Shown: positions 1 to 62,184 of the stretch, one piece after another
Layout of the letters: the number at the start of each line of letters is the position of its first letter
Position numbering within the stretch: the first letter of the stretch is position 1
DNA from: Flavobacteriales bacterium
Lineage (GTDB): Bacteria; Bacteroidota; Bacteroidia; Flavobacteriales_D; Sanyastnellaceae
Length of the DNA stretch: 62,184 nt
NCBI GenBank assembly: GCA_029245065.1
Contig: JAQWQB010000097.1
Span: 1-62,184 of the forward strand
Reading direction: 5' to 3'
Position numbers and translations under genes: made by a program
Notes under the pieces: model-generated
What the model was told of the DNA's origin: nothing
The model's input: the letters and a program-made list of their open reading frames with translations, nothing else
The model's database searches: none

Positions 1-96
1 ATGTGTTTACCGAATTAGCAAACTGACTTCGTATTACATAGCAGAATAAGGTCTGAAAGTCCTTGATAAACTTCATCTCTAACGTGATGTTCTTCA

Positions 97-104
97 TACC
101 TTTG
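97..104 (+). promoter_or_regulatory. possible -7 element before the DAHP synthase gene
   Basis: TACCTTTG matches the Bacteroidota -7 consensus TAnnTTTG and lies 32 bases before the ATG at 137. I see no TTG at the usual 19-21 base distance upstream, so this is a weak call. The rest of 1-136 holds no gene that I can support. Confidence 0.25.
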
Positions 105-136
105 AACAAGCGTGTCCATTTTGCGCTTTACTTATC

Positions 137-1237
137 ATGGAGATTTCAAGTGTAGAAGATTGGCCATTCAAGGCAACTAGACCTTTCATCATATCCGGTC
201 CGTGCAGTGCTGAAACTGAATCACAGGTGCACTATACGGCCCGGAAATTGAAGAAAACGGGCAAAGTGAACCTGTTCAGGGCTGGGATTTGGAAACCTAG
301 AACCCGCCCTAACTCGTTTGAAGGTGTTGGCGAAATAGGTCTGCAGTGGTTGGTTGAAGCTGGCAAAGCGCAGGGTCTGCCTACGACTACAGAGGTGGCC
401 AATGCCCAGCACGTCGAATTGGCTTTGAAAGCAGGTGTAGATGTTTTGTGGGTGGGAGCTCGAACAACGGTTAACCCTTTCTCTGTTCAAGAAATTGCGG
501 ATGCTGTGAAAGGAGTTGATATTCCTGTTATCATTAAAAACCCGATCAATCCTGATTTACAACTTTGGATTGGTGCTATTGAAAGATTCGCCTTGAACGG
601 AATCAATAAGCTAATGGCCATGCACCGTGGTTTCTCTAGCAGTCTTCCTTCGCCCTACCGAAACTTACCGATGTGGGAGATTCCAATTGCACTCAAAGCC
701 GAAATCCCTTCGATCCCTATTTTATGCGACCCAAGTCACATTTGTGGCAACCGACACATGCTTTCAGGAGTTGCTCAAAAAGCAATGGACTTAGGCATGC
801 ACGGACTCATGCTTGAATCGCACCCAACGCCAGATGAGGCATGGAGCGATGCGAAACAGCAAGTTACTCCTGAAGACTTCGACACGTTGCTTGAGCAATT
901 GCAATTGAGATCAACCGAAACAAGTGATCCAATCATTGCCAACAAATTACACACCCTTCGCGAAGAAATTGACCTTATTGATCAAGGCATCTTGAGACTG
1001 GTTGCTCAACGATTCGGAATCATTGAACAAATTGGGGAATACAAAAAGGAAAACGATCTCACTATTCTGCAGCTTGATCGCTGGAAAGAGATTCTTCAGT
1101 CTAGAAGCGAACTCGCTAAAACGCTGAACATTCCAGATGCCTTCGTTTCAAAGTACCTTGAATTCATGCACAAAGAGTCTATCAAAGCGCAGAGTGCCAT
1201 TATGAACAAAGGAAAGGAAGACGAATTGCTTTGGTGA
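137..1237 (+). CDS. bifunctional 3-deoxy-7-phosphoheptulonate synthase / chorismate mutase
   Basis: This protein should join phosphoenolpyruvate and erythrose 4-phosphate to give DAHP, the first step of the shikimate pathway, and convert chorismate to prephenate. Residues 1-255 form a type I-beta (KDPS-like) DAHP synthase: GPCSAET near residue 21, then KPRTRPNSFEG and later CDPSHICGNR. After a short linker, residues 270-355 form an AroQ-type helical chorismate mutase (LREEIDLIDQGILRLVAQR, then a Lys-rich helix). The 366-residue length fits the synthase-mutase fusion common in Bacteroidota. ATG at 137 places the GPCSAET loop where the family has it. No other aromatic genes lie in the window; they may be to the left. 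The mutase half probably links synthase activity to prephenate flux. Confidence 0.93.
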   Translation: MEISSVEDWPFKATRPFIISGPCSAETESQVHYTARKLKKTGKVNLFRAGIWKPRTRPNSFEGVGEIGLQWLVEAGKAQGLPTTTEVANAQHVELALKAGVDVLWVGARTTVNPFSVQEIADAVKGVDIPVIIKNPINPDLQLWIGAIERFALNGINKLMAMHRGFSSSLPSPYRNLPMWEIPIALKAEIPSIPILCDPSHICGNRHMLSGVAQKAMDLGMHGLMLESHPTPDEAWSDAKQQVTPEDFDTLLEQLQLRSTETSDPIIANKLHTLREEIDLIDQGILRLVAQRFGIIEQIGEYKKENDLTILQLDRWKEILQSRSELAKTLNIPDAFVSKYLEFMHKESIKAQSAIMNKGKEDELLW

Positions 1238-1336
1238 TTGAAACCTTTTCTAGCAAGTGCCGTAAAGCTATTTGAGCAGAGGCAACGGCCTCTTTCTCAT
1301 ACTTAAGCACAAGTAAAACATTTTAGGTTAAGCAAG

Positions 1337-1371
1337 AAGGGTCATTGAAAAGTGACCCTTTCCTATTTTAA
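1337..1371. terminator. convergent intrinsic terminator
   Basis: AAGGGTCA (1337-1344) pairs with TGACCCTT (1353-1360) around an 8-base loop, followed on the plus strand by a broken T-rich tract. It sits between the DAHP synthase gene and the convergent DUF983 gene and may stop transcription from both sides. A weaker hairpin, AGAGGC/GCCTCT followed by TTTC, lies nearer the synthase stop codon. Confidence 0.55.
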
Positions 1372-1779
1372 ATGCGTTCGTTTAGATGGATCATACTTCA
1401 CGAACATATTGATCCAAATGCTCCGAGACAAACGCGCAATCAATGGTAGGAGTAAAATTAAGAGCGTAAACAAGGTAATCAGCAATGTTGCCGGATGTGT
1501 GGTTAAGCTGTATTCAATCCACCCCAATGCGTTGAAGGTGATTAACGCAACGTACACCGCAACGAACAACGCAATGGTTAATCCGTAAGAAACATAAGCC
1601 GCTCCGAAATAGAAACCAGGTTCTCTCAAGTAATTCTCTTGGCACTTTGGGCAATGGCTCGGCATATTGATCAAGCTCTTGAACTTGTATGCATTTTTCT
1701 CTTCAAAGAGATCTCCCTCGTGACATTTTGGGCATTTGAACCTCAAAATCGAATACATTTTTTTGTCTTTCCAAGCCAT
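1363..1779 (-). CDS. DUF983 family membrane protein
   Basis: A 138-residue DUF983 protein of unknown function. The N-terminal part has two CxxC pairs (CPKCHEGDLF near residue 15 and CPKCQENY near 43), which look like a small zinc ribbon. It is followed by the family motif EPGFYFGAAYVSYGL and two hydrophobic helices (about residues 62-82 and 98-118). The Cys pairs should face the cytoplasm. It is a single-gene unit: the next gene upstream is divergent and the one downstream is convergent. A perfect TACCTTTG box lies only four bases before the ATG, so its mRNA may be leaderless. The family assignment is solid; the role is unknown. Confidence 0.85.
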   Translation of the reverse strand: MAWKDKKMYSILRFKCPKCHEGDLFEEKNAYKFKSLINMPSHCPKCQENYLREPGFYFGAAYVSYGLTIALFVAVYVALITFNALGWIEYSLTTHPATLLITLFTLLILLLPLIARLSRSIWINMFVKYDPSKRTHLK

Positions 1780-1783
1780 GGCT

Positions 1784-1791
1784 CAAAGGTA
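1784..1791 (-). promoter_or_regulatory. -7 element of the DUF983 gene
   Basis: On the minus strand this reads TACCTTTG, a perfect TAnnTTTG match, ending four bases before the ATG. No clear -33 TTG is seen. The spacing implies transcription starting at or next to the start codon. Confidence 0.4.
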
Positions 1792-1961
1792 AGGTGCTTA
1801 CACCAAAGTACGTGCTACTCTTGTTACAAAGAAGAACTGATTTTTGTCAGTGGAAGGAAATGCGGTTGTTAACGCACGTTAATTTCAAGAACGTTTGTAA
1901 CAACTCTTGATGTTAGTCGTCTGCAAAGAAAGAATCGTAAATTGAATCCAATCTTAGACCT

Positions 1962-2720
1962 ATGAAAAAAGTACTTTTTAGTTTCGCAGCTGTCTTATTG
2001 ACACTCGGAGCATTTGCACAGAACCCAATTGATCGCCTTTACTCTACGTATAGTGAAAACGAAGATTTCACGAAGATTACCTTTTCAGGTAAGATGTTCG
2101 AAATGGCGAACCACATCGAAGTAGAAAATGCGGAAGACCAAGAAATGGTTGAAGCATTTGGAATGATTGAAGGTGTGAGCATCGTAATGACAGACAGCAT
2201 GACCAACGCTCGTGTTGCTTTCAAAGACGCTATCAAGAAAGCCCAAGGGAGCTTCGAGAACCTTATGACAATTGATGACAAGAAGGGAAAGGCTGAAATC
2301 CTAATTAATGAACGCAACGGCGTTGTGGAAGAGGTATTGATCATTGCTGGTGGCGATGATGGCTTCGTAATCGCAGCACTTTGGGGAGACATCGATCTTG
2401 GGAAATTAGCAACCATTACGCGTGAGCTTCAAATTAACATGATGGATGAATATGACGGAGAAGCAGCTGAGGCGGCTCGCAAAGTCAACATGTATCCAAA
2501 CCCTGCAACGGGAGGAAACATTTCTATTGACATCCCATCTGAATTGAAGAGTGCACAAATCAGTGTGATTGATTTGAACGGAAGAACAGTAGTTGAAACC
2601 GTTGCGAACGGCACGAAATTCGAAATTTCTTCTGCAGACCTTGACAATGGAATTTACATTGTGAAGGTGGCCCAAGGAAACAACATTGTTTTCACTGAAC
2701 AATTGGTGATTCAGAAATAA
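1962..2720 (+). CDS. secreted DUF4252-like protein with T9SS sorting domain
   Basis: A 252-residue exported protein. Residues 1-19 are a signal peptide ending at FAQ. Residues 20-165 resemble DUF4252, a Bacteroidota domain of unknown function, with the typical late motif in which a small aspartate-containing strand follows ALWGDIDLGKLATI. Residues 175-252 are a type A T9SS sorting domain: MYPNPATGG, a central DLNGR turn, and a YIVKV...EQLVIQK ending. The protein should cross the outer membrane by T9SS and be attached or released. It is monocistronic and ends at a strong terminator. Joining DUF4252, usually seen in small lipoproteins or periplasmic proteins, to a sorting domain is somewhat unusual. 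Confidence 0.8.
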   Translation: MKKVLFSFAAVLLTLGAFAQNPIDRLYSTYSENEDFTKITFSGKMFEMANHIEVENAEDQEMVEAFGMIEGVSIVMTDSMTNARVAFKDAIKKAQGSFENLMTIDDKKGKAEILINERNGVVEEVLIIAGGDDGFVIAALWGDIDLGKLATITRELQINMMDEYDGEAAEAARKVNMYPNPATGGNISIDIPSELKSAQISVIDLNGRTVVETVANGTKFEISSADLDNGIYIVKVAQGNNIVFTEQLVIQK

Positions 2721-2740
2721 TCACTTCTCTCAACAAGAAG

Positions 2741-2770
2741 AAGCCTGGCTCATTGAGCTGGGCTTTTTTT
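2741..2770 (+). terminator. intrinsic terminator of the DUF4252/T9SS gene
   Basis: AGCCTGGCTCA pairs with TGAGCTGGGCT through a tight loop and is followed by seven T on the plus strand. Confidence 0.85.
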
Positions 2771-2790
2771 GTACCCGAAATATAGGGCAC

Positions 2791-2817
2791 AAAAAAAGGT
2801 TCGCGCCCGAACCTTTT
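2791..2817 (-). terminator. intrinsic terminator of the candidate small RNA
   Basis: On the minus strand AAGGTTCG pairs with CGAACCTT around a 4-base loop and is followed by seven T. It is 140 bases beyond the stop codon of the ABC exporter gene, so it more likely closes the structured RNA described next, and also stops any read-through from the exporter. Confidence 0.85.
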
Positions 2818-2914
2818 CAATTTCCACTAGGGTGGAATAATTACTTATTTAACTGATTGTTTAAGTTGTACCAAGAAACAATCTATACCTCTATAACGGA
2901 GGCACTTAAATAAG
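2791..2914 (-). ncRNA. candidate structured small RNA (unassigned)
   Basis: About 120 noncoding bases on the minus strand fold by perfect complementarity into an ordered structure. P1 pairs CTTATTTAA (2914-2906) with TTAAATAAG (2852-2844). It encloses P2 (CCTC/GAGG, 2902-2888) and P3 (GATTGTTT 2883-2876 with AAACAATC 2862-2855, 13-base loop), making a three-way junction. P4 follows (TTCCAC/GTGGAA, 2837-2822, 4-base loop), then a terminator hairpin with a U-tract. A promoter-like sequence lies immediately upstream. No reading frame of note is present. It could instead be a processed 3' UTR of the ABC exporter mRNA. I do not recognise it as 6S RNA, tmRNA, SRP RNA or RNase P RNA. Confidence 0.6.
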
Positions 2915-2917
2915 GTT

Positions 2918-2949
2918 TCAATTTATGATATTATCGTGGTAAGATGCAA
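2918..2949 (-). promoter_or_regulatory. putative promoter of the candidate small RNA
   Basis: On the minus strand TTG (2949-2947), a 21-base spacer and TAAATTGA (2925-2918) match the Bacteroidota -33/-7 pattern with one change in the -7 box. Transcription would begin near 2912, at the base of stem P1. Confidence 0.45.
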
Positions 2950-2957
2950 GTGGATGG

Positions 2958-4781
2958 TTAACCAAATTGCTGCATTTCGACCAATGACCTATACACACCA
3001 TTTAATTCCATCAATTCAGCGTGCGTTCCTTGCTCAGCAATAGCTCCGTCTTTCACCACTGCTATGACATCAGCATTTTGAATGGTACTCAAACGGTGAG
3101 CAATAACCAATGATGTTCTGTTCTTCATTAGCTTGAAAATTGCCTCTTGGACAAGCTTTTCAGACTTCGTATCAAGCGCAGATGTTGCCTCGTCCAAAAT
3201 GAGGATCGGTGGGTTTTTGTAAACTGCCCTAGCAATACTCAAACGCTGTTTTTGTCCACCTGATAGCTTTCCACCCCCATCACCGACAGCGAAATCATAC
3301 GTTCCTGGTAGGTCCTTGATAAACTCTTCAGCATTTGCCACTCGTGCGGCCTCCTTCACTTTTGCGATATCAGGAGATTCGAATCCCAAGGCGATGTTCG
3401 AGGTCACAGAATCATTAAACAGGATGCTGTCTTGAGTAACGACGCCCATTTTAGCGCGCACATCTGTTAGTTTCAAATCGGTTATCGGCGTGCCATCAAT
3501 TTTAATTTCTCCGCTGGCAACGTCGTAGAATCTACCCAACAAGTTAGCCAACGTAGATTTCCCACCACCGGAAGGCCCAACCAATGCAACTGTTTGTCCC
3601 TTTTTGATGGTCAGGTCAATTCCTTTGATCACCTCTTCTTCTTTGTAAGAGAAACGGACATTTTTGAATTCGATATCGCTGGTGAAATCTTCCAAATCGC
3701 GGGCGTCTTCTTTATCAGCGATGGATACATCGGCATGAAGAATTTCGTTGATACGTTCAATGCTGGCTCCACCTTTGTTGATCTTAAAGATGGCGTCTGA
3801 AAAGGCTTTTGCTGGTGGAATAATCTGTGAAAAAACGACGAGGTACCCAATGAATAAATCACCACTCATTCCGTCGCTATCACTTAGTACTAGTTTTCCT
3901 CCTACATACAGAAGAATAGCAATTACAGACAGGGAAATAAATTCGCTCATGGGCGAAGACAAGTATTCCCTCTTGTAGAGTTTACGCATCAATTCGAAGT
4001 ACGACTGATTAACCTCGTCAAACCGTGATTTGAATTGTTTTTCCCCGTTAAACGCCTTGATGACTTTAAGTCCGCCCAACGTTTCTTCAATTACGGAAAT
4101 CAAATCTCCCAAGCGGGTCTTTCCACGTTTCGCAGCATTCTTCAGGCTCTTCGCAATCCTACTAATTAGGAAACCAGAGACAGGGAGGAATATCAGGGCG
4201 AACAATGTCAATTTCCAACTGATAATGAATAGCGTTGCGAGTGAAATGACCACCATGATCGGTGACTTAAACAAGATCTCCAAAGTTCCAATGACCGAGA
4301 ACTCGACTTCCATCAAGTCATTCGTCATTCGTGAAATCACATCGCCTTTGCGCTCGTCTGAATAAAAACCAATCGGTAAATCAACTGCTCGATCATACAG
4401 GTTTTTGCGAAGGTCTCTTGCCACCCCTGTTCTGATCGTTGCCAAGCTGTACAAGGCTAAGTAGTTCACCAAATTCTTGAGCAAAGCCAATAGCACAATG
4501 GCCACGCACATGTATAGCAGCGCTTCTTCTTTTCCGTGTTCAACTACAAATGAATCAAGCCCATTTGCCAATCTTGAATACCAGTATTCAGTAGTCATCT
4601 GATCTGAAGCAACATTTGCTTTCGCGACCGACTCTTCTGTGAAAAGGATGCGAAGAAACGGCACTACAGATAGGAAGGTAAATAGTGATAGGACAGCATT
4701 CAATAAGTTGAAAAATATGTTAGCGTACAAGTTCACCTTGTACTTCGCAACCATTCGAAAAATGTCCCAAAACTTCTTCAT
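2958..4781 (-). CDS. ABC exporter, fused permease/ATPase (MsbA-like)
   Basis: A 607-residue half-transporter that should act as a homodimer in the inner membrane, exporting a lipid or other hydrophobic substrate by ATP hydrolysis. Residues 1-340 are the type IV exporter membrane domain with about six helices. Residues 370-607 are the ATPase: Walker A GPSGGGKST at 402-410, signature LSGGQ near 513, Walker B LILDEAT near 535, and H-loop AHR. It starts inside a TAATG overlap with the purB stop, so the two are co-transcribed. The similarity is to lipid A exporter-like proteins, but the substrate cannot be read from the sequence. Confidence 0.87.
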   Translation of the reverse strand: MKKFWDIFRMVAKYKVNLYANIFFNLLNAVLSLFTFLSVVPFLRILFTEESVAKANVASDQMTTEYWYSRLANGLDSFVVEHGKEEALLYMCVAIVLLALLKNLVNYLALYSLATIRTGVARDLRKNLYDRAVDLPIGFYSDERKGDVISRMTNDLMEVEFSVIGTLEILFKSPIMVVISLATLFIISWKLTLFALIFLPVSGFLISRIAKSLKNAAKRGKTRLGDLISVIEETLGGLKVIKAFNGEKQFKSRFDEVNQSYFELMRKLYKREYLSSPMSEFISLSVIAILLYVGGKLVLSDSDGMSGDLFIGYLVVFSQIIPPAKAFSDAIFKINKGGASIERINEILHADVSIADKEDARDLEDFTSDIEFKNVRFSYKEEEVIKGIDLTIKKGQTVALVGPSGGGKSTLANLLGRFYDVASGEIKIDGTPITDLKLTDVRAKMGVVTQDSILFNDSVTSNIALGFESPDIAKVKEAARVANAEEFIKDLPGTYDFAVGDGGGKLSGGQKQRLSIARAVYKNPPILILDEATSALDTKSEKLVQEAIFKLMKNRTSLVIAHRLSTIQNADVIAVVKDGAIAEQGTHAELMELNGVYRSLVEMQQFG

Positions 4782-6124
4782 TAGACTCCAGTATAGTTAG
4801 ACGGCGAAATCATACGTAGTTCAGATTTTACACGTTCATCTACGTTGAGTGTTTCAATAAATGCGGCAATGGATTTCTGGTTGATCCCTTCGTTGGTTCG
4901 GGTCAACGCTTTCAATGCTTCGTACGGTTTTGGGTATCCCTCTCTTCTTAAGATGGTTTGAATGGCTTCTGCTACTACCGCCCAATTTTCTTCTAAGTCG
5001 TTGGCCAACGCTGATTCGTTTAGAAGCAATTTCCCCACTCCCTTCAACGTAGCATACAAGCCAATTACCGTGTGGGCCAGCGGCATCCCTATGTTTCTCA
5101 AAACGGTTGAATCTGTCAAATCTCGTTGCAATCTAGAAACAGGTAATTTTGCTGAAAGGTGCTCTAATAACGCATTCGCAACCCCCATATTTCCTTCACT
5201 ATTCTCAAAATCAATTGGGTTCACTTTGTGCGGCATGGCTGAACTGCCCACTTCCCCTTTTTTAATCTTCTGCTTGAAATAGTCCATCGAAATGTAGGTC
5301 CACATGTCGCGGTCAAAATCGAGAATGATGGTATTGATTCGCTTCATAGCATCGCACAATGCAGCGATGTTATCGTAGTGCTCAATCTGAGTGGTCGTCT
5401 GCGAGCGCTCTAGACCAAGAGAGGAAGCAACAAATTTATTCGCAAAAGCCACCCAATCAATAGATGGATACGCTACGTGATGTGCATTAAAGTTTCCTGT
5501 TGCTCCACCGAACTTCGCGCTAAATGGAAGCGCAACAAGTTGCTTGCGTTGGATCTCCAATCGTTCAATATAAACTTGAATTTCTTTCCCAAGACGCGTG
5601 GGTGAAGCTGGCTGACCGTGGGTTCTAGCCAACATCGGAATGGCTGCCCACTCTTCGCTCTTTGCTTTCAAATCAGCAATAAGTTGATCAACCAACGGGA
5701 GGTACACCTTTTGAACGCCATCTTTCAACGACATTGGGATTGCCGTATTGTTAACGTCTTGAGAGGTTAATCCGAAATGCACGAATTCTTGGTATTCCGA
5801 AAGGCCTTCTTTTTCGAGAACACTCTTAAGGAAGTACTCTACAGCTTTCACATCGTGGTTGGTCACTTTTTCGGTGTCCTTGATTTGCTGGGCATCAGCT
5901 TCCGAAAAATTCTGGTAGCATGCTCTCAAGAATTCCTTTTTGTCAGCCGGAATTCCTGCGAGTTGAGGCAATGGGAGTTCCATCAGTGCGATGAAGTATT
6001 CAACCTCCACAATTACACGGTACTTGATCAGACCGAATTCAGAAAAATAGGTAGCTAGGTCGGCCGTCTTCGAACGATATCTTCCATCAACAGGAGAAAT
6101 TGCGGCCAATTCTGTGAGTTTCAT
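4781..6124 (-). CDS. purB: adenylosuccinate lyase
   Basis: It removes fumarate from SAICAR and from adenylosuccinate in purine synthesis. The 447 residues cover the aspartase/fumarase superfamily: the first conserved region around THDVKAVEYF, the TRTHGQPASPT segment with a catalytic His near residue 165, and the mobile signature loop SSAMPHKVNPIDFENSEGN near 290 with its Ser. Length and order fit the E. coli-like PurB class. It is the first gene of a two-gene unit with the ABC exporter (one-base TAATG overlap). A TACCTTTG box lies about 20 bases before the ATG. Confidence 0.96.
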   Translation of the reverse strand: MKLTELAAISPVDGRYRSKTADLATYFSEFGLIKYRVIVEVEYFIALMELPLPQLAGIPADKKEFLRACYQNFSEADAQQIKDTEKVTNHDVKAVEYFLKSVLEKEGLSEYQEFVHFGLTSQDVNNTAIPMSLKDGVQKVYLPLVDQLIADLKAKSEEWAAIPMLARTHGQPASPTRLGKEIQVYIERLEIQRKQLVALPFSAKFGGATGNFNAHHVAYPSIDWVAFANKFVASSLGLERSQTTTQIEHYDNIAALCDAMKRINTIILDFDRDMWTYISMDYFKQKIKKGEVGSSAMPHKVNPIDFENSEGNMGVANALLEHLSAKLPVSRLQRDLTDSTVLRNIGMPLAHTVIGLYATLKGVGKLLLNESALANDLEENWAVVAEAIQTILRREGYPKPYEALKALTRTNEGINQKSIAAFIETLNVDERVKSELRMISPSNYTGV

Positions 6125-6144
6125 TCCTTACAAATTGAAAAGGT

Positions 6145-6152
6145 CAAAGGTA
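6145..6152 (-). promoter_or_regulatory. -7 element of purB
   Basis: TACCTTTG on the minus strand is a perfect TAnnTTTG match 20 bases before the purB ATG. A -33 TTG at standard spacing is not evident. Confidence 0.35.
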
Positions 6153-6240
6153 GTCAATTGATTAAAGTCTATTACCCAGTATATTTGGGTTTTCGCAATT
6201 GATTTAAGATTTTTTTTGTCATCTCAAAGTACGCTACAGA

Positions 6241-7101
6241 ATGAAAATCTATCCACTGAACACAGGTAACTTCAAATTAGACGGCGGTGCCATGTTCGGC
6301 GTAGTCCCTAAAAGCATTTGGACCCGGACCAATCCTGCAGATGAGAAAAACATGTGCTCGTGGGCCATGCGTTCCATGTTGATTGAGGATGGAGAACGAC
6401 TGATGCTTATTGATACCGGAATTGGCGAAAAGCAAAGCGAAAAATTCTACTCGTATTATTTCCTGCATGGAGAAGATAGCTTGGATGGTAATTTGGCGAA
6501 GCTTGGTTTCCACCGTGATCAAATCACGGATGTATTCTTGACGCACTTGCATTTTGATCATTGTGGCGGTGCCATTCAGTACAATGAAGATCGAAGTCTC
6601 TTAATTCCTGCCTTCAAAAACGCCCATTACTGGAGTACGGCGAACCACTGGGAATGGTCCTCCAACCCCAATCCGCGTGAAAAAGCCTCCTTCTTGAAGG
6701 AAAACATCAACCCAATTGAAGCCAGCGGACAACTTCAATTTATAGAACGTGTTGGGGATTTTACGACAAATTCTTTTGACGATTTCTCTGTATTCTTCGC
6801 TGATGGACATACTGAAAGCCAGATGATTCCCCACATTCAGTACAAAGGAAAGACCTTGGTTTTCATGGCAGACTTGTTGCCGAGCACAGGCCACATTCCA
6901 CTCCCTTACGTGATGGGTTACGACACGAGGCCGTTACTTACGTTGAGTGAGAAAGAGAAATTTTTACACCAAGCAGCAGATAACGATTATGTCCTGTTCC
7001 TTGAGCATGATAGCGTCAGTGAATGTTGCACTGTGCAGCACACAGAGAAAGGAGTTCGCCTGAAAGAAAAGGGCTCGTTCTCAGACTTTTTTGGCAGCTG
7101 A
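6241..7101 (+). CDS. MBL-fold metallo-hydrolase
   Basis: A 286-residue cytoplasmic metallo-beta-lactamase-fold enzyme. The metal-binding motif HLHFDHCGG lies near residues 102-110. Further ligands are expected from DGHTESQM (about 183) and from EHD near 260, with an Asp in FMADLLPS. The arrangement resembles the lactonase/quorum-quenching branch (AHL lactonase-like) more than glyoxalase II, but the substrate is unknown. It is a single gene, and its last 21 bases overlap the end of the convergent pyrD. ATG at 6241 leaves a natural N-terminal strand. Confidence 0.82.
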
Positions 7102-8136
7102 CTTTTTCCAATCTAGAATCCCTTTGTTGATCTTACCAATCAACGAGGGCCCTTCGTAAATGTACCCTGTGTAGATTTGAACGAGTGAAGCTCCTGCTTC
7201 CAGCTTTTCAATAGCATCTTCTGCTGAAGCTATACCGCCTACACCGATAATTGGAAAGCTTCCGTTCGATTTCGAATGAAGGTGTTTGATAACAGAAGTG
7301 CTTTTCTCCTTCACCGGAGCGCCACTCAAGCCGCCCATTCCGATTTCAGCGACTTGGGCTTTAGAGGTTGTCAAGGGCTCTCTTGCAATTGTTGTGTTTG
7401 AGGCAATGACGCCGTCAATTTTTGTTTCGGCAACTATATCAACGATGTCATCTAGCTGCCCTTCCGTCAAATCTGGAGCTATTTTTAAGAGAAGGGGCTT
7501 AGGCTTCGCCGTGGTGCGGTTGCGATCCATTAACTGGTTCAGCAATGCCGTTAACGGCCCCTTCTCTTGAAGATCACGCAGGTTTGGCGTATTCGGAGAA
7601 CTAACGTTCACCACAAAGTAATCTACACACGGATACAACGCATCGAAACAAGCCAAGTAGTCACTTGGGGCGTCTTCGTTGGGGGTCACTTTGTTTTTAC
7701 CAATGTTTCCACCTATGATGATTTTTGTCTTGCGGTTTTTTAGACGTTCAACTGCAGCCTCTACGCCGTGGTTATTGAACCCCATTCTATTGATGAGGGC
7801 ATTGTCTTCAGGAAGGCGAAACAATCTTGGTTGTGGATTACCAGGTTGTCCTACGGGTGTTACCGTACCTATCTCCACGAATCCGAAGCCCACGTATTCC
7901 AATTCGTTGAACAGTGTAGCGTCTTTGTCAAATCCAGCAGCCAATCCCACCGGATTGGGGAAATCGATCCCGAAAACCCGGGTTTCAAGCAACGGGTCTT
8001 GCACCACAAATTTTCGCTTGAAAAATGATTTCATTCCCGGTACTTTCAGGGTACCACGGAGAAGATTAAAGCTCATGTGGTGCACCTTTTCTGGTTGCAT
8101 CGTAAAAAAGAGCGGCTTGATGATGGATTTATACAC
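7081..8136 (-). CDS. pyrD: dihydroorotate dehydrogenase (quinone), class 2
   Basis: It oxidises dihydroorotate to orotate with FMN and passes electrons to membrane quinone. The class 2 N-terminal helix ([10 protein letters not shown], then PEKVHH) is present, followed by [20 protein letters not shown] and [16 protein letters not shown] with the catalytic Ser. The C-terminal FMN phosphate loop is IIGVGGI..SAEDA. I chose the GTG at 8136 (351 residues) over an upstream GTG at 8205 (374 residues). The family starts at this YKxI sequence, and GATTTTTG, close to a -7 box, ends four bases before it. Its 3' end overlaps the convergent metallo-hydrolase gene. pyrF lies at 58.6-59.4 kb. Confidence 0.93.
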
Positions 8137-8514
8137 GGTGCAAAAATCGACAATTTTTGATTCAGTTGGATCGTAAATTGAGGTATTTAGCCTCCCAATA
8201 TTCACAGCTTCTTTATACTGTTGAAAACCTAAAAATGAGCCTCAAAACGCATGTTATCAAACATATAGCGAGGTTTTTCAACAATTATTGAAATCTTTTT
8301 TTAGCTTTATAACATCTTTATCAGATAACTGTGACTCAAAACCTACTTTTCAAGCGCCTTGCGTTGGTGCTGCTTTTTGGAGCAGCTTTCATTTTGCTCT
8401 TCAGCTAAAATACGTAGTGAATAACTTTGTTGATAGAAGCAAATCAGTGTACCACTGACACATGCTTCATACGTTTAACTTTGGATTGCAAGAACCAACA
8501 CCTGTTATCGGTAT
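8137..8514. other. intergenic region between pyrD and the 179-residue gene
   Basis: 378 bases without a firm gene. It holds one possible tiny membrane peptide (8331-8408) and two perfect TAnnTTTG boxes on the plus strand, TAACTTTG at 8422-8429 and 8476-8483, either of which could serve the gene at 8515. Neither has a TTG at the expected distance. No terminator or strong hairpin was seen. Confidence 0.4.
8331..8408 (+). CDS. possible 25-residue hydrophobic peptide
   Basis: A GTG-started frame of 25 codons encodes a basic N-terminus (LLFKR) followed by about 15 hydrophobic residues, the pattern of a small single-pass membrane peptide. An in-frame TAA seven codons upstream limits the start to this GTG. 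There is no homology I can name and no strong promoter. It may be a chance frame. Confidence 0.25.
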   Translation: MTQNLLFKRLALVLLFGAAFILLFS

Positions 8515-9054
8515 ATGCTTGCCCTTTTTGGACGTAAGAAACTCACAGACGACAAAGTAGCAAACCTCTTTGTTTACACCACAATAGATGCTGTTGAAAA
8601 AGGCTGGCCCGAAGTGGCAGGCTTCATCAACGACAGCCCTGAGTTCGTTCAACGTCCGCAAGTTTGCGACCAAGATTACGGTAAGTTTCTAATGATTGTC
8701 GTTGCAGCCAACTTCAATTACATCCCCAAAAATTTTGACGAAGGCCACGACAAAGAGATTATCAATGGTGCTATAGCGAAATTCGCAGACATCTTTGGTC
8801 TTTCCTCAGATGAATTCAAGAAGAAGGTGAGCGATTACCGTTCATTCTTGTCTCGTGTGAATCAGCCTTCAAAGAACACCTTGTACTCCATGTCTCGTGG
8901 AATCTTCCACAAGTACAATTTGAACGACTATCAAGAAGATTACTTCAAAAGCATGAAAGTGCCCAACCCTATCTTTTTAAAGAACATGAATGAAATCATG
9001 GAAAACTTCCTTTGGGATTGGGATGCGTTTAAAGACAAGTACAAGGTTCAATAA
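8515..9054 (+). CDS. conserved hypothetical protein, 179 residues
   Basis: I do not recognise a named family. The protein looks soluble and largely helical, without a signal peptide or membrane segment. The N-terminus (MLALFGRKKLTDDKVANLF) is amphipathic and the C-terminus is rich in Trp, Phe and Asp (FLWDWDAFKDKYK). Composition and codon use match the neighbours, so it is probably a real lineage-conserved gene. It is alone on its strand; its last seven bases overlap the end of the convergent ketoacyl synthase gene. Confidence 0.7.
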   Translation: MLALFGRKKLTDDKVANLFVYTTIDAVEKGWPEVAGFINDSPEFVQRPQVCDQDYGKFLMIVVAANFNYIPKNFDEGHDKEIINGAIAKFADIFGLSSDEFKKKVSDYRSFLSRVNQPSKNTLYSMSRGIFHKYNLNDYQEDYFKSMKVPNPIFLKNMNEIMENFLWDWDAFKDKYKVQ

Positions 9055-10145
9055 GCACGACGTCTTAAGATCACGGTTGCTGCGTTGCCACCAAAACCAG
9101 TTGCATTAATCAAAATGGTCTCCACCTCCCTTTTTACCCTCTCCCCATTGTGCGCGTAGGGAATTTGAATAACGCCTTCATCAAAGATGTGCTTCGCAAG
9201 TACTATGGACACATTTCCACTTGCACCCAATGAATGGCCTGTTATCCATTTCGTTGGTAGCACAAATACATCTTTGCCCAACACCTCGTGAATGGCCTTC
9301 ATTTCTTCATCATCTCCTTGAACCGTTCCCGGAGCATGGGCTAGGACTACATCAATATTAGATGTATTCGCCATCTTCAATGCTTTACTCATTGATGATT
9401 TCATGGCATCAGTTGCGAAAGAAAGTCCGTGAACCGGCTTCGCCCAAGACTCTCCATACCCTATAATTTCAATTTCTGACGGTACAGAAGAAATTGAAAC
9501 AAGTGCACCGGATTCCGAAAGGATGAGCTGGTTCTTTGTTTTCGCACTCAACGGCCTAGACGGAAAAGGCTTGCCTTCTTCCGTGAGTAGTTTAAGCGAT
9601 TCAAATTGGGCAATCGTGAATGGTGTTACTGGACATTCCACTCCTCCTGCTACCCCGCGAAGAACCTCATCGCTTTTAATCCTTCTTACCACATCTATCA
9701 CCGCATTGAGTCCGCTACTGCATGTCATACTTTGACTTAATGAAGTTGTTTTGAACCCAGCTAGCCTGGCAGCATTGAAAGCGATATTCCCCAAGGTGGT
9801 GCTGGGGCTGGTTAACAAATGAATGCGTTTATTCTGAATAAACTGAGCATGTTCTTTTTCCCAGGTACTGGTTGCTCCCCTCGCCGAGCCTAAAATCAAT
9901 GCTTCGGGCTGTTCGTCTAATTGCTTCGCTAGGTTAACGGCAAGCTGTGCGGTTGGGTCCAACCTTTCAAATTCTTTTCTCTCCGCGGGAATGTCAAATT
10001 TAGTTTCAAACGCATTCAATCGCCCCACCCATTTTCCTTCTTCTAACTCGAATGGAGTATCGCCCTTTTCAAGAAGCGACCTAAGCTCTTCAAAATTAGA
10101 CGCACCGGGAATTCTAAAAACAATTTGATTGATGTAAATCTTCAC
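9048..10145 (-). CDS. beta-ketoacyl synthase family protein in a biotin context
   Basis: A 365-residue thiolase-fold condensing enzyme, shorter than FabF (about 410). The Cys-His-His triad is intact: C142 in MTCSSG, H270 in AHAPGTVQGD, and H304 in GHSLGASG. The N-terminal half is reduced. It starts with GTG, overlapping the bioA stop by four bases (GTGA), so it is translationally coupled to a biotin gene. In Bacteroidota such a synthase is often found in bio clusters, where a role in making or extending the pimeloyl precursor is plausible but is inference. It might instead act in another acyl pathway. Confidence 0.8.
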   Translation of the reverse strand: MKIYINQIVFRIPGASNFEELRSLLEKGDTPFELEEGKWVGRLNAFETKFDIPAERKEFERLDPTAQLAVNLAKQLDEQPEALILGSARGATSTWEKEHAQFIQNKRIHLLTSPSTTLGNIAFNAARLAGFKTTSLSQSMTCSSGLNAVIDVVRRIKSDEVLRGVAGGVECPVTPFTIAQFESLKLLTEEGKPFPSRPLSAKTKNQLILSESGALVSISSVPSEIEIIGYGESWAKPVHGLSFATDAMKSSMSKALKMANTSNIDVVLAHAPGTVQGDDEEMKAIHEVLGKDVFVLPTKWITGHSLGASGNVSIVLAKHIFDEGVIQIPYAHNGERVKREVETILINATGFGGNAATVILRRRAY

Positions 10146-11419
10146 GAAACAACTTCCATTAATTCGTTCAACACCTCTTTGATAGCGTCCATAGCAAGGC
10201 TCAATTCTTCTTTCGAGCTAGTGTAAGGCGGAAGGAGGTAAACCACATTGCCCAAAGGCCGAATAAGCACTCCCTTCTCTAGAAAGGCGTCGTACATTTT
10301 ATTGCGAAGTGGATGGATATAACCTTTGTTTTCTTCCTCAATGTCCAGCGCAATGATGCCACCACACACGCGAACATCCTTCACCATTTCATGCTGTTCA
10401 AGAACTGCCTTTTGAGCCATGAAAAAAGAATTCATGGCTTCTATCTGTCGCCACGTTTCCGGATCTTCCATTAAGTCAAGACTGGCCAAGGCAGCAGCGC
10501 ATCCAACTGGGTTCCCAGTGAACGAATGTCCGTGTAAAAAGCCTTTCTCAAATTCTGGATGAAGAAATGAGTCGTACAATTCTTGTTTGCAAATCGTCAA
10601 AGCCATTGGCAAGGCCCCTCCTGTTAGTCCTTTGCTGAGACACATTAGGTCAGGTAAGATTTTTGTAGCGTTGCTGGCGAACCATTGTCCCGTTCTGCCA
10701 AACCCCGTCATTACTTCATCTGCAATCAACATTCCTCCTGCATGGTGAACAATGCTCAGCATTTCTTCCATTGCTTCGGGAGAATACATGACCATTCCAG
10801 CCGCACCGAGCACCAACGGTTCATAAATGAGAATTGTGGATTCATCTGCCACTTCCTTCAACTGGTTAAAACACGCAAGCTCATTCCCAGGAGAAGGGGG
10901 CGGAATAATCGTCACATCGAAGAATAGATCATCCCAAGGATCGGTGAACACACTTCGGGTAGCTGCCGACATTGCACCGAAGGTATCGCCATGATAGCTT
11001 CCATCAAGAGCAACTACATTCACTTTTCGTTTGAGGTCCCCTTGGCGCATGTATTGAATAGCCATCTTAAGCGCTACCTCAACGGCGGTGGATCCATTGT
11101 CAGAAAAGAAGTATTTCCAATCTCTTTTCGGCAAGTATTTATCTAAGCGCTCACACAGTTCAATAGCCGGTTGATGTGTAAATCCAGCGAAAATAACGTG
11201 CTCGAGGTTGAGCATTTGCTTGTAAACTGCTTCAGCAATCTTGGGGTTTGAATGGCCGTGGAGATTGACCCACCATGAGGAGATGGCGTCATATAGTTTT
11301 TTACCGTCTTCGGTATGGAGCCAAACTCCTTCTGCTTTTACCACAGTAGGAATGGATTCAACACCGAACATTTGACTGAATGGATGCCAAACAGGGTACT
11401 TATTGGTGACTTTCGCCAT
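10142..11419 (-). CDS. bioA: adenosylmethionine-8-amino-7-oxononanoate aminotransferase
   Basis: A PLP enzyme that transfers an amino group from S-adenosylmethionine to KAPA, giving DAPA for biotin. The 425 residues carry the class III aminotransferase pattern: WHPFSQM at the start, SSWWVNLHGHSNPK, DGSYHGDTFGAMS, the IADEVMTGFGRTG segment with the PLP-ring Asp, and the Schiff-base Lys in LSKGLTGG. The WHPF and SWW motifs separate it from ornithine or acetylornithine transaminases. It starts in a TAATG overlap with smpB and overlaps the ketoacyl synthase gene. bioB, bioD and bioF are not in the window. Confidence 0.94.
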   Translation of the reverse strand: MAKVTNKYPVWHPFSQMFGVESIPTVVKAEGVWLHTEDGKKLYDAISSWWVNLHGHSNPKIAEAVYKQMLNLEHVIFAGFTHQPAIELCERLDKYLPKRDWKYFFSDNGSTAVEVALKMAIQYMRQGDLKRKVNVVALDGSYHGDTFGAMSAATRSVFTDPWDDLFFDVTIIPPPSPGNELACFNQLKEVADESTILIYEPLVLGAAGMVMYSPEAMEEMLSIVHHAGGMLIADEVMTGFGRTGQWFASNATKILPDLMCLSKGLTGGALPMALTICKQELYDSFLHPEFEKGFLHGHSFTGNPVGCAAALASLDLMEDPETWRQIEAMNSFFMAQKAVLEQHEMVKDVRVCGGIIALDIEEENKGYIHPLRNKMYDAFLEKGVLIRPLGNVVYLLPPYTSSKEELSLAMDAIKEVLNELMEVVS

Positions 11420-11859
11420 TACTTCATTCTCCTATCAAGATCTCTTTTGACGTCTTTGTCCTTGAGATCATCCCGCTTATCGTGCAACTTCTTTCCTTTC
11501 GCGATAGAGATTTTTAGCTTGACAAGTCCGCGTTCATTGATGAACATTTCAATTGGAATAATGGTCTGTCCTTGGTCCCTTGTTTTCTTTTGAATTTTAG
11601 TCAATTCACTTCTATTCAACAAGAGTTTACGTTCACGCTTTGGCTTGTGATTGGCATGGCTACCATTCTCATATTCTGCGATGTAGGCATTAATTAGGAA
11701 GAGTTCATTGCCCTTGAACTTGCAAAACCCTTCAACAATACTCGCCTTGCCCACTCGAATGGATTTCATTTCAGTTCCCGTGAGTTGGATACCTGCAATG
11801 AATTCATCAACTAGGAAATATTTGTAATTGGCTTTCTTATTTTTTATCTCAATTGCCAT
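11419..11859 (-). CDS. smpB: SsrA-binding protein
   Basis: SmpB binds tmRNA and delivers it to stalled ribosomes for trans-translation. The 146 residues have the OB-fold core (GIQLTGTEMKSIRVGKAS, then YIAEYENGSHANHKPKRERKLL) and the basic tail KDVKRDLDRRMK that occupies the mRNA channel. The frame extends 21 codons further upstream, but the family begins at this MAIEIKNKKA. TATCTTTG ends four bases before the ATG, inside that longer frame, so the shorter start is correct and the mRNA may be leaderless. It is the first gene of an operon with bioA and the ketoacyl synthase. No tmRNA gene was seen here. Confidence 0.96.
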   Translation of the reverse strand: MAIEIKNKKANYKYFLVDEFIAGIQLTGTEMKSIRVGKASIVEGFCKFKGNELFLINAYIAEYENGSHANHKPKRERKLLLNRSELTKIQKKTRDQGQTIIPIEMFINERGLVKLKISIAKGKKLHDKRDDLKDKDVKRDLDRRMK

Positions 11860-11863
11860 AGTG

Positions 11864-11893
11864 CAAAGATAGTGAAAGCGCCCATTTTTACAG
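11864..11893 (-). promoter_or_regulatory. promoter of smpB-bioA operon
   Basis: On the minus strand CTG (11893-11891, one change from TTG), a 19-base spacer and TATCTTTG (11871-11864) fit the Bacteroidota promoter. The -7 box ends four bases before the smpB ATG. Confidence 0.45.
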
Positions 11894-11964
11894 GAGTTAC
11901 AGCACAATTCATTCTCAGTCACATTTCGTCTTCAAAAGAGAAGCCATTTTAAGCTTGGAACAAC

Positions 11965-11994
11965 AAAAAAGGGAGTCACTCCTAACTCCCTTTT
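11965..11994 (-). terminator. intrinsic terminator of the 131-residue gene
   Basis: On the minus strand AAGGGAGT pairs with ACTCCCTT, followed by six T. It lies a few bases beyond the stop codon at 12003 and separates that gene from the smpB operon. Confidence 0.82.
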
Positions 11995-12002
11995 CATCAA
12001 CC

Positions 12003-12398
12003 TTACATCCACTTCCTCAAGAAATCCAAGAACTCGTGTTTGAGCTCGTCGTATAACTTGATAAAGGTCTTATACCGATCACGTTCTTCCGGGTGATCTT
12101 TGAGCAACCTGTGGTCTACCGCCACTGGATTCCGTTTTACTTCGTCAATGAGCCCTTGTTCAAGTTCATTCACATCGTGCAGGAACCGGTCAATCACGTC
12201 ACGTTGGATAATGAATTGATTTTGAAAGTGCTCTATTCCTTTCAACACCTCTTTATCTGTGTATCTCTGCACCACTTCTTCCAATCTTTTGGTGAAAAAC
12301 TCCAATTCAATTTTGTAGAACTCCATTCGCTTGTTCCAAACCTCATGTTCGAAATGCAGGGTATCAATGTGCTTTGGTTTTTCTTTCGTCTTTTGCAT
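12003..12398 (-). CDS. conserved hypothetical helical protein, 131 residues
   Basis: No named family recognised. The sequence is almost entirely charged amphipathic helix (about residues 12-70 and 75-131). Runs such as EFYKIELEFFTKRLEEVVQRY suggest a coiled coil or helical bundle. It has no signal peptide or membrane segment, so it should be cytosolic. It is a single-gene unit with its own terminator, and its base composition is like its neighbours. The sequence gives no hint of function. Confidence 0.72.
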   Translation of the reverse strand: MQKTKEKPKHIDTLHFEHEVWNKRMEFYKIELEFFTKRLEEVVQRYTDKEVLKGIEHFQNQFIIQRDVIDRFLHDVNELEQGLIDEVKRNPVAVDHRLLKDHPEERDRYKTFIKLYDELKHEFLDFLRKWM

Positions 12399-12566
12399 GA
12401 TGTTCTCGTTTTAGTACATCACTAAATTACGTGCGAGGTGGTCGTGAAAAACTGATAAAACTCAGTTCAAAAGTTGAGATTTCCACTGTTCCTTTTGGAC
12501 TATAATTCGGAACTTCTCTTCTGCCCTAAAGAATTGAAGTACCTTCGCACTATCTAAGGAAAAGTC

Positions 12567-13517
12567 GTGAAAACACATCGCAAGCATATTCACAATAAAG
12601 GCAAGGGGCGAAAACTCATTGAGCAGCACCGTGTTGAAGGGGGAGTCGAAGCAGAAGCATACGCATATCTGGTTGGCATTTTCCATTCATTGCCGTCTCG
12701 TAAATCTGTGAAAAAAGCGCTCAAAGAGGGGCTGATTACCGTACACGGATTGACAGCTGGCGAGCAAACAATTGTGAAGGATGGGATGATGATCAAACTG
12801 TACCAAGCCCCAAATGCCCATCCTGATTGGGAAGTTGAGGTTCATGTTGTTTTCGAAGATGAACATTTTGCCGTATTGAACAAGGCACCGGGAATTCCTG
12901 TCAATGGAAACCAGCATCAAACACTCGAACGTACGTTGCCTTTCAATTTGAGCCCTACGAAGCAGGTTGATGCACTTCCTGCTCCCGCTCCTGTGCATCG
13001 GTTGGACAACCCCACTTCAGGGCTGGTAATTTGTGCTAAAACAAAAGCAGCTCAGGTCGCTTTTGGACAGCTCTTCTTGAACAAAGAAATCAAGAAAACG
13101 TACAACGCATTTTTAGTGGGAGACGTTAGTGGAAGAATAGATGTGCTCATGCCAGTTGACGGTAAGCCGGCCAAAAGTGTTATTAAACCGCTGTGGGTTA
13201 GCGAAAAAGAAGAGGGCAAAGAGATGTATTCCATGGTTGAAATGAAACCAGTCACTGGAAGAAAACATCAGTTAAGACTTCACTCTTCTTGGTCTGGGCA
13301 CCCTATTATGGGCGACAAGGAACATGGAATGCGCACGAAGCTGAAAGGGCGTGGCATGTACTTAGCGGCCACAAGACTGGAGTTTCACCACCCAATCACA
13401 GGGGAAGAAATGGACATTCGAATTCCAATGCCTAAGAAATTTGTGACACTGCAAAAGCTCTTGAGCAATCCTAGTGTCAAAAAGGAAGAAGACGCTAGTT
13501 CAACTGACGGAGAATAA
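12567..13517 (+). CDS. RluA-family pseudouridine synthase
   Basis: It should isomerise uridine to pseudouridine in rRNA or tRNA. After an N-terminal S4-like RNA-binding segment (residues 40-80: LPSRKSVKKALKEGLITVHG), the catalytic domain carries HRLDNPTSGLVICAKT, in which D147 is the expected nucleophile. Later motifs are KTYNAFLVG and GRKHQLRLHSSWSGHPIMGD. The GTG at 12567 is the only start that keeps the whole S4 region. The target uridine cannot be deduced. It is a lone gene, overlapping the end of the convergent hydrolase gene by 23 bases. Confidence 0.88.
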   Translation: MKTHRKHIHNKGKGRKLIEQHRVEGGVEAEAYAYLVGIFHSLPSRKSVKKALKEGLITVHGLTAGEQTIVKDGMMIKLYQAPNAHPDWEVEVHVVFEDEHFAVLNKAPGIPVNGNQHQTLERTLPFNLSPTKQVDALPAPAPVHRLDNPTSGLVICAKTKAAQVAFGQLFLNKEIKKTYNAFLVGDVSGRIDVLMPVDGKPAKSVIKPLWVSEKEEGKEMYSMVEMKPVTGRKHQLRLHSSWSGHPIMGDKEHGMRTKLKGRGMYLAATRLEFHHPITGEEMDIRIPMPKKFVTLQKLLSNPSVKKEEDASSTDGE

Positions 13518-14427
13518 ATTCATCCACTTTTCGCAAATACGCTTCGCCACCAACCCTGACAACAGAGTTATGGTCGGCTCCAGGTATTTCTAACCATGTT
13601 TTATCCTGGGAAAGGAGCGCATCAAAGTTTCGTTTTCCCAAGGCCATAGGAATGTGTACATCTGCTGTTCCATGGACGATCAACGCAGGTTGTTTTATCA
13701 ATCCGGCTGCCAATTCTGGTTGAACCATTTCAGGATCAAAACCAGCTTTTTTTCCTGCGGCAGAAAGTGCCCAATCCGAAATAAAACTAAGTTGAACACC
13801 AGAAAGTCGCTTCATGTATTCAAATACTACTTCTTCCATACTTGGGAAGGTAGATTCCACGATGACAAAATCAACGTCTGAGCATATAGAGGCGGCCTGC
13901 AGCGCAACCGCCCCTCCCAAAGATGTTCCGTACAAACCTATCGGCTTCTCTCCCTGTTTAGAAATGATGTACTTCACTAATTCTTCTACATCGTTTTTCT
14001 CAAAAAATCCATAGGTACAGTATTCACCCGTACTCTTACCATGCGCTCTTAAATCGAAAAGCACGACATTCAATCCTTGATTCACGTAGCGTTGTGCCCT
14101 ACTTACGAAGAACTCTTTCGAACCTCCGATGCCATGAATGAACACCAACGTCCCTTTCGGATCAGGCGTATTGGCATTGATAAACCAGCCATTTAAGTTG
14201 ACTCCATCGGCGCAAGAGAGGTTAAATTCATCGTAGCCGTAAGAATTCGAAGCGGGACTGGGAATCTCATTGAAATAAGTAAGAAGCGTCTTATCAGTTA
14301 TTTTACGGGGGGCCAGTATTAAGTGAGGCGCTAGGTGAAAAACAACCACATACCCACCCGTCAGAATCACAATTATTGTGGTCAAGATGAGTTTGAATAA
14401 CCTACCTCTTACTGCTAATAATTTCAC
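13495..14427 (-). CDS. membrane-anchored alpha/beta hydrolase
   Basis: A 310-residue serine hydrolase of the S33/BAAT-like alpha/beta fold. Residues 10-35 are a transmembrane anchor (LFKLILTTIIVILTGGYVVV), so the domain probably faces the periplasm. The oxyanion region is FIHGIGGS, the nucleophile elbow is GTSLGG, the acid is in VHGTADVHIP, and the catalytic His is in PGADHNS. The substrate is unknown; related proteins are esterases or thioesterases. I take the GTG at 14427 as the start. The frame stays open about 250 bases upstream without ATG, GTG or TTG, and a G8 tract lies there (see findings). Confidence 0.8.
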   Translation of the reverse strand: MKLLAVRGRLFKLILTTIIVILTGGYVVVFHLAPHLILAPRKITDKTLLTYFNEIPSPASNSYGYDEFNLSCADGVNLNGWFINANTPDPKGTLVFIHGIGGSKEFFVSRAQRYVNQGLNVVLFDLRAHGKSTGEYCTYGFFEKNDVEELVKYIISKQGEKPIGLYGTSLGGAVALQAASICSDVDFVIVESTFPSMEEVVFEYMKRLSGVQLSFISDWALSAAGKKAGFDPEMVQPELAAGLIKQPALIVHGTADVHIPMALGKRNFDALLSQDKTWLEIPGADHNSVVRVGGEAYLRKVDEFILRQLN

Positions 14428-14723
14428 TTTTGGATGAATTGGTTTTATTGTGAACGTAGTGGAGCTCTCAAAATTGCTCGAGGTATACCTTAGGTGTATG
14501 CCCCCCCCATTCCCTCCAACTTCATGTTCATTTCGATGGACGAAGTATGCTAAGCTCGCCCCTTTATCAATCCACTCAACAAGAACTGCACCAATGTACG
14601 GTTCTAATTTAAAGATGAAGAAACACTCTTTTCCCGTCTTTAGTGCAGTCTTTTTTTCAATGATGATTCATAAATTTTCCATCCTCCACAGAGGAAACTT
14701 ATCTTGCACCCAAAATCTAGATC
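14428..14723. other. intergenic region upstream of the hydrolase and enoyl-CoA hydratase genes
   Basis: About 300 bases between divergent genes. It contains a C8 homopolymer (14501-14508), a 10-base palindrome AGGTATACCT (14481-14490), and no clear terminator. TATCTTGC at 14700-14707 is a poor -7 candidate for the gene at 14724. Confidence 0.4.
14501..14508. repeat. C8 homopolymer tract
   Basis: Eight consecutive C on the plus strand (G8 on the strand of the hydrolase gene). It lies 74 bases before the hydrolase GTG, inside an open stretch of the same frame. Such tracts can change length by slippage. Confidence 0.7.
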
Positions 14724-15500
14724 ATGTCAGAAATTATTTCAAGGTTAGAAGGTGGTGTATTGGAAATCACATTGAATCGTCCCGCCGTGTTCAATAGTTT
14801 CAACAGAACCATGGCTCTTGCCCTTCAGAAGGAATTGGATGCCGCAGAAACCAATGATGACGTGCGTTGCATTGTGCTCATTGGAGAAGGAAAAGCATTC
14901 TGTGCAGGTCAAGATTTAGCCGAAGTAATGGACCCAGAAGGCCCTGAATTGACAAAAATTGTTGGCGAACATTACAACCCCATTATTGAGCGCATTCGTT
15001 CAATCGAAAAACCATTTGTTGCCGCCGTTAATGGCGTTGCTGCAGGTGCTGGGGCCAACATCGCTTTGGCATGTGATGTTTGTGTTGCTAAAGAAAGCGC
15101 CAACTTTATTCAGGCATTTTCGAAAATTGGGCTTATTCCTGACAGCGGTGGAACCTTCTTTTTGCCACGTATCATCGGTTTTCAGAAAGCCAGTGCATTG
15201 GCCTTTCTTGGAGATAAAGTGAGTGCTGAAGAAGCAGAACGCATTGGAATGATCTATGCCTTTTTCCCAGATGATCAATTCAATGAAGGGGTGGCTAAAC
15301 TAGCAGGCAAGCTCGCATCAATGCCTACCAAAGGTCTTGGTCTAACGAAAAGGGCCTTCAACCAATCCATGACCAACAACCTCACTGAGCAATTGGCCGT
15401 GGAAGAAAAGCTTCAAACCGAAGCTGGTCAAACACACGATTACAACGAAGGAGTGAACGCCTTTCTCGAAAAACGCAAACCGTCTTTCACAGGCAAGTAA
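14724..15500 (+). CDS. enoyl-CoA hydratase/isomerase family protein (PaaG-like)
   Basis: A 258-residue crotonase-fold enzyme acting on acyl-CoA thioesters. The oxyanion-hole segments AFCAGQDLAE (about 60-69) and VNGVAAGAGANIALACD (about 101-117) are present. In the second acid position the protein has PDSGGTFFLPRIIG, with an Asp rather than the Glu of true hydratases. This resembles PaaG-type 2-(1,2-epoxy-dihydrophenyl)acetyl-CoA isomerases. No other phenylacetate genes lie nearby, so the physiological substrate is uncertain; a beta-oxidation isomerase is the alternative. It is monocistronic. Confidence 0.82.
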   Translation: MSEIISRLEGGVLEITLNRPAVFNSFNRTMALALQKELDAAETNDDVRCIVLIGEGKAFCAGQDLAEVMDPEGPELTKIVGEHYNPIIERIRSIEKPFVAAVNGVAAGAGANIALACDVCVAKESANFIQAFSKIGLIPDSGGTFFLPRIIGFQKASALAFLGDKVSAEEAERIGMIYAFFPDDQFNEGVAKLAGKLASMPTKGLGLTKRAFNQSMTNNLTEQLAVEEKLQTEAGQTHDYNEGVNAFLEKRKPSFTGK

Positions 15501-15597
15501 TTCGCCTATTCACTTTCTTTATTTGATAACCTCTTCTTATTCACCTGTTGACAGGACTGAAATCTGGTAGCTTTACTTTAGAATGCTAAAGCTGTAA

Positions 15598-16002
15598 ATG
15601 ATCTCTCCCTACAAAAATATAGTGCTCATAGATGATGATGCGATCAACAATTTGTTGAACCGGCAATTCTTGTCATTTGTTTTACCGCAGTCAACCATCA
15701 ACACTTTTCATGATGCAAGACTACTTGTCCGCTATTTGGTAGAAGGTAAAATAGCGCGACCTGACCTCATATTTTTGGACATTAACATGCCCGAAATGGA
15801 CGGATGGGAATTCCTATATCACATGGATCGAATCAACTGCAATGCTGAAGTCATGATTTTGAGTTCATCACTTCACTGGGATGACATCCAAAAAGCGAAG
15901 GACTACCAGCGTGTGAAATGCTACATTGAGAAGCCACTAACAGAAGATAAGATTGAGCGTTACCTCATCCATCAAAAATTCGAAAACATTGAATTGGATT
16001 GA
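15598..16002 (+). CDS. single-domain response regulator
   Basis: A 134-residue CheY-like receiver with no output domain. The acidic pocket is D12/D13 (IDDDA), the phospho-acceptor is D61 in FLDINMPEMDGW, the switch Ser is near residue 89 (LSSS), and K112 lies in IEKP. It should accept phosphate from a histidine kinase and act by protein contact. No kinase gene is adjacent. The last 14 bases overlap the next gene. Just upstream, AGCTTTA (15569-15575) and TAAAGCT (15587-15593) form an inverted repeat that could be an operator or a hairpin in the leader. Confidence 0.88.
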   Translation: MISPYKNIVLIDDDAINNLLNRQFLSFVLPQSTINTFHDARLLVRYLVEGKIARPDLIFLDINMPEMDGWEFLYHMDRINCNAEVMILSSSLHWDDIQKAKDYQRVKCYIEKPLTEDKIERYLIHQKFENIELD

Positions 16003-16258
16003 TATTTCGGACTCTCTTCCAGAGCACGAACAACGCGTTTTAGCCTTTATTCCTGAGAACAAAGTTTACCTACCCGGACTGGAATTGATAGCCGAAAAAC
16101 GGGAGGTAATCGTCTTGAAGTTTCTTAAAGATTTCTACATCGACCGTCCTGAAAAACAAGAAAAGCACGGACTGCATTTTTGGCAAGGCGAAGGAAATAG
16201 TAACCACTTCTTCAGTGACGTTACCCATTGGGCTCCAATCCCTGACGGCCCTGCCTAA
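15989..16258 (+). CDS. DUF551-like protein
   Basis: About 89 residues resembling DUF551: WIDISDSLPEHEQRVLAFIP at the start and SDVTHWAPIPDGP at the end, the paired Trp-containing motifs of that family. Its function is unknown; many copies are phage- or host-encoded accessory proteins. I chose the TTG at 15989, which gives the family-like MNW start; a TTG at 15953 would add 12 residues. The gene begins inside the receiver gene and ends overlapping the convergent hexosaminidase gene by four bases, so it is probably expressed with the receiver. Confidence 0.65.
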   Translation: MNWIDISDSLPEHEQRVLAFIPENKVYLPGLELIAEKREVIVLKFLKDFYIDRPEKQEKHGLHFWQGEGNSNHFFSDVTHWAPIPDGPA

Positions 16259-18492
16259 CGCAGAACAAGCTCATCACAGAACAACCACGCAGGTTCACCC
16301 GGTGCATCATGCCAATCTGGACAAATACCTCTGTTTACCGCAGTAACACGAATTCCTACTGCATTTACTTCGTCAAACTGCGCCACCATTTTAACCACAT
16401 CTTGCCTTCGGTCATTCACCTCCAGCGGATTCTCAACAGAAGCAACTGACTGCCATTTTCCAGCCTCATTTAAGACTTCCACTTTTAATTGAGTAGGCAT
16501 GAAAATCCAAGCGTTGCTGTAGGTATAAAACTGAGTTGAAAGTGACGAAATGGTAGCAACAGTGTCTAGCCTAATTTCCGCCACCAAGTCATCCCCTTGC
16601 AGCGCCTGCCACCTTCCATCCCTAAAATCCTGTGTTCCTCGAACGCCGTCAACCAACGCTTTGTCGCCACCCCCCGTGTAATAAGTACTGTAGCCATTTG
16701 GCAGTTGTATATCAGTCCAAAGCGCTTTGTGCGAAGACAATGGAATAACCACGGTGTCTCCATAAGATTCGCCCCATCGGAGTGTCCTAACTAACAGTTC
16801 ATTATCTGCCGTTACCATTGGCGCCTTTTCAATTCCTGACCACACCTCATCTGAGTTCAATTTCCATTGTACCTCGGCATCTTGAATTTGGGGAAGAAGT
16901 TGAACAGAAACGGCACCATCCATCTGGATTGGCGACACCGTGACCGGTACGGCTTCAATGCCAAAAGCAACCCCCATGGCCCTCAAATCAGCATATTCAC
17001 GGTTCAGTTTAGAGAAAAACTGCTTCTCACTCAAGTTTGAAGTATCGGTCCATAGTACTTCAGACATAGCAAGTAGTCTAGGAAACATCTGAAAATCTAC
17101 GCGTTCTTGAGGCGCGTGTTCAGTCCACATATTGCATTCTCCTCCAATGATCAATGCTTCTTCAGTAGGTGTGAGTCCTTCAGGTACTGGATCAAACGAA
17201 TACACTTCCTTGACATCGGTTGATTTAATGGGGTAGTCGAAATACGCATGACTCGTTGGCGACATGATTACTTCGTGTCCAGACTGTGCAGCCTTGATTC
17301 CACCATCAAATCCTCTCCACGATTGAACCACCGCCCCTTCAGGAAGTCCACCTTCTAAAATTTCATCCCAACCTACTGTCTTTCGCCCCTTGGCTCCTAA
17401 GTAATTGACAAAATGTTGAATCATCCAGCTTTGCAGATGATGCTCATCCTCTAGTTCGTTTTCGGCAATTCGTTTCTGGCATTTACTGCAAGTTTCCCAC
17501 CTGGTTTTTGGCGCTTCGTCCCCTCCGATATGAATGTATTCAGAAGGAAAAATTTCACACATTTCATCAAGAACTACCTCCAAAAAACGAATAGTCGAAT
17601 CATTTCCTGCGCAATAGATATCTTTAAAAACGCCCCATTCATTTTCTACTTCAATTTGCTCTCCTGTGCAACCGAGCCAAGGGTATGCAGCGATGGCCGC
17701 TGAACTATGTCCAGGCATTTCAATCTCTGGAATTACGGTAATATGCCTTTCAGCAGCGTAGGCAACAACATCCTGCATCTCAGATTTGGTGTAGAAGCCA
17801 CCATGAACCGATCCGTCTAATTCTGTTCGGTAGGCGCCAACCTCTGTGAGCTTCGGATAAGCCTCAACAGCTACTCTCCACCCTTGGTCTTCCGTAAGGT
17901 GCCAATGGAGCACATTCATTTTGTAGTACGCCAATAAATCAATGTAGCGTTTCACGAAATCAACTGTCATAAAGTGCCTGCAGCAATCGAAGAGCATTCC
18001 CCGGTGTTTGAATCGCGGCTCGTCTTTTAAGGTTACTGCCGGCATGGAAATTCCTTTCTCCTTCAGTTCAGCTTGAGAAGTAAGTTGAATCAACGACTGT
18101 ACGGCATAGAACGCACCGCTTTTGGATCCAGCTAAGATATTAACCTGGTCATTCGTGCATTCAATTTCGTATGCTTCTTTCGGTAATTCAGTAGAAAAGG
18201 TGAAACGAAATTGAGCACTACTTGGCTTGTTTTGAAGGGTGCTTGAAATACCTCTTTCGTTCAGGTAAGTAGATAGAAAAGCTGCTTCTTGGGCGAAAAG
18301 GGAATCGGCATATACTCCTGATTCTGGATCAATAACCAACCATCTATCTTGTGTGACTAGGTGATTCGGTTGTGGAATGATGCCCGGTGATGCTACCGTT
18401 GTGATGAACACATCAGATTCCGATGTTTCAGTACATGAGGTGACTGCAAGTAGGAATACGAAGAAAAAGCAATGGAATATTATTCGAGCCAT
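16255..18492 (-). CDS. beta-N-acetylhexosaminidase lipoprotein (GH20)
   Basis: A 745-residue glycoside hydrolase that releases terminal GlcNAc or GalNAc, for example from chitin oligomers or glycans. The signal peptide ends in the lipobox AVTSC (C20), so it is a lipoprotein. Residues 35-155 are the GH20b-like domain. Residues 158-500 are the TIM barrel with HIGGDEAP (D325/E326, the assisting Asp and acid Glu) and HWHLTEDQGWR. The C-terminal 200 residues are beta-rich, a chitobiase/discoidin-like domain likely to bind sugar. It overlaps the start of the operon by 13 bases with DUF4359 upstream, behind rsmE. No chitinase or SusC/D pair is nearby. Confidence 0.92.
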   Translation of the reverse strand: MARIIFHCFFFVFLLAVTSCTETSESDVFITTVASPGIIPQPNHLVTQDRWLVIDPESGVYADSLFAQEAAFLSTYLNERGISSTLQNKPSSAQFRFTFSTELPKEAYEIECTNDQVNILAGSKSGAFYAVQSLIQLTSQAELKEKGISMPAVTLKDEPRFKHRGMLFDCCRHFMTVDFVKRYIDLLAYYKMNVLHWHLTEDQGWRVAVEAYPKLTEVGAYRTELDGSVHGGFYTKSEMQDVVAYAAERHITVIPEIEMPGHSSAAIAAYPWLGCTGEQIEVENEWGVFKDIYCAGNDSTIRFLEVVLDEMCEIFPSEYIHIGGDEAPKTRWETCSKCQKRIAENELEDEHHLQSWMIQHFVNYLGAKGRKTVGWDEILEGGLPEGAVVQSWRGFDGGIKAAQSGHEVIMSPTSHAYFDYPIKSTDVKEVYSFDPVPEGLTPTEEALIIGGECNMWTEHAPQERVDFQMFPRLLAMSEVLWTDTSNLSEKQFFSKLNREYADLRAMGVAFGIEAVPVTVSPIQMDGAVSVQLLPQIQDAEVQWKLNSDEVWSGIEKAPMVTADNELLVRTLRWGESYGDTVVIPLSSHKALWTDIQLPNGYSTYYTGGGDKALVDGVRGTQDFRDGRWQALQGDDLVAEIRLDTVATISSLSTQFYTYSNAWIFMPTQLKVEVLNEAGKWQSVASVENPLEVNDRRQDVVKMVAQFDEVNAVGIRVTAVNRGICPDWHDAPGEPAWLFCDELVLR

Positions 18493-18809
18493 TCGGTGGG
18501 TTGTTCAGCTTGTAACGGTATGAAAATAGTACCTAATCCAAGGTAACTATAGGTCTCATTTCCCAAATCAAGGGTATATGTTGAGCAGATGAAATAATCT
18601 TTTCGTTCCGTTAAATTCTTAGCCAGCCCAGCTGCCGCGTTCGCTACACTTTTCTCCAGCATTTCTCCAATGGCTGTTTCGGCCTCCCCATTCTCATCTA
18701 ATTTTTTCGTCAATTCTTTCTGCACGAATCCTTCGAAATCTTCCAATGTAGGATTGGTAAAAAAGAAGACAGCTCCGAGTAGCACAAGAACGATGAGAAA
18801 TTTTTTCAT
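18480..18809 (-). CDS. DUF4359-like small exported or membrane-anchored protein
   Basis: A 109-residue protein with an N-terminal hydrophobic segment (about 4-18) followed by NPTLEDFEGFV. The C-terminal half, ERKDYFICSTYTLDLGNETYSYLGLGTIFIPL, matches the DUF4359 pattern as I recall it. Its function is unknown. It sits 11 bases after rsmE, and its last 13 bases overlap the hexosaminidase gene, so the three form one operon. Confidence 0.7.
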   Translation of the reverse strand: MKKFLIVLVLLGAVFFFTNPTLEDFEGFVQKELTKKLDENGEAETAIGEMLEKSVANAAAGLAKNLTERKDYFICSTYTLDLGNETYSYLGLGTIFIPLQAEQPTEWLE

Positions 18810-18820
18810 GGTTTTACAGC

Positions 18821-19531
18821 TTATGCCTTCAAGTTAGCCAATTTCGTTTGAGCATGCATTACGACCGCAATTCCAGCGGTTTCAGTTCGAAGACGGTAAT
18901 TCCCTAAGCTAACAACCTTCCAACCTGCCTTCTGAGCAAGCAGCACCTCATCTTCAGAGAAGTCCCCTTCTGGACCAATAGCAACAATTGAGGGAACAGT
19001 AGGATCATATTCTTGGTAGAAATCGGTCGTCTTCTGCTCTCCGATGTAGGCGATGTATCCTTGTCTGTCTTTGTACATTTCAATCATTTCTGCAAAATCC
19101 CTAGGAGGGTGAATGTCTGGCTTGTACAAATGCAGGCTCTGTTTCATAGCAGAAAGTCCGATGCTTTCCCACCTGTCTTCGCGTGCATGCTTCCGCTCGC
19201 TGTGATCACACCAGATCGGTTGAATTTCGGTACACCCGAATTCTACAGCCTTCTCAATAAACCACTCAAATCGATCTCTTTTTTTGGTAGGTGCAATGGC
19301 TACGGTCAAGTCTGCTGTGTCTTTGTCGTAGCGTTCTACTTTGTGGAGTTGTAGTCTGCAACCATTGGCAGCCGCATTCATTATACTAGCTTCATATAGC
19401 CCTCCCATTCCATCAGTAAAAACCAAGTCATCATTGATTTTCATGCGCAACACTTTAATGGCGTGCGCAGACTCTTCAGGTGAGAGTAAAGCTTCGGTTT
19501 GGTGAATTTCAGTGGTGTAGAATAATTGCAT
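18821..19531 (-). CDS. rsmE: 16S rRNA (uracil-1498-N3)-methyltransferase
   Basis: RsmE uses S-adenosylmethionine to methylate U1498 of 16S rRNA. The 236 residues have the N-terminal PUA-like part (HAIKVLRMKINDDL) and a SPOUT domain with the AdoMet knot: IGPEGDFSEDEV near residue 185 and LGNYRLRTETAGI near 208. It is the first gene of an operon with DUF4359 and the hexosaminidase. The pckA terminator lies just upstream. Confidence 0.94.
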   Translation of the reverse strand: MQLFYTTEIHQTEALLSPEESAHAIKVLRMKINDDLVFTDGMGGLYEASIMNAAANGCRLQLHKVERYDKDTADLTVAIAPTKKRDRFEWFIEKAVEFGCTEIQPIWCDHSERKHAREDRWESIGLSAMKQSLHLYKPDIHPPRDFAEMIEMYKDRQGYIAYIGEQKTTDFYQEYDPTVPSIVAIGPEGDFSEDEVLLAQKAGWKVVSLGNYRLRTETAGIAVVMHAQTKLANLKA

Positions 19532-19545
19532 AGCGATGTAAACGA

Positions 19546-19575
19546 AAAGAGCCGATTAAAAAAAACCGGCTCTTC
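19546..19575 (-). terminator. intrinsic terminator of pckA
   Basis: On the minus strand AAGAGCCG pairs with CGGCTCTT around a loop that itself carries eight T. The tract after the stem (TTCG) is short, so termination may be partial and rsmE could receive read-through. Confidence 0.6.
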
Positions 19576-19597
19576 AATTTTATGTAAATCTATGAAC

Positions 19598-21211
19598 TTA
19601 GACTTTAGCTGCAACTTTTGGAGCTGCAGAAAGAATCTCCTCGTTCGCAAAATCACTGAACTGCTCAAAATTCGCAACAAACTTCTTCGCTAGGTCATTG
19701 GCCTTGGCATCATATGCATCCTTGTCAGACCAGGTGTTTCTTGGCGAAAGAATTTCTGTTGGAACATCCGGACACGTTGTAGGCATTTGAAGTCCGAATA
19801 CGTTGTGCTCTTGGAAAGAAACGTTGTCTAGTTTTCCTTCCAATGCAGCTGTAATCATAGAACGGGTGTAGCTCAATTTCATTCTTGAACCAACGCCGTA
19901 CTCACCGCCGCTCCAGCCTGTGTTCACCAACCAAACATTCACTTCATGCTGGTCCATTTTCTCACCAAGCATTTCGGCATACTTCGTAGGGTGAAGTGGT
20001 AAGAATGGCGAACCGAAACAAGCTGAAAATGCTGTTTGAGGCTCTGTAACTCCTAGCTCAGTTCCAGCAACCTTCGCTGTGTAACCTGAGATAAAGTGAT
20101 ACATCGCTTGTCCTTTCGTTAGCTTCGAGATCGGAGGCAATACACCGAACGCGTCGCATGTAAGGAAGAATATGTTCTTCGGAATACCTCCACGAGAAGG
20201 CTCCATGATGTTATCTATGTGATGAATCGGGTAAGACACACGTGTGTTTTCCGTCTTCGACTTGTCTGCGAAATCTGGTGTACTTCCGTCGTCTTTGAAG
20301 CCAATGTTTTCTAGAATCGCTCCAAATTTGATGGCATCCCAGATTTGTGGTTCTTTTTCTTGCGAAAGGTCAATGGTCTTCGCGTAGCATCCTCCTTCAA
20401 AGTTGAACACTCCTGTACTAGACCAACCGTGTTCGTCATCGCCAATTAAGCGTCTGTTCGGGTCCGAAGAAAGCGTTGTTTTCCCTGTACCAGAAAGGCC
20501 AAAGAATACGGCTGCATCTCCTTCTTTACCAACGTTTGCAGAGCAGTGCATAGAAAGCACTCCTTTGTCATGCGGCAACACGTAGTTCAATACAGAGAAG
20601 ATTCCTTTTTTGATTTCACCTGTGTACCCTGTTCCACCAATGATGATCATCTTTTTGGTGAAGTTCAAGATGGCGAAGTTATGCTGACGTGTTCCATCGA
20701 TATCTGGAACAGCCATGAATTCTGGAGCGCACACAATGTGCCAATCAGGATTGAAGTTCTCTACTTCTTCCTCCGTAGGGCGAAGGAACATGTTGTAAGC
20801 GAACATATTAGACCAAGGAAATTCGGTAATTACACGAATGTTTAATCTATGCTGTTCATCTGCGCATGCATAGGCATCGCGAACGTATACATCTCTGTTG
20901 GTCAAATAAGCACTCATTCTGTTGAAGAGCTTATCGAAATTTTCTGGTGTAAACTTGATGTTCACATTTCCCCACCAAACAGAATCTGCTGTTTTCTCAT
21001 CTACAACCACAAAACGGTCTTTAGGTGATCTTCCAGTAAATTCTCCGGTGTCAACTGCAAGTGCTCCTGTGTTTGTGAGCATTCCTTGTCCGTTAACAAT
21101 GGTTTCTTCTACAAGCTCTGCAGGCGTTAAGTTCCAATAAGCATTGGCAATACCTCCAAGTCCGATGCGCTCTAATGAGGCATCCTCAGCTTTCCTTCCG
21201 AAATGATTCAT
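19598..21211 (-). CDS. pckA: phosphoenolpyruvate carboxykinase (ATP)
   Basis: It converts oxaloacetate and ATP to phosphoenolpyruvate, CO2 and ADP in gluconeogenesis. The 537 residues match the ATP-dependent class. The N-terminal oxaloacetate site has FTGRSPKDRF, the kinase-1a loop is FFGLSGTGKTTLS (about 245-257), the metal site is in LIGDDEHGW, and NTGWSGGEYG and SRMKLSYTR follow. mdh, 5 kb away, supplies oxaloacetate in the same pathway. The gene is monocistronic, with a TTG-N22-TAATTTTG promoter-like sequence about 30 bases upstream. Confidence 0.97.
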   Translation of the reverse strand: MNHFGRKAEDASLERIGLGGIANAYWNLTPAELVEETIVNGQGMLTNTGALAVDTGEFTGRSPKDRFVVVDEKTADSVWWGNVNIKFTPENFDKLFNRMSAYLTNRDVYVRDAYACADEQHRLNIRVITEFPWSNMFAYNMFLRPTEEEVENFNPDWHIVCAPEFMAVPDIDGTRQHNFAILNFTKKMIIIGGTGYTGEIKKGIFSVLNYVLPHDKGVLSMHCSANVGKEGDAAVFFGLSGTGKTTLSSDPNRRLIGDDEHGWSSTGVFNFEGGCYAKTIDLSQEKEPQIWDAIKFGAILENIGFKDDGSTPDFADKSKTENTRVSYPIHHIDNIMEPSRGGIPKNIFFLTCDAFGVLPPISKLTKGQAMYHFISGYTAKVAGTELGVTEPQTAFSACFGSPFLPLHPTKYAEMLGEKMDQHEVNVWLVNTGWSGGEYGVGSRMKLSYTRSMITAALEGKLDNVSFQEHNVFGLQMPTTCPDVPTEILSPRNTWSDKDAYDAKANDLAKKFVANFEQFSDFANEEILSAAPKVAAKV

Positions 21212-21239
21212 ATATCTGCTTTGTTACTGCTTAGGTAAG

Positions 21240-21272
21240 CAAAATTAGGCCTTTTACAGCGTTTAGGAACAA
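21240..21272 (-). promoter_or_regulatory. promoter of pckA
   Basis: On the minus strand TTG (21272-21270), a 22-base spacer and TAATTTTG (21247-21240), a perfect -7 box. The predicted start is near 21234, giving a leader of roughly 20 bases. Confidence 0.45.
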
Positions 21273-21353
21273 GCAAAAGGGGCCATTCTGCCCCTCACTT
21301 TTTCCACAATATTGAATCATTCAACGCTAACTCCCTAGCCATAAACTAAGTGT

Positions 21354-21755
21354 TTATTTGACACTTTGTTGACGAATTATTCGAATCAGAAAAAGTCCCC
21401 AGCCTAAAATCATCAGAATCCCACCAATTGGAGTAATTGGCCCTACAATTTGCCGAATGGAAGCACCCGCAGGCAAGAACACGAGCGCATACAATGAACC
21501 CGAGAAAAACAGGCCACCAACCACCAAAAACCAAGGTAACTTGGAAGGAGATGGCAGAAAAACGTTCTCAATGATCACCATCATCAAAATGCTGAAACCC
21601 ATCCAAAACTGATAACGTACAGCCAGCTTGAAGGTGTCAAGTTCAGCGGGGAATAATGACCCTTTTAAGAGGTGAGCAGCCATTGCTCCAAGAATGATAG
21701 CTGTCATCACAAAGAGACTGGCTACTACAAGTAAACGTTTTGATTGTGGATTCAC
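21354..21755 (-). CDS. DUF423 family membrane protein
   Basis: About 133 residues with four hydrophobic helices and the DUF423 signature: GAMAAHLL in helix 1, a YQFWMGFS segment in helix 2, FFSGSLYALV in helix 3, and GPITPIGGILMILGW in helix 4. Its function is unknown; it is an inner-membrane protein. The frame continues to 21875, but that part overlaps the divergent fasciclin gene and is not family-like. I take the GTG at 21755; TTG at about 21779 is the alternative. Confidence 0.85.
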   Translation of the reverse strand: MNPQSKRLLVVASLFVMTAIILGAMAAHLLKGSLFPAELDTFKLAVRYQFWMGFSILMMVIIENVFLPSPSKLPWFLVVGGLFFSGSLYALVFLPAGASIRQIVGPITPIGGILMILGWGLFLIRIIRQQSVK

Positions 21756-21769
21756 GCGTTGAGCTTTTG

Positions 21770-21777
21770 TATATTCG
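21770..21777 (+). promoter_or_regulatory. possible -7 element of the fasciclin gene
   Basis: TATATTCG (TAnnTTYG type), with TTG 23 bases upstream at 21744-21746. It lies 15 bases before the ATG at 21793. Confidence 0.3.
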
Positions 21778-21792
21778 GACAAAATTATCACA

Positions 21793-22446
21793 ATGCGTTT
21801 GAACCAACTATTGATTGCCCTTTCCCTTTTCGTATTTCTTGCTTCATGTGGAACCGAGGAAGCTCCTGTGAGCAAGCCTGAACTTACTACTGAAGCAGAA
21901 ACTACACAAACCGAATCATCTGCTGTGGAGCAACCCCAAATTGGTCAGCAATCTCCTGAGAAAGCTGAAATTGCTAGACAAGCGAGAGAAAAGTTCGAAG
22001 AGCAAAAGCAAACGTTGTTGAAAGAAAATAACAACACTACAAGTCCTTACAAATACATCATTACCAATGATGGCTACAGCATTTTTGCTTCTATGGTGAA
22101 AAAGTCTAGCGTTAGCAAGCACATACACGGTGGAATGGTGACCTTGTTGGCTCCAAAGAACAGAGCGTTTGACGATTATCCGAATTACGCGAACCTTCTC
22201 AAAGAGGGCAATGAAAGTCAATTGGATGAGTTCATCAATCACTACGTGCTTGATAAAATGTATACCTACAAGGCGATCAAAACAGAGAGTTCAATCGAAA
22301 CGCACGCTGGAGTTCCTCAAAAAGTGAATGACAGAGGAGGTATTACCGTTGGAGGAGCTAGTATTTCGCAAGACGAAGTTTTCACTAGTCAAGGAAACGT
22401 GATTGGCATGAACGAACTTTACTTCGTTGCTGACGCAATCAAGTAA
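21793..22446 (+). CDS. fasciclin (FAS1) domain lipoprotein
   Basis: A 217-residue lipoprotein. Its signal peptide ends in LASC (C19). A Glu/Thr/Gln-rich linker with a charged helix occupies residues 20-80. One FAS1 domain spans about 85-217, with the family's early TLLAPKNRAFDDYP and HYVLDKMYT segments. FAS1 domains mediate adhesion or carbohydrate and protein contacts on cell surfaces. The gene is alone, divergent from DUF423. The partner is unknown. Confidence 0.87.
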   Translation: MRLNQLLIALSLFVFLASCGTEEAPVSKPELTTEAETTQTESSAVEQPQIGQQSPEKAEIARQAREKFEEQKQTLLKENNNTTSPYKYIITNDGYSIFASMVKKSSVSKHIHGGMVTLLAPKNRAFDDYPNYANLLKEGNESQLDEFINHYVLDKMYTYKAIKTESSIETHAGVPQKVNDRGGITVGGASISQDEVFTSQGNVIGMNELYFVADAIK

Positions 22447-22447
22447 A

Positions 22448-22978
22448 TTAAGACTGCATCATTTTACCCCGTGCTTCATTGCGCAATGCCTTAATAGCTT
22501 GCTTAATCGCACTATTTCCTGTTTTATTTTCTAGGTCGAAGATCTCCTTAGACAACTGCATGGAGCTTCCTTCAGGGCCCACTTTTGTGGCTGCAATTTT
22601 GATGAGCTGAAGGGTCTCTTCCTTCGCTATGCGGGTCATTTCCCACGCTCCATCGCTCACGTAAACTTGCATACTAATGTTGTGTTCATACTCCTCTCGA
22701 ATTGCTTTTAACAACTCTAGCTGGAGCTGAGAACCGTTCATACTTCCTCTGTTAATGCGCATGACCAAATTACTTGGCGTAATACGCTCGAGCATTATTG
22801 TCAGTCGCTCATAAGCCTTCAATTGCAGCGGCAAACTTTGCTTGAGCAATTCAATTTTGATCTGTGCAGTTTGAAAGTCGCGCTGGTCTTTCCGCATGTT
22901 GTTGAAGAAAATATACGCTGTAACGAACACTAAAAGTGCCGGAATAAGGGGGAATATGAAGTCTAGAACTGTATCCAT
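22448..22978 (-). CDS. conserved hypothetical protein with N-terminal membrane anchor
   Basis: A 176-residue protein with one transmembrane helix at about residues 8-26 (FIFPLIPALLVFVTAYIFF) and a long, mostly helical cytoplasmic part (QIKIELLKQSLPLQLKAYERLTIM and on). It resembles uncharacterised Bacteroidota proteins that start with this anchor. The sequence gives no function. It is a lone gene whose stop lies one base from the stop of the convergent fasciclin gene. TACTTTCG lies 12 bases before the ATG. Confidence 0.75.
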   Translation of the reverse strand: MDTVLDFIFPLIPALLVFVTAYIFFNNMRKDQRDFQTAQIKIELLKQSLPLQLKAYERLTIMLERITPSNLVMRINRGSMNGSQLQLELLKAIREEYEHNISMQVYVSDGAWEMTRIAKEETLQLIKIAATKVGPEGSSMQLSKEIFDLENKTGNSAIKQAIKALRNEARGKMMQS

Positions 22979-23057
22979 TTCAGTACCTTTCGAAAGTAAA
23001 TGATGCGTTTTGTCTATTGTGAAACGCTAAGGAAACAATTTTGTTGAAGTATCGCAC

Positions 23058-25307
23058 ATGAAAAAGCAAATTACATTCACCATCGTCTTGTCAATGCTCA
23101 CCGTTCTAATGCATGCCCAATTCGACATCATGCGAAACGAAGAGCTCGTTTTCATGGAAGATGGAGAAACCCTGGAGAACCCGTTCGTTGGTGGTTTGAC
23201 CGCCCCGCAGATTTCCCGCTTTGATGCCGATTTTGACGGCGACTTAGACCTATTTGTCTTTGACAGAGATGGAAACCGAAAGTTGGTATTCATCAACAAC
23301 GACGATACTCCTGGAGTTATTGATTATACGCACGCCCCTGAGCTTAGTGCTGCTTTTCCTGATGTAAAAGACTGGGTGCTCTTGCGCGATTTCGATTGTG
23401 ACGGAAAACAAGATCTTTTCACCGGATTTCAATCTTCTATTCAAGTTTACAGAAACACGTCCACAGAAGAAGATGGATTGCAGTTTGAACTGTACAACGC
23501 ACAACTGCAAGCCGAATTTGACTTCGGAGGTGGACCAACGATGTTACCACTTGTTTGCTTGACAATTGACATGCCCTCCATTACAGATTACGACGGGGAC
23601 GGCGATTTGGATATTGTAACGTTCACTGAGTCTGCAACAACCATTTACTTTTTCGAGAACAAAAGCGTTGACAACGGAGACTGTTCGTTATTGGAATTCG
23701 AATGCACGAACAGGTGCTATGGAATGTTGGCTGAAAGCACCGAAGACAACCTCATCATCTACGGACAAGAGTTCGTTGATGAGATGTTCTGCTCTTTTAA
23801 CGTTGCTGACCCTAGGTCGAATGGAGAAAGAGATGGCGTGCATGCTGGCGGATCGTTACTGAGTGTAGATTTGGATGACAACGGACTACTTGATCTAATT
23901 ATAGGAGATGTGTCTTTTACCAATTTGACAGCCCTGTACATGGAAGATGCCGTTGACGGCCAAGACAGCACTGTGGTGGTAGACGATACCTTCCCTGCAG
24001 TGAACTTTGAAACAATCGCCGCAGATGTACAACGCTTTCCGGCAGGTTACTATGAAGACATCAACAACGACGGTGTTTCAGACTTGCTGATTGCGCCAAA
24101 CACCCGAATTGAAGCGGATGATGACAATAGCTTGTGGCTTTACATCAATGAGGGGACCAATACCCTTCCCGATTTCGAATTTATTCAAACCGACTTCCTT
24201 CAATCAGACATGGTAGAGGTAGGAAGAGGATGCTATCCCGTGATGTTTGATCAAAATGGCGATGGGCTGAAAGACTTGGTACTGGCGAACAAAGAGTACT
24301 ACATGGATGTGGATGTACTTCCGTCCCAACTAGCACTTTACCTGAACACAGGTACCGCTACCAATCCGGAATTTACCCTGGAAGATACCAATTGGTTGGA
24401 CATTCCTTCGCTTTCAATTGAGAGTATTTACCCCGCTTTTGGAGACTTGGATGGAGACGGTGACGAAGACATGATCCTTGGGGAAGAGACCGGAATATTG
24501 CATTACTTCGAAAATACTGCTGGTGTTGGTCAACCCGCTGAAATAAGCTTGGAAACTCCGGCTATTCAAGGAATTGATATCGGTCAATTTGCTACTCCTC
24601 AACTCTTTGATTTGGACGAAGATGGGCTTCTCGATTTATTGGTTGGAGAGAAGCTTGGTATTGTAAATTATTTCAGAAATACCGGGACGGCTACCGATTA
24701 TGAATTCACCCAAATGCAAGGTCAGGCACTTGACAGCTTAGGTGGTGTAGCGGCCGAAAACTATCTAGGGATCAACGGTTATAGTGTTCCACACATGATC
24801 AAAGACACCGATGGAACGTTCTACTTGTTTGTGACCAATGAAAAAGGGGGCGTGCAGTTGTACAATGGAATCAATGACAACCTCGATGGATACTTCAACG
24901 ACATCACTCCTAACCTACCAGTTCAGCGAGAAGGTGATAGAGCGGCCTGCTGGGTTGAAGATATAAACGGTGATGATGTGCAAGAGCTATTCTATGGCAT
25001 CGCGAATGGTGGTCTTATTTTCTACCAAGGCGACGTTGATGATAGTGTCTTTGAAACAACGCAAGCATCTCCTTTCATAGGCTTGTATCCGAACCCTACA
25101 TCTGGAACAACGCGTGTAGAATTACAACACGCCAGCCAAGGAAGTATATTTGTTCATGATGCTTTAGGGCGAAATGTAGAAGTTATTCAACTGAACGGAC
25201 AAACGACCGTAGAACTTGATGCTTCTCAATGGCAAAGTGGTCTTTATTTCGTTGAATGGCGAGACGGCACAGAGCGTCATATCAGAAAGCTGGTCATCAA
25301 TGAATGA
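23058..25307 (+). CDS. secreted FG-GAP/VCBS repeat protein with T9SS sorting domain
   Basis: A 749-residue exported protein. The signal peptide is at 1-20. Nine or so Ca-binding-type repeats follow, of the DxDxDGDxDL form (for example DADFDGDLDL, DYDGDGDLDI, DLDGDGDEDM), spread over residues 50-650. They should fold as a beta-propeller of the integrin-alpha type. Residues about 675-749 are the type A sorting domain (LYPNPTSGT, DALGRNV, LYFVEW, RKLVINE). It should be surface-attached or released by T9SS, probably in adhesion or polymer binding. Its last eight bases overlap the next gene, an unusual partner. Confidence 0.88.
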   Translation: MKKQITFTIVLSMLTVLMHAQFDIMRNEELVFMEDGETLENPFVGGLTAPQISRFDADFDGDLDLFVFDRDGNRKLVFINNDDTPGVIDYTHAPELSAAFPDVKDWVLLRDFDCDGKQDLFTGFQSSIQVYRNTSTEEDGLQFELYNAQLQAEFDFGGGPTMLPLVCLTIDMPSITDYDGDGDLDIVTFTESATTIYFFENKSVDNGDCSLLEFECTNRCYGMLAESTEDNLIIYGQEFVDEMFCSFNVADPRSNGERDGVHAGGSLLSVDLDDNGLLDLIIGDVSFTNLTALYMEDAVDGQDSTVVVDDTFPAVNFETIAADVQRFPAGYYEDINNDGVSDLLIAPNTRIEADDDNSLWLYINEGTNTLPDFEFIQTDFLQSDMVEVGRGCYPVMFDQNGDGLKDLVLANKEYYMDVDVLPSQLALYLNTGTATNPEFTLEDTNWLDIPSLSIESIYPAFGDLDGDGDEDMILGEETGILHYFENTAGVGQPAEISLETPAIQGIDIGQFATPQLFDLDEDGLLDLLVGEKLGIVNYFRNTGTATDYEFTQMQGQALDSLGGVAAENYLGINGYSVPHMIKDTDGTFYLFVTNEKGGVQLYNGINDNLDGYFNDITPNLPVQREGDRAACWVEDINGDDVQELFYGIANGGLIFYQGDVDDSVFETTQASPFIGLYPNPTSGTTRVELQHASQGSIFVHDALGRNVEVIQLNGQTTVELDASQWQSGLYFVEWRDGTERHIRKLVINE

Positions 25308-25776
25308 GGAATATACCTTTGAAACAGCCTTTGGCGCTGTAGAAATTCAAACAAATGACAATCAGCTCAGCGGGTTGCAATTCTGTGATCATGAAATCGA
25401 TTTAACCATTCCATCTTCTTTTCAAAAAAGATGCATTCATCAGATCACCGAATACCTCAACGGACAACGTACTGAATTTGATTTAGACGTTGCCATTCAC
25501 TGCACACCGTTCCAGCAACGTGTCTATCAAGAAGTGATGGCCATTCCGTTCGGCAAAACAATCACGTACGCAGAATTGGCAGAGAAATGTGGAGGAAGCA
25601 AACACACACGTGCAGTAGCCAGGGCGAATGCCACAAACACCCTATTGATTCTTATTCCTTGTCATAGAGTCATTGGCTCTGACGGCATTTTAACTGGCTA
25701 TGCGGGTGGATTAGCCAAAAAGAAACGCCTTCTTCAAATGGAAGGTGCTTTGCCCCAATTAGATTTATTCGCATAA
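25300..25776 (+). CDS. methylated-DNA-[protein]-cysteine S-methyltransferase
   Basis: A suicide repair enzyme of about 158 residues that moves alkyl groups from O6-guanine to its own Cys. The active site IPCHRVIGSDG lies near residue 125. Before it is the helix-turn-helix DNA-binding segment (GKTITYAELAEKCGG, then RAVARANATN with the Arg finger). The N-terminal domain is short, as in Ogt-type proteins. I chose ATG at 25300, inside the 3' end of the FG-GAP gene (overlap ATGAATGA); a longer frame from 25216 would lie entirely within that gene. Confidence 0.92.
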   Translation: MNEEYTFETAFGAVEIQTNDNQLSGLQFCDHEIDLTIPSSFQKRCIHQITEYLNGQRTEFDLDVAIHCTPFQQRVYQEVMAIPFGKTITYAELAEKCGGSKHTRAVARANATNTLLILIPCHRVIGSDGILTGYAGGLAKKKRLLQMEGALPQLDLFA

Positions 25777-25805
25777 AAAAAGAGCCACCCTTTCGAGTAG
25801 CTCTT
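25775..25805 (-). terminator. intrinsic terminator of mdh
   Basis: On the minus strand an 11-pair stem with a GAAA loop (AAGAGCTACTC with GGGTGGCTCTT) is followed by a run of T. It abuts the stop codon of the convergent methyltransferase gene. Confidence 0.85.
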
Positions 25806-25826
25806 ATCTATGAATATGTAGTAGGC

Positions 25827-26768
25827 TTAAGCCTGTACTTTCAACATGTTGTCAAGAACATCTTTCACTTCGCGAACTGCTTTCGCTGAAGTTTCAAGCA
25901 TTGCTTTCTCTTCGTCGTTCAATTGAAGTTCAATGATTTCTTCGATTCCGTTTTTACCAAGTTTAACTGGCACACCAAGGTATAGATCAGAAAGACCATA
26001 CTCTCCTTGAAGCCAAGTACAAACTGGGAAAACACGCTTTTGATCTTTCACAATCGCCTCTACCATTTGAGCAGCCGCGGCACCTGGTGCATACCAAGCA
26101 GAAGTACCAAGAAGGTTTACGATTTCTCCTCCACCTTTCTTTGTGCGCTCAACAATTGAATTCAATTTATCAGCGTCGATCAATTCTGTAACAGGGATTC
26201 CACCTACTGTTGTGTAACGTGGAAGTGGAACCATGGTATCACCATGACCTCCCATCAACACAGCCTGAATGTCTTTTGGAGAAACATCTAGTGCTTCAGC
26301 CAAGAAAGAACGGTAACGTGCGGTATCAAGGATTCCTGCCATTCCAAACACCTTCTTGCTATCAACGTTTGCGTTTAGGTACGCACAATACGTCATAACG
26401 TCTAGTGGGTTAGAAACAACAATAATTTTAGCGTCTGGAGAGTGCTTGATTACATTTTCAGTAACGCTTTTTACAATACCAGCATTCGTCGCGATCAAGT
26501 CGTCACGACTCATTCCAGGCTTACGTGGAAGGCCAGAAGTAATAACAACTACTTCGGATCCAGCAGTTTTGGAATAATCATTGGTAGAACCAATAGTGCG
26601 GGTGTCATAAAGATTGATTGGTGATGTCTCCCAGATATCGAGAGCTTTACCTTCAGCGTATCCTTCTTTGATGTCAAGAAGAACAACTTCATTGGCAACT
26701 TCGCGCGTAGCTAAAACATTGGCGCAAGTAGCTCCAACGTTTCCAGCTCCAACTACAGTAACTTTCAT
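25827..26768 (-). CDS. mdh: malate dehydrogenase
   Basis: It interconverts malate and oxaloacetate with NAD in the citric acid cycle. The 313 residues are of the LDH-like type: GAGNVGAT at 7-14, LDI with the Asp that prefers NAD at about 32, substrate Arg residues in LPRKPGMSRDD (about 80-92), NPLDVM, and the catalytic His in GGHGDTMVP (near 174). It is monocistronic with its own terminator, and divergent from the YwqK operon. Confidence 0.96.
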   Translation of the reverse strand: MKVTVVGAGNVGATCANVLATREVANEVVLLDIKEGYAEGKALDIWETSPINLYDTRTIGSTNDYSKTAGSEVVVITSGLPRKPGMSRDDLIATNAGIVKSVTENVIKHSPDAKIIVVSNPLDVMTYCAYLNANVDSKKVFGMAGILDTARYRSFLAEALDVSPKDIQAVLMGGHGDTMVPLPRYTTVGGIPVTELIDADKLNSIVERTKKGGGEIVNLLGTSAWYAPGAAAAQMVEAIVKDQKRVFPVCTWLQGEYGLSDLYLGVPVKLGKNGIEEIIELQLNDEEKAMLETSAKAVREVKDVLDNMLKVQA

Positions 26769-26834
26769 GAATGAACGTTTTTTGAAATATGTATCAGAAC
26801 AAGTAAATCAAAAGGACTATCCTTTTGGGGATGA

Positions 26835-26842
26835 CAAAATTA
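26835..26842 (-). promoter_or_regulatory. -7 element of mdh
   Basis: TAATTTTG on the minus strand, a perfect -7 box about 66 bases before the mdh ATG. The -33 element is unclear. Confidence 0.35.
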
Positions 26843-26901
26843 CAAAACAATTTTTGTTCAGAACCATACGTTTACAATCAATCCTGCAAATTAGAAATCC
26901 T

Positions 26902-26909
26902 TACTTTTG
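26902..26909 (+). promoter_or_regulatory. -7 element of the YwqK-subtilase operon
   Basis: TACTTTTG is a perfect TAnnTTTG box ending six bases before the ATG at 26916, so the mRNA may be leaderless. The TTG that begins the longest frame (26907) is part of this box and is not the start. Confidence 0.4.
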
Positions 26910-26915
26910 AAGTGT

Positions 26916-27980
26916 ATGAATACCTGGAAATTCAATCTTACATTAATCGGCCTTTTTTTGGCAACTTTTGCCTTCGCTCAGCCCGATAAAACCTTGCCTG
27001 AAGGCGAATATGGTGTCGACTACAACGTCACCGACTCCCAAGGAAAAAAGCAGGGAAATTGGGTGCGCGTTTACAAAAATGGACGCATCTACTACAAAGG
27101 ACAATTTGAAAATGATGTCCCTTCGGGCGAATTCTGGTTTTGGTATGACACCGGCGAAACCATGAGCAAGGTCGTCCACTTGGACGGTAAAAAGCACATG
27201 GACGTTGTGAATTACTACAAAAACGGACAACCCATGAGTGCCGGTCATTACAAGGAAAGCAAGGCCATTGATAAAGTGGATAAATTAAGAGATGGAGAAT
27301 GGACATTCTACTCAGAAGAGGGCGCCGTTAAAACGGTCGAAAACTATACCATGGGACTTCGAAACGGGAAGAGTGTTAGCTTCTATCCGAACGGAAAAGT
27401 CTTATTGGAGTACAACTTCGAAAACGATCTTCGCGAAGGTCCATGGGTAGAATACTTCGACAACGGAAGAGTTAAAAGCAAAGGCAAAAGTACCAAGGAC
27501 GAATACAACGGGCCATTTGAACTGTTTCACTATTCAGGCACGTCAAAAATGCGTGGTTTCTATGCCAATGGTAAGAAAGATGGCGTATGGATTTTCTTCA
27601 ATAAAGATGGTAGCATTCAAATAACCACCAAATTTGACAACGGTGTTGAAATTGCCACGAAAAGAGAAAACGGCGAGTTCACTGATTATTATGAGTCAGG
27701 CATTCCAAAAGCCTACTACCAGTACGAAGACGGAGAACTAAGCGGCCCTTTTCAAGAGTTCTATGACCAAGGCCAATGGACTCAAGAACCACTTGATCAA
27801 GCCCAACCTGGAGGAGGTATCCAGTTCAAAGAAAAGCTAATAGGTACCCAGATTTTGCGCGAAGGTGATTATCTTAACGGAAAATTAGATGGCCCTGTCA
27901 CATACTACGACGAACGCGGACGCGTAATTCGTGAAGAGAACTATGTAGACGGGGAGCTCGAATCTTCAGAAGAACGATGA
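26916..27980 (+). CDS. exported YwqK-like (MORN-variant) repeat protein
   Basis: A 354-residue protein with a signal peptide (residues 1-22, ending FAFAQ) and about ten beta-hairpin repeats of about 23 residues, of the form Y-x-N-G followed by G-x-W-x-x-Y. These are the repeats annotated as YwqK-family antitoxin or MORN_2. Despite the label there is no sign of a toxin-antitoxin pair. In Bacteroidota these repeats are common in envelope proteins. It is the first of three overlapping genes with a lipoprotein (ATGA) and a T9SS subtilase (ATGA). The repeats probably form a scaffold or binding surface. Confidence 0.82.
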   Translation: MNTWKFNLTLIGLFLATFAFAQPDKTLPEGEYGVDYNVTDSQGKKQGNWVRVYKNGRIYYKGQFENDVPSGEFWFWYDTGETMSKVVHLDGKKHMDVVNYYKNGQPMSAGHYKESKAIDKVDKLRDGEWTFYSEEGAVKTVENYTMGLRNGKSVSFYPNGKVLLEYNFENDLREGPWVEYFDNGRVKSKGKSTKDEYNGPFELFHYSGTSKMRGFYANGKKDGVWIFFNKDGSIQITTKFDNGVEIATKRENGEFTDYYESGIPKAYYQYEDGELSGPFQEFYDQGQWTQEPLDQAQPGGGIQFKEKLIGTQILREGDYLNGKLDGPVTYYDERGRVIREENYVDGELESSEER

Positions 27981-28639
27981 AACATTTACTACTCATCTTG
28001 ACACTTATTGCTGTTGTCTCCGGTTGTAAAAAGACGGAACCAGATTTCGAAGCAATTGACCTTGGGTATGACTACTTTCCTACCAAGAACGGCTGGTTCG
28101 TGGATTACGAAGTGGATTCCATTTCGCACAACATCACGGTAGATACCACACACTTTTTCCTTCGGGAAAAAATGACCGAAGACTTTATTGACGAAGAAGG
28201 ACAAGTAGCTTGGACCCTTGAACGTTACAAGAAGAGTCAACTTCAAGACACTTTCGTACTAACAGATGTTTGGGTTCAAAAACGAACGACAACATCTGCT
28301 GAAAAAATTGAAGAAAACCAGCGCTTTATCAAACTGGTATTCCCTGTTGAAGAAAACGATACGTGGAACGGCAATGCCTACAATGCCATGGATCCATGGA
28401 ACTATCGTTACACCAATGTTGGCGATCCTTACGAAATTGATTTTTTCGACTTCCAAAATACCCTAACAGTAAGTCAGCGTAACAACATCAACTTGGTAGA
28501 TCAGGAAGTGGCCTATGAAGTTTACGCAGACGGTATTGGTTTGATTTACAAAAGTTTGAAAGACCTGGAGTATCAAAACTTTGAGGTTACAGGTGTTGAA
28601 ATTGAAATGAAAGCGATTGGATACGGAACACTTGAATGA
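27977..28639 (+). CDS. lipoprotein of unknown function
   Basis: A 220-residue protein with a lipobox VSGC (C17) and a beta-rich, aromatic mature part without cysteines after the lipid anchor region. No named family is recognised. The motif YFPTKNGWFVDYEVDSI at about 34-50 resembles the start of many uncharacterised Bacteroidota surface lipoproteins. It overlaps the genes on both sides by four bases (ATGA), so all three are co-translated, and it probably works at the outer membrane with the YwqK-like protein and the subtilase. Confidence 0.75.
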   Translation: MKHLLLILTLIAVVSGCKKTEPDFEAIDLGYDYFPTKNGWFVDYEVDSISHNITVDTTHFFLREKMTEDFIDEEGQVAWTLERYKKSQLQDTFVLTDVWVQKRTTTSAEKIEENQRFIKLVFPVEENDTWNGNAYNAMDPWNYRYTNVGDPYEIDFFDFQNTLTVSQRNNINLVDQEVAYEVYADGIGLIYKSLKDLEYQNFEVTGVEIEMKAIGYGTLE

Positions 28640-30258
28640 GAATTGTTCTTGTTTCCATAAGTCTCTTTTGTTGTCAGCTTCTCACAGCGCAAACGGCTCC
28701 CATGCGATTTTGGGTGCAGTTCAGCGATAAAGCGAATTCCTCTTTTAGCGTCGATCAGCCCAACGCGTTCCTCACAGGAAATGCAATTGCCCGAAGGGAA
28801 AAAATGGGCATCCCCATCACCGAAGAAGACATTCCCGTTTCTACTGATTACATCAACCAAGTGCTTGATCTGGGAGAAATCTATTACCTCCACGAAAGTA
28901 AATGGTTCAATAGTATTTCCATCCTAGTGCCAGACAGCGCTTTGATGCTTCAAGTGAGCGCCCTTCCATTCGTTGTCTCAACACGACAAGTGAAGCAACT
29001 CAAAACATCCCCTGTTCCAGAAGCAATGCACCAACGTTCCAATGAAACCATTGTGCCTTCTGAGTACGGTGAAAGCCTCCGTCAAATTGAAATGCTCAAC
29101 GGCCTCCCTTTGCACGCGCTAGGCTACCAAGGGGAAGGAATGAACATCGGTGTCTTGGATGCTGGATTTCGTTTTGTAAATATTCTGCCAGTATTTGAGA
29201 ATGCGCGAAGCGAATTTCGAATTGCTGGATTGAATGACTTTGTGGACCTTGACTTAAATGTAGATGGCCACAGCAACCACGGAACCTATGTGCTAAGTAC
29301 CATGGCCGGTTATGCTGAAGGTGAACTCATTGGCACCGCCCCAAATGCATCCTACTTCCTGTTTCGCACTGAAGACTCGGATTCTGAATTCATCATTGAA
29401 GAAGACAATTGGGTAGCAGGTATTGAACGCTGCGACTTTTTGGGGATGGACTTGGTGAACAGTTCGCTCGGTTACAGCACTTTTGACAATCCTGAACAAA
29501 ACCATTCGTATGCCGACATGGATGGCGAAACAACACGCATTTCAATTGCGGCCCGCATTGCGTCTAGAAAAGGCATGATCGTTGTGACCAGCGCTGGCAA
29601 CAGTGGCGCTTCAGCATGGAAGTACATTACCGCGCCTGGTGATGCTAAGGAAATTATTACCGTTGGTGCCGTTGATGCTGAAGAAAAACACGCCGCATTC
29701 AGCAGTTTTGGCCCTTCATTCGATGGAAGAGTAAAACCCGATGTCATGGCAATGGGAGCTGCAGCCACTTTCGCTTCTTTAGACAGCACGTTCATCCAAG
29801 GCAATGGCACCTCTTTTGCGTCGCCAATTCTTTGTGGAATGACGGCCTGTTTGTGGCAAGCACACCCGAATAAAAGCAATACGGAAATCATGGATGCTGT
29901 GAAGCAAAGTGCTCATCTTTACACGGCGCCAAATGACAGCATGGGGTACGGTATTCCAAATTTTTGGACCGCTCATTTATTGCTTCGCGAAGCAGACACT
30001 TCGAATGATTCCGAGTTGACGCTCTACCCAAACCCGACATCCGGAAATGTTCGATTCGAACTGGAGGTGTCTGATTCAGACGAACCGCGTAACGTTAGGG
30101 TCTATGATGCGAGCGGCAGAATTGTCTACGACCAGTGCTTCGAAGTGCTAGAAGATCAGGTTCTTGGCGAATTGCAATTGCCTTCAGACCTCACACCTGG
30201 AACTTATTTTGTTGAAGTTTCAGGAGTTGTTTCTAGGCTCCTGTTCTTGAAAGAGTGA
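28636..30258 (+). CDS. secreted subtilisin-family (S8) peptidase with T9SS sorting domain
   Basis: A 540-residue exported serine protease. The signal peptide ends near AQT (residue 20). Residues 25-125 are a pro-region with WVQFSDK. The catalytic triad is D175 (GVLDAGF), H215 (HSNHGT) and S393 (GTSFASP), with oxyanion N322 (SAGNSG). The C-terminal 80 residues are a T9SS sorting domain (LYPNPTSGN, YDASGRIV, TYFVEV). It is the third gene of the YwqK-lipoprotein operon, and its stop lies one base from the stop of the convergent rarA. It probably degrades extracellular protein or processes envelope partners. Confidence 0.93.
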   Translation: MRIVLVSISLFCCQLLTAQTAPMRFWVQFSDKANSSFSVDQPNAFLTGNAIARREKMGIPITEEDIPVSTDYINQVLDLGEIYYLHESKWFNSISILVPDSALMLQVSALPFVVSTRQVKQLKTSPVPEAMHQRSNETIVPSEYGESLRQIEMLNGLPLHALGYQGEGMNIGVLDAGFRFVNILPVFENARSEFRIAGLNDFVDLDLNVDGHSNHGTYVLSTMAGYAEGELIGTAPNASYFLFRTEDSDSEFIIEEDNWVAGIERCDFLGMDLVNSSLGYSTFDNPEQNHSYADMDGETTRISIAARIASRKGMIVVTSAGNSGASAWKYITAPGDAKEIITVGAVDAEEKHAAFSSFGPSFDGRVKPDVMAMGAAATFASLDSTFIQGNGTSFASPILCGMTACLWQAHPNKSNTEIMDAVKQSAHLYTAPNDSMGYGIPNFWTAHLLLREADTSNDSELTLYPNPTSGNVRFELEVSDSDEPRNVRVYDASGRIVYDQCFEVLEDQVLGELQLPSDLTPGTYFVEVSGVVSRLLFLKE

Positions 30259-30259
30259 A

Positions 30260-31534
30260 TTAGTAACCGTACTTATCTTTCCAAAGGGATTTCAAATACG
30301 TTCTCAGGTTGTTCTCCCGAGGATTGTTCCCAGGCTCATAAAAGGTTGTTCCACTGAGTTTTTTCGGAAGGTATTCTTGCGCGCTAAAATTGTCGTCATA
30401 CGAGTGGCTGTATTCGTAGTTTTTTCCGTACCCAAGGTCCTTCATTAAATTCGTAGGTGCGTTTCGAATGTGCAACGGAACAGGTAAATTACCTGTTTGT
30501 CTCACCGATTGTTGAGCTAATCCAATGGCCGAGTAAGCGGCATTGGACTTCGGCGAACTAGCCAAGTAGGTAACACATTGTGCCAAAATGATGCGCGATT
30601 CAGGCCAACCTACTCGTTCCACTGCTTGAAACGTTGTTGTTGCCATAACTAAGGCTGTCGGGTTCGCGTTTCCAATGTCTTCGCTGGCCAATATGATTAA
30701 TCTTCTGGCAATGAATTTGGCATCCTCTCCCCCTTCCACCATTCTGGCTAGGTAGTACACAGCGGCATTCGGGTCACTGCCTCTGATGCTCTTGATAAAA
30801 GCCGAAGCAATGTCGTAATGCATCTCCCCTGCTTTATCATACATCACCGGGTTTTCCTGCACCACTTTGTGCACGAGTTCATCGGTCACCTCTACTTTTT
30901 TCGAGCTAGCTGAATTGACAACCAACTCAAATATGTTGAGCAACCTACGTGCATCACCGCCACTAAATTTCATCAGGGCGCCCGTTTCCTTCAGCGTGAT
31001 GTTTTTGTCAGCGAGCTCTTCGTCTTGTTTCATCGCCCTGTCTAACAAATGCGTCAAGTTATCTTCCGAAAAAGGCTTCAACGTGTACACTTGGCAGCGG
31101 GAGAGCAAAGCGGGAATTACTTCGAATGAAGGGTTTTCAGTGGTTGCACCAATCAAGGTAATATCTCCTTTTTCAACCGCCCCTAGTAAGCTATCTTGTT
31201 GCGACTTGCTGAATCGATGGATCTCATCGATGAATAAGATGGCATTTCCACCAAACATTCCACCGTGTCTCACTTTGGAAATAACTTCGCGCACTTCTTT
31301 CACACCACTATTGATGGCTGAAAGCGTGTAAAATGGCCGTTCCAGTGAGCTAGAAATAATACTCGCCAACGTTGTTTTTCCTACACCAGGAGGGCCCCAA
31401 AGAATCATGGAAGGTATGTTCCCACTTCGAATTACTCTACCCAATAGCGCCTCGTCTCCAACAAGGTGCCCTTGGCCGATGTAATCTTCCAGCGTCTTGG
31501 GACGCATTCGTTCTGCAAGTGGTGTAGAATTCAT
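30260..31534 (-). CDS. rarA: replication-associated recombination protein A
   Basis: A 424-residue AAA+ ATPase related to clamp loaders and Mgs1/WRNIP1, acting at stalled replication forks. Walker A is WGPPGVGKTTLA (about 46-57), Walker B is ILFIDEIHRF (about 99-108), sensor 1 is GATTENPSFEV, and sensor 2 lies in GGDARRLLNIFE. The C-terminal region has the tetramerisation domain (RGSDPNAAVYYLARMVEGGED and on). It is a lone gene, divergent from the 247-residue gene; GATCTTCG lies five bases before its ATG. Confidence 0.94.
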   Translation of the reverse strand: MNSTPLAERMRPKTLEDYIGQGHLVGDEALLGRVIRSGNIPSMILWGPPGVGKTTLASIISSSLERPFYTLSAINSGVKEVREVISKVRHGGMFGGNAILFIDEIHRFSKSQQDSLLGAVEKGDITLIGATTENPSFEVIPALLSRCQVYTLKPFSEDNLTHLLDRAMKQDEELADKNITLKETGALMKFSGGDARRLLNIFELVVNSASSKKVEVTDELVHKVVQENPVMYDKAGEMHYDIASAFIKSIRGSDPNAAVYYLARMVEGGEDAKFIARRLIILASEDIGNANPTALVMATTTFQAVERVGWPESRIILAQCVTYLASSPKSNAAYSAIGLAQQSVRQTGNLPVPLHIRNAPTNLMKDLGYGKNYEYSHSYDDNFSAQEYLPKKLSGTTFYEPGNNPRENNLRTYLKSLWKDKYGY

Positions 31535-31566
31535 GACAACGAAGATCGAAAAACAAGATCAGATTG

Positions 31567-31574
31567 TACCTTCG
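31567..31574 (+). promoter_or_regulatory. -7 element of the 247-residue gene
   Basis: TACCTTCG (TAnnTTYG) ends four bases before the ATG at 31579. It supports that ATG rather than the TTG at 31564, which would place the box inside the gene. Confidence 0.35.
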
Positions 31575-31578
31575 TTCC

Positions 31579-32322
31579 ATGAAACGATTTTTCAAATTTC
31601 TCGGATACTTGTTATTATTCTCTGCAATTGCTGGAGTTATCGCTTACTTCTACTACGATGAGCCTGTCCCAGAAGGGAGTTCGGGAATTGAAGCCGATCG
31701 TCTTGCTGAAAAAATGCTCGAGGCACTGAGCTATGATGACTGGCAAAACACCCGATATGTGACATGGAGTTTCAGAGGTGAGCACAATTATGTTTGGGAT
31801 AAAGAGAATAACCAGGTGCAGGTTTCATGGGATGGAAAGAGCGTTCTCCTTTCGACGCAAAACCCATTCGATAACGCCATTGTTACACCTGCCAATAGCG
31901 CTCCTGAAATAGAAGAAAAAGCAATCAAAGATGCTTGGTCCTATTTCTGTAATGATTCGTTCTGGCTCATTGCACCGTACAAATTATTCGACCCAGGAGT
32001 TACTAGAGGCATCGTAAAAAGTGAAGATGGCAAGGAAGGACTTATGATCACATATGGCTCAGGTGGGGTAACTCCGGGAGATTCCTACTTGTGGCATTTG
32101 GATGCTCATCACATTCCTACTTCGTACCAGATGTGGGTAGAAATTATTCCCGTAGGCGGAATTGAAGCCACTTGGGACAACTGGATTAAAACAGCTACCG
32201 GTGCATTCATTTCTACAAGTCATTCCATTGGCGGAACGCCATTGGAACTGACGAATGTGAAAACGGCTCAGACCTTATCGGAGTTGAACCTGGAAGAAAA
32301 TCTATTTAAAGGATTGAAGTGA
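31579..32322 (+). CDS. conserved hypothetical protein with signal anchor, 247 residues
   Basis: Begins MKRFFKFLGYLLLFSAIAGV, a signal anchor or signal peptide, followed by a mature domain of about 210 residues rich in Trp and Tyr (YVTWSFRGEHNYVWDK, YLWHLDAHHIPTSYQMWVEI). No family is recognised with confidence. The beta-rich, aromatic pattern suggests a periplasmic lipid- or ligand-binding fold, but this is a guess. The ATG at 31579 was chosen because a -7-like box lies just before it. Its last 17 bases overlap the end of the convergent acyltransferase gene. Confidence 0.75.
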   Translation: MKRFFKFLGYLLLFSAIAGVIAYFYYDEPVPEGSSGIEADRLAEKMLEALSYDDWQNTRYVTWSFRGEHNYVWDKENNQVQVSWDGKSVLLSTQNPFDNAIVTPANSAPEIEEKAIKDAWSYFCNDSFWLIAPYKLFDPGVTRGIVKSEDGKEGLMITYGSGGVTPGDSYLWHLDAHHIPTSYQMWVEIIPVGGIEATWDNWIKTATGAFISTSHSIGGTPLELTNVKTAQTLSELNLEENLFKGLK

Positions 32323-33190
32323 GCTCAGCGGGACGCTTGTGTTTCCAACGTTTATGGGTCCACAACCAATATTGCGGCTCCCTTTCAATTTCAGACGCTA
32401 GAATGTCATGAATCTTCTCAATGATAGCCCCTGATGGGTAGTCATTGGGAGTCTCTGTCACCAATTCGTAGAAAATCTCATAGTGGCCTCGTTTCACTTT
32501 TCGGAGCTTACCGTAAACGACGGCCATGTCGTATTGCTTGGCATGACGCTCAGGCCCGTAGTACATAGCCGTATCTTGGTTTAGAAATTGGGCCCAGTGA
32601 GACTTCTTAGGATTGGCCGGCGACTGATCGAAACCGTATACAGAGCAGAAAGGTTCGTCTTTGTGCTTCGCCATCCACTCACTCGTTTCAACAGTTGGTA
32701 CGAGTTGAAGTCCAAATTTGCCACGTGTAACCCGCATCTTCTTGTCAAACCAAGCATTGCTCAATCGTTTGTAAATGGCCATGATTGGCATTGGAGTATG
32801 GTCAGCTGCGGCAAGTGCATAAAGTTCCCAGTTGTTGTAATGTCCTCCGCAAAGCACTACTCCTTTTCCTTTGTCTTTCATTTGTTGAAAGATCTCCGTG
32901 TTATTGGCTTTCATCCGCTGGTCTACGGAAGATTTTCGAACGCTGAAATTCTTGAAACTCTCTACGAATATATCTCCCAAATGACGGTAGAATTTATTCA
33001 TTATGGCTTTGTGCTCAGCTGCAGTTTTAGTGGGAAATGAGCGCTGAATGTTACCAAGAACTACCTTTTTACGGTATGGAAATACAGTCTTGAAGAGCAG
33101 AAAAATGAAATCACTTACTCTGTACAAAAGAAAGTACGGCAGCAAGCTAACCGGTTTTAAGAAGAGGTAATAAAGAATCTTTGCTCCCAT
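32306..33190 (-). CDS. lysophospholipid/lipid A acyltransferase family protein (LpxL-like)
   Basis: A 294-residue inner-membrane acyltransferase. An N-terminal hydrophobic helix (ILYYLFLKPVSLLPYFLLY) is followed by the usual MNKFYRHLGDIFVESFK segment. The catalytic region is GGHYNNWEL, where family members have HxxxxD/E (the His and the Glu fit). FDQSPANPKKS and a C-terminal YWLWTHKRWKH follow. It likely adds a secondary acyl chain to lipid A. The ATG at 33190 is used because the TTG at 33199 is part of a TACCTTTG box. It follows the PhnP-like hydrolase by 15 bases. Confidence 0.87.
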   Translation of the reverse strand: MGAKILYYLFLKPVSLLPYFLLYRVSDFIFLLFKTVFPYRKKVVLGNIQRSFPTKTAAEHKAIMNKFYRHLGDIFVESFKNFSVRKSSVDQRMKANNTEIFQQMKDKGKGVVLCGGHYNNWELYALAAADHTPMPIMAIYKRLSNAWFDKKMRVTRGKFGLQLVPTVETSEWMAKHKDEPFCSVYGFDQSPANPKKSHWAQFLNQDTAMYYGPERHAKQYDMAVVYGKLRKVKRGHYEIFYELVTETPNDYPSGAIIEKIHDILASEIEREPQYWLWTHKRWKHKRPAELTSIL

Positions 33191-33196
33191 GGTCGC

Positions 33197-33204
33197 CAAA
33201 GGTA
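33197..33204 (-). promoter_or_regulatory. possible -7 element before the acyltransferase gene
   Basis: TACCTTTG on the minus strand, ending six bases before the ATG. It sits in the 15-base gap after the upstream gene, so it may be an internal promoter, or a chance match in an operon. Confidence 0.35.
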
Positions 33205-33205
33205 A

Positions 33206-33970
33206 TTAGTCTAAAGTGATTTTTATTCCATCATAAGCAATGCGCACGTTATCAGGAAGGGTTCTTTCTACTTCTTCGTGCTTGCCTAGAAGGTGCGAAA
33301 TGTGCGTGAGCCATGCTTGTTCAGGCTTCAAAATGGCGATGATTTCTAGTGCTTCCTCCAAGTTAAAATGTGAAAGGTGCGTTTCAATTCTCAGGGCATT
33401 TATAACAAGGACCTTCACGCCCCTTAGTTTATCAAACTCTTCTGGCGCAATGTAATTTGCATCTGTAACATAGGCGAAATCATTGATTCTAAATGCTAAC
33501 ACAGGTAATTTGTGGTGCATTACTTGAATGGGAATAAAAGGAATTTTAGCCGCTTCAAACGGAGTCAGATCAATCGTATTCAAGGCTATTTCAGGCACTC
33601 CAGGGTAACGAATTGGGGCGAAAACGTAATGGAATTCACGTTGCAAAGCTTCTTGAACGCGCGCTGTAGCGAAAACGTCCATCTTTCTTCGCTGTTTGAA
33701 ATTGAAGGCACGGATATCATCCAAGCCTGCCAGATGATCTTTGTGTTCGTGGGTGAAGACAACTGCTTCCAATGAGGCCACTTTATTTTGAAGCATTTGC
33801 ATGCGGAAATCTGGTCCGGTGTCTATCACCACATTTCTACCTTCGTCCGAGATTAAAATTGAAGATCGAAAACGCTTATCGCGCGGATCGGATGATGTAC
33901 AGACTTCACATTCACAAGCTATTACGGGAACTCCTTGAGACGTTCCAGTACCTAAAAGTGTCACTTCCAT
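33206..33970 (-). CDS. MBL-fold metallo-hydrolase (PhnP-like phosphodiesterase family)
   Basis: A 254-residue enzyme of the PhnP/RNase Z-like branch. GTGTSQGVPVIACECEVC near the start contains Cys residues that in PhnP bind a structural zinc. The metal site is FTHEHKDHLAGLDDI (about 73-87); further ligands are in VMHHKLP, TDANY and THISH. The expected reaction is cleavage of a cyclic phosphate or other phosphodiester. No phn genes are present, so the substrate is open. It lies 15 bases upstream of the acyltransferase gene and may share its transcript. Confidence 0.86.
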   Translation of the reverse strand: MEVTLLGTGTSQGVPVIACECEVCTSSDPRDKRFRSSILISDEGRNVVIDTGPDFRMQMLQNKVASLEAVVFTHEHKDHLAGLDDIRAFNFKQRRKMDVFATARVQEALQREFHYVFAPIRYPGVPEIALNTIDLTPFEAAKIPFIPIQVMHHKLPVLAFRINDFAYVTDANYIAPEEFDKLRGVKVLVINALRIETHLSHFNLEEALEIIAILKPEQAWLTHISHLLGKHEEVERTLPDNVRIAYDGIKITLD

Positions 33971-34012
33971 GTTCCCGCAAGGTACTTAAGCCAAAGAAGG
34001 AATGAAAGCCTT

Positions 34013-34498
34013 TTAGAGATCAAGGTAACCGATGGTTCCGCAATGGAGGTCATCGGTGAGGGCCTGCCAATCTTTAAACCCCAGTTTTTTGAGCACGTGA
34101 ATGGAAGGAAGGTTTTCAACCATTGATCTACCAACCAGTTGCTTAAGGCCAAATTCACGCGCAAAATCAATGCAACGCTGTCCAGATTCGGTAGCGTACC
34201 CTTTGTTCCAAGCTGCTCTTTTGATCCGGAATCCAAGATCGGTGTAGTTCTTTTCGGGATGAAACTTAAGTCCGCACCAACCAATTTGTTCTCCTGTAAT
34301 GTAGTCCTCAACAAGCCATCGGCCATATCCAACGTCGCGGTAATGTGAGTAAGACTGAATGAACTCTTTCGCCTCCTCTATTGAACCAAAAGGTACGTCG
34401 CCCGTGAATCTCATGACTTCCACATCCTTGTTCAAGGCGAAAAGAAAAGGGGCGTCATTGGGGTGAAATTCGCGAAGTGTTAGTCGTTCTGACCGCAT
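34013..34498 (-). CDS. GNAT family N-acetyltransferase (RimJ/RimL-like)
   Basis: A 161-residue acetyl-CoA-dependent transferase. It starts SERLTLREFHPNDAPFLF, with GDVPFGSIEEAKEFI, the YGRWLVEDY strand, and the acetyl-CoA loop AWNKGYATESGQ near residue 110, then HVLKKLGF near 143. It may acetylate a ribosomal protein N-terminus, an amino acid or a small amine. The ATG at 34498 was preferred to a TTG at 34525, which lies inside a TACGTTTG box. It is monocistronic and divergent from the next gene. Confidence 0.88.
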   Translation of the reverse strand: MRSERLTLREFHPNDAPFLFALNKDVEVMRFTGDVPFGSIEEAKEFIQSYSHYRDVGYGRWLVEDYITGEQIGWCGLKFHPEKNYTDLGFRIKRAAWNKGYATESGQRCIDFAREFGLKQLVGRSMVENLPSIHVLKKLGFKDWQALTDDLHCGTIGYLDL

Positions 34499-34522
34499 TT
34501 GCTCTTTATCAATTGTTCTCTT

Positions 34523-34530
34523 CAAACGTA
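34523..34530 (-). promoter_or_regulatory. -7 element of the acetyltransferase gene
   Basis: TACGTTTG on the minus strand, a perfect -7 box 24 bases before the ATG. It shares the divergent intergenic region with the plus-strand promoter at 34569-34600. Confidence 0.35.
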
Positions 34531-34568
34531 CAGTGTTTTACCAAATAGAAAAAACCATTCGTGTATCG

Positions 34569-34600
34569 TTTGAACTCCTGCTTAGAAGGCTTTACATTTG
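34569..34600 (+). promoter_or_regulatory. promoter of the 475-residue unknown gene
   Basis: TTTG (34569-34572), a 20-base spacer and TACATTTG (34593-34600): both elements are perfect. Transcription should begin near 34606, which rules out the GTG at 34561 as the start of the gene. Confidence 0.65.
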
Positions 34601-34623
34601 TTACAAAGGAAACAATCCAGCCA

Positions 34624-36051
34624 GTGGAGATTGATCGCGTAGTATTATCGGCGAAGCAGAAAGCGCTTCGTGTGAATTTGAACCAGGATTTGTACGGCAC
34701 ATTTGCCGAAATTGGTGCTGGACAAGAAGTAGTAAGACATTTCTTTCAAGCAGGGGGAGCTTCAGGCACCATTGCTAAGACCATATCTGCTTACGATAAA
34801 GATTTCAGTGATGCCATTTACGGCAAGGAATCAAAAGGCAGGTATGTCTGCAAGCCTCGTTTGGTGAAGATGTTGGATTACGAATACGACTTGATGCAAG
34901 AACGTTTGGACCGACAGAAGCACCCGACTAAGCGGTTCTTCTCGTTTTCCAATACGGTTGCTACCATTAACTATCACAAGACCATTCAAGGTCACGGATG
35001 GTTTGGAGTTAAGTTTCAAACTGACCCCTCTAAGGAAGCGAACACCGTTATTATTCACGTACGTTTTCATGAAAATGATGCGTTGTTGCAGCACAACTCT
35101 GTTGGTTTACTTGGGGTGAACCTCATTTACGGATGTTTCTTTTTCTACAAAAAGCCCAATGACCTTTTGCTGAGTCTTTATGACAACCTTGGAAGAGATC
35201 AACTTGAAATCGATATGATCTCAATGGATGGGCCTGATTTCGAGCATGTAGACAACCGCTTATTAAGTTTACAATTGGTTAAGAACGAAATGACGGATGC
35301 CGTTATTTTTTCGCCAGATGGGAGAAACTTGCAAGCGGCAGACGTGCTTTATAAGAAGAACATCCTTGCCATTCGTGGAAGCTTCAGGCCTGTAACGAAG
35401 GTCAATATTGATATGATCATGAAGGGTTTCAAGATGTTCGAGGAAGAACACCGTGTTGAAACTGATAATGTTCAAGTGTTGTTTGAGATTACCCTGAATA
35501 ACTTGAAGACGGATGGTGATATTGACGAAAAGGATTTTCTGGATCGTGCAGACATCTTGTGTTCGTTAGGTCAAACCGTATTGATTTCGAACTATTCAAA
35601 GTATTACAAACTGGTTGAGTACTTCTCAAGGTATACGAAGAAACGTATGGGCTTGATTATGGGAGTAAACAACTTGTTGGATGTATTCAATGAGAAATAC
35701 TACCGTAATCTGAACGGAGGTATCCTAGAGGCATTTGGTATTCTCTTTTCACGCGATTTGAAGATGTATCTGTACCCTTGGAGCGATACTGACACAGATC
35801 AGTTGCTTACATCTGAATCAGCTCCTATATACCCGCGTTTGAAGCCGTTGTATGATTACTTGATTTTTAACAAGAGAATTGTAGACATCAAAAATTACAA
35901 TGCCGACATTCTGCACATCTATTCTCGTCAGGTGCTTCAGATGATTAAGGACCGCGAAGATGGTTGGGAAGATTTGGTACCAACTTACGTAGATACCATT
36001 ATCAAAGACAAAGAACTTTTCGGATATAAGAAAGGCGAAAAAGTCAAATAG
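34624..36051 (+). CDS. large conserved protein of unknown function, 475 residues
   Basis: Similar proteins are widespread in Bacteroidota and some other bacteria. I recall misleading labels such as nicotinate-nucleotide adenylyltransferase, but I see no nucleotidyltransferase motif. The most striking segment is YGTFAEIGAGQEVVRHFFQAGGASGTIAKTISAYDKDFSDAIYG near the N-terminus (residues 22-65). It combines a glycine-rich GAGQE turn and a GGASGT loop and could bind a nucleotide or phosphate. The rest is soluble alpha/beta, with no signal peptide or membrane segment. The GTG at 34624 follows a near-perfect promoter. It is convergent with rpoC across a shared terminator. Confidence 0.78.
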   Translation: MEIDRVVLSAKQKALRVNLNQDLYGTFAEIGAGQEVVRHFFQAGGASGTIAKTISAYDKDFSDAIYGKESKGRYVCKPRLVKMLDYEYDLMQERLDRQKHPTKRFFSFSNTVATINYHKTIQGHGWFGVKFQTDPSKEANTVIIHVRFHENDALLQHNSVGLLGVNLIYGCFFFYKKPNDLLLSLYDNLGRDQLEIDMISMDGPDFEHVDNRLLSLQLVKNEMTDAVIFSPDGRNLQAADVLYKKNILAIRGSFRPVTKVNIDMIMKGFKMFEEEHRVETDNVQVLFEITLNNLKTDGDIDEKDFLDRADILCSLGQTVLISNYSKYYKLVEYFSRYTKKRMGLIMGVNNLLDVFNEKYYRNLNGGILEAFGILFSRDLKMYLYPWSDTDTDQLLTSESAPIYPRLKPLYDYLIFNKRIVDIKNYNADILHIYSRQVLQMIKDREDGWEDLVPTYVDTIIKDKELFGYKKGEKVK

Positions 36052-36081
36052 ACTTCTCTTTTTTTTCGAAAGTATGGATAT

Positions 36082-36112
36082 AAAAAAAGCCACTCATATG
36101 AGTGGCTTTTTT
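36082..36112. terminator. bidirectional terminator between the 475-residue gene and rpoC
   Basis: A perfect palindrome, AAGCCACTCATATGAGTGGCTT, flanked by A-runs on the left and T-runs on the right. It forms a terminator with a U-tract on both strands and ends the rpoBC transcript. Confidence 0.92.
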
Positions 36113-36130
36113 AATGGGTTATGTTGTTGC

Positions 36131-39100
36131 TTATTCAGCTGGCGTAGCTTCTTCAGCAGCTTGTTGCTTAGCGCTCACAAGCGTTTCATACTCTTCTCTA
36201 GAACCAACAACATTCTTGTGGAACTTACGTGACCCAGTACCTGCCGGAATCAAGTGTCCTACAATTACGTTTTCTTTCAAGCCAAGTAGGTAATCAACCT
36301 TACCGCTCACAGCGGCTTCGTTCAACACCTTCGTTGTTTCCTGGAAGGAAGCAGCGGAGATGAATGACTTCGTTTGAAGAGAAGCTCTTGTGATTCCTTG
36401 AAGAAGTGGGCGAGATGTTGCTGGAATAGCTTCACGTGCCTCTACTAGTTGTTGATCTTTACGTCTCAAGATAGAGTTCTCATCACGCAACTTACGTGCG
36501 CTAACGATTTGTCCAAGCTTAAGCTCTTCAGAATCTCCAACTTCAGTTACCACAAGCATTCCATAGACGCGATCATTTTCCTGAAGGAAATCAATCTTCT
36601 CAATGTTCTGCTTTTCAAGGAAACGTGTATCTCCCTGATCTTCGATAACTACTTTCTTCATCATTTGGCGAACGATCACTTCAAAGTGCTTGTCGTTGAT
36701 CTTCACCCCTTGTAGACGGTAAACCTCTTGGATTTCGTTTACAATGTATTCTTGAACAGCCGTAGGACCTTCGATAGACAAGATATCTGCTGGTGTAATA
36801 GCACCATCAGAAAGTTGCATACCAGCCTTTACCCAGTCATTCTCTTGAACAAGAATGTGCTTAGACAATGGCACGAGGTACTTCTTCTTTTCACCTGTAC
36901 GTGACTCTACCATGATTTCACGGTTACCACGCTTGATCTTTCCGTAAGAAACGATACCATCAATTTCGGAAACAACTGCAGGGTTTGAAGGGTTACGTGC
37001 TTCAAATAGCTCTGTTACACGTGGAAGACCTCCGGTGATATCCCCAGACTTACCAGCTACACGAGGAATCTTCGCTAGAATCTCTCCAGGACCTACTTTC
37101 TTCCCTTCGGTCACATTGATGTGAGCTCCTACTGGAAGTGAGTATGTTCTAAGAACTTCATCGCCTTTGACAACTTCAATAGCCGGGTTCTTCTTTTTAT
37201 CTTTTGTTTCGGTGATTACCATTTCCTGATAACCAGTCTGCTCATCTTGCTCAACGCGGTAAGTAACTCCTTCTTCGATAAATTCGAATTTGATTTCACC
37301 TTTCGCTTCGTTGATAATCACATTGTTGTATGGATCCCAGTTACAGATAACGTCACCCTTAGCAACCTTGTCTCCATTCTGCACGAACAAGTTCGCCCCG
37401 TATGGAAGGTTACCAGTAAACAACGTAACACCTGTTTTGGCTTCAACAATTTTGATTTCTGTAGAACGAGAAACAACAACATCTTGCATTGTTCCTTTGT
37501 CTGTCATTTGTTCAACAACACGAAGTTCATCCATCTCGATTACACCACCGTGGTTCGCCTTCAAATCACTTTCGTCAGAGATTTTAGAGGCGGCACCCCC
37601 GATGTGGAATGTACGAAGAGTCAACTTCGTTCCTGGCTCACCGATTGACTGTGCGGCAATTACACCTACAGCTTCACCTACTTGAACCATTCTTCTGCTA
37701 GACAAGCTTCTTCCGTAGCATTTGGCGCATACACCAGCTTTGGACTCACAGGTCAATACCGAACGAATTTCAACTTCGTCGATTCCAGCAGCCTCAATTT
37801 GCTTGGCTTCGTCTTCACGGATTTCATCGCCAGAAGCAACAATTACTTCGTCTGTACCTGGCATCAAGATGTCATGTACTGAAGTACGTCCGAGAATTCT
37901 ATCTCCAATGCCTTCAACAATTTCGTCACTCTTCTTGAGTGGTGTTGCCACCAAACCACGAAGGGTTCCACAATCGTTTTCAGAAATAATTACATCCTGA
38001 GCAACATCTACAAGACGACGAGTCAAGTAACCGGCATCGGCCGTCTTAAGGGCTGTATCGGCAAGACCTTTACGTGCACCGTGAGTAGAAATGAAGTACT
38101 CAAGAATTGAAAGACCTTCTTTGAAGTTAGAAAGAATTGGGTTTTCAATGATGTCCTGTCCACCAGTCGCTGACGACTTCTGCGGCTTGGCCATCAACCC
38201 TCTCATTCCAGACAACTGACGAATCTGCTCTTTCGATCCACGTGCACCAGAGTGGTACATCATGTAGATCGAGTTAAATCCTTCCTTGTGTGTCTCCAAA
38301 CGGTCCATCAAGATATTTGTAAGACGCGAGTTCGTGTGCGTCCAGATATCAATGATTTGGTTGTAACGCTCATTGTTTGTGATCAGACCCATGTTATAGT
38401 TGTCCATCACTTCACCAACTTTACCGTTGGCTTCGTTCACAAGCGTTACTTTTTCTTCTGGGATGATAATGTCATTCAAGTTGAACGAAAGTCCACCTTT
38501 GAAGGCCATTGTATACCCCATTGTCTTAATGTCATCCAAGAACTGTACAGCACGTGGTACACCAACTATCTTCAAGATATCACCGATGATATCACGAAGC
38601 GCTTTCTTGGTCAGAAGTTGGTTAATGAAACCAGCTTCATTCGGCACCATTTCATTGAACAATACACGACCAGTAGTGGTCTCGATGTATTCAATTTCGC
38701 CATCAGCGTTTTCCCAACGTAGCTTCAAGAAGCTATGGAGGTCCAAACTACCTTCGTTGTGTGCAATGATAACTTCTTCAGGAGAGTAGAATGTCATTCC
38801 TTCTCCTTTCATTGGCTCTTCTTTGGTAGACTTCTTCCCTTTCGTGATGTAGTACAATCCAAGTACCATATCCTGAGAAGGTACTGTAATTGGCGCACCG
38901 TTGGCAGGGTTCAGAATGTTGTGAGAAGCAAGCATAAGTAGCTGAGCCTCCAAAATTGCGGCGTTACCTAGTGGTAAGTGAACCGCCATCTGATCCCCAT
39001 CGAAATCGGCGTTGAAGGCCGTACATGCAAGTGGGTGAAGTTGAATCGCTTTTCCTTCAATCAATTTTGGTTGGAAAGCCTGGATACCAAGTCTGTGGAG

Positions 39101-40435
39101 TGTAGGGGCACGGTTGAGGAGCACAGGGTGCCCTTTCAATACGTTCTCTAGGATATCCCAAACAACTGGTTCCTTTCTATCAACAATTTTCTTCGCTGAC
39201 TTCACGGTCTTTACAATTCCACGCTCGATCATCTTACGGATGATGAATGGCTTGTAAAGCTCGGCTGCCATGTTCTTAGGCAAACCGCACTCGTGAAGTT
39301 TCAAGCTAGGTCCAACAACAATTACCGAACGTGCAGAGTAATCAACACGCTTACCAAGTAGGTTCTGACGGAAACGACCTTGCTTTCCTTTCAAACTATC
39401 TGAAAGAGACTTCAAAGGTCTGTTTGATTCTGTCTTTACTGCACTTGACTTTCTAGAGTTGTCGAACAATGAATCAACAGCTTCCTGAAGCATACGTTTC
39501 TCGTTACGGAGAATTACTTCTGGTGCCTTGATTTCAATTAGTCTCTTCAGACGGTTGTTACGGATGATCACACGTCGGTACAGATCGTTCAAATCTGAAG
39601 TCGCAAATCGTCCACCATCAAGAGGAACCAATGGACGCAATTCAGGTGGAATAACAGGAACCACTTTGATAATCATCCATTCTGGACGGTTCTCAATTCG
39701 TGAATTCGCATCACGAAGGGCTTCTACCACTTGAAGACGCTTAAGTGCCTCGTTCTTTCTTTGTTGAGATCCTTCAGTATTAGCCTTGTGACGAAGATCG
39801 TATGATAATTCGTCAAGGTTCATACGTCCAAGCAAATCATGAAGTGCTTCTGCACCCATTTTTGCGATGAACTTATTAGTATCCTTATCGTCTAAGTATT
39901 GGTTATCCTTTGGAAGCGCTTCTAGTGCATCTAGGTAGTCTTCTTCAGTGATAAAGTCCATTTCTACTAATGGGTTACCTTCTTTGTCTACTGCAGGCCC
40001 TGGTTGAATAACAACATAGCGCTCGTAGTAGATGATTTGATCCAACTTCTTTGTTGGCAAACCGAGTAAGTAACCAATCTTGTTAGGAAGCGACTTGAAG
40101 TACCAAATGTGTGCAACAGGAACAACCAACTGGATGTGTCCCATACGCTCACGACGTACTTTCTTTTCCGTTACTTCCACTCCACAACGGTCACAAACGA
40201 TTCCCTTATAACGGATACGCTTGTATTTACCACAGTGGCATTCGTAGTCTTTTACAGGACCGAAAATTCGTTCACAGAACAGTCCATCACGTTCCGGCTT
40301 ATAGGTACGGTAGTTGATGGTTTCTGGCTTAAGCACTTCTCCATGTGAGTGCTCAAGAATTTGTTCTGGTGAAGCGAGTGAAATCGTAATTGTTGTGAAA
40401 TCACTCTTAAGCTTATTTATACGTTTTTGAGCCAT
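36131..40435 (-). CDS. rpoC: RNA polymerase subunit beta'
   Basis: The catalytic clamp subunit, 1434 residues. The N-terminal zinc site is [20 protein letters not shown]. The active-site Mg motif [15 protein letters not shown] is near residue 460. The trigger-loop region and a second zinc cluster ([13 protein letters not shown]) follow near 890. The ATG at 40435 gives the usual [10 protein letters not shown] start; a TTG two codons upstream adds nothing. It follows rpoB by 43 bases and ends at a bidirectional terminator. Length is within the Bacteroidota range. Confidence 0.98.
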
Positions 40436-40478
40436 AATCAATTTAGGTCAATCGTAAATAAATCAGGTCAGAGACCCC

Positions 40479-43400
40479 TTAATCCATAGACACGGTCAAT
40501 CCGAGTCCTCGCAATTCGTGAAGAAGTACATTGAACGACTCTGGAATTCCAGGTGTCGGCATTGTTTCTCCTTTAACAATCGCTTCATATGCCTTGGCAC
40601 GTCCAATTACATCATCAGACTTCACCGTCAGGATTTCCTGAAGGATGTGCGATGCACCATAGGCCTCAAGAGCCCAAACCTCCATTTCTCCAAAACGCTG
40701 ACCTCCAAACTGCGCCTTACCTCCAAGAGGTTGCTGCGTAATCAATGAGTAAGGTCCGATAGAACGTGCGTGCATCTTATCATCTACCATGTGGCTTAGC
40801 TTCAGCATGTAGATCACCCCAACGGTTGCTGGTTGATCGAAACGCTGTCCCGTTCCACCATCGTAAAGGTAAGTTACACCATATTCAGGAACTTTAGCCT
40901 TTTCAGTGTAGTGGTTGATTTCTGCGATTGAAGCACCATCGAAAATTGGTGTAGCGAACTTCACTCCTAGGTTTTTACCAGCCCATCCAAGAACAGTCTC
41001 ATAGATCTGTCCGAGGTTCATACGAGAAGGTACCCCTAGTGGGTTAAGTACGATGTCTACAGGAGTTCCATCCTCAAGGAACGGCATGTCTTCCTGACGA
41101 ACAATCTTAGCAACAATTCCCTTGTTGCCGTGACGTCCGGCCATCTTATCACCTACTTTCAATTTACGCTTACGTGCGATATATACTTTGGCAAGTTTCA
41201 CAATTCCTGCTGGAAGTTCATCTCCAACAGTGATTTGGAATTTCTTACGCTTGTAGATTCCGAGAAGATCGTTGTGCTTCAAGTTGTAGTTGTGAACGAG
41301 GCGCTTACAAAGCTTGTTGAGCTCCTGATCACGTGTCCAACCATCTGCATTAACGATAGAGTAATCAAGTGTCTGAAGTGCTTTAGCGCTAAACTTCACA
41401 CCTTTCTTGATTTGCTCTTCTTTGTAGTAGTTGAATACTCCTTGAGAAGTCTTTCCACCAACTATCTTCATTAGTTTTTCAACTAGAAGCTTCTTCAATT
41501 CAGCTGCTTCCTTGTCAAACTCTTTATCTACAGCTTCAATGACCGCTTTATCAGCTGCCTTTGATTTTCTGTCTTTGATAGCGCGAGAGAAGAGTTTCTT
41601 ATTGATCACGACACCTGTGCTTGAAGGTGGCACTTTCAATGAAGCATCTTTCACGTCACCTGCTTTGTCTCCAAAGATGGCACGAAGAAGCTTTTCTTCC
41701 GGAGAAGGATCTGTTTCCCCTTTCGGTGTAATCTTACCGATAAGGATGTCACCTTCGCTCACTTCTGCTCCAACTCTGATCAATCCGTTTTCGTCAAGAT
41801 CTTTTGTTGCTTCTTCACTAACGTTAGGGATATCAGAAGTTAATTCCTCTACTCCTCGTTTCGTATCTCTTACTTCAAGTACGTACTCTGTAATGTGCAC
41901 AGATGTGAAGATATCTTCACGTACTACTTTTTCAGAAATCACGATCGCATCCTCGAAGTTGTACCCTTTCCAAGGCATGAAGGCTACCTGAAGGTTTCGA
42001 CCGATGGCCAACTCTCCTTTCTGCGTAGCATATCCTTCTACCAATACGTGACCTTTTTCAACTTTTTCACCAACTTCTACAAGTGGACGAAGGTTGATAC
42101 ACGTACCCTGGTTTGTTTTCGAGAACTTAGTAATTGGGTAAGAAACAGTGTCATCTTCGAAAGAAACCAAGAGGTCTTTTTCTGACATATCATACTTCAC
42201 GCGAATTTCGCTCGCGTCTACATATGAAACTACTCCTTTTGCCTCAGCTGTTGCAAGAACTCTAGAATCTTGAGCAACACGTGCTTCAAGTCCGGTACCT
42301 ACAATTGGAGATTCAGGCTGCAACAATGGTACTGCCTGACGCATCATGTTAGATCCCATCAATGCACGGTTGGCATCATCGTGTTCCAAGAACGGAATCA
42401 ATGAAGCGGCAATCGATGCAATCTGGTTTGGTGCGATATCCATCAACTTCAACTCCTTTGGTGGAACTACTGGGAAGTCACCTTCCAGACGTGCCTTCAC
42501 CACTGAAGTTTCGAATTGACCTTTGTCATCTACTTGGGCATTCGCCTGAGCGATGATCATTTCATCTTCCTCTTCAGCTGAGAGGTATGTTACTTTGTCT
42601 TCACCGTACTGCGCCTTTCCGTCTTTTACTTCACGGTATGGAGTTTCGATGAATCCAAGTCTATTCACTTTTGCATAAACACATAGAGAAGAGATCAAAC
42701 CAATGTTTGGTCCTTCCGGTGTTTCAATCGTACAAAGTCTTCCGTAGTGAGTGTAGTGAACATCACGTACCCCGAATCCTGCTCTTTCACGGGAAAGACC
42801 GCCAGGCCCGAGTGCCGAAATACGACGTTTGTGCGTTACCTCAGAAAGTGGATTCGTTTGATCCATGAACTGAGATAATTGGTTTGTTCCGAAGAACGAA
42901 TTGATCACCGAAGAAAGGGTCTTCGCATTGATCAAATCGGTAGGTGTAAATACCTCGTTATCACGAACGTTCATACGTTCACGAATAGTACGAGCCATAC
43001 GAGCAAGTCCAACACCAAATTGGCTGTAAAGCTGCTCTCCTACGGTACGAACACGTCTGTTAGACAAGTGATCAATATCATCCACATCTGCGTTAGAGTT
43101 CACCAAGTCAATAAGGTACTTGATGATTAAGATGATATCTTCACGTGTAAGGGTACGCTGATCCATTCCAAGATCCAATCCGAGTTTACGGTTGATTCTG
43201 AAACGTCCAACTTCACCTAGATCATAACGTTGCTCAGAGAAGAAAAGCTTGTCGATTACTCCACGTGCTGTTTCCAAATCTGGTGGCTCAGCGTTACGAA
43301 GCTGACGATAGATGTACTCTACCGCTTCTTTTTCACTGTTTGAAGTATCTTTCTGAAGCGTATTGTAAATGATTGTGTAATCACTTTGGTTTACGTCTTC

Positions 43401-44303
43401 TTTGTGAAGAATGATGGTCTTAGCTCCTGACTCAAGAATGAGTTCTAGGTGCTCCTTTTCGATGATTGTTTCACGATCGATTACGACCTCATTACGTTCG
43501 ATAGAAACTACTTCACCTGTATCTTCATCTACGAAATCTTCAATCCAAGACTTCAATACACGTGCAGCAAGTTTACGTCCTTGCACACGTTTCAAAGCAG
43601 CCTTAGACACTTTCACTTCTTCCGCTAGGTCGAAGATTTCAAGAATATCTTTATCGCTTTCAAAACCGATAGAACGAAGCAACGTTGTTACAGGAAGCTT
43701 TTTCTTACGATCGATGTAAGCGTACATTACACTGTTGATATCTGTCGCGAATTCAATCCAAGAACCCTTGAAAGGAATGATACGAGCAGAGTATAGTTTA
43801 GTACCATTTGCGTGACGGCTTTGGCCGAAGAACACACCTGGTGATCTGTGAAGCTGGTTCACAATTACACGCTCGGCACCATTTACTACGAATGAACCAC
43901 GAGGGGTCATGTACGGGATGGTTCCGAGGTATACGTCTTGTACTATTGTTTCAAAATCCTCGTGTTCGGGATCAGTACAATACAGTTTCAATTTTGCTTT
44001 AAGCGGGACACTATATGTCAGGCCTCTTTCGATACACTCTTCAATGGTGTAACGTGGAGGATCGATAAAGTAGTCAAGGAATTCAAGAACGAACTGATTA
44101 CGAGTATCAGTGATCGGGAAGTTCTCAGAGAAAACCTTGAAAAGTCCTTCGTCGGTACGGTCTTCAGGATTTGTTTCCAACTGGAAAAACTCCTGGAAAG
44201 AGCGAAGCTGAATTTCGAGGAAATCGGGATAATCGAAGTCTCTTTTTGCCGAGGTAAAATCGACACGCGCGGGGGCGTTATTATAACTTACCAATGATGC
44301 CAT
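40479..44303 (-). CDS. rpoB: RNA polymerase subunit beta
   Basis: 1274 residues. The rifampicin-binding region reads [20 protein letters not shown] followed by [15 protein letters not shown]. The usual rifampicin contacts (E. coli Q513, D516, H526, S531 equivalents) are unchanged. Just beyond, residue 511 is Gly where E. coli has E546, and residue 525 is Thr where E. coli has P560 (see findings). The C-terminal part has [16 protein letters not shown] and [22 protein letters not shown]. It lies after an rplL-rpoB hairpin and is co-transcribed with rpoC. Confidence 0.98.
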
Positions 44304-44362
44304 GAGGTCAACGGACTAAGGGTACAACAAACAAAGAGTGCAGGTTACAAGAAGGTATAAAA

Positions 44363-44398
44363 GGGTTTAGGCCTGGACCTGCGGCCCGGCCTAAACCC
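44363..44398 (-). promoter_or_regulatory. rplL-rpoB intergenic hairpin, probable attenuator or processing site
   Basis: On the minus strand GGGTTTAGGCC pairs perfectly with GGCCTAAACCC (11 pairs, 14-base loop), followed by TTTTAT. This is weaker than a full terminator. It is placed like the partial terminator/RNase III site known between rplL and rpoB in E. coli, and would lower rpoBC relative to the ribosomal protein genes. Confidence 0.7.
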
Positions 44399-44419
44399 TA
44401 TAAGAGGAAGAGTGTAGTT

Positions 44420-44797
44420 TTACTTAACTTCAACTTCAGCTCCTGCTTCTTCAAGTTGTGCCTTCAATGAATCTGCTTCATCTTTAGGAACTCCTTCTTT
44501 AATTGGAGCAGGTGCGCTATCTACGATCTCTTTTGCTTCCTTAAGACCTAGTCCAGTCAATTCCTTCACAAGCTTAACAACAGCTAGCTTCGCGCCACCT
44601 GCAGCTTTAAGGATTACATCAAACTCAGTCTGAGCTTCGCCGCCACCATCGCCGCCACCAGCAGCAGGTCCAGCCATCACAGCTGCAGCAGCAGCCGGCT
44701 CAATACCGTATTCGTCTTTAAGGATAGTAGCCAACTCGTTCACCTCTTTTACAGTAAGGTTCACAAGGTCTTCAGCCATAGCTTTCAAATCAGCCAT
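44420..44797 (-). CDS. rplL: 50S ribosomal protein L7/L12
   Basis: 125 residues: the N-terminal dimerisation helices ([20 protein letters not shown]), an Ala/Gly-rich hinge (residues 33-55), and the C-terminal factor-binding domain with KTEFDVIL-like [12 protein letters not shown] and [24 protein letters not shown]. It forms the ribosomal stalk with L10 and recruits translational GTPases. It lies between rplJ and rpoB in the classic order. Confidence 0.98.
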
Positions 44798-44836
44798 TTT
44801 ATTTGGATTTTATATTGTGTTCTAAAAAATATACTA

Positions 44837-45364
44837 TTATGATTCGCGCTCAGAGAGCGTCTTAACAAGCCCAGCGATGTTCGATCCTCCAGATTGAAGT
44901 GCAGAAAGAACATTCTTCGCAGGAGATTGAAGTAGAGCGATGATATCGCCGATAACTTCTTCCTTTGATTTCAGTTCAGATAGTGCATTCAATTTGTCGT
45001 CTCCAACAAAACAAGCTTCTTCAATGTATGCGCCTTTGAGGAGAGGTTTTTCCTGTTTTTTACGGAACTCCTTGATTAGCTTAGCAGGTGCATTTCCGAC
45101 TGAAGCAGTCATCATTGCAGTTTGTCCTTTAAGCGCCTCGTCGAACAACGGTGAGAAGTCTTTCCCTTCTGTACGCTCCATAGCGATTTTCAAAAGAGTA
45201 TTCTTCACAACGCGTAGTACGATGTCGTTCTTAAAACATTCCCTCCTCAGTTGTGTAGTCGCTGCAGAATCCAATCCTGATGCATCTGTAAGATAAACTA
45301 CAGGTGCTTCAGCAAGAACATTTTGCAGGTCTTCAACCATTAGGTGCTTTTCTTCACGTGTCAT
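44837..45364 (-). CDS. rplJ: 50S ribosomal protein L10
   Basis: 175 residues anchoring the L7/L12 stalk. The N-terminal RNA-binding domain includes VYLTDASGLDSAATTQLRREC and VVKNTLLKIA. The C-terminal helix (NVLSALQSGGSNIAGLVKTLSE) binds L12 dimers. Only 20 bases separate it from rplA, too short for the long L10-binding leader of enterobacteria, so autoregulation, if any, must use another site. Confidence 0.97.
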   Translation of the reverse strand: MTREEKHLMVEDLQNVLAEAPVVYLTDASGLDSAATTQLRRECFKNDIVLRVVKNTLLKIAMERTEGKDFSPLFDEALKGQTAMMTASVGNAPAKLIKEFRKKQEKPLLKGAYIEEACFVGDDKLNALSELKSKEEVIGDIIALLQSPAKNVLSALQSGGSNIAGLVKTLSERES

Positions 45365-45384
45365 ATTCTAAAAGCATTTAACAG

Positions 45385-46080
45385 TTACAACGTAACTGAT
45401 TTGGGTTCAACCTTAACTCCGGGACTCATTGTAGAACTAATTACAATGCTCTTAATGTATGTCCCTTTAGCGGCAGCGGGCTTCAACTTCAAAAGAGTCT
45501 GAATCAGCTCAGTAGCGTTATCAGTCAATTTATCCGCATCGAAAGAGACTTTTCCAACTGACGCGTGTACGATACCGTACTTGTCAACTTTAAAGTCAAT
45601 TTTACCTGCTTTCACATCACTTACAGCCTTTCCAACATCCATTGTAACGGTACCCGATTTCGGGTTAGGCATAAGTCCACGTGGTCCTAAAACTCGTCCA
45701 AGTGCACCTACTTTCCCCATTACGCTGGGAGTGGTAATAATTACATCAACATCGGTCCATCCGCCTTTGATCTTAGTCAGATACTCATCCAACCCTACGA
45801 AATCAGCACCAGCTTCTTTCGCCTCTGCTTCCTTATCAGGAGTACAGAGAACAAGTACGCGTACATTCTTACCTGTCCCGTGAGGGAGAGATACGATACC
45901 ACGTACCATTTGATTGGATTTACGGGGATCAACACCAAGTCGTACAGCGACATCCACTGAAGCATCAAACTTCGTTGTTGAAACCGTCTTTACGATAGTT
46001 GCTGCTTCCGACAAAGCGTATGCTTGTTCCACATCGTACTTGTCGATGACAGCTTTTCTATTTTTGGTTAACCTTCCCAT
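45385..46080 (-). CDS. rplA: 50S ribosomal protein L1
   Basis: 231 residues with the two-domain L1 fold: [26 protein letters not shown] near the start and [18 protein letters not shown] near residue 125. It forms the L1 stalk at the E site. It lies 18 bases after rplK, in the standard L11-L1 pair; L1 often represses this pair by binding its mRNA. Confidence 0.98.
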
Positions 46081-46098
46081 GATTTATTTTTTGTCTGA

Positions 46099-46536
46099 CT
46101 AAAATGGCCGTTCACCTTTAATTGTAAAGCCCATACTTCTTGCTGTTCCAGCAACCATGCTCATCGCACTTTCTACTGTAAAGCAATTCAGGTCGGGCAT
46201 TTTGTCTTCTGCTATTGCTCGAACTTGATCCCAAGTCACGGCAGCAACCTTCTTTCGGTTCGGCTCTGAAGAACCACTTTTCTTCTTAGCCGCTTCTAGA
46301 AGTTGTACAGCAGCGGGTGGGGTTTTAATGATAAAGTCAAAAGACTTATCACCATAAACCGTAATCACTACTGGGAGCACCTTACCCGCTTTATCCTGAG
46401 TTCTAGCATTAAATTGCTTACAGAACTCCATGATGTTCACTCCTTTCGCACCGAGTGCCGGTCCTACAGGAGGTGACGGGTTTGCTGCACCACCGCGAAT
46501 TTGCAGTTTGATCAGTCCAGCTACTTCTTTAGCCAT
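46099..46536 (-). CDS. rplK: 50S ribosomal protein L11
   Basis: 145 residues. The N-terminal motif [19 protein letters not shown] and the C-terminal rRNA-binding domain ending [12 protein letters not shown] are intact. It binds the GTPase-associated region of 23S rRNA. The 94-base gap to nusG is the longest inside this operon; CGTACA/TGTACG could form a weak hairpin there and might carry an L1-type regulatory site. Confidence 0.98.
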
Positions 46537-46630
46537 CTTTCGTTATATATAAATGATCAGACGCACACGTACAAATGGGAAGCATTGTAATAGGACATTG
46601 TACGATATCCGGCTGTGTTATCCGTTAATT

Positions 46631-47182
46631 CTAAGCCTCTTTTTCTACCTGCAAGTAGCCTAATGTAACAGGGGTCTTTCTACCGAAGATCTTAACCATA
46701 ACTTGAAGTGTTTTCTTCTCCTCGTTAATTTCTTCGATATTTCCGGTAAAGCCATTGAAAGGTCCGTCAATAACTTTGACGCTTTCTCCGACGATAAACG
46801 GAATGTTCAATTCTTCATCTGTTTCAGCAAGCTCATCTACTTTACCTAGAATTCTGTTCACTTCAGACATTCTAAGTGGAGCGGGAGCACCTCTTTTTTC
46901 AGCACCTAAAAATCCGATAACATTCGTAATGTTTCGGATGGTATGAGGAACCTCACCAACCAATGCCGCTTCGATAAGAATGTAACCAGGAAAGTAACTT
47001 CTTTCCTTGCTTACTTTTTTACCGTTTCGGATTTGGTAAACTTTTTCAGTTGGTATGAGTACTTGACCTACATAATCTTGCAAGCCCTGAGCACTGATTT
47101 CACTTTCAATGAACTCTTTTACTTTTCTTTCCTTCCCGCTAATTGCGCGAACGACATACCATTTTTTGTTGATCTCAGCCAT
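46631..47182 (-). CDS. nusG: transcription termination/antitermination protein NusG
   Basis: 183 residues. The NGN domain (KKWYVVRAISGKERKVKEFIE, then YFPGYILIEAAL) binds the polymerase clamp. The C-terminal KOW domain (VKVIDGPFNGFTGNIEEINEEK) contacts S10 or Rho. Length and spacing are normal; it follows secE by 21 bases. Confidence 0.97.
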   Translation of the reverse strand: MAEINKKWYVVRAISGKERKVKEFIESEISAQGLQDYVGQVLIPTEKVYQIRNGKKVSKERSYFPGYILIEAALVGEVPHTIRNITNVIGFLGAEKRGAPAPLRMSEVNRILGKVDELAETDEELNIPFIVGESVKVIDGPFNGFTGNIEEINEEKKTLQVMVKIFGRKTPVTLGYLQVEKEA

Positions 47183-47203
47183 GGAGGTATTGTCTTGTAA
47201 AGG

Positions 47204-47425
47204 TTATAGTAACTCGTATAGGTATCCGATTAACCCTTTCCAAACAACGTCTTCTCCTGGTCTTACACCAAAAACGTAATCCATAAGAAAGACAACCCCT
47301 GCAATGATCAATGACGCGATGAAAACAAGAATAGCTGCTTCTTGCAATTCTTTCCAAGAAGGCCAAGTCACCTTGTGAACTAGCTCTTGATAAGATTCTT
47401 CTATGTATGATTTTATACTTGCCAT
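47204..47425 (-). CDS. secE: preprotein translocase subunit SecE
   Basis: 73 residues with the single-helix SecE layout: an amphipathic helix with VHKVTWPSWKELQEAA, then one membrane helix (ILVFIASLIIAGVVFLMDYV). It stabilises SecY in the inner membrane. The ATG at 47425 was chosen; a longer frame from 47473 runs into tRNA-Trp and is not family-like. It lies 17 bases after tRNA-Trp. Confidence 0.95.
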   Translation of the reverse strand: MASIKSYIEESYQELVHKVTWPSWKELQEAAILVFIASLIIAGVVFLMDYVFGVRPGEDVVWKGLIGYLYELL

Positions 47426-47442
47426 CGGTGTTTCCTTTTTTG

Positions 47443-47515
47443 CACGGGTGGCAGGACTCGAACCTGCAGCCAACGGTTTTGGAGACCGCTACTCTACCAA
47501 TTGAGCTACACCCGT
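47443..47515 (-). tRNA. tRNA-Trp (anticodon CCA)
   Basis: A 73-base cloverleaf on the minus strand. Acceptor ACGGGTG/CACCCGT, discriminator G as expected for Trp, D arm AGCTC, anticodon loop CTCCAAA, T arm with GTTCGAGTC. The 3' CCA is not encoded. It is placed between tuf and secE. Confidence 0.97.
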
Positions 47516-47525
47516 GAATATGGCG

Positions 47526-47555
47526 AAAGAAGGTGATCCTAAAACCACCTTCTTT
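47526..47555 (-). promoter_or_regulatory. tuf-tRNA-Trp intergenic hairpin
   Basis: On the minus strand AAAGAAGGTG pairs perfectly with CACCTTCTTT around a 10-base loop. No T-run follows, so it is more likely an RNA processing or mRNA-stabilising element at the 3' end of tuf than a terminator. Confidence 0.6.
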
Positions 47556-47580
47556 ACCATTATTCTGAATTAAGTATTTC

Positions 47581-48768
47581 TTATTTCGTGATCGAAGTCA
47601 CCTGACCTGCACCAACGGTACGGCCACCTTCACGGATCGCAAAACGAAGTCCTTGGTTCATCGCTACTGGCTGGATCAATTCAACGTCGATTGAAACGTT
47701 ATCTCCAGGCATTACCATTTCACGACCTTCCCCTAGGATGATCTCACCAGTTACGTCTGTTGTTCTTAGGTAGAACTGTGGACGGTAACGGTTGTGGAAT
47801 GGAGTGTGACGTCCACCTTCTTCTTTCTTCAAGATGTAAACCTCAGCTTTGAAGTGTGTGTGAGGAGTAATCGAACCTGGCTTAGCGATAACCATACCAC
47901 GCTTGATTGCTGCCTTATCAACACCACGAAGAAGTAGTCCAACGTTATCTCCTGCTTCACCACGGTCGAGGATCTTGCGGAACATCTCAACACCAGTCAC
48001 AGTTGACTTCATCTTTTCTTCTTGCATACCAACGATATCTACTTCTTCTCCAGAGTTGATAACTCCAGTTTCGATACGTCCTGTTGCAACAGTACCACGT
48101 CCTGTGATAGAGAATACATCCTCGATAGACATCAAGAATGGCTTTTCGTTATCACGTGGTGGGATTTCGATCCATGTATCAACAGAGTCCATCAATTCTA
48201 GAACTGTGTCTACCCACTTCCCTTCTCCGTTCAATGCACCAAGTGCTGAACCTTTTACTACTGGAGTGTTATCTCCATCGTACTCGTAGAAAGAAAGAAG
48301 TTCACGAACCTCCATTTCAACTAGTTCAAGTAGCTCTTCGTCATCAACCATATCCACTTTGTTCATGAATACAACGATACGAGGTACACCTACCTGACGT
48401 CCTAGAAGGATGTGCTCACGTGTTTGAGGCATTGGTCCTTCAGTAGCCGCTACAACCAAGATTGCACCGTCCATCTGAGCTGCACCAGTTACCATGTTCT
48501 TCACATAATCCGCGTGACCTGGACAGTCAACGTGTGCATAGTGACGATTCGCTGTTGCGTACTCTACGTGAGAAGAGTTAATTGTGATTCCACGCTCTTT
48601 TTCCTCAGGAGCATTATCGATTTGGTCGAAGCTACGGGCTTCTGAGTGTCCTGCGTCAGACAATACTTTAGTAATTGCTGCAGTCAACGTAGTTTTCCCG
48701 TGATCAACGTGACCAATGGTACCGATATTAACGTGAGGCTTCGAACGGTCAAAAGTTTCTTTAGCCAT
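47581..48768 (-). CDS. tuf: elongation factor Tu
   Basis: 395 residues. G-domain motifs: GHVDHGKTT (P-loop, residue 18 on), the switch I region [22 protein letters not shown] and the GSALGAL loop. Domains 2 and 3 follow, with the conserved C-terminus [14 protein letters not shown]. It brings aminoacyl-tRNA to the ribosome. It is flanked by the four tRNA genes upstream and tRNA-Trp downstream, as in tufB of enterobacteria. It is the only tuf copy in this window. Confidence 0.98.
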
Positions 48769-48815
48769 AGCCAGAGTGTTTAATTAATTGTTCCTTGTTC
48801 TAATTCGTTTGTTCG

Positions 48816-48887
48816 AGCCAATGACGGGAATTGAACCCGTGACCTCTTCCTTACCAAGGAAACGCTCTACCCCTGAGCTACATCGGC
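48816..48887 (-). tRNA. tRNA-Thr (anticodon GGT)
   Basis: A 72-base cloverleaf on the minus strand. Acceptor GCCGATG pairs with CATTGGC (one G-U pair). Anticodon loop CTTGGTA, T arm with GTTCAATTC. The 3' CCA is not encoded. It directly precedes tuf. Confidence 0.97.
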
Positions 48888-48891
48888 TTTA

Positions 48892-48965
<74 letters not shown>

Positions 48966-49011
48966 TTATTAGAGTCAGACAAAATTATGCTGCCTCTATA
49001 AGTTTGTTTTG

Positions 49012-49094
49012 TGGGGATAATAGGATTCGAACCTATTCAGTCTGAGACAACAGATTTACAGTCTGCCCCGGCTCTCCAACTCCGGCGTATCCCC
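49012..49094 (-). tRNA. tRNA-Tyr (anticodon GTA)
   Basis: An 83-base class II tRNA with a long variable arm. Acceptor GGGGATA/TATCCCC, anticodon loop CTGTAAA, discriminator A. The 3' CCA is not encoded. Confidence 0.97.
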
Positions 49095-49123
49095 TCACTT
49101 CTTTTCTTGGTTAAAAAAGAATG

Positions 49124-49197
49124 AGCCGATGGAGGGATTCGAACCCCCGACCCGCTGATTACAAATCAGCTGCTCTGGCCAACTGAGCTACATCGGC
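49124..49197 (-). tRNA. tRNA-Thr (anticodon TGT)
   Basis: A 74-base cloverleaf. Acceptor GCCGATG/CATCGGC, anticodon loop TTTGTAA, T arm GTTCGAATC. It is the first gene of the tRNA-tuf-rpo transcript. The 3' CCA is not encoded. Confidence 0.97.
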
Positions 49198-49234
49198 TAA
49201 TGATTTCAATGAACTTAATGCCTTCTAACAAGGC

Positions 49235-49266
49235 AAAAAAAACACCCCCTCTTTTCAAAGGGAGTG
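49235..49266 (-). terminator. intrinsic terminator of rpsU-xerC-hpf
   Basis: On the minus strand CACTCCCTTT pairs with AGAGGGGGTG around GAAA, followed by eight T. It lies 75 bases past the hpf stop and before tRNA-Thr. Its 5' arm coincides with the expected start site of the next operon's promoter. Confidence 0.85.
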
Positions 49267-49297
49267 CAAATGTAAGAATAGAATTTGGCTAGACAAA
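49267..49297 (-). promoter_or_regulatory. promoter of the tRNA-tuf-secE-rpl-rpo operon
   Basis: On the minus strand TTTG (49297-49294), a 19-base spacer and TACATTTG (49274-49267): both elements are perfect. Expected transcription start is at about 49262-49260. Confidence 0.7.
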
Positions 49298-49340
49298 ACA
49301 TTCGGCCAATATTTTTTTCGCCAAAATCGAATTTTGTTTT

Positions 49341-49640
49341 TTAATGTGCTCGTTGCTTATCACGCTGCTTCAGTATCTGCCTTCTCAACGCCTCTACAGC
49401 GTCGTCAGTTGCTGCCTCAAAGGTCTTACTGTTGCGCTTTGCGAAGAGTTCCTTCCCCGGGACGTTCAACTTGATTTCCGTCACTTTGTTTTCCTTGTTG
49501 TCTGCGTTCTCAATACGCAAGAAGACTTCACCACTTAATATGTGGTCATGGAAGGTGGTTAATTTGTCAATTTTATCTTGAATGAATGTGATCAACTTCT
49601 GATCAGCATCGAAATGAATTGAATGAACTTGTATTTGCAT
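49341..49640 (-). CDS. hpf: ribosome hibernation promoting factor (short HPF/RaiA family)
   Basis: 99 residues, the short HPF type without the C-terminal dimerisation domain. The fold is seen in QIQVHSIHFDADQKLITFIQDKIDKL and KVTEIKLNVPGKELFAKRNSKTFEAATDDAVEAL. It sits in the 30S channel and shuts down or dimerises ribosomes in stationary phase. The ATG at 49640 gives the natural MQIQVHSI start; the frame upstream runs into xerC. It lies 13 bases after xerC. Confidence 0.93.
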   Translation of the reverse strand: MQIQVHSIHFDADQKLITFIQDKIDKLTTFHDHILSGEVFLRIENADNKENKVTEIKLNVPGKELFAKRNSKTFEAATDDAVEALRRQILKQRDKQRAH

Positions 49641-49653
49641 AGGAATATGGATT

Positions 49654-50538
49654 TTACCCTTTCGGGTGATTACGCTCATGAATAGACTTGAGCTTCTCTA
49701 TGGTATTGTGAGTATAAATCTGGGTGGCCGATAGATTTGCATGCCCCAGTAACTCTTTCACTGTATTTAACTGCGCTCCGTTATTGAGCAAATGCGTCGC
49801 GAAAGAATGACGTAAAACATGTGGACTTCTTTTATCCAAAGAACTCACCTTTCTAAGGTAGGAATTAACTTTTCGATAAACAAGACCTGGATAAAGTTTA
49901 AGACCGCGATCAGTACACAATAAATGATCGTGATTTAGACTAAATGTTGCTTGCTTAATTTCCATGTAATTCTTCACTTGTTCGAGGGTCCTCTTAGATA
50001 ACGGAATCAAACGCTCCTTGTTTCTCTTCCCGAGCACTTTTAACTGTTCTTTTGAAAAATCAATGTCAGTGTCTCGGATACCAATAAGCTCTGCTCGTCT
50101 TATACCACATTCGTACAATAAAGTTACCATCAAATGATCCCTTTCTAAGGGAAACGTTCCATCTCTTGGAATAACTTCGTCCAACAACAATCCCATCCCC
50201 TTCTCATCGACAAACTGAGGTAGCCTTTTCTCTGCTTTTGGAGCAGTTGTTTGTTTCACCGGGTCTGCGCTCACCCACTCTTTCCTTCTAGCAAATTTGT
50301 AAAAAGATGACAGCGCCGATCTCTTCCTATGAATGGTCCTAGAACTCATATCGCCTTCCTTCATCTCAGCGAACCAAGAACGCACGTGCATCGTAGTTGC
50401 TGTCAGTAGCGTTTCTTCGTAGAAGCGCGACAAGTACAACTCGAATTGCTCAAGGTCGTTCTTATAGCTTGTTAGCGTATGAACTGAAACCCGCTTTTCA
50501 GATTGCAGGTATTGGAAATACTGTTCTAATTCAGACAT
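49654..50538 (-). CDS. xerC: tyrosine recombinase XerC-like
   Basis: 294 residues. The N-terminal SAM-like DNA-binding domain spans about 1-85. The catalytic set is complete: R147 (CGIRRAEL), K171 (LGKRNKER), H240 and R243 (HVLRHSFATH), H266 (LLGHANL), Y275 (TQIYTH). It resolves chromosome dimers at dif, usually with a partner recombinase. The rpsU and hpf neighbours are typical for the Bacteroidota housekeeping recombinase, so this is not a mobile-element integrase. Its ATG directly abuts the rpsU terminator, so it depends on read-through. Confidence 0.92.
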   Translation of the reverse strand: MSELEQYFQYLQSEKRVSVHTLTSYKNDLEQFELYLSRFYEETLLTATTMHVRSWFAEMKEGDMSSRTIHRKRSALSSFYKFARRKEWVSADPVKQTTAPKAEKRLPQFVDEKGMGLLLDEVIPRDGTFPLERDHLMVTLLYECGIRRAELIGIRDTDIDFSKEQLKVLGKRNKERLIPLSKRTLEQVKNYMEIKQATFSLNHDHLLCTDRGLKLYPGLVYRKVNSYLRKVSSLDKRSPHVLRHSFATHLLNNGAQLNTVKELLGHANLSATQIYTHNTIEKLKSIHERNHPKG

Positions 50539-50572
50539 AAAAAAAGCGAAACCAGTTGACCGATTTCGCTTT
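50539..50572 (-). terminator. intrinsic terminator of rpsU, abutting xerC
   Basis: On the minus strand AAAGCGAAA pairs with TTTCGCTTT, with extra inner pairs, followed by T-rich sequence that runs straight into the xerC ATG. Full termination here would leave xerC without a transcript, so it is probably leaky. Confidence 0.75.
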
Positions 50573-50595
50573 AAATATAGTGAGTTATCTAACTC

Positions 50596-50787
50596 TTAAA
50601 TTTCTTCTTGCTTCATTTGCGCAACATAAACAGCTTTCTTGCGCTGCTCACGACGTTCAACTGAAGGCTTAATGTACTGCTGACGAGCACGCAAAGCACG
50701 CATTGTTCCTGTACGTTCGAACTTCTTCTTAAACTTCTTAAGAGCGCGTTCAATGTTTTCGCCTTCTTTTACTGGTATAATTAACAT
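50596..50787 (-). CDS. rpsU: 30S ribosomal protein S21
   Basis: 63 residues beginning MLIIPVKEGENIERALKKFKKKF and ending in the basic YIKPSVERREQRKKA stretch. S21 binds near the 3' end of 16S rRNA. In Bacteroidota, S21 with S18 and bS6 is thought to help hide the anti-Shine-Dalgarno sequence, fitting the lack of SD sites here. The ATG at 50787 was chosen; the upstream TTG lies just inside the leader. It is preceded by the strongest promoter match in the window. Confidence 0.95.
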   Translation of the reverse strand: MLIIPVKEGENIERALKKFKKKFERTGTMRALRARQQYIKPSVERREQRKKAVYVAQMKQEEI

Positions 50788-50813
50788 AGTCGTATCGTTA
50801 CTCAAATGGAGCG

Positions 50814-50844
50814 CAAAGATAGTGATTCTTTATATCTGCGCAAA
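50814..50844 (-). promoter_or_regulatory. promoter of rpsU-xerC-hpf
   Basis: On the minus strand TTTG (50844-50841), a 19-base spacer and TATCTTTG (50821-50814): perfect -33 and -7 elements. Expected start near 50808, giving a 20-base leader. Confidence 0.7.
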
Positions 50845-50847
50845 TGA

Positions 50848-51987
50848 TTATGATAAAATTTCTCTCGAAATCACCAATTTTTGTATTTCAGAGGTTCCTT
50901 CACCTATGGTACACAGCTTACAGTCTCTGTAAAACTTCTCTACTGGGAAGTCTTTTGTGTATCCATACCCACCAAATATCTGAACTGCATCCGTCGATAC
51001 GCGCACACTAACTTCACTCGCGTAGTACTTCGCCATAGCAGAAATCTTGGTCACTTTTTGCCCTCTATTCTTCAAATCTGCTGCATTTTGCAACAACAGC
51101 TCCGCAGCCTCTATTTCCGTTGCCATGTCGGCTAGTTTGAAAGAGATTGCTTGAAAAGATGAAATTGGCTTTCCAAATTGCTGACGTTCCTTCGAATATT
51201 GAACAGAAGCATCCATTGCTCCCTTTGCAATTCCCAAGGCCAATGCGCCTATTGAAATACGGCCTCCGTCAAGGATTTTCATCGCTTGAACAAAACCATC
51301 ACCCACTTTTCCTAACACGTTTGCTTCTGGAATTCGGCAGTCTTCGAAAATCAATTCAGCGGTTTCGCTTGCGCGCATTCCCAATTTGTTCTCTTTCTTG
51401 CCTCCTTTGAAACCAGGTGTACCTCTCTCTACGATGAAAGCAGTGATTCCATGTGAGTCCAATGGCTCACCCGTTCGTGCTAGTACTACGGCTACATCTC
51501 CACTGATACCGTGCGTGATCCAGTTCTTCGTTCCGTTCAACACCCAGTGATCACCATCCTTTTTGGCAACACACTGCATGCGCATAGCATCAGAACCAGT
51601 ATTGGCTTCCGTTAAGCCCCAAGCTCCTACCCACTGGCCTGTTGCCAATTTTGGTAGGTACTTTTGCTTTTGTTCTTCGTTTCCGAATGACAAAATATGT
51701 CCGGTACAAAGTGAGTTGTGCGCCGCCACAGAAAGACCTATCGATCCGCAAACTTTCGCAATTTCTTGGATAACTGTGATGTATTCAAAGTATCCTAGTC
51801 CCGCTCCTCCATATTCTTCAGGAACAAAAACCCCCATCATTCCAAGCTCACCTAATTTGTGAAAAAGATCCTTTGGAAAATGTTGTGTTTCATCCCATTC
51901 CATGAAGTGCGGACGAATTTCTTTTTCTGCGAAATCTTTGGCCATTTGACCAATCATTTCCAGATTTTCATTGTTTTCAAAGTTCAT
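50848..51987 (-). CDS. acyl-CoA dehydrogenase
   Basis: 379 residues. FAD-dependent oxidation of an acyl-CoA to the 2-enoyl-CoA, with electrons passed to ETF. The three-domain ACAD fold is clear: [11 protein letters not shown] and GTKNWITHG in the middle domain, and [20 protein letters not shown] then [15 protein letters not shown] at the end, where the Glu in GEGT is the expected catalytic base. This layout is closest to short/branched-chain enzymes such as butyryl-CoA dehydrogenase. The ATG at 51987 was chosen over a TTG at 52014. It lies 44 bases downstream of apt. Confidence 0.93.
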
Positions 51988-52031
51988 TTCTTTGATTTTT
52001 CGTCCTGATAACAAAAGTCTTCTACCTCTGT

Positions 52032-52559
52032 TTAACAGCGCGCTAAAATAGTAATATTTCGACTGGCTTCTTGCAGCAATTTTTCGCCATTCAAGATGTC
52101 CAGTCCCAAAATGAATGAAAACCCTTGGATCTGCGCACCTGCCTTTTTGACGAGATCAACCGCCGCTGCAGCTGTCCCTCCAGTAGCCAGTAAGTCATCA
52201 TGCACAACCACCTTGTCTTCAGATGTGAGCGCATTTTTATGCATTTCTATTTGCGCACTTCCATACTCTAAATCGTACGATTGTACCCAGGTATCACCCG
52301 GTAACTTACCTGCCTTTCGCAATGGAATGAATGGAATTCCCAAGCGCAAAGCCAAAGGAAAACCGAAGATGAACCCCCTACTCTCTACCCCAACTATTGC
52401 CGTAGTTCCTTCTGGAGTCTGTTTTACGAGCTCGTCCAATACCTCATTACACAATGCTGGATTGAGGAATAACGTAGTGATATCCTTAAAGCTTATTCCC
52501 GGTTTCGGGAAATCTGGAATCGTGCGTACGGCTTCTTTTATTTGTTCTTCAATGGTCAT
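52032..52559 (-). CDS. apt: adenine phosphoribosyltransferase
   Basis: It salvages adenine with PRPP to give AMP. The 175 residues include [15 protein letters not shown] near the start and [11 protein letters not shown] (about 55-65). The PRPP-binding loop is [16 protein letters not shown] near residue 118. The start overlaps the upstream helix-hairpin-helix gene by 11 bases. The salvage role complements purB and purM in this window. Confidence 0.95.
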
Positions 52560-53481
52560 GTCCAGTACTTAAGTAGGGTTTCAACTTCAAAAATAAGCTG
52601 TCCGAAATCAAATAGAGCTCTTTTAGATCATTAATATCTGAATAGTCGCCGTGGTGCTCCCTGTACTTCACAATGGCGTTGGCGACCTTCCAACTGATAT
52701 AAGGATGTTGTCTAAGGCTGTCTGCATCAAGCCTATTGATGTCTTTTTGCTCAATTAGACTTGGATTCACAGTCAACATTTCCAGCACCCTCAAATAGGT
52801 GTCAGGATGGAGTCCGTACACTTCTTGAAGCTGTTCGGTTGAGTTGAAGCCGCCCAACGCATCTCTGAAATTAAAGATCTTTCTCGCGCTGTAGGCTCCA
52901 ATTCCCGACACCGCTTGCAAGCTTAACGTATCAGCAGCATTTAGTTCAACCAACTGAACAGCTGGTGTTTCAATGACCTCTGCATTTTCTTGGGGAGTAT
53001 ACTCATCGGTATTTTGACTCGATTCCTTCTCGGGCAACTTGATTTCAATGTCGTCCCAGTGCCTAGTTAGCCAGAGTGAATCAAGTACGTAAACTTTTCG
53101 AAGGTCTTCTTTTTCAGAAAAATGAGCTCCGTAGGACTGATATTTCCGCAAGGACTCAACTTGCTTATTGGACAGCCCTAACGCTACCCATCCTTGGTCA
53201 TCTAAGGTGTTTGGGTCAAACCTGAAGTACGCTTCTGGAGTATGCTCTTTGTTCTTCTTGTAGGGCGAATTGCGTGGAGAACGCTGAGCCTTTTCTTGCT
53301 GCTCCAATTCATGAATGTACTCGTACACTTGCAACTCGGAAGGAAGAGGGACATCCGCTTTCCTAGCGTTCACATAACGTTTGACACCAGCGGCTAGAAG
53401 CAGAAGGACCAAAAGCGAAATAACACCTTCTCTTTCTGAACGTGTGAAGGAAAAGAACGAATTTGCTTTCCTCCACTTCAT
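52549..53481 (-). CDS. membrane-anchored helix-hairpin-helix (ComEA-like) protein
   Basis: 310 residues. One N-terminal membrane helix (EGVISLLVLLLLAAGVKRY, about 17-35), a charged linker, then three or four helix-hairpin-helix units: LDDQGWVALGLSNKQVESLRKY at about 110, LNAADTLSLQAVSGIGAYSARKIFNFRD near 190, and INRLDADSLRQHPYISWKVANAIVKYRE near 255. Similar anchored proteins bind DNA nonspecifically at the membrane, and some act in DNA uptake. No other competence genes are nearby. It is followed by apt with an 11-base overlap. Confidence 0.85.
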   Translation of the reverse strand: MKWRKANSFFSFTRSEREGVISLLVLLLLAAGVKRYVNARKADVPLPSELQVYEYIHELEQQEKAQRSPRNSPYKKNKEHTPEAYFRFDPNTLDDQGWVALGLSNKQVESLRKYQSYGAHFSEKEDLRKVYVLDSLWLTRHWDDIEIKLPEKESSQNTDEYTPQENAEVIETPAVQLVELNAADTLSLQAVSGIGAYSARKIFNFRDALGGFNSTEQLQEVYGLHPDTYLRVLEMLTVNPSLIEQKDINRLDADSLRQHPYISWKVANAIVKYREHHGDYSDINDLKELYLISDSLFLKLKPYLSTGHDH

Positions 53482-53487
53482 TTTCGT

Positions 53488-55368
53488 TTAGCTGAATCGT
53501 TTGATTTCTCCAGATTTCACTCGTGAGAAGTAAGACTTCAAGTCTTTGAACACTTCTGGAGCTAGCACATAAAGTCCCAAGATATTCGGGAAGCACATAG
53601 CGAAGATCATGGCGTCTCCGAAATCGAATACTTGTTTGGCGCTAATGGCCGAACCAATGATTACCATGAAACAGAATACTGCTTTGTAAATGTTCGCACT
53701 CATTTTGCTTTCTCCGAATACATAGGTCCACGCTTTGAGTCCGTAGTAAGACCACGAAATCATGGTAGAAAGCGCAAACAAGATTACCGCAACCGTTAAC
53801 ACAATTGGGAACCAGGAGATGCTGTTTGCAAATGCGCTACTGGTTAATCCAATGGCATCTAGGTCTCCAGCTTTCTCATTAATGAACACCTGAGTAGCTG
53901 TGAAATCGCCATAATCTGCTATCACAATTACAAGCGCGGTCATCGTACAGATCACTACTGTATCAATGAATGGCTCAAGCAATGAAACAAGTCCTTCAGA
54001 AATTGGCTCATCTGTTTTTGCTGCTGAGTGAGCAATTGAAGCAGAACCAATTCCGGCCTCGTTAGAGAATGCTGCTCTTCTGAACCCTTGGATTAACACT
54101 CCAATTAATCCTCCATACATCGCTTCAGAATTGAATGCTCCTCCGAATATTTTCCCGAATGCTGCTGGAATTTCTGTGAAGTTCATTCCTAGTACTATCA
54201 GAGCGGCTACAACATAGATCCCAACCATAAATGGCACCACCTTGTCCGTTACTCGAGCAATTGATTTGATTCCACCAATGATGATGATACCCACAATCAC
54301 AGACATCGCTACACCAAAGATCCATCCACGCTCAAAGAAGAAAGAGCTTTCACCGCCAGTGGCTTCGGTCAGCAATGCCGTTGCCTGGTTAATCTGAACC
54401 ATGTTCCCTCCACCGAAAGAACCTCCGATACACGCCACGGCAAATAGAATGGCTAATACTTTTCCTAATTTTCCAAAGCCTTTGTTTTTCAAGCCATTGG
54501 ACAAGTAGTACATCGGCCCACCAGAAACAGAACCGTCTTCGTTCACCTTACGGTATTTTACACCGAGGGTGCACTCTACAAATTTCGTACTCATGCCAAG
54601 AAGTCCTGCCACAATCATCCAGAAGGTTGCACCGGGTCCACCTAATGAAACCGCTACAGCCACACCAGCAATGTTTCCGATTCCAACGGTACCAGAAAGT
54701 GCTGCTGTCAATGCTTGGAAGTGAGAGACCTCACCGGCATCATTCGGATCATCGAACTTCCCTCTCACAACATCCAGCGCGTGCTTAAAACCGCTGATGT
54801 TGACGAAACGGAAAAATACCGTGAAAAACACAGCACCAATCACCAGCCAAATAAGTACAAAAGGAATTTCAATGTTTGAGTGCTGAATCTGATATTTTGA
54901 CCCCGCTGAAAAAGATTCTGGAGAACCTGTAACGGTTAGCGGTGTTTCTCCACCAGCCACTTTCAAATTTTGAGCAGTACCAGATCCTGCAAATGGAACT
55001 TCAATCACCTTGTTCTTGACACCGTCTTTCACTTCATACGAGAGTGTGTTGCCTTCTTCGGTGCAGTTGATGATTATTGGCACTCCCTTCAACAAATCAG
55101 ATTCAGTATCAACATCAGCTTCAGGAATCGTTCCATCCAGAACAAGACGGTACAATTGCGTTTCTTCATCCCACTTCTTCACTACTACCTCTTCTCCAAT
55201 TGGAAGGGAAAAGAAAATCACCTTGTTTACTGCTGCCGTTACAGGCTCCATTACAGCATTAATACGATCATCTAGCGTTGTTTCCTCCTCTTCTTGCGCA
55301 TTCACCGAGATGGTGATCATTGATAAAAAGAGAATTGCAACGAGCGATTTTAAGTAATGAAGTGACAT
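53488..55368 (-). CDS. alanine:cation symporter (AGCS family) with periplasmic insertion
   Basis: 626 residues. Core AGCS motifs are present: [59 protein letters not shown], and a late [18 protein letters not shown]. It imports Ala or Gly with Na+ or H+. Unusually, residues 1-24 form a cleavable-looking signal peptide ([19 protein letters not shown]), and about 100 residues (roughly 50-150) of beta-rich sequence are inserted between the first short hydrophobic stretch ([10 protein letters not shown]) and the next helix ([15 protein letters not shown]). The ATG at 55368 lies 20 bases past a TATATTTG box. Confidence 0.86.
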
Positions 55369-55388
55369 GTATTGTGTTTTGGTTGGTT

Positions 55389-55396
55389 CAAATATA
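55389..55396 (-). promoter_or_regulatory. -7 element of the symporter gene
   Basis: TATATTTG on the minus strand, a perfect -7 box 20 bases before the chosen ATG. A -33 TTG at standard spacing is not seen. It rules out the longer frame starting at 55401. Confidence 0.35.
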
Positions 55397-55430
55397 GCCA
55401 AACGAATGAATAGGCTTTGGTGCAGTGGAC

Positions 55431-56450
55431 TTAGAGCCCGAAAATTCGGTTCAATAGTTTTATTTGGTCTTGATTTCCAAGCACAAAGAGTTTGGAATTG
55501 GGAACGATGCGTGTTTCTGGCCCGGGATTGATGACATACTCACCGTTGCTCACCTTGAACCCAATGATATTCACCCCTATTCGGTTTCGAACATCCAAGT
55601 CTCCCAATGTTTGGTATTGAAAATCTCCTGGGAGGTCCGCAAAGGTCACTTCTTCTAAGTTGATATCGGTTCCGCCTTGAATGCGAATGTGATCTAGGAA
55701 GTCCATCACATCTGGAGTGGTTACCAAAGAAGCCATGTGTGCCCCGCCTACTTTATCGGGCATGATAACGTTGTTGGCTCCGGCAATACGAAGCTTCTTT
55801 ACAGAAGGCGTTTTGGAAGCCCTACTGATGATGGTCAAGTCTGGATTCAATTCCCTTGCCGTCAGCACCACATAGAGGTTATCAGCATCATCTGGGAGCG
55901 TTGTTATAATGGACGATGCACGGTGAATACCTGCTTTAATGAGATTGTCATCGATGGTAGCGTTCCCTTTGATGTAAATCAAACTAGGCGTTTCGTTGAG
56001 CAAATCGATTTTATCTTCACTTGCCTCTACAATAACTACTTTGATATTGTGATCAATCAGTTCTTTAACTGCCATGTCACCAACACGTCCAAATCCGCAA
56101 ACAATAACATGTCCGGACATTCCATTGATTTCCTTTTCCAATTTAGCTGCTTTGAATTTGTCTTTGTATTCTCCTGCTACGAAGTATGTGGTAATGGCGG
56201 AGATTGTATATGTGAAGGTACCAATACTCGTTAAGATAAGTATGCTTGTAAAAACCCTTCCTCCATCAGAGAGCTCGTTCACTTCATTGAAACCAACCGT
56301 AGATATGGTAATAATGGTCATGTAGAACGAAGAGAGAAAGTCCCACCCTTCAATGTACATGAAACCAAGGCTACCAACTAGGACAATGCCAAATAGCAAC
56401 GCAAGGGAAAAGAAAACCCTGGAGAATATTTTAAATTTGGCTAAAAACAT
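55431..56450 (-). CDS. potassium channel with TrkA-N (RCK) domain
   Basis: 339 residues. Two-helix channel core: TM1 (about 12-32), a pore with [17 protein letters not shown], where the filter TVGF stands for TVGYG, and TM2 near 65-88. The cytosolic RCK follows with a Rossmann start [14 protein letters not shown] (GxGxxG type, about 115-128), then a TrkA-C-like end. It should be gated by a nucleotide or ion. It lies directly downstream of the PspC gene in an operon with DUF2851. Confidence 0.9.
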
Positions 56451-56453
56451 GGT

Positions 56454-56681
56454 TTACAGTTCCCAGATCGTTCGTCGTTTCCTTGAAGGCTTGAAATAAT
56501 TCTTATTCTCAAGCACAAAGGCCATGATTAGATAAACTAGAATTGGGGAACCGAGCGTCAGAAACGAAAGGTAAATAAAGGATAGGCGAACTTTGTGGGC
56601 TTTGATTCCAAGCTTATTACCCCACCAAGCGCATACGCCGTAAGTTTGTTTTTCGAAGAAATCCAGAATGTTCTGAATCAT
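56454..56681 (-). CDS. short PspC-domain membrane protein
   Basis: 75 residues: MIQNILDFFEKQTYGVCAWW, then GIKAHKVRLSFIYLSF and a membrane helix (TLGSPILVYLIMAFVL). This is the Bacteroidota form of the PspC domain, a single-domain membrane protein whose role is unclear; the enteric homologue regulates the phage-shock response. A longer frame to 56816 would lie within the DUF2851 gene and is not family-like. It sits five bases after DUF2851 and three bases before the channel gene. Confidence 0.88.
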   Translation of the reverse strand: MIQNILDFFEKQTYGVCAWWGNKLGIKAHKVRLSFIYLSFLTLGSPILVYLIMAFVLENKNYFKPSRKRRTIWEL

Positions 56682-56686
56682 TGGAA

Positions 56687-57946
56687 TCAGTGATTTAACA
56701 GGGTTATACCTACGAGGCAAGATACGCATTTTTTTTGGGTACAATAGCTCCTGTGCAAATGGAGCTGACCTTGCGACTCTAGAAGGGACTCCGCCTTCCA
56801 ACCTTCTTTTTTCCACAGGCGGGTAACCTTATGGTCTTCAGGAGGAATGAGGTCTTGCCATTCCAAACTTCGCTCAATCATTTCTTGATCATCATGGGCT
56901 CTGGCCCAGCAAAAAAGCAATGGTATTACCCCATTTGCTAGAATGCCATGTCTAGAATTCACCCCCATCGCATTGGTTTTTCCTTCTTCACCTGAGCTAG
57001 TGAGCTGACTGAACGAAACCTGCTGTTCTAATTCTTGCACCAATTCAGTCAACGATTCGAAGCTTCTTACCTTACCCCAACTTAACCACCCTTTGTGTAT
57101 CAATGCACCAAGTTGACCTAATCGAATACGCGGACTGTTGGCAGGATTCATTCGCCCCCTTCTCCAAATAGCTAAAGGCGCTGGAGTCAAGCCCCACAAC
57201 CTACTCAGGTGGTCGTATTCACTTTTCAGTTTTTGAACTATCGCTAAGCGCTTGTCCAGGTGGACCCATGAACTATGAAAAAGCAACAAGGCTTCTACAC
57301 TAAAGGGTCTGTCTGAAATTCTAGCCAATTGGACCCACGAAACACTTTGTGCGATGTACTCAAATCCCTGTTGGTTTAGCCCGAAACCGAAACACCTTGC
57401 CAGCAACCTCCACCATACTTGGTTCCAATCGTACTTTGTTTCCTCCAGCAATACTTCTATCTGTTGAGCGCGCTCTTGAAGTCGTTCTACTGCCATTCTA
57501 TGCAGCCAAGCTTGCCGCGACATTGCTTCTACCTCACCGAGTCTTCCGCTGCATGAAAGATATTCCGGTCGTTCGATGAATTGGGCGTAGGCATTCACGT
57601 GAGACGAGTCAAGCATTCCTTTGAGTTCAATGGTCGGCACTTCCTCGCCAGCTGCGTTGATCAGTGGCTCGTCATCTTCATACACCACGTGCAGTACAAC
57701 ATTGGTGTAAGCAGGATCACTTTGGTGCCTGTGCTTTCTCCATTCGGAAGATTTGACATGTACTTCTACACTTCCAATCCATTGTTCCTTCCCTATCCGA
57801 ATTCGGGCTTCTAAAAAGTCTGGGCCGGCATGTTTGTTCCAATGCCCCTGAAAAATCACATTTAAAATTCGCCCTGAAACGCAGGTTAAATCTGCGTGTG
57901 GAAGTCGCTGATAGCGCCAGATGTACTGCAAATAATCTTCATTCAT
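56687..57946 (-). CDS. DUF2851 family protein
   Basis: 419 residues of a Bacteroidota family of unknown function. The N-terminal pattern DYLQYIWRYQRLP, GHWNKHAGPDFLEARIRIG and GSVEVHVKSSEWRKHRHQSDPAYTNVVLHVVYE is diagnostic. The second half is helical and rich in Trp and Arg. It is cytosolic with no signal peptide. The combination of GPDF, the EVHVKSSEW segment and a conserved His-rich strand suggests a nuclease-like core, but I cannot name the reaction. It leads an operon with PspC and the channel. Confidence 0.82.
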   Translation of the reverse strand: MNEDYLQYIWRYQRLPHADLTCVSGRILNVIFQGHWNKHAGPDFLEARIRIGKEQWIGSVEVHVKSSEWRKHRHQSDPAYTNVVLHVVYEDDEPLINAAGEEVPTIELKGMLDSSHVNAYAQFIERPEYLSCSGRLGEVEAMSRQAWLHRMAVERLQERAQQIEVLLEETKYDWNQVWWRLLARCFGFGLNQQGFEYIAQSVSWVQLARISDRPFSVEALLLFHSSWVHLDKRLAIVQKLKSEYDHLSRLWGLTPAPLAIWRRGRMNPANSPRIRLGQLGALIHKGWLSWGKVRSFESLTELVQELEQQVSFSQLTSSGEEGKTNAMGVNSRHGILANGVIPLLFCWARAHDDQEMIERSLEWQDLIPPEDHKVTRLWKKEGWKAESLLESQGQLHLHRSYCTQKKCVSCLVGITLLNH

Positions 57947-58032
57947 ATCTGCAATGTCGGACAGGAAATATCACCTTTGACAAGAACTTTATGAACGTTA
58001 TTGCATAATTTGCAGACGTAATACACCTACTT

Positions 58033-58569
58033 ATGAAAAACTATATTTTACCATTAATTGCGTTGGCATTCGCATTCACAGGATGTGATGAGTTGAAGGA
58101 AAAGAGCTTCGATGCATCTTACGCGAAAAACCTTACTGTTGATATTGACGAAACTTCTGCAGACGGAGTTTTCGATATTTCTGAAGTACTAAACGCACTA
58201 TCGAACGAAAATCTTGAACAAGTACAGGACAAGATTAAGAGTTACGACATTCGTGAGATGAGCTACAAAGTGTGGGAATATGACGGACCTATTGGTTCTA
58301 TCATGGACGGCGAAATCAAGATTCTAAACGGAAATGGAGATGTTCTTTACGCTACTGCAATGGCTCCAGAATTGCTCGTTGACATGAACGCTGATGAAGC
58401 TTACCGTTTGATTGAAATGACTGACGAAGAAGAAAAAGTAATTACAGATGCATTGCTGAACGACAATAGCGTGACAGTAAAAGCAGTTGGGACTGTTTCA
58501 GAAGTTCCTGTTCACTTCGTACTTCAGACAAGAGTTGATATAACTGCTGTTGCGGAAGTTGAAGACTAA
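58033..58569 (+). CDS. lipoprotein of unknown function, 178 residues
   Basis: Lipobox FTGC with C18, then an acidic mature domain (DISEVLNALSNENLEQVQDKIK; NADEAYRLIEMTDEEEKVI). No family is recognised. It is probably an outer-membrane lipoprotein. ATAATTTG, one base off the TAnnTTTG pattern, lies about 20 bases upstream. It ends overlapping the convergent pyrF by four bases. Confidence 0.75.
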   Translation: MKNYILPLIALAFAFTGCDELKEKSFDASYAKNLTVDIDETSADGVFDISEVLNALSNENLEQVQDKIKSYDIREMSYKVWEYDGPIGSIMDGEIKILNGNGDVLYATAMAPELLVDMNADEAYRLIEMTDEEEKVITDALLNDNSVTVKAVGTVSEVPVHFVLQTRVDITAVAEVED

Positions 58570-59363
58570 GACAACAACGATTTCATTTCTTGCTGGAGAA
58601 CAAAAGCAGCCTTTCGCGAATCAGTAGCGAAGTCTTCGGATTCACCAGCATAGAGAATACCCCTCGATGAATTAACTAGCAGCCCTGCGTCTAACGTGAG
58701 GGCTGCTTTGCTTACAGCACTTAAGCTTCCGCCTTGAGCGCCTACTCCTGGCACCAAAAAGAAATGATCAGGCACCATAGCACGTATGTTTGCTAAGTCA
58801 TCTGGCCTTGTAGCACCAACCACGTACATCAACTGCTCAGGACTTCCCCATTCAGCACATTTACGAATCACCTTTTCATACAAAGGGGTATCTCCGTGGT
58901 ATTGAAAGTCTGCTGCACCAGGGTTTGACGTCAAGCCCAAAACGATGGTCCACTTATCTTCAAACTCGAGAAATGGTGTGATGGCATCTTTTCCCATGTA
59001 AGGTGCCACCGTAATGGCATCAGCACCGAGGTCGTTGAACACAGCCTTGGCATAATAACTAGCCGTGTTTCCTATGTCTCCTCGTTTGGCGTCAGCAATC
59101 ACCATACACGTATCAGGAATCATCTGAATGGTTTCTTTCAATATACCCCATCCTTTCTCTCCGTATTGCTCGTAAAATGCAAGGTTAGGCTTGTAGGCCA
59201 CGCACAAGTCGGCAGTAGCTTGAATAATGGCCTCATTGAACTTCAGCATCCCGTCCTTGTCTCCCTTGAGGTGATCGGGAATCTTATTGAGATCAGTATC
59301 AAGCCCCACACACAGGTAAGAGCCTTTGCGTTTGATTTCACTTACTAATTGAGCCCTGTTCAT
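58566..59363 (-). CDS. pyrF: orotidine 5'-phosphate decarboxylase, type 2
   Basis: 265 residues, the longer type 2 form. It removes CO2 from OMP to give UMP, the last step of pyrimidine synthesis. The catalytic Asp-Lys region is [20 protein letters not shown] near residue 88. Phosphate binding is by [14 protein letters not shown] and [11 protein letters not shown]. Its start overlaps the prfA stop by four bases, so it is coupled to prfA and purM. Confidence 0.95.
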
Positions 59364-60439
59364 TCTTGTCCTGCTTTGAGTTTTTCGGCATTCTCTGCAA
59401 TTTTCAATGCATCAATAATACCTATGATATCTCCGTCTATGATGTTCTGTAGACTATAGAGTGTAAGGTTAATTCTGTGGTCAGTAACCCTTCCTTGCGG
59501 GTAGTTGTACGTTCTAATCTTCGCAGAACGATCGCCGGTAGAAACCAATGATTTACGTTCAGCAGAGCGCGCTTCATTCTTCTTGGCAAGCTCAGCCTCA
59601 TACAAACGTGAGCGCATTACTGTCAATGCCTTTTCGTAGTTCTTGTGTTGCGAACGACCATCTTGACATTCCACAACTACTCCCGTTGGTATGTGCGTCA
59701 GACGAACAGCAGATTCCGTCTTGTTGACGTGCTGACCACCAGCTCCACTCGCACGGTAGGTATCCTTCTTGATATCAGACACGTTCAGTTCAATGTCTAC
59801 TTCTTCGGCTTCTGGCAATACGGCAACTGTGGCAGCACTGGTGTGAATCCGGCCTTGAGACTCGGTAGCCGGTACACGTTGAACGCGGTGAACGCCACTT
59901 TCATACTTCATGGTTCCATACACATCTTCTCCACTGATGGTGAAAACAACTTCTTTGAATCCTCCAGCAGTACCTTCATTCACATTGGCAATTTCCATGG
60001 ACCACTTTTGTGTTTCGATGAACTTGGTGTACATGCGAAAGAGGTCTCCAACGAAAATACTCGCTTCGTCGCCCCCTGTTCCAGCACGAAGTTCAACTAC
60101 CACGTTCTTGGAATCTTCAGGATCTTTTGGAATCAGCGCCATTTTCAACTCTTCCGCCAACGCTGTTTCACGTTCTATGAACTCTTGTAACTCTTCCTTG
60201 GCAAGCTCCTTCATTTCAGGATCATCTTCCACCTCGAGCAATTCCTTACTAGAAGCAATGTTCGCCACAACGTTTTTGTATTCCGTAATGAGTTCAACCA
60301 ACTTCCCGAGGTCCTTGTACTCTTTCATGAGCACTGGGTATCGTTTCCCATCTGATATAACCGATGGGTCAACAATCAATAAGCTTACCTCCCTGTAGCG
60401 ATCTTCAATCGCAAGGAGTTTATCCATCATTTGATTCAT
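59360..60439 (-). CDS. prfA: peptide chain release factor 1
   Basis: 359 residues. It reads UAA and UAG. The PAT tripeptide anticodon ([14 protein letters not shown]) is near residue 186. The catalytic GGQ lies in [16 protein letters not shown] near 232, ready for Gln methylation. The ATG at 60439 gives [15 protein letters not shown]; one of the next Met codons could also start. It lies two bases after purM and overlaps pyrF by four. Confidence 0.96.
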
Positions 60440-60441
60440 AC

Positions 60442-61617
60442 CTAGGCTTCGTTGTAGTTAAATGAACCAAATTCAGAGTTGATGGTCAATTGCGCACCTT
60501 GGCTTTCTTCAACACGCCCTACTAGTTGAGCATCTACGTTGAATGATTTTGAGATGGCGATGATATCTTGAGCTGCTTCGGGAGCGCAGTATATTTCCAT
60601 TCGGTGCCCCATGTTGAACACCTTGTACATTTCTTTCCAGTCGGTTCCTGATTGCTCCTGAATTAGTTTGAATAGCGGCGGACAAGCAAACATGTTGTCT
60701 TTAATGACATGCACATCTTTGACGAAATGAAGCACTTTGGTTTGCGCCCCACCTGAGCAGTGAACCATTCCGGCAATCCCGTCTCTTTTTTCCTCTAGAA
60801 TCCTTTTGATGATTGGCGCGTATGTTCGTGTTGGTGAAAGCACCAATTTCCCTGCGTCTATGGGTGAACCCTCTACCTCTGCTGTCAGCGATTTCGACCC
60901 GCTGTAGACAAGATCTTTGGGCACGGAAGGATCAAACGACTCGGGGTATTTTGAGGCTATAGCATGCTCAAAAACGTCATGTCTCGCAGATGTTAACCCG
61001 TTCGACCCCATTCCTCCGTTGTACTCGTTTTCATAGCTTGCTTGGCCAAAAGAAGCCAAGCCAACAATGACGTTACCAGGCTTGATATTGCCGTTATCAA
61101 TAACGTCTGAACGCTTCATGCGGCAAACCACTGTTGAGTCAACGATGATGGTTCGCACCAAGTCTCCCACATCGGCTGTTTCTCCTCCTGTGGAGAGAAT
61201 TCCGATTCCTTGTGAACGAAGGTCTGCTAGCAGCTCTTCAGTTCCATTAATGATGGCGCTGATGACTTCTCCTGTGATCAAGTTCTTGTTTCTTCCAATG
61301 GTAGAAGACAACAAGATGTTATCAGTTGCACCAACACACAAGAGGTCATCGAGGTTCATAATGAGTGCATCTTGAGCAATCCCTTTCCACACAGAGAGGT
61401 CACCCGTTTCTTTCCAGTACATGTAAGCAAGGGAAGATTTGGTACCTGCCCCATCAGCGTGCATGACAATGCAATGGTCTTCACTTCCGGAGAGGGTATC
61501 TGGAACTATTTTGCAAAATGCCTGTGGAAACAAGCCTTTGTCTACATTCTTGATGGCTGCGTGGACATCTTCTTTCGAGGCACTTACACCTCTTTGTTGG
61601 TAACGTGAGTCGCTCAT
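60442..61617 (-). CDS. purM: phosphoribosylformylglycinamidine cyclo-ligase
   Basis: 392 residues of the Bacteroidota PurM type. It uses ATP to close FGAM to AIR in purine synthesis. [17 protein letters not shown] (about 51-67) and [21 protein letters not shown] fit the N-terminal ATP/FGAM region. [20 protein letters not shown] and [13 protein letters not shown] follow. The ATG at 61617 is used; the frame upstream is only terminator sequence. Its start lies three bases beyond the T-run of the OmpA-gene terminator, so it may depend on read-through. Followed by prfA and pyrF. Confidence 0.9.
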
Positions 61618-61620
61618 AGA

Positions 61621-61657
61621 AAAAAAAACGGGACGATCCATTTTATGAATCGTCCCG
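61621..61657 (-). terminator. intrinsic terminator of the OmpA-family gene, abutting purM
   Basis: On the minus strand CGGGACGAT pairs with ATCGTCCCG around an 11-base loop, followed by eight T; the purM ATG begins three bases after the T-run. It is strong enough to be a real terminator. Confidence 0.85.
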
Positions 61658-61700
61658 CAAGTTATTGCAATTTCAGAAATCTCTGAGAATTCTTCGTGTG

Positions 61701-62184
61701 TTATTCTTCCTTCGGAACATAATCTGTTCGTTTCACCGTAAACACCGTTCGACGGTTGATTTGGTGAGCCGCTTCTTTTTCCTCTTCCGTAGCCATTGCG
61801 TTGATTTCTTTATCAGAAATCTTTGGATCTGACTCTCCTTTCCCTTCTGGGATCAGTCTATCAGCAGCAATTCCTTTCGAGATTAAGTAATCAACACACG
61901 TTTTCGCACGTCCATCAGACAACTTTTGGTTAGCTGGGACAGTACCACGTGTATCTGTATGTGCCTGAAGGGCCACAACGAAGTTCGGGTTACGCACCAT
62001 GAGGTCATATAGGAAGTCCAATGAATCGGCAGAATTCACTTCTTCATTGATCAACAATTCCGTTCTGTCGAAAGGATACTGCACCAACGGCAGGTCATAT
62101 TCAACATTGATTTTAATTGCTTTCAAGTAATACTCTCTTGCGAAGTTCGTAGACTCTGTGATGTTAATCGTAGAGAACGCATCA
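61701..62184 (-). CDS. OmpA-family protein, 5' end cut by the window edge
   Basis: The frame is open to the edge at 62184, so only the C-terminal 160 residues are visible; the apparent TTG start at 62126 is internal. They form an OmpA-like peptidoglycan-binding domain. NPNFVVALQAHTDTRG and NQKLSDGRAKTCVDYLISKGI carry the Asp and Arg that bind diaminopimelate, with INRRTVF at the end. In Bacteroidota such domains often follow PD40/WD40-like repeats in outer-membrane lipoproteins, but the N-terminal part is missing here. Confidence 0.88.
   Translation of the reverse strand, partial: DAFSTINITESTNFAREYYLKAIKINVEYDLPLVQYPFDRTELLINEEVNSADSLDFLYDLMVRNPNFVVALQAHTDTRGTVPANQKLSDGRAKTCVDYLISKGIAADRLIPEGKGESDPKISDKEINAMATEEEKEAAHQINRRTVFTVKRTDYVPKEE

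Follow-up and report, generated by a model that had tools for sequence, protein, structure and literature searches.

The window that we analysed is a stretch of 62,184 nucleotides from the draft genome of a Flavobacteriales bacterium (143 contigs; G000 in our labels, which we also use for other genomes). Near one end of it, the gene for an ABC exporter of 607 amino acids (2958-4781, minus strand) is the upstream neighbour of a gap at 2791-2949, and the gene for a DUF4252 protein with a type IX sorting domain (1962-2720, plus strand) converges on the gap from the other side. Judging from the sequence, this gap likely houses a gene for a small RNA (sRNA), most likely at 2888-2791 on the minus strand. 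The original prediction for the gap was a structured sRNA with its own promoter and terminator. In other genomes, we found relatives of 2888-2791 with the same layout of promoter, RNA, and terminator, and this conserved unit supports an sRNA gene with both signals. As had also been claimed, no known RNA family matches: neither the stretch at 2791-2949 nor the sRNA had a match in Rfam at the gathering score, and a relaxed threshold gave 16 weak matches, the best of which (E = 0.055) was to a microRNA family and lay outside the sRNA. The covariance model for 6S RNA from Rfam did not match the sRNA at the gathering or the relaxed threshold, and the suggestion of a 6S-like regulator is unsupported. 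A search of a phage collection with the element gave no match. Elsewhere in the window, there are five tRNA genes on the minus strand (47443-49197).

The predicted promoter is of the ECF type. Its -35 element is TGAAAC (2915-2920, minus strand) and its -10 region is CCGTTATA (2892-2899, minus strand), with CGT at 2898-2896; the -10 region was assigned by motif and conservation. These elements match TGAAACNT-N13-CCGTNATA exactly, and the layout can be written as TGAAAC-N16-CGT at 2920-2896 on the minus strand. If the C of CGT is set at -10 (by convention), then the 5' end of the sRNA is near 2888. The 3' end is given by the T run of an intrinsic terminator (2791-2817, minus strand), so the predicted transcript (2791-2888, minus strand) is about 98 nt long. 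The original prediction put the 5' end near 2912 and the length at 115-125 nt, downstream of TTG-N21-TAAATTGA. That motif is present at 2949-2918, but by eye it is absent from the two syntenic relatives. What is conserved is the ECF-type promoter, which overlaps two of the proposed stems and moves the start to about 2888.

Across 16 related sRNA genes, TG[AT]AAC-N16/17-[CG]GT is present in 14, at 14-15 nt ahead of the conserved core (the exceptions are in G025 and G263), although this count is partly non-independent, as our search models (R1 and R2) contained the promoter and 8 of the 16 genes are in R2. Among the genes that were first found through the core pattern alone (G007b, G018, and G025), two of three have the promoter. 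None of 11 target sites (described below) has it. A strict rule for the terminator was satisfied by 10 of the 16 sRNA genes; those that missed were G024 (interrupted by N), G006b (contig end), G075, G026b, G007b, and G018.

We found these relatives in several ways. We examined 29 exporter loci in other genomes, and 27 of them include DNA beyond the exporter's stop codon. By eye, a relative of the element follows the exporter in two of the 27 (G011 and G031, from one genus), with a convergent gene after it. The window and these two loci have in common TTGAAACCTT, a spacer, CCGTWATAGA, GTTTCWTGGTA, CAATCAGTTAA, and the terminator; the closing stem of the original prediction (P1) is not what they share. 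When 60 relatives were searched by DNA, most matches were short and due to chance, and the elements in G011 and G031 were not among them; it was synteny that revealed these two. The exact two-block pattern was found only in G000, G011, and G031 across the 399 genomes of the order, and the wider family came to light with sequence models. Model R1 matched 26 of 114 genomes of the family at E up to 0.05, with part of these matches due to chance, and model R2, with a limit of E = 0.005, matched 42 of the 399 genomes (24 in the family and, weakly, 18 outside it). We took the 18 matched genomes outside the family (best E = 2e-4) as chance; neither of the two that we inspected (G274 and G066) has the promoter or the terminator at the match. 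Weak matches within the family in G220, G245, G003, G034, G287, G035, G032, and G217 also look like chance. The good matches are of two kinds: sRNA genes with a promoter and a terminator, and sites with neither, which lie antisense to a large gene, over its start codon. Both kinds occur in G000, where a 21-mer from the sRNA (within what we call pairing block 2) is found in two places with up to three mismatches. We considered the second place as a paralogous sRNA gene and dropped this idea, as it sits over a start codon.

Some relatives have arrangements of their own. Two units of promoter, RNA, and terminator stand in a row in L129 (G232), L131 (G027), L243 (G263), and L244 (G030), from genera g8 and g11; we sought targets for the variant sRNAs of genus g8 and found none. 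Another unit of this kind is common to L104 1094-1250 (G024) and L126 (G004:C28 near 19152-19248), which are from one genus. It includes a GGTTAAGG stretch that resembles one in L077 (see next paragraph).

Exact matches to TGAAACNT-N13-CCGTNATA occur once in G000, twice in G011, and twice in G031. If one mismatch is allowed, the motif is found at 16 places in 6 genomes and the reversed pattern at 3. In G011 and G031, the second of the exact matches (L077 1501-1640 and L078) lies ahead of another noncoding stretch, which differs in sequence from the sRNA and has a terminator. A place with one mismatch that is common to the same two genomes (L092 and L093) is followed by about 150 nt of noncoding DNA, conserved in both, that include a strong hairpin and a T run (L092 had no match in Rfam). 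Another lies before a small lipoprotein-like gene, in G000 (L094, G000:C143 near 5161) and in G011 (L089). Also, the -35 element TGAAAC (2920-2915) is complementary to GTTTCA (2879-2874) in the conserved core of most of 8 related genes, which may be chance or a trace of the gene's origin.

The original prediction took a set of nested stems as the defining feature of the RNA. The stems can be found in the sequence. P1 has all of its 9 pairs (2914-2906 with 2852-2844), and hairpins of 4 pairs (2902-2899 with 2891-2888), 8 pairs (2883-2876 with 2862-2855), and 6 pairs (2837-2832 with 2827-2822) are there as well. The stem of the terminator is longer than described, with at least 10 pairs (2817-2808 with 2803-2794) instead of 8. 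The claim that the fold is beyond chance also stands, as the 159-nt stretch has a z score of -3.73 and none of 200 shuffled sequences folded as well. The sRNA alone (2888-2791) has a z score of -4.04, and the plus strand of the stretch likewise folds well (z = -3.22). Conservation is another matter. We looked for covariation in an alignment of 8 related sRNA genes (A5). The terminator stem is paired in 95.7% of cells and has double-sided changes in 7 of 10 pairs, so it covaries. The share of paired cells is 62.5% for P1 and 37.5% for the 4-pair hairpin; both stems are unsupported and lie largely in promoter DNA, with the 5' arm of P1 within the promoter spacer and the 4-pair hairpin over the -10. 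The 8-pair hairpin (2855-2883, minus strand) is partly conserved, with 71.9% of cells paired (mainly the inner pairs are kept), but none of its pairs shows a double-sided change. For the 6-pair hairpin, just 1 to 3 of the 8 sequences have letters in both arms, and it too is unsupported. Apart from the terminator, consensus folding gave one helix, in which the promoter's -35 element takes part. Between consensus folding and covariation in A5, the terminator was the only part for which we found a conserved fold.

The sites of the second kind point to a target. The large genes that they cross begin with ATGAAACATTCTAC (encoding MKHST) or a variant of it (MTHFT in G075, MNHST in G007, and MKNST in G026). 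In G000, this gene is at G000:C36:2491-2 and runs for 830 amino acids up to the end of the contig; its match to the HYR domain is below the cut-off. The protein from G011 has 2867 amino acids; HYR_4C stretches occur in it seven times, and its tail is a type IX sorting domain. Those from G004, G025, and G075 have 2511, 2697, and 2472 amino acids and, by eye, C-termini that resemble sorting domains. So, in the four genomes where the gene could be read to its stop codon, the target is a giant adhesin-like protein of 2472-2867 amino acids. The target in G007 looks like another kind of large secreted protein.

In G000, the sRNA and the adhesin mRNA are complementary over two blocks. Block 1 (2866-2885, minus strand) pairs at 18 of 20 nt with the region of the start codon, with a mismatch opposite the U of AUG, and block 2 (2842-2864, minus strand) forms 23 uninterrupted pairs with the 5' UTR. 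The arms of the 8-pair hairpin overlap both blocks. In the duplex, 18 pairs span the start codon along with the first codons, and a bulge of 6 nt on the target side separates them from the 23 pairs; the computed energy is -48.2 kcal/mol (this and the other energies are for the plain duplex, with accessibility left out). As a background, we took 150-nt stretches from the two strands of the window, 1646 in all, excluding the sRNA locus itself; their mean energy was -19.1 (standard deviation 3.9) and the best was -34.3. In all 9 of the own-genome pairs that we computed, the energy was below those of all 300 dinucleotide-shuffled targets (z = -3.4 to -8.7). We also checked 13 of the 21 start-like matches in G000: the adhesin was at -48.2 and the remaining 12 were at -12.4 to -24.5. 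Of 21 such matches in G011, we checked 10: the adhesin was at -50.6, the sRNA locus itself was at -103.5, and the other 8 were at -20.9 to -31.0. The value of -31.0 kcal/mol belongs to the start of a secreted-type gene (L276, G011:C1:3707372-3707388, encoding MKHFTFLF), which is a possible minor second target of the G011 sRNA, going by the computed duplex.

We also compared how well each sRNA fits the target from its own genome and those from other genomes. We computed all combinations for nine genomes that have both partners (G000, G011, G004, G075, G025, G007, G030, G263, and G026); G031 and G024 were left out as near-duplicates. (G007 and G026 have two copies of the sRNA, of which one was used, and all four choices were computed.) The own pairs total -407.3, as compared to a mean of -294.8 and a standard deviation of 19.5 for permutations. 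None of 200,000 permutations was as low, and in a separate run, 1 of 100,000 had the same total and was evidently the identity; this test ignores the family tree, and partners within one genome share kinship. An exchange of G030 and G263, two genomes of one genus, gives the lowest total of any assignment (-409.4). With 62 nt of the sRNA, the own partner ranks first in 7 of 9 rows and 8 of 9 columns, and with 50 nt in 6 of 9 rows and 7 of 9 columns; using the other copy from G007 gives 6 of 9 for both. The sRNA from G026 prefers the target from G004, the sRNA from G263 prefers the target from G030, and the target from G263 prefers the sRNA from G007. With the 5' UTR alone, the own partner is the best in just 3 of 9 rows and 3 of 9 columns, so the tracking is strong in total but comes mostly from the region of the start codon. 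Blocks that the sRNA and the target share can also be seen by eye, such as GGTAAAAAC in G011, ATTTGAAG in G004, ATTGGTACGAG in G075, and AATCCGTTAAAAAAGCA in G026.

We propose that 2888-2791 encodes a trans-acting sRNA that represses a type IX-secreted adhesin and ties it to an ECF envelope response. Given the promoter motif and the computed pairing, we consider this role quite likely. A putative ECF sigma factor that senses envelope load or type IX secretion load would turn on the sRNA. We suggest this signal because of the nature of the target and because of a precedent in Flavobacterium psychrophilum, where the regulon of an ECF-type promoter motif (SM6) is described as holding type IX secretion system (T9SS) genes and the sRNA Rfp11 (PMC9723704). 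The sRNA would cover the adhesin's start codon together with about 38 nt of its 5' UTR, which would block ribosome entry, and pairing would probably also expose the mRNA to decay. Stressed cells would thereby stop making a giant type IX cargo.

The same sRNA and the same target could instead be joined in activation, with pairing that activates or stabilises the adhesin mRNA. There are precedents: FoxJ of Fusobacterium activates some of its targets (PMC11005410), and Rfp18 is described as required for full levels of a protease mRNA (PMC9723704). However, pairing over the start codon and the first codons is the usual geometry for repression, and we consider activation to be unlikely. The original prediction implied that the fold is the function (as in 6S RNA, for instance). 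Besides the z scores of -3.73 and -4.04, the full proposed structure does better than shuffled columns (none of 500 had as many cells paired). But 7 of its 11 double-changed pairs sit in the terminator, most of P1 and of the 4-pair hairpin falls before the predicted start, consensus folding yields little beyond the terminator and a helix with the -35 element, and Rfam has no match, so we think it very unlikely that the fold accounts for the gene.

We give similarly little credence to the idea that the RNA is the 3' UTR of the exporter's mRNA, perhaps processed, and lacks its own promoter. The sRNA is on the same strand as the exporter and directly past its stop codon, and this arrangement is syntenic in G011 and G031, but the promoter is at a conserved distance from the core, and in other genomes the unit of promoter, RNA, and terminator lies away from the exporter. 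(Read-through from the exporter into the sRNA is possible.) Finally, several relatives have an ATG at the place where ATGTTTCAT... could be read as the start of a very short protein (MFH...). By eye, these frames stop after a few codons and at differing places, and the window has TTG instead; the ATG in the relatives is explained by being the complement of CAT in the target. That the locus is a coding gene seems extremely improbable. Repression of the adhesin in trans is the reading that we prefer.

A broader version of this proposal, on which we are evenly divided, is that in this family of Flavobacteriales, an ECF response linked to type IX secretion has a noncoding arm, with several sRNA genes, sometimes in tandem, that share one ECF promoter. 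Lineages would keep one sRNA in antisense register with the start of their own giant secreted adhesin, and the first codons (MKHST) would be held by RNA pairing and not by protein function.

Repression of this kind is known elsewhere: sRNAs driven by ECF sigma factors that shut off envelope proteins have been described in Proteobacteria and in Fusobacteria (PMC1804206, PMC11005410). MicA and RybB are sigma-E-dependent sRNAs of Salmonella and E. coli (PMC1804206) and form the sRNA arm of an ECF response that lowers envelope mRNAs. The window sRNA has the corresponding features: an ECF-type promoter (by motif only), an independent gene with an intrinsic terminator, and computed pairing with the translation start of an mRNA for a secreted protein. 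Unlike those of MicA and RybB, its predicted target is a giant type IX cargo instead of a porin, and the pairing is far longer (18 + 23 pairs). Using Rfam, we found no sequence relation to either of them. FoxI and FoxJ of Fusobacterium nucleatum are sigma-E-dependent sRNAs that repress an abundant envelope protein (PMC11005410). The likeness is that of an ECF-dependent sRNA (by promoter motif in our case) that acts against an envelope protein outside the Proteobacteria, but they are from another phylum and have other targets, and FoxJ activates as well.

Closer relatives of this bacterium have sRNAs that are similar in part, going by their descriptions in PMC9723704. Rfp11 of F. psychrophilum, which belongs to the same order, is under the ECF-type motif SM6 together with T9SS genes; the passages of that paper that we used name no target for it. 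Rfp18, from the same species, is a flavobacterial sRNA with predicted targets among secreted proteins and adhesins. It differs in pairing via the third of its stem-loops and in being required for a protease mRNA to reach full levels, and those passages mention no ECF promoter for it. In a literature search with most subscription journals outside its scope, we found no ECF-dependent sRNA from Bacteroidota with a named target; Rfp11 comes nearest, but the passages that we used name no target for it. What appears to be new here is an ECF-driven sRNA with predicted pairing of antisense length to a giant type IX cargo. If this is right, then it provides a testable link between envelope stress and the control of type IX cargo, and a trans-encoded sRNA with the pairing length of cis antisense RNAs. 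Also, an inverted "copy" of an sRNA that lacks a promoter and lies over a start codon offers a route to pairs of sRNAs and targets in uncultured bacteria. We do not claim membership in a named family, but in our analysis, the window sRNA probably works like MicA and RybB and like FoxI and FoxJ.
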